Shown one piece after another: positions 1 to 33,400 of a DNA stretch of 33,400 bases (positions within the stretch are counted from its first letter, which is position 1; each line of letters opens with the position of its first letter). A program made the position numbers and the translations under genes. Location: assembly GCA_026702755.1 (NCBI GenBank), contig JAPPBX010000062.1:1-33400 (forward strand), read 5' to 3'. This stretch comes from Candidatus Poribacteria bacterium. Its GTDB lineage: Bacteria > Poribacteria > WGA-4E > WGA-3G. A model generated the notes under the pieces. The model had not been told where the DNA came from. It ran no database searches and worked only from the letters and a program-made list of their open reading frames with translations.

Positions 1-71
1 CACGCATCAAACTCAACAAATTATATCCAGCAATATAAATGTGACAGACTACTAGTGGTGGTGCCGCACTG

Positions 72-1079
72 ATGAAGTCGCATAGACAGGTAATTAAGCG
101 TGTTAAAGAACTTAGTCCGGAAGTTATTGTCACTCTTGATGATGTTGTCAGTGCTACCAAATCCCAATTCAAGACCCAGAAGATTGGCACACTTGGTGGC
201 AAAGTCCAGCTTGAACCACTTACCTACAGACACGATGGGCTGATTTGTCAATTTTCCCGAGATTTTAGTGACGTAATACGGGAGCAACTTAACTGGCATT
301 TTGTTCATCGCAAACGTGGTTTCCAGAGGATAAACTTTAATGACAATAGAACACATCAAGGAAAGTGGTATCGACTCTCTGGTTCCTGTTGGGAAAACGG
401 GGACGAAATTATAATTCGGAAAACACTGCGTGATTTGCACACTGGTGAATTCCTAGCAAGCAGTGTGGTGAGTTTTTTAAATTCACAACTCCGCGAGCCA
501 GTTGTCTGCCCACCTCCCAATTATGAGCGATTCCACGAGGATAAGAAAGCTTTCGAGCCTAAACATATTATTCTCCCCAATTCAAGTTCAAGCGAGCCAA
601 AGATAACCAAACGCCTTATGCCACAACCTTCTCCCGTTGGTGGCTTAGAGGTTGATGTATGGACAGACAAAGGGCGAGATCCCGTATATTACATTAGAGG
701 TGAAACGATGAAGGTCTTTGGACGTGTGAATCAACCTGCGTATCTCCGGTTGCTCTATATTCTTTCTGATAGGAAATACACACTTCTCCAAGATAACTAC
801 TATGTCGATTTGTCACAGGTCAACAGCGATGTAGAGATTGGTGAGTTTGTGTGTGCGCCACCGTTTGGCGCGGAAATTTTGGTTGTTGCGGCGCGGACAG
901 AGAAGTTCCCTCCCATTCAGACCTATGAGGAGAATGGGTACCTCTACTTGGCAAATCAAGACCCCGAATCAGCTGCTCGGACCTTCCGAGGAGAGGATGA
1001 GACGGAGGATACACGAGGTATGAAGCGCAAAGATCAACATAACGAAGCGCAAGTTGTCGTGGTGACAATGGAGAAATGA
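72..1079 (+). CDS. FlgO-like / DUF4384-domain protein
   Basis: Protein of 335 aa with no signal peptide. Residues about 85-140 (pattern YRLSGSCWENGDEIIIRKTL followed by TGEFLASS) resemble the FlgO/CsgG-like fold, in which a substance is tested for activity and 'TGE.LAS' closes the domain. Residues about 195-290 (EVDVWTDKG, YYIRGETMKVFGRVNQPAYL, LLYILSD, LLQDNYYV) match the DUF4384 pattern. DUF4384 is often found fused to or beside secreted or caspase/trypsin-like proteins, and its role is unknown. An in-frame stop at 42-44 shows the ORF is not cut by the window edge. The ATG at 72 lacks a clear Shine-Dalgarno sequence, so the start is less certain. The C-terminus is charged and disordered-looking. 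The next gene, on the same strand, is 86 bp away across a hairpin. Domain calls are by pattern only; molecular function is unknown. Confidence 0.75.
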   Translation: MKSHRQVIKRVKELSPEVIVTLDDVVSATKSQFKTQKIGTLGGKVQLEPLTYRHDGLICQFSRDFSDVIREQLNWHFVHRKRGFQRINFNDNRTHQGKWYRLSGSCWENGDEIIIRKTLRDLHTGEFLASSVVSFLNSQLREPVVCPPPNYERFHEDKKAFEPKHIILPNSSSSEPKITKRLMPQPSPVGGLEVDVWTDKGRDPVYYIRGETMKVFGRVNQPAYLRLLYILSDRKYTLLQDNYYVDLSQVNSDVEIGEFVCAPPFGAEILVVAARTEKFPPIQTYEENGYLYLANQDPESAARTFRGEDETEDTRGMKRKDQHNEAQVVVVTMEK

Positions 1080-1094
1080 AAAGTGGCGCATCTG

Positions 1095-1128
1095 TAGGGC
1101 GAGTTTTTGATTAAAAATGCTCGTCCTA
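1095..1128. repeat. imperfect hairpin between genes
   Basis: TAGGGCGAG and CTCGTCCTA form a near-perfect stem, with TTTTT and AAAAA continuing towards a GATT loop. It resembles the TAGGGG...CCCCTA palindromes at 10998 and 18151. It is not followed by a T-run, so a terminator role is doubtful. Confidence 0.5.
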
Positions 1129-1165
1129 TTGCCTCCTATACGGCTTAACAGTAAGGAATCTCTTT

Positions 1166-3634
1166 GTGAAAACCAGAACTTTACAAATTTGTTTTGCTAT
1201 TACTCTACTAGTTCTCGTTTCTATACTTTTTAATAACACGATAGCACAAGAATCTCGTCCGTCCCCTCATGCGGACTATTTCGACTACATCACACTCTTC
1301 TCTCAGGGAAGAATCACCCGTTTCACAGAGATGCCGATCCGGGTGTACATCTCGCCTGTTTTAAGGGAGAGCCCATATCTACCAGAAATCCGATACGCTA
1401 TGCAAACATGGCAGACCTCCAGTGATGGCGATGTTCGTTTTGAAGAAACTGAGACTCCTCAGAACGCAGACATTCGTGTGAGTTGGGGCTACACCGGTCT
1501 CCTCACCGATTTTCAGGACACCAGACTCGGCAGTGCGGAACTCACGCGCCTCCAGAATAGCCAGCAGCATTCAGCAGTCAGCAATCAACACGGGATAGAA
1601 GACTCTCGCATGGCTGAAGGGAAGAATGGAAGGGTGGGTGCCTCCGTAACTTCTAACCAGGCAACCCTCCAACCAAACACCGACAGCCGCCAACCGACAG
1701 CCGCCAGTCAATTTACAGTCGAGGTAATCCTCATGTTAGAAGGCGATGCGACTATTGGTGAACTATCACAGGAAGAGATGCGCACCGTGTGTCTCCATGA
1801 ATTCGGACACGCAATCGGGTTATGGGGTCATAGCCCACACCCAGGTGACATCAACTATCCGACAGCAACAGCACAATACCCATCGCCACGTGATATAACC
1901 ACCTTACGGAAACTTTATAGGACACCGCTTGATACACCACAACACGACATCGCAATAAAAATGTTGAAAACCGAGATTGAAGAGAAACCCCACGCAGACG
2001 TTAAAAAACATCTCCGTTCACACTACCTCCTCGGAACCGTCTACTTCGATAAAGGGGATACAGCGTCAGCAATCGCAAGCTTCCAGACCTGTAGACAACT
2101 GGACCCCAAGTTTCAATCCGCAATAGAAAAACTGATCCAAGCCTATCACGAAACAGGGGAAACCCACGAGGCGATCGCTCTCCTTGAGAAACGGATAACC
2201 CTAAAACCGTCTCCAGCAGATTACAACACACTCGGCATCTTCTATTACGATAAAAAAGATGTTGAAAAGGCAATACAGGCGTTTGAAAAAGCGCTCCACA
2301 TCGCCCCCTACCACAAAGCCGCACGACGAAATCTACATCAACTCCTCCGAGCAAAAGGATTTAGAGCGTTAGCATCAAAAGACTTTGAAACCGCTACCGC
2401 CACCTTTGAAAGGGTGCTGCAGATGGAGCCGCTCGATGCACCCACATATCAACTCATGGGCAATGGATATGCCCAAGTTGGGCAGTTTGAAAAGGCGATC
2501 AACTACTACCAGAAAGCAATCGACCTCAATCCTGTTGATGCGTTGACACAGCAAAACCTCGCACAATGCTATAATAACTACGGCGTAGCCTTACGAAATC
2601 GTGAGAAATGGGACGAGGCGATTGATGCCTATCGTAACGCTTTACGGTTGATGCCTACGCTTCACATCGCCCGAACAAACCTGAGTGATGCGTTCACCCG
2701 TAAGGCGAACGCACATAACGAAGCAGGCGAACTCGACGAAGCCGTGGAGGCGTATCTCGAACTACAGAAACTCCACCCGGACGAAATGCACATCCGTAAT
2801 TTGCTTGGCGAGTTATATCTCAAAAAAGGCGACTATGCCAACGCACTGTCGGTATTTCAGCACGTTTACAACGTCAATCCAAATGCTGATCACGCGTTGC
2901 ACAACCTGATCGCCGCGTATCACCACTATGCGCGAAGTCTCAGTGATACGGACGACTACACAACAGCGATCCAACTACTTGTGGAGGCACTTCGACTCGC
3001 GCCGACCGATCTGAACCTACGTTTAAGCCTTGCGAATGCCTATCAGGGTGTTGGAGACTATGAACGTGCCGCTGTCGAAGTGTCCCATATTTTGGCACAA
3101 GAACCGGAAAACCGACAGGCTAAGGAAGAACAGATTAACCTACAAATCCGACGCGGGAATGCGCTTATGCGGCAACGGCAATACGCCGCCGCGCTCGCTG
3201 AATTCGAGGCGATTCCTGAAGCCAAGCGAGATATTGAAATCTATAATACCATCGGTTATCTCTACCTCCTGGAAGGCAAACACGCGGAAGCCTTTGTTGG
3301 TTTTGAAACCGTTTTGCAGAAAGATCCAATTAACATGCCTGCCTTCAGGAATCTGCTGTCGTTAGAATCGCAGTTGATCCGTAGGCGCGGCAATAAAATG
3401 AGAGAGGAAACCCTCGTCAAGGTTCGATGTCTTCTCACTATCTCTTTGATGCATCGGAAACAACCGACCGCCGCTGTCGAAAAGTATCAACTCGCGCTGA
3501 AATCAAAATCCGAAGAGATGGATGCGCTTCTCATCGAAACCGGCAGACAACTCGCCAATCGGTTCCAGCAACACGGCGATACCGAAAACCGTGAACTGAT
3601 CCTCGATTGGGTTGAAGAACGTAGAGGCAACTGA
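1166..3634 (+). CDS. secreted metzincin-type metalloprotease fused to TPR repeats
   Basis: 822 aa, GTG start with AAGGA about 9 nt upstream. Residues 1-27 are a signal peptide (basic start, hydrophobic ICFAITLLVLVSILF, then IAQE), so the product is exported. Residues about 45-260 form a matrixin/M10-like zinc protease domain. HEFGHAIGLWGHS at 211-223 supplies the HExxHxxGxxH zinc ligands and catalytic Glu, followed by the NYPT/DITTLRKLY tail usual for this fold. From about 285 to the end there are at least ten tetratricopeptide repeats (for example IYNTIGYLYLLEGKHAEAFV), implying protein-protein docking. Between the fold's early strands and the zinc helix lies a low-complexity insert of about 50 residues (about 134-182) encoded by dispersed-repeat DNA. 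Substrate and partner are unknown. Protease assignment is firm by motif; cell-surface location is inferred. Confidence 0.85.
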   Translation: MKTRTLQICFAITLLVLVSILFNNTIAQESRPSPHADYFDYITLFSQGRITRFTEMPIRVYISPVLRESPYLPEIRYAMQTWQTSSDGDVRFEETETPQNADIRVSWGYTGLLTDFQDTRLGSAELTRLQNSQQHSAVSNQHGIEDSRMAEGKNGRVGASVTSNQATLQPNTDSRQPTAASQFTVEVILMLEGDATIGELSQEEMRTVCLHEFGHAIGLWGHSPHPGDINYPTATAQYPSPRDITTLRKLYRTPLDTPQHDIAIKMLKTEIEEKPHADVKKHLRSHYLLGTVYFDKGDTASAIASFQTCRQLDPKFQSAIEKLIQAYHETGETHEAIALLEKRITLKPSPADYNTLGIFYYDKKDVEKAIQAFEKALHIAPYHKAARRNLHQLLRAKGFRALASKDFETATATFERVLQMEPLDAPTYQLMGNGYAQVGQFEKAINYYQKAIDLNPVDALTQQNLAQCYNNYGVALRNREKWDEAIDAYRNALRLMPTLHIARTNLSDAFTRKANAHNEAGELDEAVEAYLELQKLHPDEMHIRNLLGELYLKKGDYANALSVFQHVYNVNPNADHALHNLIAAYHHYARSLSDTDDYTTAIQLLVEALRLAPTDLNLRLSLANAYQGVGDYERAAVEVSHILAQEPENRQAKEEQINLQIRRGNALMRQRQYAAALAEFEAIPEAKRDIEIYNTIGYLYLLEGKHAEAFVGFETVLQKDPINMPAFRNLLSLESQLIRRRGNKMREETLVKVRCLLTISLMHRKQPTAAVEKYQLALKSKSEEMDALLIETGRQLANRFQQHGDTENRELILDWVEERRGN
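1565..1709. repeat. heptad-arm repeat inserted in frame in the metzincin gene
   Basis: The left arm is three heptads (CAGCATT, CAGCAGT, CAGCAAT; 1565-1585). The right arm is four heptads (GACAGCC, GCCAACC, GACAGCC, GCCAGTC; 1682-1709). Between them are GGAAGGGTGGGTGCCTCC and its approximate complement. The arms are partly complementary and keep the same 7-nt phase. The same word style occurs in the intergenic hairpins at 8763 and 11069. The reading frame stays open through the whole element. Confidence 0.6.
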
Positions 3635-3658
3635 CCACTGTGAAATATATTGCAAGTG

Positions 3659-3683
3659 CCCCTGATAAGGGGATTTAGGGGTT
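3659..3683. repeat. CCCC-TGATAA-GGGG dispersed repeat, intergenic copy
   Basis: CCCCTGATAAGGGG followed by ATTTAGGGGTT. Read on the minus strand this is AACCCCTAAATCCCC then TTATCAGGGG, the same layout as the copy inside purH at 15205-15233. It could act as a weak hairpin downstream of the metzincin gene, but no T-run follows immediately. Confidence 0.55.
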
Positions 3684-3717
3684 TCTTCTATAGTAAAAGT
3701 ATTATTTGAACAATGCC

Positions 3718-3755
3718 CTTAAAAAGAAAAAGGGTCAGGCAAACATGCCCGACCC
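3718..3755 (-). terminator. rho-independent terminator of the Spy-like gene
   Basis: On the minus strand GGGTCGGGC and GCCTGACCC form a stem with one mismatch and a 6-nt loop (3732-3755), followed by TTTTTCTTTTT. It lies 66 bp beyond the stop of the minus-strand gene at 3821. Confidence 0.8.
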
Positions 3756-3820
3756 GGGGTCTCTATCCCTTACGGGGAAGGAGGAGTGTAACAAGACTCG
3801 CGATCTCTTCTGTCCGACGA

Positions 3821-4348
3821 CTAATTACGACCACCGCCACCACCGCCACGACGGTTGCCTTCACCACGCCAGCGATTCGCACGTTGCTGTGATTCTTCCT
3901 GACGCTTTTTCGTCAATTCGTTGAGTTTAGTCATCTGCTCTTTCGTCAAAACCTCTTTGAGACTCGCTTGGAATTCTTTACCCACAGTTACGGCAAAACT
4001 CTGCATCTCTGCCATAGCCGTCCGCATATCACCGGATGCCCGTGCTTCTTCCATTTTTGCGGTAAATTTATCGCGAGCCGTTTGATAGACAGGGCGCGCT
4101 TTCAGGAGCGTCTCGTCGTCCACTTTTACAGCGAAGGTCAAGTCAATCCACGAATTATCAACGATAGACATGGGATTCATCATTCCCATCCCGCCTCTGT
4201 TGCCACTGCGCTGGCCGCCCTGACGATTACCACGTTCACCTTGTGCGTTCCGATCAGGACGTTGTGCCGATGTTGCATGTTCAAAGACAAAAACCCCTAC
4301 GATTGCGATTACTGCGATTGCGCCGATTGCAAAAAATTTCTGCTTCAT
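3821..4348 (-). CDS. Spy/CpxP-like periplasmic protein
   Basis: 175 aa. Residues 1-29 form a signal peptide (KQKFFAIGAIAVIAIVGVFVF, then ATSAQ). A Gly/Arg/Asn/Gln-rich linker (30-57) is followed by a helical domain with the LTXXQ-type segment EVLTKEQMTKLNELTKKRQE, as in the Spy/CpxP family of periplasmic chaperones and metal/stress sensors. The tail is GEGNRRGGGGGGRN. The start is supported by AGGAGA a few bases upstream, and a strong terminator follows, so it is probably a single-gene transcript running against its neighbours. Specific chaperone function is inferred only from the LTXXQ-like helix; sequence identity to the true family is limited. Confidence 0.7.
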   Translation of the reverse strand: MKQKFFAIGAIAVIAIVGVFVFEHATSAQRPDRNAQGERGNRQGGQRSGNRGGMGMMNPMSIVDNSWIDLTFAVKVDDETLLKARPVYQTARDKFTAKMEEARASGDMRTAMAEMQSFAVTVGKEFQASLKEVLTKEQMTKLNELTKKRQEESQQRANRWRGEGNRRGGGGGGRN

Positions 4349-4982
4349 TTTTATTTCTCCTATAAAAATTTTGGTTGTGTGAACACCTCCACTGCTTTTT
4401 GGAAGACGTTCACAATTTGGTTCTGCCTCTTTAGTCAGGTCTGTTCAGAAAAGGTTCGTTTTTTCTTGTCTGAAGCGGGATTTACAGGATTTTAGGATTG
4501 GCAGGATTGAAAATGGGAAGATTGGATGGTGGGTAGCCACAAGAACCAAGGAAATCCGCAGAAATACCCAAGCAAAAGTAGCTGAGAATGTGCTCGCTGG
4601 TTTGGAGGAGAAGGGGATTATTGAAGACGACCACGTGCTTTGATGATTGTCTGAAGCGGGATTTACAGGATTCAAGGATTTTCAGGATCGGAAGAAGGGA
4701 AGATTGGAAAGATGAAAGGTAGAACCCTTCATCGTCTGAACTGTGATTTCTGTGATTTAATGATTTATAGGATTAGCAGGATGATGGAGTCTTCTTGCTT
4801 GGGTGTTTCCGTCGTCTGAATCGCGGATGACGCGGAGGACACGGATTTTAAGTCTTTTTCAAATCTTTTTCCTCCACAAAACCCTGGCTTTGAGGTATAA
4901 TAGTAATATCATTTCCAAGAGTTTATATTGCCTTAAATGCACCGGGTATACCCCAAAATCGTAGACCCTTTTCAGAGAAATT
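4349..4982. repeat. 634-bp gap filled with degenerate TCTGAA...GGATT repeats
   Basis: Four copies begin with TCTGAA: near 4469 and 4651 (both TCTGAAGCGGGATTTACAGG, followed by more GGATT units), near 4735 (TCTGAACTGTGATTTC) and near 4816 (TCTGAATCGCGGATGACG). Each runs into short GGATT/CGGAT/AGGAT words. The word TTGCTTGGGTGTTTCC at 4795-4810 recurs at 19677-19692. Between the first two copies an open stretch (to the TGA at 4641) could be a decayed coding remnant, but no start or family was recognised. No complete gene is seen. Confidence 0.6.
4896..4901 (+). promoter_or_regulatory. possible -10 box for the trypsin-TPR gene
   Basis: TATAAT, 82 bp before the start of the gene at 4983. No good TTGACA-like -35 box lies 16-18 bp upstream, so this is tentative. 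Confidence 0.3.
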
Positions 4983-6626
4983 ATGAAAAAGCGGAGACGT
5001 AAACCACTGCAAAAGCACAGAAACAAGCCACTGCAACGGATTGCCTCAAGAGCGTTGCACGCTTCTGTTATGCTTTCACAGATAGAACAGACCGGACCCT
5101 CGACGGATAAATTCGTGAAGGGGAGTAAGATAGCAGCAGGGAGTGGATTCTTCGTCGCCCCGTATCTGATAGCGACGAATATCCACTGTGTTGTAGGGAC
5201 AACTTGGGTTTTTGTAGAACCTGTCAGTCTGCCCAACACGTACCCGATTGAGAGCGTGGTTGCGTTTGATGACAAAATGGACCTGGTCATTCTGCGTGTC
5301 TCCGTTGAAGGCATGCCGATCCCGCTTGCCGACAGCGATACCGTCGAGATGGGTGAACAGATTTATGCAGTGCGCTGCGTCGGTGGCGGTATAGAAGAAA
5401 AAGGCGCGAGAGGTGCCGTCACGGAAGGCACGGTACACGGCATCCGGCAAACAGACGCACATTTGCGCTTAAAAACGTCTTTGTCTTCCGGTAACAGCGG
5501 CGGACCAGTGATAAACAAGGCTGGCGAGGTTATGGGGATCGCTGTTGCTGGCGGTAACCCCGTTGGCGGACGTACAGAAGAGCGTATTGTAGAATTCGCT
5601 TACGCGATTCCTTCAAACGCCATCAAGTCCTTGCTTGAAGAAGCGAGAACAGAGGAGGCTTTTGAAACGTGGCGAGAACGTCCCCGCATCCGTGCCTATG
5701 CTGAAGCATCTCAAGGATACCTGAAGCAAAACACAGGCGAATACAAAGCAGCGATAAAACACTACACGGATGCGCTGCAACACAACCCGGATCTAGCAGC
5801 GATCTATCACAATCGTGGGACTCTAAAAAATGTCCTCGGGCACCACAAAGAAGCCATCGCTGACTGGGATGCTGCCCTGAAATGCAACCCAGACCTTGCA
5901 GAAGCGTACTTCAATCGGGGTGCCGCGAAGAACGCCTTGGGAGACTTTGAAGGCGGCATCGTCGACTGTAGTACTGCTATTGATCTCCATCCGGATGCGA
6001 CCCCTGCCTATTACAATCGCGCCTTAGCACGAATGGAACTGAAGCGGTACACGGAGGCGATTGCAGACTACGACAAAGCCCTCGAACTTCTACTGAGTAA
6101 GGCAGACGCTTACGGTGCCTACTATAATCGCGCACTCGGGAAGTACCTCTTGGGATTAGAGAAAGCGGCGCAGGGGGATGAAGCGGAAGCTGTCGAACTC
6201 TATCACGCGGCGATCCCTGACTATACACAAGCCATCAAGGTCGCCCCGAACCGTAACCTCGCCAGTAAAAACTATAACAACCGCGGCTACGCGAAGTATC
6301 TCATCGCCGAACATGAATCTGCAGACGGAAATATGGAGGAAGCCCGAATTCTCTATGAAGAAGCAATGATCGACAGCGAGGAAGCACTCAAGCGTGATCG
6401 GAGAAATGCATACGCCTATTGCACTCGCGCAGTTGTACTGATCGCCTTCGACGCATACGATGCAGCGATAGATGACTTTGATAGTGCTATTAAACTGGAC
6501 CCGGGGTTCGCGCACGCCTACCACCAGCGCGGACTTGCAAAGCAGGCGATTGGACAGCAGCAAGAAGCAGAGGCAGATTTGCGGAAAGCGAAGCAGTTAG
6601 ACCCAGATGTAGGAAAAATAAGTTAA
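4983..6626 (+). CDS. trypsin-like serine protease with C-terminal TPR repeats
   Basis: 547 aa. The N-terminus is very basic (KKRRRKPLQKHRNKPLQR) and has no hydrophobic signal, so a cytoplasmic location is likely. Residues about 45-220 form a chymotrypsin/HtrA-fold protease with a full triad: His68 (TNIHCV), Asp100 (DDKMDLVIL), Ser172 (GNSGGPV), and the closing EFAYAIPSNAIKSLL. No PDZ domain follows. Instead, residues about 225-545 carry six or more TPRs (for example AIYHNRGTLKNVLGHHKEAI). Only a weak RBS precedes the ATG. The stop is 16 bp before murB, so the two are probably cotranscribed. Cytoplasmic trypsin-TPR proteins occur in some bacterial signalling and conflict systems as well as in quality control; which applies here is unknown. 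Confidence 0.85.
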   Translation: MKKRRRKPLQKHRNKPLQRIASRALHASVMLSQIEQTGPSTDKFVKGSKIAAGSGFFVAPYLIATNIHCVVGTTWVFVEPVSLPNTYPIESVVAFDDKMDLVILRVSVEGMPIPLADSDTVEMGEQIYAVRCVGGGIEEKGARGAVTEGTVHGIRQTDAHLRLKTSLSSGNSGGPVINKAGEVMGIAVAGGNPVGGRTEERIVEFAYAIPSNAIKSLLEEARTEEAFETWRERPRIRAYAEASQGYLKQNTGEYKAAIKHYTDALQHNPDLAAIYHNRGTLKNVLGHHKEAIADWDAALKCNPDLAEAYFNRGAAKNALGDFEGGIVDCSTAIDLHPDATPAYYNRALARMELKRYTEAIADYDKALELLLSKADAYGAYYNRALGKYLLGLEKAAQGDEAEAVELYHAAIPDYTQAIKVAPNRNLASKNYNNRGYAKYLIAEHESADGNMEEARILYEEAMIDSEEALKRDRRNAYAYCTRAVVLIAFDAYDAAIDDFDSAIKLDPGFAHAYHQRGLAKQAIGQQQEAEADLRKAKQLDPDVGKIS

Positions 6627-6642
6627 AAAGAGGAAAGGTAAA

Positions 6643-7563
6643 ATGGATTGGCAAGACGCACTGTCGGACATCATAATACATCCCAACTCACGACTCCGGT
6701 TTAAGGAACCCCTCGCAAAACACACCTATTTCGGTATCGGCGGTGAAGCGACCGCCTACATTGAAGTCAGTACCATAGATGAACTATCAGCATTGGCACA
6801 TTTTCACCGGCAGTGGGACGTTCCGATTGCGATTATTGGACGCGGATCAAATCTACTCGTGAGCGATACCGGCTTCAAAGGCATCAGTGTTCGGTTAATC
6901 GGTGAGTTAGCGAAATCGGAAGTTGATGGGAATACTGTTTCAGTCGGTGCGGGGCTTTCACTGCCGCGTCTTTCAAAAACGATGTCGCGACAGGGCTTGA
7001 GCGGTGTGGAATTCGCGCTCGGTATCCCCGGCTCCGTCGGCGGTGCTTTGATTATGAACGCTGGCGCATGGGGAAGCAGTTTCGGAGATGTCGTCACAAA
7101 CGTCACAGTTATGGACGACACCGGTGAACTCGTCAATTTGACCCACGCCGAGGCAGCGTTTGAATACCGACACAGCGGTTTGGACGCGTATTTCTGTGTT
7201 ACCGGTGCAACGCTCGAACTTGAACCCGGAGATGCTGACGCAATCACGGAGCAGATGCAGGCGTTCTATAAGCAGAAAGTGGAAACACAACCCTTCGCTG
7301 AAGAAAACGCTGGGTGTATGTTCAAAAACCCACCCGGCGATTCCGCGGGACGTTTAATCGACATCAGCGGGTTGAAAGGCTACCGCATCGGTGGTGCGGA
7401 GGTCTCCACGGTGCACGGAAATTTTATTCTCAATATCGACAATGCAACAGCAACAGATGTGTTGGACTTAGTCGCGCATATCCAACAACAGGTACGCGAA
7501 AAGACCGGCATCTCGCTCCAGACAGAGGTCAAACGACTGGGGTTTGACGCTAAGGTCGAATAA
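6643..7563 (+). CDS. murB: UDP-N-acetylenolpyruvoylglucosamine reductase
   Basis: 306 aa, the length of the short (type II) MurB class. It reduces the enolpyruvyl group of UDP-GlcNAc-enolpyruvate to UDP-MurNAc with NADPH and FAD, a cytoplasmic step in peptidoglycan synthesis. FAD-binding signatures are IIGRGSNLLVSD and IPGSVGGALIMNAGAWG. The substrate region includes YRHSGL (Arg) and the C-terminal GGAEVSTVHGNFILN. The proton-donor loop reads NAGCMFKNP with Cys225 where the classical E. coli enzyme has Ser; some type II enzymes are known to carry Cys there. GAGGAAAGG before the ATG is a good RBS. Its last 14 nt overlap the convergent gene's end. A cell-wall gene here suggests a true peptidoglycan pathway. 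Confidence 0.95.
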   Translation: MDWQDALSDIIIHPNSRLRFKEPLAKHTYFGIGGEATAYIEVSTIDELSALAHFHRQWDVPIAIIGRGSNLLVSDTGFKGISVRLIGELAKSEVDGNTVSVGAGLSLPRLSKTMSRQGLSGVEFALGIPGSVGGALIMNAGAWGSSFGDVVTNVTVMDDTGELVNLTHAEAAFEYRHSGLDAYFCVTGATLELEPGDADAITEQMQAFYKQKVETQPFAEENAGCMFKNPPGDSAGRLIDISGLKGYRIGGAEVSTVHGNFILNIDNATATDVLDLVAHIQQQVREKTGISLQTEVKRLGFDAKVE

Positions 7564-8743
7564 CCGTTCCATCCATCCGACGCACGGGTGCCCAACTGCC
7601 GTTGAGTGGGTCTTCCGGGAATGGGAATCGTGCGGCGAGTTCCTCGTTTAAATCAATACCGAGTCCCGGTGCCTCATTTACCCAAAAACAACCATCTCGA
7701 ATTTCAGGACACCCCGGAAAGACCTCTTTGGTATTCTCACCGAAGACGTGCTGCTCCTGAATACCGAAGTTATAGCACGCCAAATCCAATGCGACATTGG
7801 CGGCATGCCCGACCGGAGAAACATCACCTGGGCCGTGCCATGCGGTTCGTACGCCGAAAAATTCACAGAACGCAGCGAGTTTACGTGCCGGACTGATACC
7901 ACCTATCTGTGAGATATGCACCCGGATGAAATCAATAAGCCGATCCTTGATAAGGTGAACGTATTCATTCGGATTATTGAACAATTCACCCATTGCAATC
8001 GGGATACTCGTCTGCTGACGCATCAGTTGAAAATAGTCAACATCCTCTGGAGCAAACGGGTCTTCAAGGAAAAAGAGGTTATACGGCTCCAATCCTTTCG
8101 CAAGATTAATTGCTTGGATAGGTGGGATCCGTTCATGCACATCGTGGAGGAGTTCCACCTCGTCGCCGAGGTGTGTCCGCAAATGATCGAAGAGTTTAAT
8201 GATGGTATTGACATAAGGGGTCGGTTCAAAGGCAGGCGAACTCCGCTTTCCTCCGCCTGCACCGTAAGTTGAATAGCCGGGTATTGCCACCTGCGCCCGG
8301 ACATAGCGATAGCCTTGTTCCGTATAACGCCGGATGCTCTCTTCTACCTCTTCAAAAGTGCCGCCCCCTGCATGCGCATAAAGCGTTGCAGCCTCACGAC
8401 ATTTACCACCGAGCAGTTGATAAACAGGCATGTTAGCACGCTTGCCCATGATGTCCCACAAGGCGATGTCCACACCGCTGAGAGCGTTGTTCAGCACCGG
8501 TCCATTTCGCCAATAGGAACTGACAAAACTGGTCTGGAAGATGTCCTCTATGTTCGTCGGATCTTTCCCGATGAGAAAGGGTTTGAGATACTCATCGACT
8601 GCTGTCGCCACGGCAAGTGGACGCTGTGTAAACGTCGCACAACCGATGCCGTATAAGCCGGGTTCACTCGTTTCAATTTTAACAACGACGAGCCGGGTGC
8701 CATTCGGTGCTGTCAGAATCGTTTTTACATCTGTAATCTTCAT
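7550..8743 (-). CDS. ManD/RspA-type enolase-superfamily sugar-acid dehydratase
   Basis: 397 aa. It belongs to the mandelate racemase/muconate lactonizing subgroup, closest by motif to D-mannonate dehydratase (ManD) and RspA: N-terminal MKITDVKTILTAPNG, capping-domain RNGPV, barrel LHDVHERIPP, FFLEDPFAPEDVDYF, PIAMGELFNNP and WHGPGDVSPVGHAANVALD. The Asp/Glu/Glu magnesium ligands sit in the barrel motifs (LHDVH, LEDPF, GELF), and the His of WHGP is the expected catalytic base. The family dehydrates mannonate or gluconate to 2-keto-3-deoxy acids, but many members are poorly active, so the exact substrate is open. AAAGGAAA precedes the ATG. It converges on murB with a 14-nt overlap. It is likely part of the sugar-acid catabolic group downstream of the dehydrogenases. 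Confidence 0.85.
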   Translation of the reverse strand: MKITDVKTILTAPNGTRLVVVKIETSEPGLYGIGCATFTQRPLAVATAVDEYLKPFLIGKDPTNIEDIFQTSFVSSYWRNGPVLNNALSGVDIALWDIMGKRANMPVYQLLGGKCREAATLYAHAGGGTFEEVEESIRRYTEQGYRYVRAQVAIPGYSTYGAGGGKRSSPAFEPTPYVNTIIKLFDHLRTHLGDEVELLHDVHERIPPIQAINLAKGLEPYNLFFLEDPFAPEDVDYFQLMRQQTSIPIAMGELFNNPNEYVHLIKDRLIDFIRVHISQIGGISPARKLAAFCEFFGVRTAWHGPGDVSPVGHAANVALDLACYNFGIQEQHVFGENTKEVFPGCPEIRDGCFWVNEAPGLGIDLNEELAARFPFPEDPLNGSWAPVRRMDGTVIRP

Positions 8744-8762
8744 ATTTCTAATTTTCCTTTAA

Positions 8763-8817
8763 GGCTATCGGCTATCAGCTATCGGCAAGAGTGCCTCTTT
8801 GCTGACTGCTGACTGCC
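8763..8817. repeat. heptad-arm hairpin repeat
   Basis: The left arm GGCTATC, GGCTATC, AGCTATC, GGC (8763-8786) and the right arm GCTGACT, GCTGACT, GCC (8801-8817) keep the same 7-nt phase. Each heptad pair is complementary at 5 of 7 positions, and the apex is GCAAGAG/CTCTTTGC. The rest of this gap (8818-8924) holds a second hairpin, GGAAG...CTTCC (8836-8875), with inner TCAC/GTGA and GATC words, and no gene. Confidence 0.6.
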
Positions 8818-8924
8818 AATTTTCGCGATATTGTCGGAAGCATGCCATCACCATGATCGTGATCGTGTGACTTCCAAGGAAGTATATCAGAGCCGATGGA
8901 AAGTGTCAAGAGATGCACCAATCA

Positions 8925-11057
8925 CTATCTTTTGGTCAAAATTAGATTCTGATACGCATCAACAACAGCAGAAAAATCTGGAGGGACCACAGTCGTCGCG
9001 CTAAATTCCGTTACAATCGCAGGACCTACAATTCGGTTGCCGGGACGCAATGCCTCGCGGCGATAGAAACCGGTTGGGAGCACTTCACCCTCAAATATAA
9101 CAGGGTTCTGAACGGTAAACGCCTCAGAAGCATCGGCATCTGCAAGAGGCAAGGATTGGATTAGAGGTTTGTCTGTCTCCCCGATAGCCGTGAGTCTGAG
9201 GTTTACCACTTCCACCGGAGCACCAGTTCGAGCATAGCCAAACCGCTGAACATGTGCAGCGTGAAATTCTTCGACAAGTGCCTCTATCTCGTTTGGACGC
9301 GCGTGTTTCTCGGTAAAACAGGGGATATTTAACTCATAAGATTGCCCTTCATATCGCATATCAAGAGAGCGATTGACTTTAAGTTGATGGGGGGCGAAGC
9401 CTTCCGTTTCCATCTCACCTTCTGCGCGGGCTAAGAGCGCGTTAAAACCGGTATTCAACGCTTCAACCAGACTGCTGCCGTCCTCGCTATTCTCTTCAAA
9501 CCGCCATAGCACCGTCTGTGAATAATCCTTAACGACATCAGCGAAAAGCATCCCATAAGCAGAGAGTAAACCGCCGTTCGGTGGGATCAGGATTGTCCCA
9601 ATGCCGAGGTTCTCCGCCATAAATGCGGCATGCAAACCACCAGCACCCCCAAAGGAAACGAGTGTGAAATCGCGCGTATCAAATCCGCGCTCTACAGAGA
9701 TAACCTTGATCGCGCGTTCCATCGCTGCATTGGCAACTTTGAGAATACCGTCTGCAGCTTGCAGTGGTGGGATACCGAGACGCGCTGCGAACCTTTCAAT
9801 GTACAGGCGCGGCTTATCGGTGTCAAGGGACATCGCACCGCCCAAAAACTGCGTTGCCGCGATACGTCCCAAGTAGAGGTTCGCGTCGGTTACCGTGATG
9901 TCTTCGCCAATATTCCCATAGCAGATTGGACCTGGATCTGCTCCTGCACTCTCCGGTCCCACGCGTAACGCCCCGCCGGTATCCACAGTCGCGATGGAGC
10001 CACCGCCTGCACCGACGGTGTGGATATCAATGAGTGGTACCTTGATCGGAAGTCCACTAATCGTGCTTTCCGTCGTCAGTGATATGCCGTCATGACAGAG
10101 ACTCACATCCGTTGAAGTGCCACCCATATCAAATGTAATGATTTGGTCGTAACCGGCAGTTTTGGCAATCTGATACGCACCAAGAACACCTCCAGCGGGA
10201 CCGGAGAGAACAGTGCGGATACCAGCAGCCTCGCCTCTATATAGCAAGTTTTCAGCTTGCAAACTACGCTGAAAAATTCTTGCAGAAACGCTGCCACCGT
10301 TGGAAAGCATCAGACGGAATGATTTCGGGAATTGTTCTGATTCTATCAGCGTAGAGAGATGCCGTTCCAAAGTGGGACGGATGTACGCATTCGCAACAGT
10401 GGTACTGAAACGCGCATATTCTCGGTATTCAGGTAGGACTTCGTGTGAACACGAAATCGGTATCCCAAATTGTGTGAGGTGTTTCGCAACGATCTGTTCG
10501 TTTTGTGGGTTGACATAAGCAAAGAGGAAACAGATCGCGATGGCATCAAGTTCCAATGCGGAGAGTTTGGACGCGAGCGCGTCCAAATCAGTGGGTTCAA
10601 TCTCGGTTTGGATTTCGCCGGTGTGCAGTGTTCGTTCCGATATACCGAAACGTCTGTCGGCAGGAACGAGCGGTGCTGGACGTTCCACGAAGAAATCGTA
10701 GAGATTTGGGCGTGCCTGTCTGCCTATCTCCAAGATGTCCTCAAAACCTTTCGTCGTGACGAGGGCAATACGCGCGCCTCTCCGCTCCAATAGCGCGTTT
10801 GTCGCTACCGTAGAGCCGTGGACAATCTCCAATCCTTCAGCATCGGTATCGTGCAGGCGTAAGATTTCATCTACGCCTTGTATCACTGCGTATGCAGGGT
10901 TTTGGGGAGTCGAAAGGACTTTGTGCGTAAACAGGTCCCCATCAACACGCATCACGATGTCTGTGAAAGTGCCACCCGTATCAACACCTATATTTTTTAG
11001 GGGCGAGGTTACCTCGCCCCTATTTTCGGTTAAAAAGACTGCGTGGTGGTTATGCAT
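8925..11057 (-). CDS. hydantoinase A / 5-oxoprolinase-type ATP-dependent amidohydrolase subunit
   Basis: About 710 aa. The N-terminal acetate kinase-like phosphate motif GVDTGGTFTDIV is followed by HGSTVATNALLERRG, the Hydant_A core SGPAGGVLGAYQIAK, FDMGGTSTDVSL and GAGGGSIATVD, and a C-terminal FGGAGGLHAAFMAENLGI. HyuA-type proteins hydrolyse hydantoins, 5-oxoproline or acetophenone-like carbonyls with ATP, normally together with a HyuB partner. No HyuB gene is in the window. Start choice: the longer ORF begins with TTG at 11084 inside a heptad repeat, so the ATG at 11057 is preferred, although it has no clear RBS. Residues just before GVDTGG are encoded by a perfect palindrome (10998-11022), so the true N-terminus is unsettled. 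Substrate unknown. Confidence 0.85.
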   Translation of the reverse strand: MHNHHAVFLTENRGEVTSPLKNIGVDTGGTFTDIVMRVDGDLFTHKVLSTPQNPAYAVIQGVDEILRLHDTDAEGLEIVHGSTVATNALLERRGARIALVTTKGFEDILEIGRQARPNLYDFFVERPAPLVPADRRFGISERTLHTGEIQTEIEPTDLDALASKLSALELDAIAICFLFAYVNPQNEQIVAKHLTQFGIPISCSHEVLPEYREYARFSTTVANAYIRPTLERHLSTLIESEQFPKSFRLMLSNGGSVSARIFQRSLQAENLLYRGEAAGIRTVLSGPAGGVLGAYQIAKTAGYDQIITFDMGGTSTDVSLCHDGISLTTESTISGLPIKVPLIDIHTVGAGGGSIATVDTGGALRVGPESAGADPGPICYGNIGEDITVTDANLYLGRIAATQFLGGAMSLDTDKPRLYIERFAARLGIPPLQAADGILKVANAAMERAIKVISVERGFDTRDFTLVSFGGAGGLHAAFMAENLGIGTILIPPNGGLLSAYGMLFADVVKDYSQTVLWRFEENSEDGSSLVEALNTGFNALLARAEGEMETEGFAPHQLKVNRSLDMRYEGQSYELNIPCFTEKHARPNEIEALVEEFHAAHVQRFGYARTGAPVEVVNLRLTAIGETDKPLIQSLPLADADASEAFTVQNPVIFEGEVLPTGFYRREALRPGNRIVGPAIVTEFSATTVVPPDFSAVVDAYQNLILTKR
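10998..11022. repeat. perfect 12-bp-arm palindrome in the HyuA N-terminus
   Basis: TAGGGGCGAGGT and ACCTCGCCCCTA flank a single central T. It is the same type as 18151-18179. On the minus strand it encodes the residues NRGEVTSPL upstream of the first conserved motif of the hydantoinase. Confidence 0.8.
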
Positions 11058-11068
11058 TGATTTTCTAT

Positions 11069-11167
11069 GGCTATTGACTATCAACTATCGGCTATCGGCA
11101 AAGAAAAGTGGTTTCTGATCCAGCACCCTCTTTGCTGACTGCCGACAGCCATTCTTGCTGATGGCTG
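11069..11167. repeat. heptad-arm hairpin repeat between two genes
   Basis: The left arm is GGCTATT, GACTATC, AACTATC, GGCTATC, GGC (11069-11099) followed by AAAGA. The right arm starts with TCTTTGC, then GACTGCC, GACAGCC, ATTCTTG, CTGATGG in heptad phase. The apex pair GGCAAAG/CTTTGC is perfect; the outer heptads pair partly. It is the second member of the 8763 family. It ends immediately beside the stop codon of the hydroxyacid dehydrogenase. Confidence 0.6.
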
Positions 11168-12127
11168 TTAGACAACCACATTTTGCGGCATCCCTTCCAG
11201 AAAGGCGATGATATTGTCCACGGCACCTTCGTTAAGGAGTTCAACACCTTCCGGTGTCATGTCGGCACAATGCGGTGTCAGAATCACCTGCTCGCACTCC
11301 AAAAGCGGATGGTTCGCGGGGAGTGGCTCTTCGTCATAGACATCAATCGCAGCACCACCGAGATGCCCACTGTTCAAAGCAGAGATCAATGCCTCTGTAT
11401 CAATCACACCGCCGCGTGCGACGTTGATTAAAAGTGCTCCGCGTTTCATCAAACTGAGCTCAGGTGCAGCGATGAGGTGGTGACTCTCCTCTGTTAGTCT
11501 AACATGCAAACTGACGACATCGGAAGTCTGGAGCAGTTCATCAAGAGAAACAAATCGAACTCCCAACGCCTCTGCGCGTGCTTCTGAAGGGTTATACGTC
11601 CAGGCGATCACATCCATCCCGATGGTGCGTCCGAGGCGTGCCATCTCCGCACCGATATGCCCAGTGCCAATAATCCCCAAGGTTTTCCCTTGAAGGTAAA
11701 CGTTATCCATACGGGGCCATCCGCCTGCCTTCATAGACGCAGTAAGGAACGCTGCCCGTTTGGCAAGTGCAAACATCAGTCCAAACCCGTGTTCTGCTAC
11801 AACTGGAGCGGTACGTCCGGGTTGATTACAAACGGTAATTCCCTGCTGCTTTGCCTCGTCAAGGGCAATCATATCAGTACCGATAGAGCAGAGCGAGATT
11901 AACTTAAGTTTTGGAAGTTGACGTAAGATTTCCGCGGGCCATTTGACGATTCCGCGTGAATTGATGAGGATATCCGCATCTTCGGCACGGAGAATTTTCT
12001 CTTCAGGAGTTTCGGGTCGGTCAGTGTAGAGAACAACATCGCCATAAGGTTTCAGGCGTTCCAGATGCGGTGAGCCTTGAATTTGCGGTGGTAAATCACC
12101 GGGTACAACAATCTTGAGTCCGTTCAC
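11168..12127 (-). CDS. D-isomer-specific 2-hydroxyacid dehydrogenase
   Basis: 319 aa, GTG start with AAAGGA 7 nt upstream. NAD(P)-dependent oxidoreductase of the D-2-hydroxyacid dehydrogenase/phosphoglycerate dehydrogenase family. The Rossmann motif GIIGTGHIGAEMARLG is central. Catalytic residues are the Arg of SLHVRLTEES, the Glu of DVYDEEPLP and the His of ILTPHCADMT, and NVARGGVIDTEAL is the family signature. No ACT domain is present, so it is unlikely to be a regulated SerA. It lies 17 bp downstream of the iron alcohol dehydrogenase in the same direction, so the two are probably one operon. Substrate not determined; a glycerate, glyoxylate or sugar-derived 2-keto acid is plausible given the neighbours. 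Confidence 0.9.
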   Translation of the reverse strand: MNGLKIVVPGDLPPQIQGSPHLERLKPYGDVVLYTDRPETPEEKILRAEDADILINSRGIVKWPAEILRQLPKLKLISLCSIGTDMIALDEAKQQGITVCNQPGRTAPVVAEHGFGLMFALAKRAAFLTASMKAGGWPRMDNVYLQGKTLGIIGTGHIGAEMARLGRTIGMDVIAWTYNPSEARAEALGVRFVSLDELLQTSDVVSLHVRLTEESHHLIAAPELSLMKRGALLINVARGGVIDTEALISALNSGHLGGAAIDVYDEEPLPANHPLLECEQVILTPHCADMTPEGVELLNEGAVDNIIAFLEGMPQNVVV

Positions 12128-12144
12128 AATTTATTCCTTTGTAA

Positions 12145-13302
12145 TTAAAAACACTGACGGTAGAGGGCAACTATATCTTCAACCGTAGCCTGCCGCGGGT
12201 TATTCGCCGGACTTCCGCTCGCAATAGCATCCGCTGCCATCTGTTCGATAACCTCTTCAAATTTTTCCATATCAATACCGATTTCGCCGAGCCGCGGCAT
12301 CTGAATATCGGTGACGAGTCGTTCCACAGCGGCAATCGCTGCGTCCGCTTGCGCCATTGCGGACAATCCATCAATCGGTTCACCCATCGCCCATGCAATA
12401 TCAGCGAAACGCGCGGGCGCACCGACAACGCTAAATTCCATCACATCGCGTAACAGCACCGAGTTCGAGAGTCCATGGTGAATGTGGAAATAGGCACCGA
12501 TTGGACGGGACATCCCGTGGACTAAAGCGACAGACGAATTGCTGAACGCCATACCTGCGATGGACGCACCGATCATCATATCCGTGCGGGCAGGGATGTT
12601 TTCGCCATCCGCCCATGCCTGCCGAAGTGAACCCGAAATCATCTCAATTGCCTTCAACGCGAGCGCGTCGGTTATCGGTTGGGCGCGCTTGGAGATGTAC
12701 GCCTCTATGGCGTGCGTCAACGCATCAACACCGACCGCTGCAGTTAAATGTGGCGGTGTTGTGAGGGACAACAATGGGTCCACGAGTGCGACATGCGCCA
12801 GCAGACAAGCACTACTGAGCATCATCTTGACATTTCGTTCAGTATCGGTAATGACAGTAACCTTGGAGACCTCGCTGCCTGTCCCGCCTGTCGTTGGGAT
12901 CGCAATCAAGGGTGCACCCGGATTCGGTATTTTATCCACACCCATGTAATCAGCGAAATCCCCATCGTTCGTCAATTTCATGGCGATGCCTTTTCCGCAG
13001 TCAATTGCGCTGCCACCACCGATGCTAACAATGACATCACAGGCTTCATCACTGTATTGCTTCAAGCCGTCTTGCACGTTCTGTAAAGTTGGATCGGGTG
13101 TTACATCGGAGAAGCAAGTGCTACTGATTCCAGTACTTTGTAAATTTTGCGCAATCTTATCGGCGTATCCGATTTTAGCGATTCCCGGATCGGTTACGAT
13201 GAGTGCATTTGTTGCACCGAGTTGCTTCGCCTGTTCGCCGACGTTTTCAGACGCGCCTGCGCCTGTAATTATCGTCGGTGGGAGTGTTAGTGTTGTAGGC
13301 AA
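12145..13302 (-). CDS. iron-containing alcohol dehydrogenase family protein
   Basis: 385 aa, TTG start with AGGA 9 nt upstream. Group III (FucO/DhaT-like) NAD-dependent dehydrogenase. The nucleotide-binding motif is VSIGGGSAIDCGKGIA, then PTTGGTGSEVS, and the metal site is formed by Asp and His in VDALTHAIEAY plus two His in VHGMSRPIGAYFHIHHGLSN spaced 14 residues apart. The Arg in GMSR replaces a His common in FucO but not one of the four metal ligands, so activity is expected. It heads a two-gene unit with the 2-hydroxyacid dehydrogenase. The natural alcohol or aldehyde substrate cannot be deduced. Confidence 0.92.
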   Translation of the reverse strand: MPTTLTLPPTIITGAGASENVGEQAKQLGATNALIVTDPGIAKIGYADKIAQNLQSTGISSTCFSDVTPDPTLQNVQDGLKQYSDEACDVIVSIGGGSAIDCGKGIAMKLTNDGDFADYMGVDKIPNPGAPLIAIPTTGGTGSEVSKVTVITDTERNVKMMLSSACLLAHVALVDPLLSLTTPPHLTAAVGVDALTHAIEAYISKRAQPITDALALKAIEMISGSLRQAWADGENIPARTDMMIGASIAGMAFSNSSVALVHGMSRPIGAYFHIHHGLSNSVLLRDVMEFSVVGAPARFADIAWAMGEPIDGLSAMAQADAAIAAVERLVTDIQMPRLGEIGIDMEKFEEVIEQMAADAIASGSPANNPRQATVEDIVALYRQCF

Positions 13303-13349
13303 TTTTCAATTTCCTATGATGACTTATTATTCAGTTAGCGTAGAATAGG

Positions 13350-13598
13350 TTAAAGCAGCCCAAGACGTTCAAGGTCCGTCTCCGTCCACTCTGCTTGCTC
13401 CTCAATGATAGCTTTGAGCGTACCAACGGCAAAAGTTTGACCCATATTGTGGAGATGGATGGTTATTCTTCGCCCATCCGGATGTTTAAATAGACGGAGA
13501 CCTCCTTTGCTTCTTTCTTCATAAAACCCGTCTTTTTTCAAAGCACGTATCAATTTTCGTGCTCTGAGTGAGCGTAAACGACTGTAATTGATCGCCAT
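13350..13598 (-). CDS. HicA-like protein, probably toxin-derived, lacking the catalytic His
   Basis: 82 aa. The HicA fold (double-stranded RNA-binding-like mRNA interferase) is recognisable: ARKLIRALKKDGFYEERSKGG, then HPDGRRITIHLHNMG, then GTLKAIIEEQAEWTETDLERLGLL. The GSH motif that carries the catalytic His in active HicA reads Gly32-Gly33-Leu34, so the His is absent and the RNase is probably inactive or altered. The ATG starts one base after the stop of the HicB-like gene, the usual B-then-A coupling. It is therefore either a degraded toxin or a protein with a non-cleaving role. Confidence 0.85.
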   Translation of the reverse strand: MAINYSRLRSLRARKLIRALKKDGFYEERSKGGLRLFKHPDGRRITIHLHNMGQTFAVGTLKAIIEEQAEWTETDLERLGLL

Positions 13599-13599
13599 A

Positions 13600-13905
13600 T
13601 TAGATTGTTACAGCAATTAAAGGCACATCGCTGACCCGAATGTGTGAGCAGGATTTAGAAGTAATTTCTTTTTCATGCTGGACTATTGACTCTAAAAGAT
13701 GCTCCTCGCCATGTTCTAAAAGCGATTCAATAAGTAAATCAACAGCGTCTTTCAAATTCTTTAAAGCCTCTTTTTGCGTATATCCCCAACTTGAAGCACC
13801 TTGATGCACCAGTGTGGGAATATATGCCCGCCAAACAGGGTCCTTAATTCGCTCATCAAGCCACTCGTCCTCTTCTATGACAACCTCAAATGTATACGTT
13901 TTCAC
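13600..13905 (-). CDS. HicB-like antitoxin
   Basis: About 101 aa. The GTG at 13905 is chosen because AAGGAGG lies exactly 5 nt upstream; a longer in-frame ORF reaches 13932. The sequence (KTYTFEVVIEEDEW, RAYIPTLVHQGASSWG, TQKEALKNLKDAVDLLIESL, GEEHLLE, and SDVPLIAVTI at the end) is a HicB-type RNase H-like fold that binds HicA. No helix-turn-helix or ribbon-helix-helix DNA-binding segment follows, so autoregulation would need another protein. It is 1 nt upstream of the HicA-like gene. Confidence 0.85.
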   Translation of the reverse strand: MKTYTFEVVIEEDEWLDERIKDPVWRAYIPTLVHQGASSWGYTQKEALKNLKDAVDLLIESLLEHGEEHLLESIVQHEKEITSKSCSHIRVSDVPLIAVTI

Positions 13906-13915
13906 CTGTTCCTCC

Positions 13916-14161
13916 TTAGTTATTACCCGCACCGTTCAAAAATTCCTCAATATTCTTCCCGATAGTTGGCGGTGAAAGTGCTTCATTGTCGCGATGCAAA
14001 ATTTCTATCCACTCGTCAACGATATCACATAACTGCCGATATACTTCGACTTCATCAGGACCATGGGCGCATGGACCGATAATTCCGGGACAATATCCGA
14101 TAAAATATTGATCTTCATCCGACCACTCAACGATCTTGACGTACTGCGCGCTTTCAGTCAT
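13916..14161 (-). CDS. second HicB-like protein
   Basis: About 81 aa. It contains EWSDEDQYFIGYCPGIIGPC and a helical EVYRQLCDIVDEWIEILHRD, a short HicB-type fold of the class that begins MTESAQYVKIVEW in related proteins. A GTG 30 bp upstream (14191) is an alternative start; the ATG at 14161 is preferred by similarity to the class but neither has a strong RBS. The stop overlaps the RBS of the next HicB gene, so the three genes form a compact cassette. Two HicB-type genes before a single HicA is unusual. Confidence 0.7.
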   Translation of the reverse strand: MTESAQYVKIVEWSDEDQYFIGYCPGIIGPCAHGPDEVEVYRQLCDIVDEWIEILHRDNEALSPPTIGKNIEEFLNGAGNN

Positions 14162-14214
14162 CTTTGAAATTCCGATAGTTTCCTTTTCCACCTATTCCGA
14201 TTGCATCAGCGTTA

Positions 14215-15825
14215 CTAATGCCGGAAATGTCGGACACCTGTCAGCACCATTGCAATACCGTAAGCGTCCGCGGTTTCAATCACAGGTGCGTCGTTGACGG
14301 AACCGCCCGGCTGAATAATCGCCGTGATGCCCGCCTCACCCGCAATCTCAACGCCATCCGGAAATGGGAAATAGGCATCCGAGGCTAACACAGCACCTTT
14401 CGCTCTCCCGCCCGCTTTCCGAATAGCGATAATAGCAGCATCCACTCGGCTCATCTGTCCTGCCCCGATACCGACACTTTGTGTACCTTGTGCTAACAGA
14501 ATGCAGTTAGACTTGACGTGTTTACACGCCCTCCACGCGAAAAGTAGGGATTCTATATCCGCTTCCGTTGGTGCGCGGGAGGTCGCTACCTCTAAATCAT
14601 CAGCACGCAAGTCGTGAACATCCGAGTCTTGAACCAGCACCCCGCCGGTAACATTACGAACCTGCAAGACAGGTTCCGCCCCCGAAAGCGATCCAGCTTC
14701 AAGAATAGGTCTGCGCTTGACACGAGACAAAGCACGCAGTGCCTTTTCGGTATAACTCGGTGCGATAATTGCATCAATCTTCACGCCTGCGTTCGCGGCT
14801 TCGCGGATTATGTTCGCGGTCTGGATTGTCACCTTACGATTTAAACCCACAATCGAACCGAAAGCAGAGGTCCGGTCACATTCCAATGCGTTTGTGAAGG
14901 CATCTTGTAGGGTGCCAGCTGTCGCGAGTCCACACGGGTTGTTATGCTTTATGATGGCACACGTGGGGTTCTCAAAGTCTTTGACGATCTCTAAGGCGGC
15001 TTCTAAATCAAGAAGGTTATTGAAGGAGAGAGGTTGTCCACTCAATTGTTTCGCCCACGCTGCGGATGCGCCAGGGGTGGTTTCAGTTTTATAGAAAGCG
15101 GCGCGCTGATGCGGATTTTCACCGTAGCGGAGTGTGCGTTCCTTCTTGAACCGGAGCGTTAGGTCATTGGTGAATTCGTCCGGTTCGGAGTCCTCTGATC
15201 TATCAACCCCCCTAATCCCCCTTATCAGGGGGGAATCATTATTGATGAGATAGGCGGCAATTGCGGTGTCATACTGTGCGGTGTGCGCAAACGCTGTTTT
15301 TGCCAATTCAAATCGTCTCTCCTCGGAAAGGCAACCGTCATTCGCATCAAGGTCAGCGATAACTTGTGGATATTGACTCGCAGCTGTGAGGACGGCGACA
15401 TGTCGATAATTTTTCGCTGCAGCACGAATCATCGTTGGACCACCGATGTCAATGTTTTCAATCGCTTCGGGGAGTGTCACGTCCGGTTTAGCGACGGTTG
15501 CCTCAAACGGATATAGATTGCATATTACCATATCAATCGGGGTGATGCCGTGTGCTTCCGTTTGGGCACTGTGTTCCGCATTATCCCGTTCAGCGAGGAG
15601 TCCTCCATGAATCTTGGGATGAAGCGTTTTGACTCTACCATCCAACATTTCAGGAAAGCCGGTATAATCGGAAACATCAAGGATGTCGATCCCTGCGTCT
15701 CGGAGGTGTCGGGCAGTCCCACCGGTGGAGAGAATTTCTACACCACGTTGGGCAAGTGCAGTTGCTATTTCCAAAAGATTGGTTTTGTCGTAGACGCTGA
15801 TCAAAGCGCGTTCTATCTTTTTCAT
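14215..15825 (-). CDS. purH: bifunctional AICAR formyltransferase / IMP cyclohydrolase
   Basis: 536 aa, slightly long for PurH (about 510-525). It performs the last two steps of purine biosynthesis: 10-formyl-THF-dependent formylation of AICAR, then ring closure to IMP. The N-terminal cyclohydrolase domain has ISVYDKTNL, STGGTARHL, FPEMLDGRVKTLHPKIHGGL and NLYPFEATV. The C-terminal transformylase domain has RYGENPHQRAAFY, KHNNPCGLA (catalytic Lys-His) and SDAYFPFPDG, and it ends GVRHFRH. The ATG has GAGGAAG upstream. An in-frame insert of about 20 residues (NDSPLIRGIRGVDRSEDSEP) sits in the inter-domain region and includes a dispersed repeat. Toxin-antitoxin modules lie on both sides. Confidence 0.97.
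   Translation of the reverse strand: MKKIERALISVYDKTNLLEIATALAQRGVEILSTGGTARHLRDAGIDILDVSDYTGFPEMLDGRVKTLHPKIHGGLLAERDNAEHSAQTEAHGITPIDMVICNLYPFEATVAKPDVTLPEAIENIDIGGPTMIRAAAKNYRHVAVLTAASQYPQVIADLDANDGCLSEERRFELAKTAFAHTAQYDTAIAAYLINNDSPLIRGIRGVDRSEDSEPDEFTNDLTLRFKKERTLRYGENPHQRAAFYKTETTPGASAAWAKQLSGQPLSFNNLLDLEAALEIVKDFENPTCAIIKHNNPCGLATAGTLQDAFTNALECDRTSAFGSIVGLNRKVTIQTANIIREAANAGVKIDAIIAPSYTEKALRALSRVKRRPILEAGSLSGAEPVLQVRNVTGGVLVQDSDVHDLRADDLEVATSRAPTEADIESLLFAWRACKHVKSNCILLAQGTQSVGIGAGQMSRVDAAIIAIRKAGGRAKGAVLASDAYFPFPDGVEIAGEAGITAIIQPGGSVNDAPVIETADAYGIAMVLTGVRHFRH
15205..15233. repeat. CCCCC-TTATCA-GGGGGG repeat inside purH
   Basis: AACCCCCCTAAT then CCCCCTTATCAGGGGGG, a 5-bp stem with a 6-nt loop. 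It matches the intergenic copy at 3659-3683 in the opposite orientation. It is translated as SPLIRGIRGV in PurH, in the loop before the transformylase domain. Confidence 0.7.
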
Positions 15826-15867
15826 ACTTCCTCATACTTTTCTGACGACGGGCGGGAATGGTTATAC

Positions 15868-16122
15868 TTAATAGACCTTGCTCCGGTGTCCAACTTGATG
15901 AATGGTAATTTCTCTAACACGTTTATCAAAAGAATAAAGGACGCGGTAGTCGTTCATTTTCAAAGTAAACTTCCCTTTGTGTTTACCCTTCAGTGCCTTG
16001 TGCCGATGTTCATCGCAGTTCTCACAAAGCCAATTCAATTTACTGCGTATCCCCCGGGCTATTGTAGTATCCAAACGCCGTAAATCCGATTGCGCGCGTG
16101 AGTCTAACACTAACGTATACAC
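15868..16122 (-). CDS. RelE/ParE-family toxin
   Basis: 84 aa. The typical RelE/YoeB-like fold shows in the ordering of YTLVLDSRAQSDLRRLDT, LKGKHKGKFTLKMNDYRVLYSFD and REITIHQVGHRSKVY. Conserved basic/aromatic residues at the C-terminus (HR..VY) and the central Arg-Val-Leu-Tyr are those used for ribosome-bound mRNA cleavage in RelE; the closest bacterial relatives may instead be ParE-like gyrase poisons. It starts 2 nt after the stop of the upstream duplicated antitoxin-like gene, a normal toxin-second arrangement. The specific target is not known. Confidence 0.85.
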   Translation of the reverse strand: MYTLVLDSRAQSDLRRLDTTIARGIRSKLNWLCENCDEHRHKALKGKHKGKFTLKMNDYRVLYSFDKRVREITIHQVGHRSKVY

Positions 16123-16124
16123 TA

Positions 16125-16814
16125 TTAATCTATCCCTAATTTCTTGAACACTTCATCCGCCGGAATTAGTTTCGCCTTTCCGGCTTCGTAATCAGCTATA
16201 CGTTGATCTAACTCTTCAAGGAACTCAGGACGCATTTCCAATCCCTCATCAGGATCATAATGATACTCTTCCAATGCAAGTTCCAAGAGTTCGTAGGCGA
16301 CGAAAAACTCTCGAAACGCGACATCTAATTCGGTAAGAGGGGCATTCTGCTCCAGCAACGCGAGGAAACCTTCGCGCACCGAGAAAAGTTCCAAACTCAC
16401 GAGCATGCGTAACAGTTTTCTATATTCGTCTGATGGCAGCTCCGAGATTTTCTTTTCCGGCATCGGATCGCTGTTCATGTAAGCACCAGCGCGTCTGGAC
16501 ATCCGCTCTTCGAGGGTCGTCTGCCGATTGGCGAGGATGTATTCACGGTGCCGCTTTAATTTTTTCGATAGTGATGTGTGCAGCGGCAGTCCCTCCAATG
16601 GGTCCTCTTCGTACGTTTCAAGAAAGAATGCGAGACTTTCATAACCACAATAGAATTCACGGAACTCCGTCTCAAGTTTCTGTCTGTTCTCAGCGGAAGA
16701 GGGTTCGTTGAGCAACACTATGAGCCGCTCGCGCGCCGCGAAAATCTGATCGTTCACAAGGATATTTAGTAACTCAAGAGCTTCAATGGGATCCATCTCC
16801 ATAATATTTTTCAT
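16125..16814 (-). CDS. internally duplicated antitoxin-like protein paired with RelE
   Basis: 229 aa, start supported by GGAGAAAAGAG upstream. The protein has two aligned helical copies: residues about 8-100 (with FREFYCGYESLAFFLETYEE, DPLEGL) and about 127-213 (with FREFFVAYELLELALEEYHY, DPDEGL), joined by a linker at 100-126. The C-terminus (RIADYEAGKAKLIPADEVFK) is the usual RelE-binding tail of RelB/Phd-type antitoxins, which are normally 60-90 aa. It lies 2 nt before the RelE-type toxin. No DNA-binding domain of the RHH or AbrB kind is obvious. The antitoxin role is inferred from the position and the C-terminal tail; the duplicated helical part is of unknown function. Confidence 0.7.
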   Translation of the reverse strand: MKNIMEMDPIEALELLNILVNDQIFAARERLIVLLNEPSSAENRQKLETEFREFYCGYESLAFFLETYEEDPLEGLPLHTSLSKKLKRHREYILANRQTTLEERMSRRAGAYMNSDPMPEKKISELPSDEYRKLLRMLVSLELFSVREGFLALLEQNAPLTELDVAFREFFVAYELLELALEEYHYDPDEGLEMRPEFLEELDQRIADYEAGKAKLIPADEVFKKLGID

Positions 16815-16832
16815 CTCTTTTCTCCATTAAAG

Positions 16833-18107
16833 TCAGATCACATATCGCGGGAATCCAAACCCATCGTTAGCGACGTGGCTCCGCGCCGGAATCTGTGAGC
16901 GGTCCGGGATGATTAAATCCATCTCTGAAGTGTTTTCAATAACAGTACCATCACCGATACGGACCCCTTCTCCGATGTAGATTTTACCGGGTGCCTCGGA
17001 GGCACCGCGGATAGTTCCGATCACAACAGAAGAACCGATTCGACACCGGGGCCCCGTTTCAACAAACCCATATATCTCCGTGTTCGTACCAACAGTAGAG
17101 TGCTCAGCAATCTGAACAGGGCCAAGAAGACTCGTGTCTGTACCGATCTCAACAAAGTCCCCGATGACAGGGTGACGCTGCTTAACTTTAACACTCAAGC
17201 CACCAAGGGTACAAGGATAGATAACACACCCAGAGCCGATGATACCTGTCTGCCCAGTTGTTACACCCCGATGCGGGTGTTCCAAGAAATTGGCATCACC
17301 TATCTGTGTTTCAGGATGTAAATCGGCTTGATAGTAGCGTCCAGCGAGCTCTGAAATAGCGCGAGGCAGCAATGGAACTGGGACCCTGTGGAGGTTTGGA
17401 CTCTCCTCAGGAGCATCACTTCGGGTCAAAGCGTATGCGACATCGTGGTAAAAGAGCACACGCCACCCCGGGTAGGTACTCCCTACCAATTGGAGTTGAT
17501 AATCCAAAACGGATACGAGATTTAGAGTGCCGAGGAAGTCTTGGTACGGTTCAAAGGTGCGTTCCTGAATTGCGGTGTCAACTTGGGAGCGAAAATCAAT
17601 GGCTGCGAGTTTCTCACGGGAGATACCGTTGTGGAGGAGATATGCATCCCAGACAGCAGGGTCTTTGAGAGAGGCGAAGCGATTCCAGAGTGCGCGACTT
17701 TTAAGCCGCGGCAGTTCCCAAAGCAGTGAAAAAACGGTTTCAAGGGCGGCATCGAGATGCGTTTCATCTGTGACAGCCAAAAAGGATTGTGCGACCATCG
17801 CATATAACTGATCTGCAACCTCTTCGATCGCCTCTGAGAGTTCGCGTTTCTGGTGCTCAAGATGCGGCGCATTATGGGACCCCGGTGCAACACATTCCAA
17901 CAAATTGCCGAGCACAGTTTCAAGAATATCTCGATTGACGAACCCACGTCCAGAGCGCTGTGCCAAACCTTCTCGACTCATGGCGTCGATACGCAAAGCG
18001 TTCAATTCCGATTTGCTATAGATAGGACCGAGCCGTCTCAGTGTTTGGGTTAGCAACGGCTTTTTTCGGTGTTCATAAGAGGCATCAAAAAGTGTTGTTT
18101 CAGTCAT
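16833..18107 (-). CDS. CysE-like left-handed beta-helix acyltransferase
   Basis: 424 aa. The C-terminal half (about 240-424) contains hexapeptide repeats and the serine O-acetyltransferase pattern: DLHPETQIGDANFLEHPH, GVTTGQTGIIG, TLGGLSVKVKQRHPVIGD and VEIGTDTSLLGPV. The Asp-His of CysE (DHGTG) is here Glu-His (EHPHRG), which may still be active. The N-terminal ~230 residues are helical and unlike the normal SAT N-terminal domain. The extended C-terminus beyond the helix turns back to DGFGFPRYVI. Function as serine acetyltransferase is plausible because of the aminotransferase next door, but another acyl acceptor is possible. There is no clear RBS. The gap upstream holds the palindrome at 18151. 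Confidence 0.75.
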   Translation of the reverse strand: MTETTLFDASYEHRKKPLLTQTLRRLGPIYSKSELNALRIDAMSREGLAQRSGRGFVNRDILETVLGNLLECVAPGSHNAPHLEHQKRELSEAIEEVADQLYAMVAQSFLAVTDETHLDAALETVFSLLWELPRLKSRALWNRFASLKDPAVWDAYLLHNGISREKLAAIDFRSQVDTAIQERTFEPYQDFLGTLNLVSVLDYQLQLVGSTYPGWRVLFYHDVAYALTRSDAPEESPNLHRVPVPLLPRAISELAGRYYQADLHPETQIGDANFLEHPHRGVTTGQTGIIGSGCVIYPCTLGGLSVKVKQRHPVIGDFVEIGTDTSLLGPVQIAEHSTVGTNTEIYGFVETGPRCRIGSSVVIGTIRGASEAPGKIYIGEGVRIGDGTVIENTSEMDLIIPDRSQIPARSHVANDGFGFPRYVI

Positions 18108-18150
18108 TTTTTTCGCGCTCCAATCCTACAGAGGCAGGAGCTTATGTAGT

Positions 18151-18179
18151 CGTAGGGGTTGGGTAACCCAACCCCTACG
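18151..18179. repeat. perfect 14-bp-arm palindrome at the aminotransferase stop
   Basis: CGTAGGGGTTGGGT and its complement ACCCAACCCCTACG flank a single A. It overlaps the 3' end of the aminotransferase, whose TAG stop (18175-18177) lies in the palindrome's outer arm. It is the same family as 10998-11022. Confidence 0.85.
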
Positions 18180-19308
18180 AAACGAAAACTTCCTGGGCAG
18201 CTGTGACACCCGCACCAAGGCGGATGTCGTAACCAATCTCTACTAAGCCTCGCTCAAACGCAGAAATAGCGACAATAACGTCATTCTCATTCATCCAACC
18301 GAGATGCGCAATCCGGACGATCTTTCCACTTAACTGGCTTTGACCACCGGCATAAGTAATGCCATAAGCGTCGCGCATCAGATTAACAAATGCCTTCCCA
18401 TCAATCTCTGTCGGGAGACGGATTGAGGTTAAGGTATTCGCCGGTGATACCGCAAAGAGGGGGAGTCCTAATGCCTTAACTGCGCTTCGGGTTGCAGTTG
18501 CCAGACGACTATGACGCGCAATTGTATTGCGAATACCCTCTGCACAGATACGATTCAAGGCACATTGAAGTGCTGTCAGCAGTGTTACTGCAGGTGTGTA
18601 GGGAACAGATCCTTCTAATCCGCTCTCATAAGCCTTTCGGTAATCTAAGTAGTATTTCGGGAGGTCCGAACGTTCGATTGCGTCCCATGCGCGCTGATTG
18701 AGTGCAGCGAACGCCAAGCCCGGCGGTGTCATCAACCCTTTCTGAGAGCAGGACACGACAACATCCACACCCCAATTGTCCATCTGTAAGTCATCCGCGC
18801 CGAGGGCACTAACGGCATCAACCACAAGGAGCGTCGGACGAACCCGTGTCAGACCTGCCAATGCTTCAATGTCGTGTAAAGCCCCCGTCGAAGTCTCACA
18901 GAGCGTTGCGTAAACCGCTTTTATATCAGGATGCTCAGTCAAAAGCCCTTCCACTGCTTGTGGGTCAACAGAATTTCCGTATGTTACGTCAATCGGTATA
19001 ACTTCAACGCCGAAGGCGGTGCAGATTTCGCTCCACCGTTCCCCAAATTTACCGCTTCGGATCACAACGACCTTGTCCCCACGAGACAGTAGATTCGCAA
19101 CCGCGCCTTCCATACCACCAGTTCCAGATGATGTTAAGAAGAGGACATCGTTCTCGGTTTGGAAGACGTGTTTGAGTTTTTCAAGAACGTCTTTAATGAG
19201 TGCTACAGTATCTTCGCTGCGGTGATAATCAATCGGTTGTGCCATCGCCAATGCCGCTTCAGGCGGAATTGGCGTGGGACCGGGTGTAAAAAGCCATTTT
19301 TTTTTCAT
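18175..19308 (-). CDS. class V aminotransferase (alanine/serine-glyoxylate type)
   Basis: 377 aa, PLP-dependent fold type I enzyme. The start FTPGPTPIPPEAALAMAQP and HRSEDT match the serine/alanine-glyoxylate aminotransferase group. Residues FLTSSGTGGMEGAVANLLS bind cofactor phosphate, VDAVSALGADD supplies the Asp to the pyridine nitrogen, and SCSQKGLMTPPGLAF carries the PLP-binding Lys. The C-terminal Arg that holds substrate carboxylate is expected in GKIVRIAHLGWM. Neighbouring CysE-like and hydroxyacid dehydrogenase genes suggest serine/glyoxylate metabolism, but this is inferred. There is no clear RBS in front of the ATG; the leader contains the heptad hairpin 19319-19417. Its stop is supplied by a palindrome. 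Confidence 0.9.
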   Translation of the reverse strand: MKKKWLFTPGPTPIPPEAALAMAQPIDYHRSEDTVALIKDVLEKLKHVFQTENDVLFLTSSGTGGMEGAVANLLSRGDKVVVIRSGKFGERWSEICTAFGVEVIPIDVTYGNSVDPQAVEGLLTEHPDIKAVYATLCETSTGALHDIEALAGLTRVRPTLLVVDAVSALGADDLQMDNWGVDVVVSCSQKGLMTPPGLAFAALNQRAWDAIERSDLPKYYLDYRKAYESGLEGSVPYTPAVTLLTALQCALNRICAEGIRNTIARHSRLATATRSAVKALGLPLFAVSPANTLTSIRLPTEIDGKAFVNLMRDAYGITYAGGQSQLSGKIVRIAHLGWMNENDVIVAISAFERGLVEIGYDIRLGAGVTAAQEVFVS

Positions 19309-19318
19309 ATTTTTTTAA

Positions 19319-19417
19319 GGTTATAAGTTATAAGTTAAGAGGTTATAAGTTAAGAGGTTTTTGATTGCGTTACGTACCCCTCTTAACCAACAACTTACAA
19401 CCAACAACTTATAACTA
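19319..19417. repeat. AT-rich heptad-arm hairpin repeat
   Basis: The left arm is GTTATAA, GTTATAA, GTTAAGAG, GTTATAA, GTTAAGAGG. The loop is TTTTTGATTGCGTTACGTAC. The right arm is CCTCTTAAC, then CAACAAC, TTACAAC, CAACAAC, TTATAAC. The apex pair GTTAAGAGG (19349-19357)/CCTCTTAAC (19379-19387) is perfect, and the outer heptads pair in the same 7-nt phase. It fills the gap between the unknown 71-aa gene and the aminotransferase. Confidence 0.7.
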
Positions 19418-19422
19418 TTAAA

Positions 19423-19638
19423 TTAGGCGGTGTTGACAGCCACAACCGTTTTGCCTTCAACTTCTACAATAATCCACTCCTGGTCAAGGAGCTCGCACAG
19501 ATTCATAATTGCGGCACGTTGTCCTGTGCTATCCATCGGTACCTCAATGGTAAGCGTCGCGAACTCTTCCCGCTGTATTTCGCCCTGTTTATCGAATTTC
19601 ATTGGTGTAATCTGAATTTTTTTCAATCTTGCATCCAT
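19423..19638 (-). CDS. small protein of unknown function
   Basis: 71 aa. Strong RBS AAGGAGA just before the ATG. The sequence (RLKKIQITPMKFDKQGEIQR, then LTIEVPMDSTGQRAAIM, LLDQEWIIVEVEG) looks like a small beta/alpha protein with an alternating hydrophobic pattern. No transmembrane segment and no family recognised. It is the most upstream gene of the run that continues through the heptad hairpin to the aminotransferase. Confidence 0.65.
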   Translation of the reverse strand: MDARLKKIQITPMKFDKQGEIQREEFATLTIEVPMDSTGQRAAIMNLCELLDQEWIIVEVEGKTVVAVNTA

Positions 19639-19654
19639 ATTTTCTCTCCTTATT

Positions 19655-19744
19655 GGGTTGGACGGTTGGAAGTGTTTTGCTTGGGTGTTTCCCTTATGAA
19701 GATAGCACCACAGTGTTTCTCGCAGTCTTCCTGCTTTCCAACCC
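19655..19744. repeat. GGTTGG-arm imperfect hairpin
   Basis: GGGTTGG (19655-19661) pairs with CCAACCC (19738-19744), with GGAAG/CTTCC inside. The left arm repeats the GTTGGA word with 8-nt period. The word TTGCTTGGGTGTTTCC (19677-19692) also occurs at 4795-4810. The rest of this 164-bp gap shows no gene. Confidence 0.5.
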
Positions 19745-19802
19745 TCCTGAAAACCTAAAATTTGTTTCTTAATATTGCTTATAGCATTGACTATAATTTC
19801 AA

Positions 19803-20813
19803 TTATACATCGTCCATGAACGACAGGAGATCAATGCACTCTCCGCCACGGCGAGAGGACTCCCAACCTGCCAAGGTAGGGGCTAAAGAGAAGAGACCAT
19901 CGTGATAATCGCTTTGTAAAAGGCTCACATCCCCGGATTGAACAGCACGAATAAAGGTTTTATCCTGTTCCAACCACGGATCGAATTCCTCCGCCTGATA
20001 AAACACCTCGCCATTCACCACAATCCTATCGTACCCATAAATCTCAAGGCATCCGCCTTCATAGAAAATGACAAACCAAGGTTCATCCTTCGGGCTTGAA
20101 CCCGTTGAGACAAAACTGAGTGTCATCGTAGCGCCGTTCTCAAAGCAGTAATTGAAACTGGTAGAAAGCGGATTGGCATAAGCTGGACGTTCATAGTAAA
20201 ACGCCTGGACCTTGGCAACGTTCAAACCTGTCATGAAGCGGGTGTAATCTGTTGCGTGAACCCCCCAATCAAGGGCGCGACCGCCAGATTTATCCATCTC
20301 TTCCCACCACGTTTTGGGTCCACCCCTCGCTGAGGGTGGTAAACCTCCAAAACTCTGGAATCGGGCGTGCACGATGGACTTATCCGTCAAATACTGGCGC
20401 GCTTCTTGAAAAATTGGACGATACCGTTCGCGAAACCCAACGGTGCTGATAACGCCTGCTTGCTGAATGGCAGTGTTGATTCGGTGTGCTACCTGCATCG
20501 TGAGTGCTTGCGGCTTTTCACTGAAGATATGGATACCTTTCTGTGCAGCGGTTGCTTCAACATCAGTTCGTACATACGCCGGCACGATAGAGTATAGCAC
20601 GTCAATTTTTTCGGTGTCAAGCATTTCGTGTGCATCTTGATAGACGCTCGGAATCTTGAAATGTGTCGCCGTTTCCTGCGCTGTCTGTAAGTTGCTATCG
20701 CACGCCGCGACGATGTCAACCGACTTTGTTTCCAATAGGTTCGGAATCCGGGTTCGGTTCGCGAAATTCCCACATCCATAGAAAGCAACGCGAACGCGTG
20801 ATATTGTTGACAC
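19803..20813 (-). CDS. Gfo/Idh/MocA-family oxidoreductase
   Basis: 336 aa, GTG start with GGAG 10 nt upstream. NAD(P)-dependent enzyme: N-terminal Rossmann fold with VAFYGCGNFANRTRIP, the adenine-ribose Asp in VAACDSN, and FSEKPQALTM, whose Lys is the catalytic residue of the family. The C-terminal alpha/beta domain includes STVGFRERYRPIFQEAR and a WWEEMDKSGGRALDWGVHATD motif with the typical His. The family oxidises or reduces sugars, inositols and glycosides; substrate unknown. It lies 49 bp downstream of the WD40 gene on the same strand. Confidence 0.9.
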   Translation of the reverse strand: MSTISRVRVAFYGCGNFANRTRIPNLLETKSVDIVAACDSNLQTAQETATHFKIPSVYQDAHEMLDTEKIDVLYSIVPAYVRTDVEATAAQKGIHIFSEKPQALTMQVAHRINTAIQQAGVISTVGFRERYRPIFQEARQYLTDKSIVHARFQSFGGLPPSARGGPKTWWEEMDKSGGRALDWGVHATDYTRFMTGLNVAKVQAFYYERPAYANPLSTSFNYCFENGATMTLSFVSTGSSPKDEPWFVIFYEGGCLEIYGYDRIVVNGEVFYQAEEFDPWLEQDKTFIRAVQSGDVSLLQSDYHDGLFSLAPTLAGWESSRRGGECIDLLSFMDDV

Positions 20814-20862
20814 AATAAACGTTCTCCAAATTTTTTGAGATAAAGATCTCTATTGACACCTA

Positions 20863-22908
20863 TTAATTCTGCCCGAAATTCGATGCGACCAGCACTAAAT
20901 CTTGGATGTTCACCACGCCATCGCTATTCACATCTGCTGGATTCGCGCCAGTCTGTCCGAAATTCGATGCGACCAGCACTAAATCTTGGATATTCACCAC
21001 GCCATCGCCATTCACATCCTCTACGACTCGTAGCACAATAGGTGTGAATTCCCACAAGAGAATCGTGCCGTCAGCACTTCCACTGGCAAGCGTCCCACCA
21101 TCCCGAGAGAGCGCGAGTGCATTAACACCCAACACATGTCCCGTGAGTGTTGCTTGGAGTTCTCCAGTCTGTGTATCCCACAACCGAATCGTATTGTCCC
21201 AACTTCCGCTCGCAAGCCTTTTACCATCTGGAAAGAACACAACCGACTTGACACGAAATTTATGCCCGATGAGGGTTGCGTAGGATTGCTCCGTTTGTAT
21301 ATTCCACAATCGAACTGTGTTATCTCGACTACCACTGGCAAGTGTGACACCATCCGGACTAAACGCAACAGAATCAATAGGACGTGAATGCCCCCTCAAA
21401 GTTGCTTGGCGTTCTCTGCTTTCTACATCCCACAAATGAATTGTGTTGTCCTGACCGCCACTGGCAAGCGTGTGACTATTTGGGCTGAACGTTACAGAAT
21501 AGACATTGGCACCGGTTCTGAAAGTCGCTTTGTGCCCACTTGTATCTGCATCCCACAATCGAACTGTGCTGTCCCAACTTCCACTCGCAAGCGTTTGACC
21601 GTCTCGGCTGAACCCGATGGACTCCACACCAAACCTATGGCTTGCGATAGGCTCCTTAGGTTGGCGAGCGTGTACATCCCATAATCGAATTGCAGTATCC
21701 GGTTTCGCTCCGGCACTGGCAAGGGTTTCACCATCTGGACTGAACGCAACGGAAAAGACGCGCCCTTCGTGTCCAATGAGCGTGTCCTGGAGGTACCCTG
21801 TGTTCGCATCCCACAAACGAATCGCCTTGCCATCGTCTACACTTGCAAAAATCCTCCCATTAGGAGCGAACGCAATATCATTAACTGGAAAAGTATGTCC
21901 GGTGAGGGTAGATTCATGTTGGAAGGTGGTATAATCCCAAAATTGAATTACTTGGTCATTACCCGAACTGGCAAGCGTCCGCCAATCTGAACGGAATGTA
22001 ACAGACGTAACCGAATCCGTATGTTTTATACGGGTTGCCCTGTGTCCAAAAGTATATGCATCCCACAATCGAATCGTTTTATCTTCGCTCCCACTCGCAA
22101 GCATCTGCCCATCCGGACTGAACGCAACGGAAGTGACCGAATCCGTATGTTCGGTGATAGTCGCCTTGCGTTTAAAAGTTTGTGTATCCCACAACCGAAT
22201 TGTGTTATCCGCACTTCCACTCGCAAGGGTGCGCCCATCCGGACTGAACGCAACGGACGCAACCCCTTGTGTGTGTCCAGTGAGGGTAGTAGACTGGAAA
22301 CCATCTTCCGTACGACTCCATAACCGAATCTTGTTGTCTCTGTGTCCACCACCGCTCGCAAATGTTATCCCATCCAGACTAAAGGCGACGGAAGTGACCG
22401 CCCCGCTATGTCCTCTGACGGTTGTTATACGTTCACCGGTATCCGTATCCCACAATCGAACTGTTTTGTCCAAACTGCCACTTGCCAGTAAGTTAATCTG
22501 TGGCGAAAACGCGATGGAAAGAACATCGTTCCTGTGATCTTCAAGCGTCAATTTCTGTTCGCCTGTATGCGGGTTCCATAACAGGATTGTGTTATCCGAA
22601 CTTCCACTCGCAAGCGTTTCGCCATCAGGAGAAAATGCAACGACCAAAACCGGTTCTGTATGTCCGATGAGCAAGTCAATCTCTTGATGGGTTTCCCCAT
22701 CGTAAAGCCAGACACCGATGGAACTGGCAACGGCAAACAGGCTGCCATCCGGAGAATACGCAATGTTTCCTGTTATTACACCTTTACCGAGGCGTGCTCT
22801 GGCACCCTCGGGTAAATGCCATTGGGTATAATCCTGCGCGGAAACGCTCACATGAAATAGGATTGGAACAAGAAACAGCGTTAAAATCAAAAATCGTGTC
22901 AATTTCAT
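20863..22908 (-). CDS. secreted WD40 protein with C-terminal dockerin-like repeat
   Basis: 681 aa. A signal peptide (KLTRFLILTLFLVPILFHVS, VSAQ) precedes fourteen WD40 repeats, enough for two seven-bladed propellers (for example SVAFSPDGRTLASGSADNTI, RLWD). The C-terminus has two 28-residue units, DVNGDGVVNIQDLVLVASNF and DVNSDGVVNIQDLVLVASNF, like dockerin type I calcium-binding loops. This suggests an exported scaffold or protein-interaction protein, perhaps anchored through cohesin-type partners. Many open frames on the plus strand across this gene are shadows of its repetitive codons. Function beyond binding is unknown. Confidence 0.9.
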   Translation of the reverse strand: MKLTRFLILTLFLVPILFHVSVSAQDYTQWHLPEGARARLGKGVITGNIAYSPDGSLFAVASSIGVWLYDGETHQEIDLLIGHTEPVLVVAFSPDGETLASGSSDNTILLWNPHTGEQKLTLEDHRNDVLSIAFSPQINLLASGSLDKTVRLWDTDTGERITTVRGHSGAVTSVAFSLDGITFASGGGHRDNKIRLWSRTEDGFQSTTLTGHTQGVASVAFSPDGRTLASGSADNTIRLWDTQTFKRKATITEHTDSVTSVAFSPDGQMLASGSEDKTIRLWDAYTFGHRATRIKHTDSVTSVTFRSDWRTLASSGNDQVIQFWDYTTFQHESTLTGHTFPVNDIAFAPNGRIFASVDDGKAIRLWDANTGYLQDTLIGHEGRVFSVAFSPDGETLASAGAKPDTAIRLWDVHARQPKEPIASHRFGVESIGFSRDGQTLASGSWDSTVRLWDADTSGHKATFRTGANVYSVTFSPNSHTLASGGQDNTIHLWDVESRERQATLRGHSRPIDSVAFSPDGVTLASGSRDNTVRLWNIQTEQSYATLIGHKFRVKSVVFFPDGKRLASGSWDNTIRLWDTQTGELQATLTGHVLGVNALALSRDGGTLASGSADGTILLWEFTPIVLRVVEDVNGDGVVNIQDLVLVASNFGQTGANPADVNSDGVVNIQDLVLVASNFGQN
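20871..21022. repeat. tandem dockerin-encoding repeat, 84-bp period
   Basis: The DNA encoding the two dockerin units is nearly identical, offset by 84 bp (28 codons) with only a few base changes. It probably reflects recent duplication or ongoing homogenisation. Confidence 0.85.
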
Positions 22909-22948
22909 TGGGAAAACGCCTCGCTTAAAAACATCTACTGGAACGATC

Positions 22949-23839
22949 TTACTCCCGCCACGGCGGCACAGTCCATGTGTTAAACCACTCCCATTTCCAG
23001 ATAACCTGCTTCATCGGCATCTCGACCTCATATTCTATGCCTGCGGTGAAAGGAAGAAGACACGTTCTATCGCCGACTATTTCGCGCATCGACTCAATAA
23101 ACGCCATCTCATCAGTGACGTTTGGGGGCCAATGCCCTGCCGGTATCGGATCAGATTTCCGATCCGTCCGATAATGTGTCGGTATCACGAAGCGCGGCTG
23201 AATCAACTCCACCAATTCAATGAGGCGAGGCGCGAGTCCTTCGCCGAGACCGAGCTTCATGTGGATCAGGAAATCTACTTTGCCCCGGAGGTTTGCTAAC
23301 GCTGGGTAGGGTTCATGCAAATCACCGGTGTGTAAAATTGAGACATTCTTTGCGGTGTGCGTTATCAGGTAGCCGTTTGTTGGGATATCTGGTGTCTGAT
23401 TTTCGCCACTCTCAATTGTTTCGACCTGTATATCACCAAGATCAAGCGTCTCTGAACCTTGAAAGGCGCGTGATGTGCCTTGATTTTCGTTGAGATGCTT
23501 GGGATAAAGAACCTGCACCTTATCAGCGGGGACATGCTTCGTAATAGGTAGGTCACGTGCAAATGCGGCATCCCCATATTTTTCAGCGATGGGTTCTGCC
23601 GGTGTAATGCATCCGGGATTGACAAATAGTTTTTTGAAGTGCTCGCCGCGACATAACTTTCGCAGGGTTACGGGGTGGCAGTGGTCAAAGTGTTCGTGGG
23701 AAATAAAGATGTAATCATATATGGGTTCGGTATCCGCTAAGTTCTGATTGAACAGATACGGATCAAACGCAATATTGACATCGCCGAAGCACGCATCAAA
23801 CGCACCGCATCCCCACCATCTCAAAAATATGTTTTCCAT
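22949..23839 (-). CDS. metallo-beta-lactamase-fold hydrolase (UlaG-like)
   Basis: About 296 aa, starting at ATG 23839, which overlaps the TAA of the upstream gene (TAATG). A longer ORF to 23929 would add 30 unrelated residues. The fold has RWWGCGAFDACFGDV and the metal motif FISHEHFDHCHP (HxHxDH), then LHTGDLHEPYP and IPTHYRTD, as in the UlaG/RomA-type metal-dependent hydrolases that cleave lactone or phosphoester-like bonds. Substrate unknown. TAATG coupling with the antitoxin-like gene implies linked expression. It is 40 bp upstream of the WD40 gene on the same strand. Confidence 0.88.
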   Translation of the reverse strand: MENIFLRWWGCGAFDACFGDVNIAFDPYLFNQNLADTEPIYDYIFISHEHFDHCHPVTLRKLCRGEHFKKLFVNPGCITPAEPIAEKYGDAAFARDLPITKHVPADKVQVLYPKHLNENQGTSRAFQGSETLDLGDIQVETIESGENQTPDIPTNGYLITHTAKNVSILHTGDLHEPYPALANLRGKVDFLIHMKLGLGEGLAPRLIELVELIQPRFVIPTHYRTDRKSDPIPAGHWPPNVTDEMAFIESMREIVGDRTCLLPFTAGIEYEVEMPMKQVIWKWEWFNTWTVPPWRE

Positions 23840-24108
23840 TATTCCGTCCGCGTTAATCGCTGTTGCCACTTTTCTTTTTCCTTGCGCAGCCATGCGACAC
23901 TGTCGCGCATATCCTTTCGATCTGCCCACATCCCAAAGAAAGGCTGGTTGGCAAAATCCTCGTTCTCTTTTGTCGCTGTGCTTTGCGTGTTATCAGGGTC
24001 AATCGGTTCTATCTGTATGCGTACTTCAGTACCCTCCGGTAAGGAGAGCGGTTTAGATAATACAATGCGTCCATTGCTTATTTTCCCTTCTTCTATTATT
24101 AAAGCCAT
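23839..24108 (-). CDS. antitoxin-like small protein, orphan
   Basis: About 90 aa, ATG at 24108 with GGAGG 6 nt upstream; a longer ORF reaches 24153. The N-terminus (MALIIEEGKISNGRIVL, LSLPEGTEVRIQIEP) has the form of the AF2212/DUF104-like or VapB-like antitoxins, and the C-terminal helix contains FFGMWADRKDMRDSVAWLRK, a tail usually found ahead of PIN-domain toxins. Here the next gene is a metallo-beta-lactamase-fold protein, not a PIN toxin, and TAATG overlap couples the two. Its partner is therefore uncertain. Confidence 0.7.
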   Translation of the reverse strand: MALIIEEGKISNGRIVLSKPLSLPEGTEVRIQIEPIDPDNTQSTATKENEDFANQPFFGMWADRKDMRDSVAWLRKEKEKWQQRLTRTE

Positions 24109-24169
24109 TTTTTTCCTCCACTTTGAATCTGCTCCGCTTAAATTAGGTGTCACCCCTAAAGAACCGTGC

Positions 24170-26038
24170 TTACTTCATTAGCCACATTTTCCGAACGCTG
24201 TGGGTATCGCCTGCCCGGAACTGGTAAAAATAGATACCACTGGCGACAGTTTCCCCAACGCGATTTTTGCCATCCCAATAAAGCACCTTTTCACCGTGAG
24301 GCTGATGCCCAAGGTCAAAGTTCCGAATCAATTCACCATTTTGGGAATAGATTGAAATCTGAACATCAGTGGACTCGAAAAGTCGGTATGGAATCCACGT
24401 TTCAGGATTAAATGGATTGGGATAGTTCTGAAAGACCTCTGCAGCTTTCACCTTTCCCCATACCGTGCGCTGTTTCCCAGTGGGTTCAACGGCTACCGTT
24501 ACTGTTCCACCCTCAACGAAAGTAAAAAGGGTTTTATTCCGCTTCGGGAGTGAGAGGTCATGATAAGTGTCTACAGTGCCGGAGGGCCACACCAAGGTGA
24601 CAGAATCAATTTGATAAGCGGATGAGAGCCCGAATTCAAGCTCTAAACTATCGCCACCCAAGAAACCTGTACCGCAGATTAACTCTTGTGTCTGAACAAG
24701 GTTGTCGGTTACCACGGTGACTCTGGTGCCGATACCGTCGCGGTTGCTTTTTGTTCCGCGCAATCGAAACTTCGTCCAAGTCCTATCTGACTTTTCGGGA
24801 AACCATGTATTTGGGTTGACATCGTTCTGAAGAAGAGTATTACCCGTGTTACTGACGATATAAAAATCGACATCGCCATCGTTATCAAAATCACCAGCGG
24901 TTGCACCGCGTGCGACAGCATCAACCGTGACGTTGAGTGCGTCTGCACGGTCAACAAATTGTCCGTTCTGATTGTGATAGAGGCGATTACGATTTGTTTT
25001 CTGTGAATTATCAACATCCCCATTGACAACGTATAAGTCGCGAAAACCGTCGTTATCGTAATCAACAAAACTGGCGTACCACCCTACGCCTTCGTTTGCG
25101 ACACCAACAGCCTCAGCGACGTTAGTGAAGGTGCCATCGCCGTTATTACGCCAGAGGAGATCGGCATCATAGTTGGTGATGAAAAAGTCTAAGTCGGTGT
25201 CGTTATCATAGTCTCCGACGCAGAGTCCCATCGCACCTGTCGGTTTCCCGTTGATTTGGGTTACGATGCCGGATTGTTCCGAAACATCCTGAAATGTTCC
25301 ATCGCCCCTATTTCGATAGAGTTTATCGGGACCGTGGTCATTCGCAACGAACAGGTCCGCCCAAGTGTCGTTGTTATAATCAAAGAAGATAGCACCCCAA
25401 GCGATGCCATCATCGGCGACACCAGCGGCTTGCGTCACCTCTTCAAAGGTGCCGTCCCCTCGGTTTCGATAGAGAACGTTGGTTTTGGAAGCGGGATTTG
25501 GGTTTAAAAGGGATGGTGCTCGCCCCCAATTGGCAATGTAGATGTCAAGCCATCCATCGTGATCATAATCAGCGATTACGGGACCAGTGCCGTGTTTCTC
25601 GTCACCGACACCTGCTCGCTGTGTTACATCCGTGAAAGTGCCATCTCCATTATTGTGATAGAGATAATTGGGACCCGCGCACGTAACATAAAGGTCGCGC
25701 CACCCATCATTGTTGTAGTCAAACCAGACGCATCCACGTCCTCTTGGCGTGTTTGCAACCCCTGCCTTGGCGGCTACGTCCGTGAAGGTGCCATCGCCAT
25801 TATTGTGGTAAAGTGCATTGGGTAAACCGCCATCGCCAACAACAAAGATGTCGAGCCAGCAGCCATCGTTATCATAGTCCGCAGCAGCGGTACCGGGTCC
25901 CCACCAAGCCCCGGATTCCGCGTCAACAGGAATTTCACGTTGATAGACATTTGCAGTGAGACTGACATCGGTGAAGGTTGATGCCGCTGCAGTGGAAACA
26001 CCAAAAAGCATCAGAAAAATAATCAGACGGTACTGCAT
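24170..26038 (-). CDS. secreted FG-GAP/UnbV protein with C-terminal sorting-like domain
   Basis: 622 aa. Signal peptide at 1-20 (QYRLIIFLMLFGVSTAAAS). Residues about 20-400 carry FG-GAP/VCBS blades (for example NGDGTFTDVAAKAGV, DYDNDGCWLDIFVVGDGG), each with calcium-loop-like DYDxDxxxDxxV, as in the ASPIC/UnbV family. Residues about 400-500 match the ASPIC_UnbV domain (SNRDGIGTRVTVVTDN). The end (QNYPNPFNPETWIPYRL, then SGIYFYQFRAG) is a FlgD-Ig/sorting-like domain. The product is likely exported and surface-associated. It follows the beta-sandwich protein by 15 bp in the same operon. Confidence 0.9.
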   Translation of the reverse strand: MQYRLIIFLMLFGVSTAAASTFTDVSLTANVYQREIPVDAESGAWWGPGTAAADYDNDGCWLDIFVVGDGGLPNALYHNNGDGTFTDVAAKAGVANTPRGRGCVWFDYNNDGWRDLYVTCAGPNYLYHNNGDGTFTDVTQRAGVGDEKHGTGPVIADYDHDGWLDIYIANWGRAPSLLNPNPASKTNVLYRNRGDGTFEEVTQAAGVADDGIAWGAIFFDYNNDTWADLFVANDHGPDKLYRNRGDGTFQDVSEQSGIVTQINGKPTGAMGLCVGDYDNDTDLDFFITNYDADLLWRNNGDGTFTNVAEAVGVANEGVGWYASFVDYDNDGFRDLYVVNGDVDNSQKTNRNRLYHNQNGQFVDRADALNVTVDAVARGATAGDFDNDGDVDFYIVSNTGNTLLQNDVNPNTWFPEKSDRTWTKFRLRGTKSNRDGIGTRVTVVTDNLVQTQELICGTGFLGGDSLELEFGLSSAYQIDSVTLVWPSGTVDTYHDLSLPKRNKTLFTFVEGGTVTVAVEPTGKQRTVWGKVKAAEVFQNYPNPFNPETWIPYRLFESTDVQISIYSQNGELIRNFDLGHQPHGEKVLYWDGKNRVGETVASGIYFYQFRAGDTHSVRKMWLMK

Positions 26039-26053
26039 AAACGTTGTCCACTC

Positions 26054-26842
26054 TTAATACTGGGTTTTTACTGCCGCCCAAGTTGTTGTCACTTTTCCAC
26101 CGGGTTCAACAGGGAAAGGATTTAGATTATCATTGAAATATTCGTATTCGACCTCCAGGCTCCCTGTGCCTGCAGCAACACCGGCATAAATTCCAAGCCA
26201 CAAGGGAGGTGTCAGCTCAAAATCCCCTTGTCCGATATCCATCCAATCCTTATCTTCTGCTGCTTTATACCAAGCGGTGTATGTATCGCCCTCTTTTTTG
26301 AGTCTGAGCGACATTTCGATGTCCCCCCAATCCCCAAATCGCCATTGGATATCAGGCGGTCCCATTCCAGCTTGCTTGGTTTGATACTGGATATGACCTT
26401 TCGCTGCTGCATCCCGCGACCAGAATTTAATAGTTACCCAATTATCGTCCTTCGGGCTTTTTACGACCAATCCATTCACACCAGAACTGGTATCCCATTT
26501 AGCAAAGAAGTGGGTTTCGACATCAAACATATCTGTGTCAGTTTCCTGATACAGGAAATGTGACATATCGTTTGCCCAGAGATTCCGGTTCGGTTCGCTG
26601 TCAATATACAAAAAATTTTCACGTGTTTTACCGACATCCCATTTCGGGGGTTCGTTTTGCCATTTCCAATTGGGATTCTGTAATTTGCCCTTCTCAAACG
26701 GATCACCGAATGAATCTGCGGCGACTGCAACGCCACCGAAAAGGAAAACGAGAAGACATACACTTACACTATATTTCAGAATTTTTTCAAATTTTGGCGT
26801 AGTTTGTGAGCCAAAAATTGTTGTTAAAAGTCGGATTTGCAT
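26054..26842 (-). CDS. secreted beta-sandwich (DUF1349/concanavalin-like) protein
   Basis: 262 aa. A long basic N-terminus leads to a hydrophobic signal segment (KYSVSVCLLVFLFGGVAVA) with cleavage near VAAD. The rest is rich in aromatic and beta-strand patterns (PNWKWQNEPPKWDVG, FFAKWDTSSGVNGLVVKSP, WLGIYAGVAAGTGSLEVEY) as in DUF1349/laminin-G-like jelly-roll folds, often carbohydrate-binding. AGGAGG lies 14 nt before the ATG, which is long. A good promoter lies upstream at 26870-26898. It heads a probable operon with the FG-GAP gene. Ligand unknown. Confidence 0.75.
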   Translation of the reverse strand: MQIRLLTTIFGSQTTPKFEKILKYSVSVCLLVFLFGGVAVAADSFGDPFEKGKLQNPNWKWQNEPPKWDVGKTRENFLYIDSEPNRNLWANDMSHFLYQETDTDMFDVETHFFAKWDTSSGVNGLVVKSPKDDNWVTIKFWSRDAAAKGHIQYQTKQAGMGPPDIQWRFGDWGDIEMSLRLKKEGDTYTAWYKAAEDKDWMDIGQGDFELTPPLWLGIYAGVAAGTGSLEVEYEYFNDNLNPFPVEPGGKVTTTWAAVKTQY

Positions 26843-26869
26843 AAATTTATTTGTAACCTCCTACCCTTA

Positions 26870-26898
26870 ATTTTAAAGTAGATTGCTGAGATTGTCAA
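26870..26898 (-). promoter_or_regulatory. sigma70-type promoter for the secreted-protein operon
   Basis: On the minus strand TTGACA (26893-26898), a 17-nt spacer and TAAAAT (26870-26875). It is about 28 bp upstream of the DUF1349-like gene's start. Confidence 0.65.
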
Positions 26899-27014
26899 GG
26901 GAAATTGGAGGGTAAGCAGGGGAACACCCTTCATAGAAAAACTGAAGGGAAATGGGAAATCAAATGTTATTGGGGCGGGTGCGGGCACGATATGATTTAG
27001 AGTTTCCGGACATT

Positions 27015-27431
27015 TTAATCTCGCTTTATGCCAACGACCACATTCTCAGAAGACACATCCTCCGGGATGACGACAAAAATCTTTCCAGATTCACAGTTTT
27101 CGCTCTGTTTTTTCAGATATTCCGATATTTCACTGGCATCAAGGAGAACCGCACCATCGGCAGCAGCGTCTGGTGTAGGTCCAAGTGGGGTACCAAACTT
27201 TCGCACCCATTTGAAGACGGTACTCGGTGAGACCGAGAACATTCGAGCGATTGTGCTTATAGAAATCCCGCGGCAGTATAGGAAAACCGCTAAAGCTCTC
27301 TGCCACGGCGGTCTCCCACGAGAGGTAAGTCGCGTAAACTGAAAGCCACAAGCTTTACACTTATAGCGTTGGCTGCCTCTGGCTTTCCCATTTTTGACAG
27401 CATCTTCCCGTTTGCAACGCGGACAGTTCAT
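27015..27431 (-). CDS. IS1-like zinc-ribbon/HTH transposase, truncated
   Basis: About 139 aa from the ATG at 27431, with GGAGG about 9 nt upstream; a longer ORF starts at 27479. The N-terminus is a zinc ribbon (CPRCKREDAVKNGK, GSQRYKCKACGFQF) and residues about 50-85 form a helix-turn-helix (ISISTIARMFSVSPSTVFKW), as in IS1-type InsA. The following VLLDASEISEYLKKQ resembles the beginning of the DDE domain of InsB, but the protein ends soon after, and the remaining DDE acidic residues are missing. It is either a broken IS1-family transposase or a domesticated DNA-binding derivative. It has its own promoter-like sequence. No flanking inverted repeats were recognised. Confidence 0.6.
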   Translation of the reverse strand: MNCPRCKREDAVKNGKARGSQRYKCKACGFQFTRLTSRGRPPWQRALAVFLYCRGISISTIARMFSVSPSTVFKWVRKFGTPLGPTPDAAADGAVLLDASEISEYLKKQSENCESGKIFVVIPEDVSSENVVVGIKRD

Positions 27432-27469
27432 CACGAAGTACCTCCCCTTACAAAATGTGATTAACAAAA

Positions 27470-27498
27470 AGTATACCATAAAAATTATTACGATGCAA
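27470..27498 (-). promoter_or_regulatory. promoter for the IS1-like gene
   Basis: On the minus strand TTGCAT (27493-27498), a 17-nt spacer and TATACT (27470-27475), 38 bp before the ATG at 27431. Confidence 0.5.
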
Positions 27499-27766
27499 CA
27501 AACTCAGTTTTAGGTTAGGACTTTCTGAAACCTCGTCAGCGGTGTGCCAAGCAGATAAATGGTTACATACTCTAAGGAAACCTACAGAAAATTTTCCTTG
27601 TTATTTTTTTCTGCATCTTATATTATATGTTTAGGTGGAGTTCGTAAGCCAATATCAGAAAAAGAAGGCGAATCTCTTTCAAACAGAGGGTTGCAGGTCC
27701 CCATCAGAACTTTAGTAGGAGCCACTGTGCTCGCGACGCGCCCAGCGCGTAAAGGAGAATACAATT
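27499..27766. other. intergenic region before the second Gfo/Idh gene
   Basis: No supported gene. It is AT-rich at first, then contains TAGTAGGAGCCACTGTGCTCGCGAC (read here as two pieces, TAGTAGGAGCCACT and GTGCTCGCGAC) at about 27714-27738, which resembles the arms of the dispersed TAGGGGCGAGG-type hairpins. AAAGGAG just before the next ATG is a strong RBS. Confidence 0.5.
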
Positions 27767-28786
27767 ATGGCAGGGAAACTGAAAGTTGCAGCAGTTGGGT
27801 GCGGTGGCATTGGCCGCCTTCATCAACTGGGTTATCTTCAGCATCCGGGTGCGGAATTGGTAGCAGTGTGCGACATAGATACCGCTAAAGCAGAGGCACG
27901 TGCTAAAGAACTCGGCGTCGCGAATTGGTACCCCTCCATCCAAGAGATGCTCGCGCATGAAGAGTGCGACCTTGTAGACGTTGTAACTGCTGACTATCTG
28001 CGCTTTGAACCCGTAATGGAATGTCTGGAGGCAGGCAAACACGTTATCTCCGAAAAACCTCTGTCCCTCTATATCAACGAAGCAGAAGAAATGGTCGCGA
28101 AGGCTGAAGAAAAGGGTGTACACCTCGCTATTGATTACAACCGCCGGTTCGCACCGGGGTATGTCCAAGCGCGGAAATGGTTCGACGCGGGGATTATCGG
28201 GCAAACTTATTACTTAGATATGAAATTATCTCAAGGGGGACCCGCCTCAACATGGAAGGGAGAATATTACCTTCTCTACGAACTCGAAACCCATGCGATC
28301 GACTTGCTTCGATGGTTCGGCGGTGAGATTGTTGCTGTCTGCGCGCAAATGGCGAAACCACGGGAAAATGAGGTACGCGAAGGTGAAGACGCATGTTATA
28401 CCAGCATGGCCATCTCCTGCCGCTACGAAACGGAAGTCGTTGCTACGTTGATGGCGAGTTGGGATAGTGACTTCATCCATCCAATTGAACGTCTTGAAAT
28501 CTGCGGCTCTGATGGCGAAATCGTCGTTGATAATGTCCTGACACGCGCAACCTTGATGAGACGGGACAATCAGGTCGTTGAAGAATACCGTCCCTCTATT
28601 TTTAGAGCCGAACAACTTGCATTTGATGGAACATTTGCCTTACGGATGGCTGCGCTTGTCGATGACTTACTCGCCGACCGCTCCCCCGCCCCAACAGGGA
28701 AAGACGGTTTGCAAGCGTTACGAATTACCGAAGCCATTGTAGAATCATGGAAAGAAAAACGGGAAGTTGAGGTTAAAATCGACTAA
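27767..28786 (+). CDS. Gfo/Idh/MocA-family oxidoreductase
   Basis: 339 aa, ATG with AAAGGAG upstream. Rossmann motif VAAVGCGGIGRLHQLGYLQH, adenine-ribose Asp in VAVCDIDTAKA, catalytic Lys in HVISEKPLSLY, and a C-terminal domain with AIDYNRRFAPGYVQARKWFD and ETHAIDLLRWFGGE. NAD(P)-dependent sugar or polyol oxidoreductase of unknown substrate. It is not closely related to the copy at 19803, so the two are probably different enzymes. The IS200/IS605-like element begins only a few bases after its stop, so it may have lost a downstream neighbour. Confidence 0.92.
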   Translation: MAGKLKVAAVGCGGIGRLHQLGYLQHPGAELVAVCDIDTAKAEARAKELGVANWYPSIQEMLAHEECDLVDVVTADYLRFEPVMECLEAGKHVISEKPLSLYINEAEEMVAKAEEKGVHLAIDYNRRFAPGYVQARKWFDAGIIGQTYYLDMKLSQGGPASTWKGEYYLLYELETHAIDLLRWFGGEIVAVCAQMAKPRENEVREGEDACYTSMAISCRYETEVVATLMASWDSDFIHPIERLEICGSDGEIVVDNVLTRATLMRRDNQVVEEYRPSIFRAEQLAFDGTFALRMAALVDDLLADRSPAPTGKDGLQALRITEAIVESWKEKREVEVKID

Positions 28787-28801
28787 CAATGCGTGATACC
28801 A

Positions 28802-28916
28802 CCCACACGCTAAAGCGTGGGGCTTCGGCTTCGTAGCGACTGCGGTTTTCTCAAAGAGTCCACCGTCTTATTTTCGCTCCACCAGCAGGCAATTCCCTGA
28901 AACTCTGAAACGAGTC
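28802..28916 (-). repeat. right end (RE) hairpin and candidate omega-RNA region
   Basis: CACGC-TAAA-GCGTG with outer CCC/GGG lies 95 bp beyond the tnpB stop. In known TnpB systems the guide-carrying RNA is transcribed over the 3' end of tnpB and the RE, with the guide just outside the element; here that would begin inside or next to the 3' end of the Gfo/Idh gene. The RNA itself is inferred from family knowledge. Confidence 0.55.
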
Positions 28917-30044
28917 TCAGGCATATCGTGCGGAAACTTTCACGGGTATCCCTGCCTGCAATATGTTTATCGCAGCGTTGATGTCTCGGTCATGGTGTGA
29001 ACCACATTCGGGGCATGTCCACTGCCTATCAGAGAGAGAAAGATTTTCGTTTCTATGTCCACAATCGGCACACGGCTTTGTTGTCGCCGTCCACTGTCCG
29101 ATTTGAACAAACTGACGCTTATGTTTTTGACACTTATATCGCAATATCTCAACAAACTGGTAGAACGCAAGATCGGAGACTTTCCGTCCCCAGAGGCGTT
29201 TCATGCCGTCAAGGTTCAAGGTTTCAAGAATGATGGTATCAAACTTCTCGCAAAGTTTGCTTGCCAATTGCCAATGAAAGTCTTTGCGTTGGTTGGCAAC
29301 TTTGCGATAGAGTCGTGCGAGGTCACGGACGCTCTGCCACCAGCCGTTAGAACCTTTAACCTTTCGGGAAAGACTTTTGTTGAGAGACCGAAGTTTCTTC
29401 AAGGACTGTTTCAACGGTTGTGGGTGTTGTATCTTTTCACCCGTGCTAAGCGTCAAATATGCGTCTTTCATACCGAAGTCTGCCCCAACACTCTGACCCG
29501 TCGTTGGCAGCGGTTTTGTTTCTACAAAATCGGTTATCAGATAAAGCCAATAGTCGCCGCAAGCGTCGCGCTTTATCGTGATACGACTGATATTCCCATG
29601 AAACTCACGGTGCTTATGGAACGCATACGCCACTTTATCATGTCGCCATTTCCCTTTCTCCCATTTTCTGAAGTTGAGGGTGAGGCGATTGTCTTTCAGA
29701 GACCAACCTGCTTGTTTGAGCGTCAAGGATTTGAACCTATGGCGTTTTTTGATCTTCGGCCTGCCACCAAGTTTCTTGAAAAAACGCTCATACGCAAGGT
29801 GTATCCGTTTCAATTCTTCTTGCATAGCTTGACTCGGCAATGCTTTCCAATGTGGATGCGTCGTGCGTTTCAAATCAGTCAAATGTTCACACATCGCAGC
29901 GTGGTTCGCATACGGCAAACCATCTTTATAGCGTTGACGGTGCCACTCATGGAAATACTTATGCACCTGCCACATATCATCAAGCAGATTACCAAGTCGT
30001 ATCAAATTAGATTGATTTCCGAACTTATACTTATACGTTTTCAT
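28917..30044 (-). CDS. tnpB: TnpB, RNA-guided endonuclease of IS200/IS605
   Basis: 375 aa, intact. The RuvC-like nuclease residues are all present: Asp189 in SVGADFGMKDAYL, Glu274 in IILETLNLDGM, and Asp354 in HDRDINAAINI. The zinc ribbon has Cys325/Cys328 (CADCG) and Cys344/Cys347 (CPECG). The N-terminal half is basic (KLGGRPKIKKRHRFKSLTLK), as expected for RNA binding. TnpB proteins cut DNA next to a short TAM, guided by an RNA from the element's right end, and promote element retention. The ATG lacks a close Shine-Dalgarno; AAAGG lies about 20 nt upstream within a structured leader. A consensus promoter is upstream at 30143-30172. No TnpA is nearby. Confidence 0.95.
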   Translation of the reverse strand: MKTYKYKFGNQSNLIRLGNLLDDMWQVHKYFHEWHRQRYKDGLPYANHAAMCEHLTDLKRTTHPHWKALPSQAMQEELKRIHLAYERFFKKLGGRPKIKKRHRFKSLTLKQAGWSLKDNRLTLNFRKWEKGKWRHDKVAYAFHKHREFHGNISRITIKRDACGDYWLYLITDFVETKPLPTTGQSVGADFGMKDAYLTLSTGEKIQHPQPLKQSLKKLRSLNKSLSRKVKGSNGWWQSVRDLARLYRKVANQRKDFHWQLASKLCEKFDTIILETLNLDGMKRLWGRKVSDLAFYQFVEILRYKCQKHKRQFVQIGQWTATTKPCADCGHRNENLSLSDRQWTCPECGSHHDRDINAAINILQAGIPVKVSARYA

Positions 30045-30055
30045 GGTATATCACA

Positions 30056-30136
30056 TATCACACCTTTATCCCCTGCTAAGTGGGACGGCAGACACATTGT
30101 CAAGCGACAATGCTTAGCATGTCTGCCAGTGTGATA
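30056..30136 (-). ncRNA. structured, potentially pseudoknotted tnpB leader RNA
   Basis: Four perfect inverted repeats fill an 81-nt region. A: TATCACAC (30056-30063) with GTGTGATA (30129-30136). B: TGCTAAG (30074-30080) with CTTAGCA (30113-30119). C: GGCAGACA (30087-30094) with TGTCTGCC (30120-30127). D: CATTGTC (30095-30101) with GACAATG (30106-30112), loop AAGC. C and D are directly stacked, and B's right half lies as a 7-nt bulge between D and C, so B crosses C. The predicted transcription start is at one end of A. The only SD-like word (AAAGG) adjoins stem A next to the start codon. Confidence 0.6.
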
Positions 30137-30142
30137 GTATTA

Positions 30143-30172
30143 ATTATACCGCAATTTGACTACAATTGTCAA
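30143..30172 (-). promoter_or_regulatory. consensus sigma70 promoter for tnpB
   Basis: On the minus strand TTGACA (30167-30172), an 18-nt spacer and TATAAT (30143-30148), both perfect consensus. The expected start point is near 30136, the first base of the structured leader. Confidence 0.8.
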
Positions 30173-30197
30173 GTTTATTTTTCAACAATATCCTACG

Positions 30198-30238
30198 CCG
30201 TCTTACATCCCCAAGCTAAAGCAGGGGGCTTTAGACGG
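30198..30238 (-). repeat. left end (LE) hairpin of the IS200/IS605-type element
   Basis: CCGTCT (30198-30203) with AGACGG (30233-30238), and within it CCCC (30209-30212) with GGGG (30224-30227) and GCT/AGC. Its core CCCC...GCTTTAGC...GGGG matches the RE hairpin. From 30239 to 30296 only the RBS region of the next gene was seen. Confidence 0.65.
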
Positions 30239-30296
30239 AAGACAGGTAAACCGTTTCTTACGCAAATCGTTTCTACTTGCAAGGAGGAATGACATC

Positions 30297-30986
30297 ATGA
30301 AACATCAATTGTCTTTTTTAAGAGAAGTTCGTCAGGCACTACTTACGGGTTTTTCACATTCAACGGTGCGAGCGTGTGTTGCGTCGCTCGTTTTCGCACT
30401 CCTTGCAATAAACTGTGGTCCGCCGCCGCAAGGACAGTTCCACGTTCCTGAAACAGCACTCGCCGCTGCTGAGAAGAATGTAACACAGCAAGCAAAAAGG
30501 GACCAAGCGGTCAGTCTACCTGAAAACGCTGTCGTCCATTTACGGGAGCGACCCTATGTCAGAAATGCCTTCAAGGAATCGCCGAACGCAAATAGCAGGG
30601 GTGGACTTGATGATTTCTATGCAAGGACACGTGGCAAGGTGCAGCACGCCGCTATTATCTCTAACTGCTCGCTTGATGTCCTGAAAGCGTTTGTTGCCAA
30701 AGGGTGGATTCCCATTGTAAGAATTCAATTTTCACGAGGGAATGCAGAGATTCTGCCATTGGCTCGTTATAGCGATCAGTCAAACGAAGTATTTTTTCAG
30801 AATCCAGTCAGTCTTTCTGAACGACGATTAAGTTATAAGGATTTTGAGACCACTTGGACGGCGAGTTCTCGGAACAAATGCGTCTTAATCACGCCACAGC
30901 AGCTTTCGGACTTAGATGTTCAGAGAGTATTAGGAAGATATTTACCGAAAGAAGCGTTCCAACAGATCAGTATGAGAAGCCGTTAA
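30297..30986 (+). CDS. probable lipoprotein with degenerate C39-like domain
   Basis: 229 aa, ATG at 30297 chosen because AAGGAGG lies 8 nt upstream; the ORF extends further 5' into the element end but without an RBS. Residues 24-41 are hydrophobic (VASLVFALLAINCGPP), ending at a Cys that could be lipid-modified, though the box (AINC) is not ideal. Residues about 100-225 have the order of a C39-like peptidase domain (SLDVLKAFVAKGWIPIVRI, VFFQNPVSLSERRLSYKDF, ETTW), but the usual catalytic His in a 'HAVLVVGYDD'-type strand is absent (NAEILPLARYSDQ). A noncatalytic binding role is likely. Weak identification. Confidence 0.6.
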   Translation: MKHQLSFLREVRQALLTGFSHSTVRACVASLVFALLAINCGPPPQGQFHVPETALAAAEKNVTQQAKRDQAVSLPENAVVHLRERPYVRNAFKESPNANSRGGLDDFYARTRGKVQHAAIISNCSLDVLKAFVAKGWIPIVRIQFSRGNAEILPLARYSDQSNEVFFQNPVSLSERRLSYKDFETTWTASSRNKCVLITPQQLSDLDVQRVLGRYLPKEAFQQISMRSR

Positions 30987-31035
30987 GAGCGTTTCATTAA
31001 CAGGACTCACGCGGAAAGCGAATATTCGGCTGAAA

Positions 31036-31111
31036 GGATGGAAGGCAGGGAAGGTAGGGAAGGATGGAATCCGCCATCCACGCTTCCACCCTTCCACCCT
31101 TCCAATCTTCC
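31036..31111. repeat. GGAAGG-arm imperfect hairpin upstream of GH127
   Basis: The left arm repeats GGAAGG/GGGAAGG words, and the right arm repeats CTTCCACC/CTTCC with 8-nt period. The apex is GGATGG (31062-31067) and CCATCC (31074-31079). An open frame runs through it, which makes the downstream ORF look longer than the gene is. It is part of the 204-bp gap 30987-31190, which holds no other gene. Confidence 0.6.
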
Positions 31112-31190
31112 GATTCAGCAGGAAAGGAACGGATTTTGCGTAAGTCCTCACTGCGATTCCTCACCATACTACCAGAAAGAGAACCACATT

Positions 31191-33077
31191 GTGAAAGCAA
31201 TTCCATTTACGGCTGTTACCATTAATGATCGGTTTTGGAGCCCCCGACAGAAAACGAATTCCGAGGCAACGATTCCACACGAATTGGCGCAGTGCCGAAC
31301 AACCGGTAGGATTGACAACTTCGCGAAAGCCGCTGGCTTGATGTCCGGAGAATTTGAAGGTATTTTCTTCAACGATTCCGACGTTCATAAATGGGTAGAG
31401 GCGGCATCGTATACACTCTGGACGCATCCGAATCCACAATGGGAAGCGGAACTGGATGAAGTCATCGCAAAGATCGCCGCGAGCCAACAGCCTGACGGTT
31501 ATCTGAACACCTATTTCACACTGGTTGAACCGACAAAGCGGTGGCAGAACCTCGGTATGATGCACGAACTGTATTGCGCCGGACACCTGTTTGAGGCAGC
31601 AGTCGCACACTACCAAGCGACCGGGAAACAGACCCTGTTAGACGTTGCATGCCGGTTCGCCGATCTGATTGACAAAACCTTTGGACACGACAAACGAGAC
31701 GGGCTTCCAGGACATGAAGGTATCGAACTCGCACTCGTGAAATTGGCTCGCTTGACAGGCGAAGTACGCTACATGTCGCTCGCGGAATATTTTGTCAGAC
31801 GGCGTGGGCATTCCCCGTCAATTTTCGAGAAAGAATTGGAGAACCCTGACCTTCCGGGCGGGCTTGGCGCGTATCAGCACCACTTCACACGCGACGGAAA
31901 ATTTGAAGGACATTACGCACAAGCACATCTCCCGATACAGGAACAGACAGAGTGTGTCGGGCACGCCGTGCGTGCGATGTACCTCTACAGTGGTGCCGCC
32001 GATATCGCTGATGAAACTGACGATACTGCTATCGTTAGGGCACTGGAGGCACTCTGGCGGAACGTAGAGAAGCGTTTATATATCACCGGTGGTGTGGGTC
32101 CCTCTGGACACAATGAAGGTTTCACAAAAGATTATGAACTGCCTAATTTTTCTGCCTACGCCGAAACGTGTGCTTCAATCGGATTAATATTTTGGGCACA
32201 TCGGATGTTCCTGCTGCGTGGGGAGTCCCGCTTTGTTGATGTCTTGGAGACGGCTCTTTATAACGGCGCGCTCTCCGGAATTTCGCTCAATGGCACGGGT
32301 TTCTTCTATCAGAACCCATTGGCAAGCCACGGTGATAGGCATCGGCATGAATGGTTCGGATGTGCCTGTTGCCCGCCGAATATTGCTCGACTTCTCGCCT
32401 CTGTTGGAGCGTACATCTATGCGCAATCAGACGAGGGTTTATGGGTGAACCTGTATGTCGGTGGGACAGCCAACGCAACTGTTGCCGGAAACGTCCCAGT
32501 GAAAGTGACCCAAGAGACAGATTACCCGTGGTCGGGTGATGTGAGACTGACAATCGCGCCAGAAACACCGGTCTCCTTTGCACTAAATTTACGGATTCCC
32601 GGATGGTGTGAACAGTTCGAGACACGCGTCAATGGCGAAGTTTATAAACCACAGGTGAATTCTGACGGTTATCTCTCAATCACGCGGGCATGGGACGCTG
32701 GCGACCGAGTAGAACTGCAGCTTGCGATGCCTGTTACAAGTGTTCACGCGCATCCACTCGTGAGAGAAAATCTTGGAAGATCCGCTTTACGCCGCGGTCC
32801 GCTCGTCTACTGTTTTGAAGATATTGATAACCCCCATGGGACTTTTCAAACGCTGTCCGTTGTCAATAATAATTCTATGGCAACAACGTTTGACAGTGAA
32901 TTATTGGGCGGCGTGACGCTCATCCGTGGAACAGGCAGCGTGCTGGATGACACCGAATGGGGAGACAATCTCTATCTGGACACAAAGCCTGATGTGAAGC
33001 AGGTGGACGTTACCGCTATCCCGTATTATGCGTGGTGTAATCGTGGCGTGGGCAAGATGGCAGTGTGGATCCTATAA
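31191..33077 (+). CDS. GH127 beta-L-arabinofuranosidase-type glycoside hydrolase
   Basis: About 629 aa from GTG at 31191; the longer ORF to 31038 is repeat DNA. Typical GH127 (formerly DUF1680) length. It releases beta-L-arabinofuranose from plant or algal glycans by a Zn-dependent Cys nucleophile mechanism. The Zn site/nucleophile residues are seen as AYAETCASIGL (Glu and Cys) and WFGCACCPPNIARLL (two Cys). The N-terminal (alpha/alpha)6 barrel begins at PFTAVTINDRFWSPRQ, and the C-terminal beta-domains follow (LNLRIPGWCEQFETRVNGE). There is no signal peptide, so it is probably cytoplasmic. It has a weak RBS, and a strong terminator follows. Exact glycan unknown. Confidence 0.92.
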   Translation: MKAIPFTAVTINDRFWSPRQKTNSEATIPHELAQCRTTGRIDNFAKAAGLMSGEFEGIFFNDSDVHKWVEAASYTLWTHPNPQWEAELDEVIAKIAASQQPDGYLNTYFTLVEPTKRWQNLGMMHELYCAGHLFEAAVAHYQATGKQTLLDVACRFADLIDKTFGHDKRDGLPGHEGIELALVKLARLTGEVRYMSLAEYFVRRRGHSPSIFEKELENPDLPGGLGAYQHHFTRDGKFEGHYAQAHLPIQEQTECVGHAVRAMYLYSGAADIADETDDTAIVRALEALWRNVEKRLYITGGVGPSGHNEGFTKDYELPNFSAYAETCASIGLIFWAHRMFLLRGESRFVDVLETALYNGALSGISLNGTGFFYQNPLASHGDRHRHEWFGCACCPPNIARLLASVGAYIYAQSDEGLWVNLYVGGTANATVAGNVPVKVTQETDYPWSGDVRLTIAPETPVSFALNLRIPGWCEQFETRVNGEVYKPQVNSDGYLSITRAWDAGDRVELQLAMPVTSVHAHPLVRENLGRSALRRGPLVYCFEDIDNPHGTFQTLSVVNNNSMATTFDSELLGGVTLIRGTGSVLDDTEWGDNLYLDTKPDVKQVDVTAIPYYAWCNRGVGKMAVWIL

Positions 33078-33098
33078 TCCTTTCTTCATTTTTTGTAA

Positions 33099-33128
33099 GG
33101 GCGGATATAAAAATCCGCCCATTTTTTT
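33099..33128 (+). terminator. rho-independent terminator after GH127
   Basis: GGGCGGAT and ATCCGCCC form an 8-bp stem with a 6-nt loop (33099-33120), followed by ATTTTTTT. It lies 22 bp beyond the stop codon. Confidence 0.9.
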
Positions 33129-33400
33129 GCATAAAATTTGTGCAGATTCTGCTGAAAATTTTGTTATTTTGCCTCCAAAATTCCTTATTCTGGGTCAGAA
33201 ACATATCAAACACCAAAACCTCTCAGATACACTCAAAGACACAGTGAAACCCAACTTTAGACTACTATATTCCAAGAAAGCACTCAGAAAAGCGTTGGGG
33301 TTCACTGCAGGACTGATTTACTCTCGTAAACTTCATTAGGGACCCCTGAAAAAGTGGTAAGATTGGGCAGGATTTGGAAAGTGTTTCGCCGGCCGCGCGG
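33129..33400. other. intergenic tail without a supported gene
   Basis: AT-rich at first, then an open plus-strand stretch ending RLLYSKKALRKALGFTAGLI before a stop near 33339. It has no start or RBS and no recognised family; it may be a decayed fragment. The last bases return to GGATT-type repeat words. Confidence 0.4.

What the first reader, a model, noticed from the sequence alone, without database searches (positions are those of the whole stretch)
30044..30172. Consensus promoter feeding a nested, crossing inverted-repeat leader in front of tnpB
A perfect TTGACA-N18-TATAAT promoter places the tnpB transcript start at about 30136, the first base of the structure. The next 81 nt hold four perfect inverted repeats (A 8 bp, B 7 bp, C 8 bp, D 7 bp). 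A encloses everything, C and D are stacked, and the right half of B lies as a bulge between D and C, so B and C cross. This is a pseudoknot or a switch between two folds. The only SD-like word adjoins stem A just before the ATG, so the fold could control TnpB translation. TnpB guide RNA from the right end is well known; a structured 5' leader controlling TnpB is not something I can match to a known example. DNA-level roles (operator, transposition end, protein-binding site) are also possible.
Basis: partly seen in the sequence, partly recalled or inferred. Interest (0 to 1): 0.78.

Follow-up and report, generated by a model that had tools for sequence, protein, structure and literature searches.

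The report
Two-way RNA switch before tnpB
The start of the messenger RNA for a transposon's gene-cutting protein TnpB folds into a conserved knotted structure whose very first bases can pair with either of two near-identical downstream copies, one of them at the protein's start signal, which looks like a built-in on/off switch that I could not match to any described RNA.

Summary
The window (Candidatus Poribacteria) holds a tnpB-only IS200/IS605 element, 28793-30245, inserted 3' of TTTAC. Its leader recurs about 650 times in 48 of 85 genomes of the phylum. In a 100-leader alignment 97.5% of base-pair cells pair and 29 of 34 pairs change on both sides. The crossing helix B is the most variable helix, yet almost always complementary. 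G-U outnumbers A-C 133 to 24, so the transcript strand is the folded one.

A fifth helix, E, makes B a kissing contact on a three-way junction. The 3' arm of A is duplicated (A''), and A'' also co-varies with the 5' strand. In the common type A'' ends 4 nt before the ATG, where a Shine-Dalgarno is absent (2 of 93 have one). In a second type A'' contains the ATG, with a Shine-Dalgarno between the copies.

Best reading: a bistable leader that opens or closes the tnpB start. Unsettled: about 30 non-coding relatives keep the structure, including A'', so translation control may not be its only role. No Rfam match; trigger unknown.

The parts
28793..30245 (-). Whole tnpB-only IS200/IS605-type element, 1,453 bp; left end at 30245, right end at 28793
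   Evidence: Empty sites in relatives read ..GGTTTAC|GCATTG.., the occupied site ..GGTTTAC|CTGTCTTCC....GTATCAC|GCATTG..
30246..30250 (-). Target TTTAC kept 5' of the left end (presumed TAM)
   Evidence: Same TTTAC in the empty sites
30204..30238 (-). Left-end subterminal hairpin
   Evidence: Direct sequence; I3/I15; conserved in copies
30143..30172 (-). Promoter TTGACA-N18-TATAAT
   Evidence: TTGACA in 59 of 99 and TATAAT in 53 of 99 copies, the -10 ending 5 nt before strand A5 in 86 of 99
30129..30136 (-). A5: 5'-terminal strand TATCACAC, pairs with A' or with A''
30120..30127 (-). C5 (GGCAGACA), pairs with 30087-30094
30113..30119 (-). B5 (TGCTAAG), hypervariable kissing strand in the C/D bulge
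30095..30112 (-). D hairpin (CATTGTC-GCTT-GACAATG)
30087..30094 (-). C3 (TGTCTGCC)
30069..30085 (-). E hairpin TCCC/GGGA whose loop carries B3 (CTTAGCA, 30074-30080)
   Evidence: Helix E 98.1% paired with changes on both sides, helix B 96.2% paired, in 99 distinct leaders
30056..30063 (-). A' (GTGTGATA), first 3' partner of A5
   Evidence: 95.7% of cells paired
30049..30055 (-). A'' (TGTGATA), second 3' partner of A5, ends 4 nt before the ATG
   Evidence: 92.6% paired, covariation 0.324 against at most 0.086 when slid
28917..30044 (-). tnpB, 375 aa (OrfB_IS605 and Cas12f1-like TNB domains; GADFG, LETLNL and DRDINA motifs intact by eye)
28793..28970 (-). Presumed omegaRNA/reRNA region and right-end hairpin (5' limit inferred)
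   Evidence: The last 113 nt or so match the non-coding elements at 81%; omegaRNA role from knowledge of TnpB (PMC10278001)
28777..28792 (-). Presumed guide: flank GCATTGTTAGTCGATT, the sequence next to TTTAC in empty sites
   Evidence: inference

Best explanation
[quoted passage not shown] Strand A5 (the first 8 nt) closes a three-way junction made of hairpin C/D and hairpin E, held by a kissing helix B between the C/D bulge and the E loop. A5 has two equivalent 3' partners. Paired with A', it closes the junction and leaves the segment next to the start codon free (on). Paired with A'', it locks the initiation region in a helix (off). In the common type A'' occupies the Shine-Dalgarno position; in the second type A'' contains the AUG itself, with a Shine-Dalgarno between A' and A''. 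The element thereby limits how much TnpB nuclease is made. Shown: the structure, the covariation of both A5 partners, the fixed position of A'' at the start codon, the lack of a Shine-Dalgarno in type I. Inferred: exchange between the two pairings in the cell, the direction on/off, repression of TnpB synthesis. Unknown: what sets the balance (co-transcriptional timing, TnpB, a host factor) and what the same structure does in the non-coding elements.
For: 100-leader alignment: 97.5% of 3,332 cells paired, 29 of 34 pairs with changes on both sides, covariation 0.506 against at most 0.071 for slid partners, 0 of 500 shuffles. A5:A'' 92.6% paired, covariation 0.324 against at most 0.086 slid. 96 of 100 leaders have a tnpB frame downstream. 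A'' sits at one fixed distance from the ATG, and an SD-like word lies within 18 nt in only 2 of 93, against 46% of long ORFs and 21% of random positions in the same phylum. Type II (18 distinct leaders, different TnpB branch): same five helices, 95.0% paired; A5:A'' 95.7% paired with the AUG columns 87-89 invariably opposite CAU of A5; A5, A' and A'' change in concert (GGT/ACC/ACC, CGT/ACG/ACG); SD AAGGA in between. The two closures are close in nearest-neighbour energy (mean difference 1.8 kcal/mol, sd 3.4, within 3 in 59 of 100, pseudoknot not counted). G-U outnumbers A-C mismatches 133 to 24, so the transcript strand is the folded one. In this genome an element that carries tnpA in front of tnpB has the promoter but no such leader, and an ordinary SD.
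Against: About 30 distinct non-coding elements without start codon or ORF keep the same five helices and both A5 partners (A5:A' 96.1%, A5:A'' 93.3% paired), which translation control does not explain; there A'' also pairs, weakly, with a downstream strand (77.9%). In type I both A' and A'' lie within a ribosome footprint, so the A'-paired state may also hinder initiation. No expression data, no identified trigger. The energy comparison leaves out the pseudoknot and depends on the alignment. Many copies are related, so cells are not independent events.
Confidence: 0.6

Rival explanations
1. Translation-independent RNA function: the paired, knotted 5' end protects the transcript (from 5' end-dependent decay) or governs transcription or processing of the long precursor that ends in the omegaRNA and guide. 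It works alike in tnpB mRNAs and in the non-coding elements.
For: Structure starts at the predicted transcript start in nearly all copies; architecture rather than sequence is conserved; fully kept in non-coding elements that end in the same omegaRNA-like region.
Against: Does not explain the fixed placing of A'' at the tnpB start codon, the absence of a Shine-Dalgarno in type I, or the AUG-containing A'' with adjoining Shine-Dalgarno in type II.
Confidence: 0.25
2. Constitutive brake: a stable leader that simply keeps TnpB synthesis low, including from read-through transcripts, with no switching; A'' is a spare partner.
For: Both A5 partners lie within the ribosome's usual reach; few conserved unpaired bases beyond a U and a UAAA linker.
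Against: A spare partner would hardly be kept in three-way covariation across types with different spacing (7 nt in type I, about 16 nt in type II).
Confidence: 0.09
3. Sensor RNA: a riboswitch, a protein-binding site (TnpB itself) or a ribozyme whose core is the three-way junction and kissing helix.
For: A three-way junction with a loop-bulge contact is a common riboswitch and ribozyme layout (general knowledge, no tool result).
Against: Very few conserved unpaired bases; B, D, A and C all vary; attached to TnpBs of about 30-40% identity; no Rfam match. No omegaRNA-like layout was recognised by eye, but this was not tested formally.
Confidence: 0.1
4. DNA-level element (operator, transposition end or single-stranded DNA structure).
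For: IS200/IS605 elements move as hairpin-bearing single-stranded DNA (general knowledge, no tool result).
Against: The left end of the element is 109 nt away with its own hairpin; G-U excess and start-codon registration point to the transcript; the element with tnpA in front lacks the leader.
Confidence: 0.03

Closest known systems
IS200 tnpA mRNA 5' leader (secondary structure, art200 antisense RNA and Hfq; Ellis et al. 2015, PMC4513863, cited in PMC10134880 and PMC5391140; the paper itself is not held)
   Same: A structured 5' leader in the same IS superfamily that limits translation of an element's gene.
   Different: There tnpA, mRNA secondary structure and an antisense RNA; here tnpB, a five-helix kissing pseudoknot and a duplicated 3' partner; no strong antisense promoter found in the window.
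Start-region conformational switches with competing strands (hok/sok-type mRNA, translational riboswitches; general knowledge)
   Same: One strand chooses between two partners, one of them the initiation region.
   Different: No ligand or antisense RNA identified; the competing partners are tandem copies of one sequence, 7 nt apart in type I.
TnpB omegaRNA / reRNA (PMC10278001, PMC11061315)
   Same: Structured RNA of the same transcript and element.
   Different: The omegaRNA is at the 3' end and carries the guide; this leader is at the 5' end, with no guide and no similarity by eye.
HEARO / IscB omegaRNA (PMC9755519)
   Same: Structured RNA upstream of an IS605-type nuclease gene (general knowledge).
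   Different: HEARO is a guide RNA that draws its guide from beyond the left end; here the RNA starts 109 nt inside the element.
Palindrome-associated transposable elements and other non-autonomous IS200/IS605 derivatives (term found in PMC7290912 and PMC3119063)
   Same: The non-coding relatives found here have the ends but no ORF.
   Different: They carry a promoter, the leader, a conserved middle domain and an omegaRNA-like end; I found no description of such elements.

Membership tests
IS200/IS605 tnpB-only (IS1341-type) element | TnpB with OrfB_IS605 and zinc-finger/TNB domains | tested here: met
   Pfam 78 bits each, over cut-off
IS200/IS605 tnpB-only (IS1341-type) element | Insertion 3' of a short fixed target without duplication | tested here: met
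   TTTAC|element, empty sites in many relatives
IS200/IS605 tnpB-only (IS1341-type) element | Subterminal hairpins at both ends, same strand | tested here: met
   Related hairpins at 30204-30238 and about 28799-28826
IS200/IS605 tnpB-only (IS1341-type) element | No tnpA in the element | tested here: met
   The only long gene-like ORF on the coding strand of 28793-30245 is tnpB
Known Rfam RNA family | Score above a family's gathering threshold | tested here: not met
   No relevant match at E up to 1 in the window region, none at gathering in 8 loci
omegaRNA of TnpB | 3' end at the right end of the element, followed by guide | tested here: not met
   Leader is 5' of tnpB, no guide position
Translational leader switch | Two mutually exclusive helices supported by covariation, one covering the initiation region | tested here: met
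   A5:A' and A5:A''
Translational leader switch | Both conformers and an effect on translation in cells | not testable with these tools
   Needs probing and reporters
IS200 tnpA leader | Antisense RNA over the start region | tested here: inconclusive
   Only a 9-of-12 promoter-like site on the + strand, about the chance level
Transcription attenuator | Terminator hairpin with T-run in the leader | tested here: not met
   None found
Riboswitch | Conserved ligand-binding core | tested here: inconclusive
   Few conserved unpaired bases; ligand binding not testable

The most novel reading that the evidence does not exclude
A new class of bistable RNA, carried by mobile elements, in which the 5' end of the transcript toggles between two tandem copies of its complement. 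The same module gates TnpB translation in coding elements and the output of guide-RNA-only elements, whose RNAs could arm TnpB made elsewhere in the genome.
Probability: 0.25. Interest if true: 0.88.

Novelty: new variant of a known kind. Interest (0 to 1): 0.74.

Why it matters
TnpB is regarded as the ancestor of Cas12 and cuts chromosomes, so how elements keep it in check is an open question. This is, as far as I could find, the first conserved RNA structure reported at the 5' end of tnpB mRNAs. It has strong comparative support, occurs in hundreds of copies, and predicts a simple three-way mutational test. The non-coding relatives raise the question whether guide RNAs are supplied in trans and controlled by the same module.

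Tried and rejected
Rfam: only a below-threshold miRNA match elsewhere in the window and none at gathering in 8 loci. The first genome contigs pattern was off by one and found nothing; the corrected one worked. Transcription attenuation rejected: no terminator. HDV-like and hammerhead ribozymes considered because of strand order and three-way junction; rejected by eye for lack of their cores and of any Rfam match. DNA operator or transposition end considered unlikely (see rivals). HEARO-type guide RNA rejected by position. Seven tnpB genes from other phyla or phages (two cyanobacteria, Geoalkalibacter, Rhodothermus, Megamonas, a gut phage, a Thermus phage) showed no such leader by eye and folding. 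The literature searches found no paper on a structured tnpB leader; the library lacks most subscription journals, so this is weak evidence. Fast change of B was first read as hypermutation; L178/L223 (98% identical tnpB, 5 of 7 differences in both B and D) fits replacement of the leader by recombination at least as well.

Full report
What is there. The window is contig 62 of a 5.84-Mb genome; matches to the leader in named genomes are nearly all Candidatus Poribacteria. tnpB lies at 28917-30044 on the minus strand and carries OrfB_IS605 and Cas12f1-like TNB domains. Comparison with empty sites in relatives fixes the element at 28793-30245, inserted 3' of TTTAC without duplication; the flank that follows its right end is the sequence that stands next to TTTAC in the empty sites, as expected for a TnpB guide. 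The leader therefore lies inside the element, starting 109 nt from the left end.

The observation. The promoter is a 12-of-12 match and the four inverted repeats are exactly as described. Its transcript would begin at or next to the first base of A5.

Homologues. 18 DNA matches and 22 tnpB-like matches were found in the same genome. Aligned leaders of the paralogues have different bases in A, B, C and D but keep the pairs. They also show a fifth helix, E, around the 3' half of B (for example AACCT/AGGTT, AACCG/CGGTT, TCTC/GAGA). An 8-sequence alignment (A2) gave 98.1% of cells paired and 20 of 34 pairs changed on both sides. A covariance model from it (R1) finds 15 leaders in this genome and, by adding up the per-genome counts, about 650 in 48 of 85 genomes of the phylum, almost all in the same family.

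Statistics on 100 leaders (A3; 99 distinct). 97.5% of 3,332 cells pair; 29 of 34 pairs show changes on both sides; covariation score 0.506 against 0.025-0.071 when partners are slid. A3 was fitted to model R1, so it leans towards A, C, D and E; B was not in the model and still pairs in 96.2% of cells. G-U pairs outnumber A-C mismatches 133 to 24, which says that the tnpB-sense strand, not its complement, is the folded one.

The duplicated arm. In nearly every leader the sequence complementary to A5 occurs twice in tandem, with a 7-nt period in type I: A' (30063-30056) and A'' (30055-30049). A5:A'' pairs in 92.6% of cells with covariation 0.324 against at most 0.086 when slid. The end of A'' stands at one fixed distance from the ATG; in the window 4 nt lie between. 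The -10 box ends 5 nt before A5 in 86 of 99. A Shine-Dalgarno-like word lies within 18 nt of the ATG in only 2 of 93, against 46% of long ORFs and 21% of random positions in poribacterial contigs.

Type II leaders. Another branch of tnpB has leaders of the same five-helix design but different sequence. Here A'' is ACCATGTA or ACGATGTA and contains the tnpB start codon, an A' copy stands upstream, and an AAGGA Shine-Dalgarno lies between them. In 18 distinct leaders the main fold pairs in 95.0% of cells and A5:A'' in 95.7%; the AUG columns are invariably opposite CAU of A5, and the neighbouring pair changes between C-G and G-C in A5, A' and A'' together. This is the strongest hint that A'' is there to be hidden or exposed for initiation.

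Energetics. Without the pseudoknot, closing by A' or by A'' differs by 1.8 kcal/mol on average (sd 3.4); in 59 of 100 leaders the two lie within 3 kcal/mol. This is compatible with two states and proves nothing about kinetics.

The awkward fact. L002 and L009, and some 30 further elements in other genomes, are about 500 nt long, have the same ends and promoter, a diverged copy of the leader, a conserved non-coding middle part, and a 3' part like the tnpB end that would serve as omegaRNA. The tnpB start ATACCATG reads ATACCACT or similar. Yet in 33 distinct sequences C, B and E pair in 100% of cells, A5:A' in 96.1%, and A5:A'' in 93.3%, all above every shuffle. A'' can also pair with a downstream CACTN strand (77.9%; for example GAGTG/CACTC, ATAG/CTAT, ACAAG/CTTGT). 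So the structure is selected even without an ORF. Either it has a second, translation-independent job, or these RNAs act in trans, or the output of the switch is more general than translation.

Variability. Helix B has 55 sequences among 100 leaders, against 20 for C and 12 for the variable core of A. Within one genome two leaders differ in B with probability 0.98 (D 0.90-0.92, A 0.85-0.88, C 0.63-0.71). Elements with nearly identical tnpB can carry different B and D, which fits swapping of leaders between copies. Whether B is under selection to differ is open.

Distribution. In GTDB genomes the corrected pattern matched Poribacteria contigs except a sponge-derived 'Gammaproteobacteria' MAG contig (L284), a full leader in front of a very different TnpB, and a Pseudomonas contig that model R1 does not recognise. 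Two IMG/VR stretches of one viral contig carry it too.

Judgement. That this is a real, selected RNA structure I hold at about 0.97, and that A5 has two selected partners at about 0.9. That the main output in tnpB elements is control of translation initiation I hold at about 0.6. It is close in purpose to the IS200 tnpA leader (Ellis et al. 2015, cited in PMC10134880 and PMC5391140) and differs from it in gene, architecture and the tandem partner. It matches no Rfam family, and I found no description in the papers that could be searched.

Noticed in passing
L107-L123, L136-L154, L002 and L009 (around 1350-1630): About 500-nt non-coding IS200/IS605 elements with promoter, leader pseudoknot, conserved middle domain and omegaRNA-like end, in roughly 20 Poribacteria genomes: possible suppliers of guide RNA to TnpB in trans.
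   Followed up: partly
window 28777-28792 and 30246-30250: The flank after the right end equals the sequence 3' of TTTAC in the uninterrupted locus of relatives, so the element's presumed guide matches its own empty site.
   Followed up: yes
L178 and L223 (leaders): tnpB genes 98% identical but leader helices B and D differ at 5 of 7 positions each: leader exchange between copies or very fast change.
   Followed up: partly
L206, L234, L239, L253 (D loop), and other 119-127 nt matches: An insertion of about 25 nt (CCCCTTCCCAGTAACGGGTGGGGACCCC type) in the loop of hairpin D in a subset of leaders.
   Followed up: no
L027, L037, L039 upstream of tnpB: Another tnpB branch in this genome has a different short conserved leader (TTTGTGCCCTGTCAGGGCAG type) with an ordinary Shine-Dalgarno-like word.
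   Followed up: no
L025 (C87:106998-108645): An element carrying tnpA in front of tnpB has the same left end and promoter but no structured leader, and an SD before tnpA.
   Followed up: partly
L284 6900-7994: Full leader in front of a distant TnpB on a contig of a sponge-derived Gammaproteobacteria MAG, next to genes that look like a DNA phosphorothioation (Dnd) system by eye: transfer or mis-binning.
   Followed up: partly
L013, L014, L015: Solitary copies of the left-end-type hairpin (about 40 nt) with no tnpB seen beside them, two of them at contig ends.
   Followed up: no
L382 460-600: Large near-perfect hairpin directly upstream of a TnpB gene in Thermus phage T72, unrelated in layout.
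   Followed up: no
window 27015-27479: Fragment with zinc-ribbon InsA-like and HTH_23 domains (part of an IS transposase by its domains) near the element.
   Followed up: no
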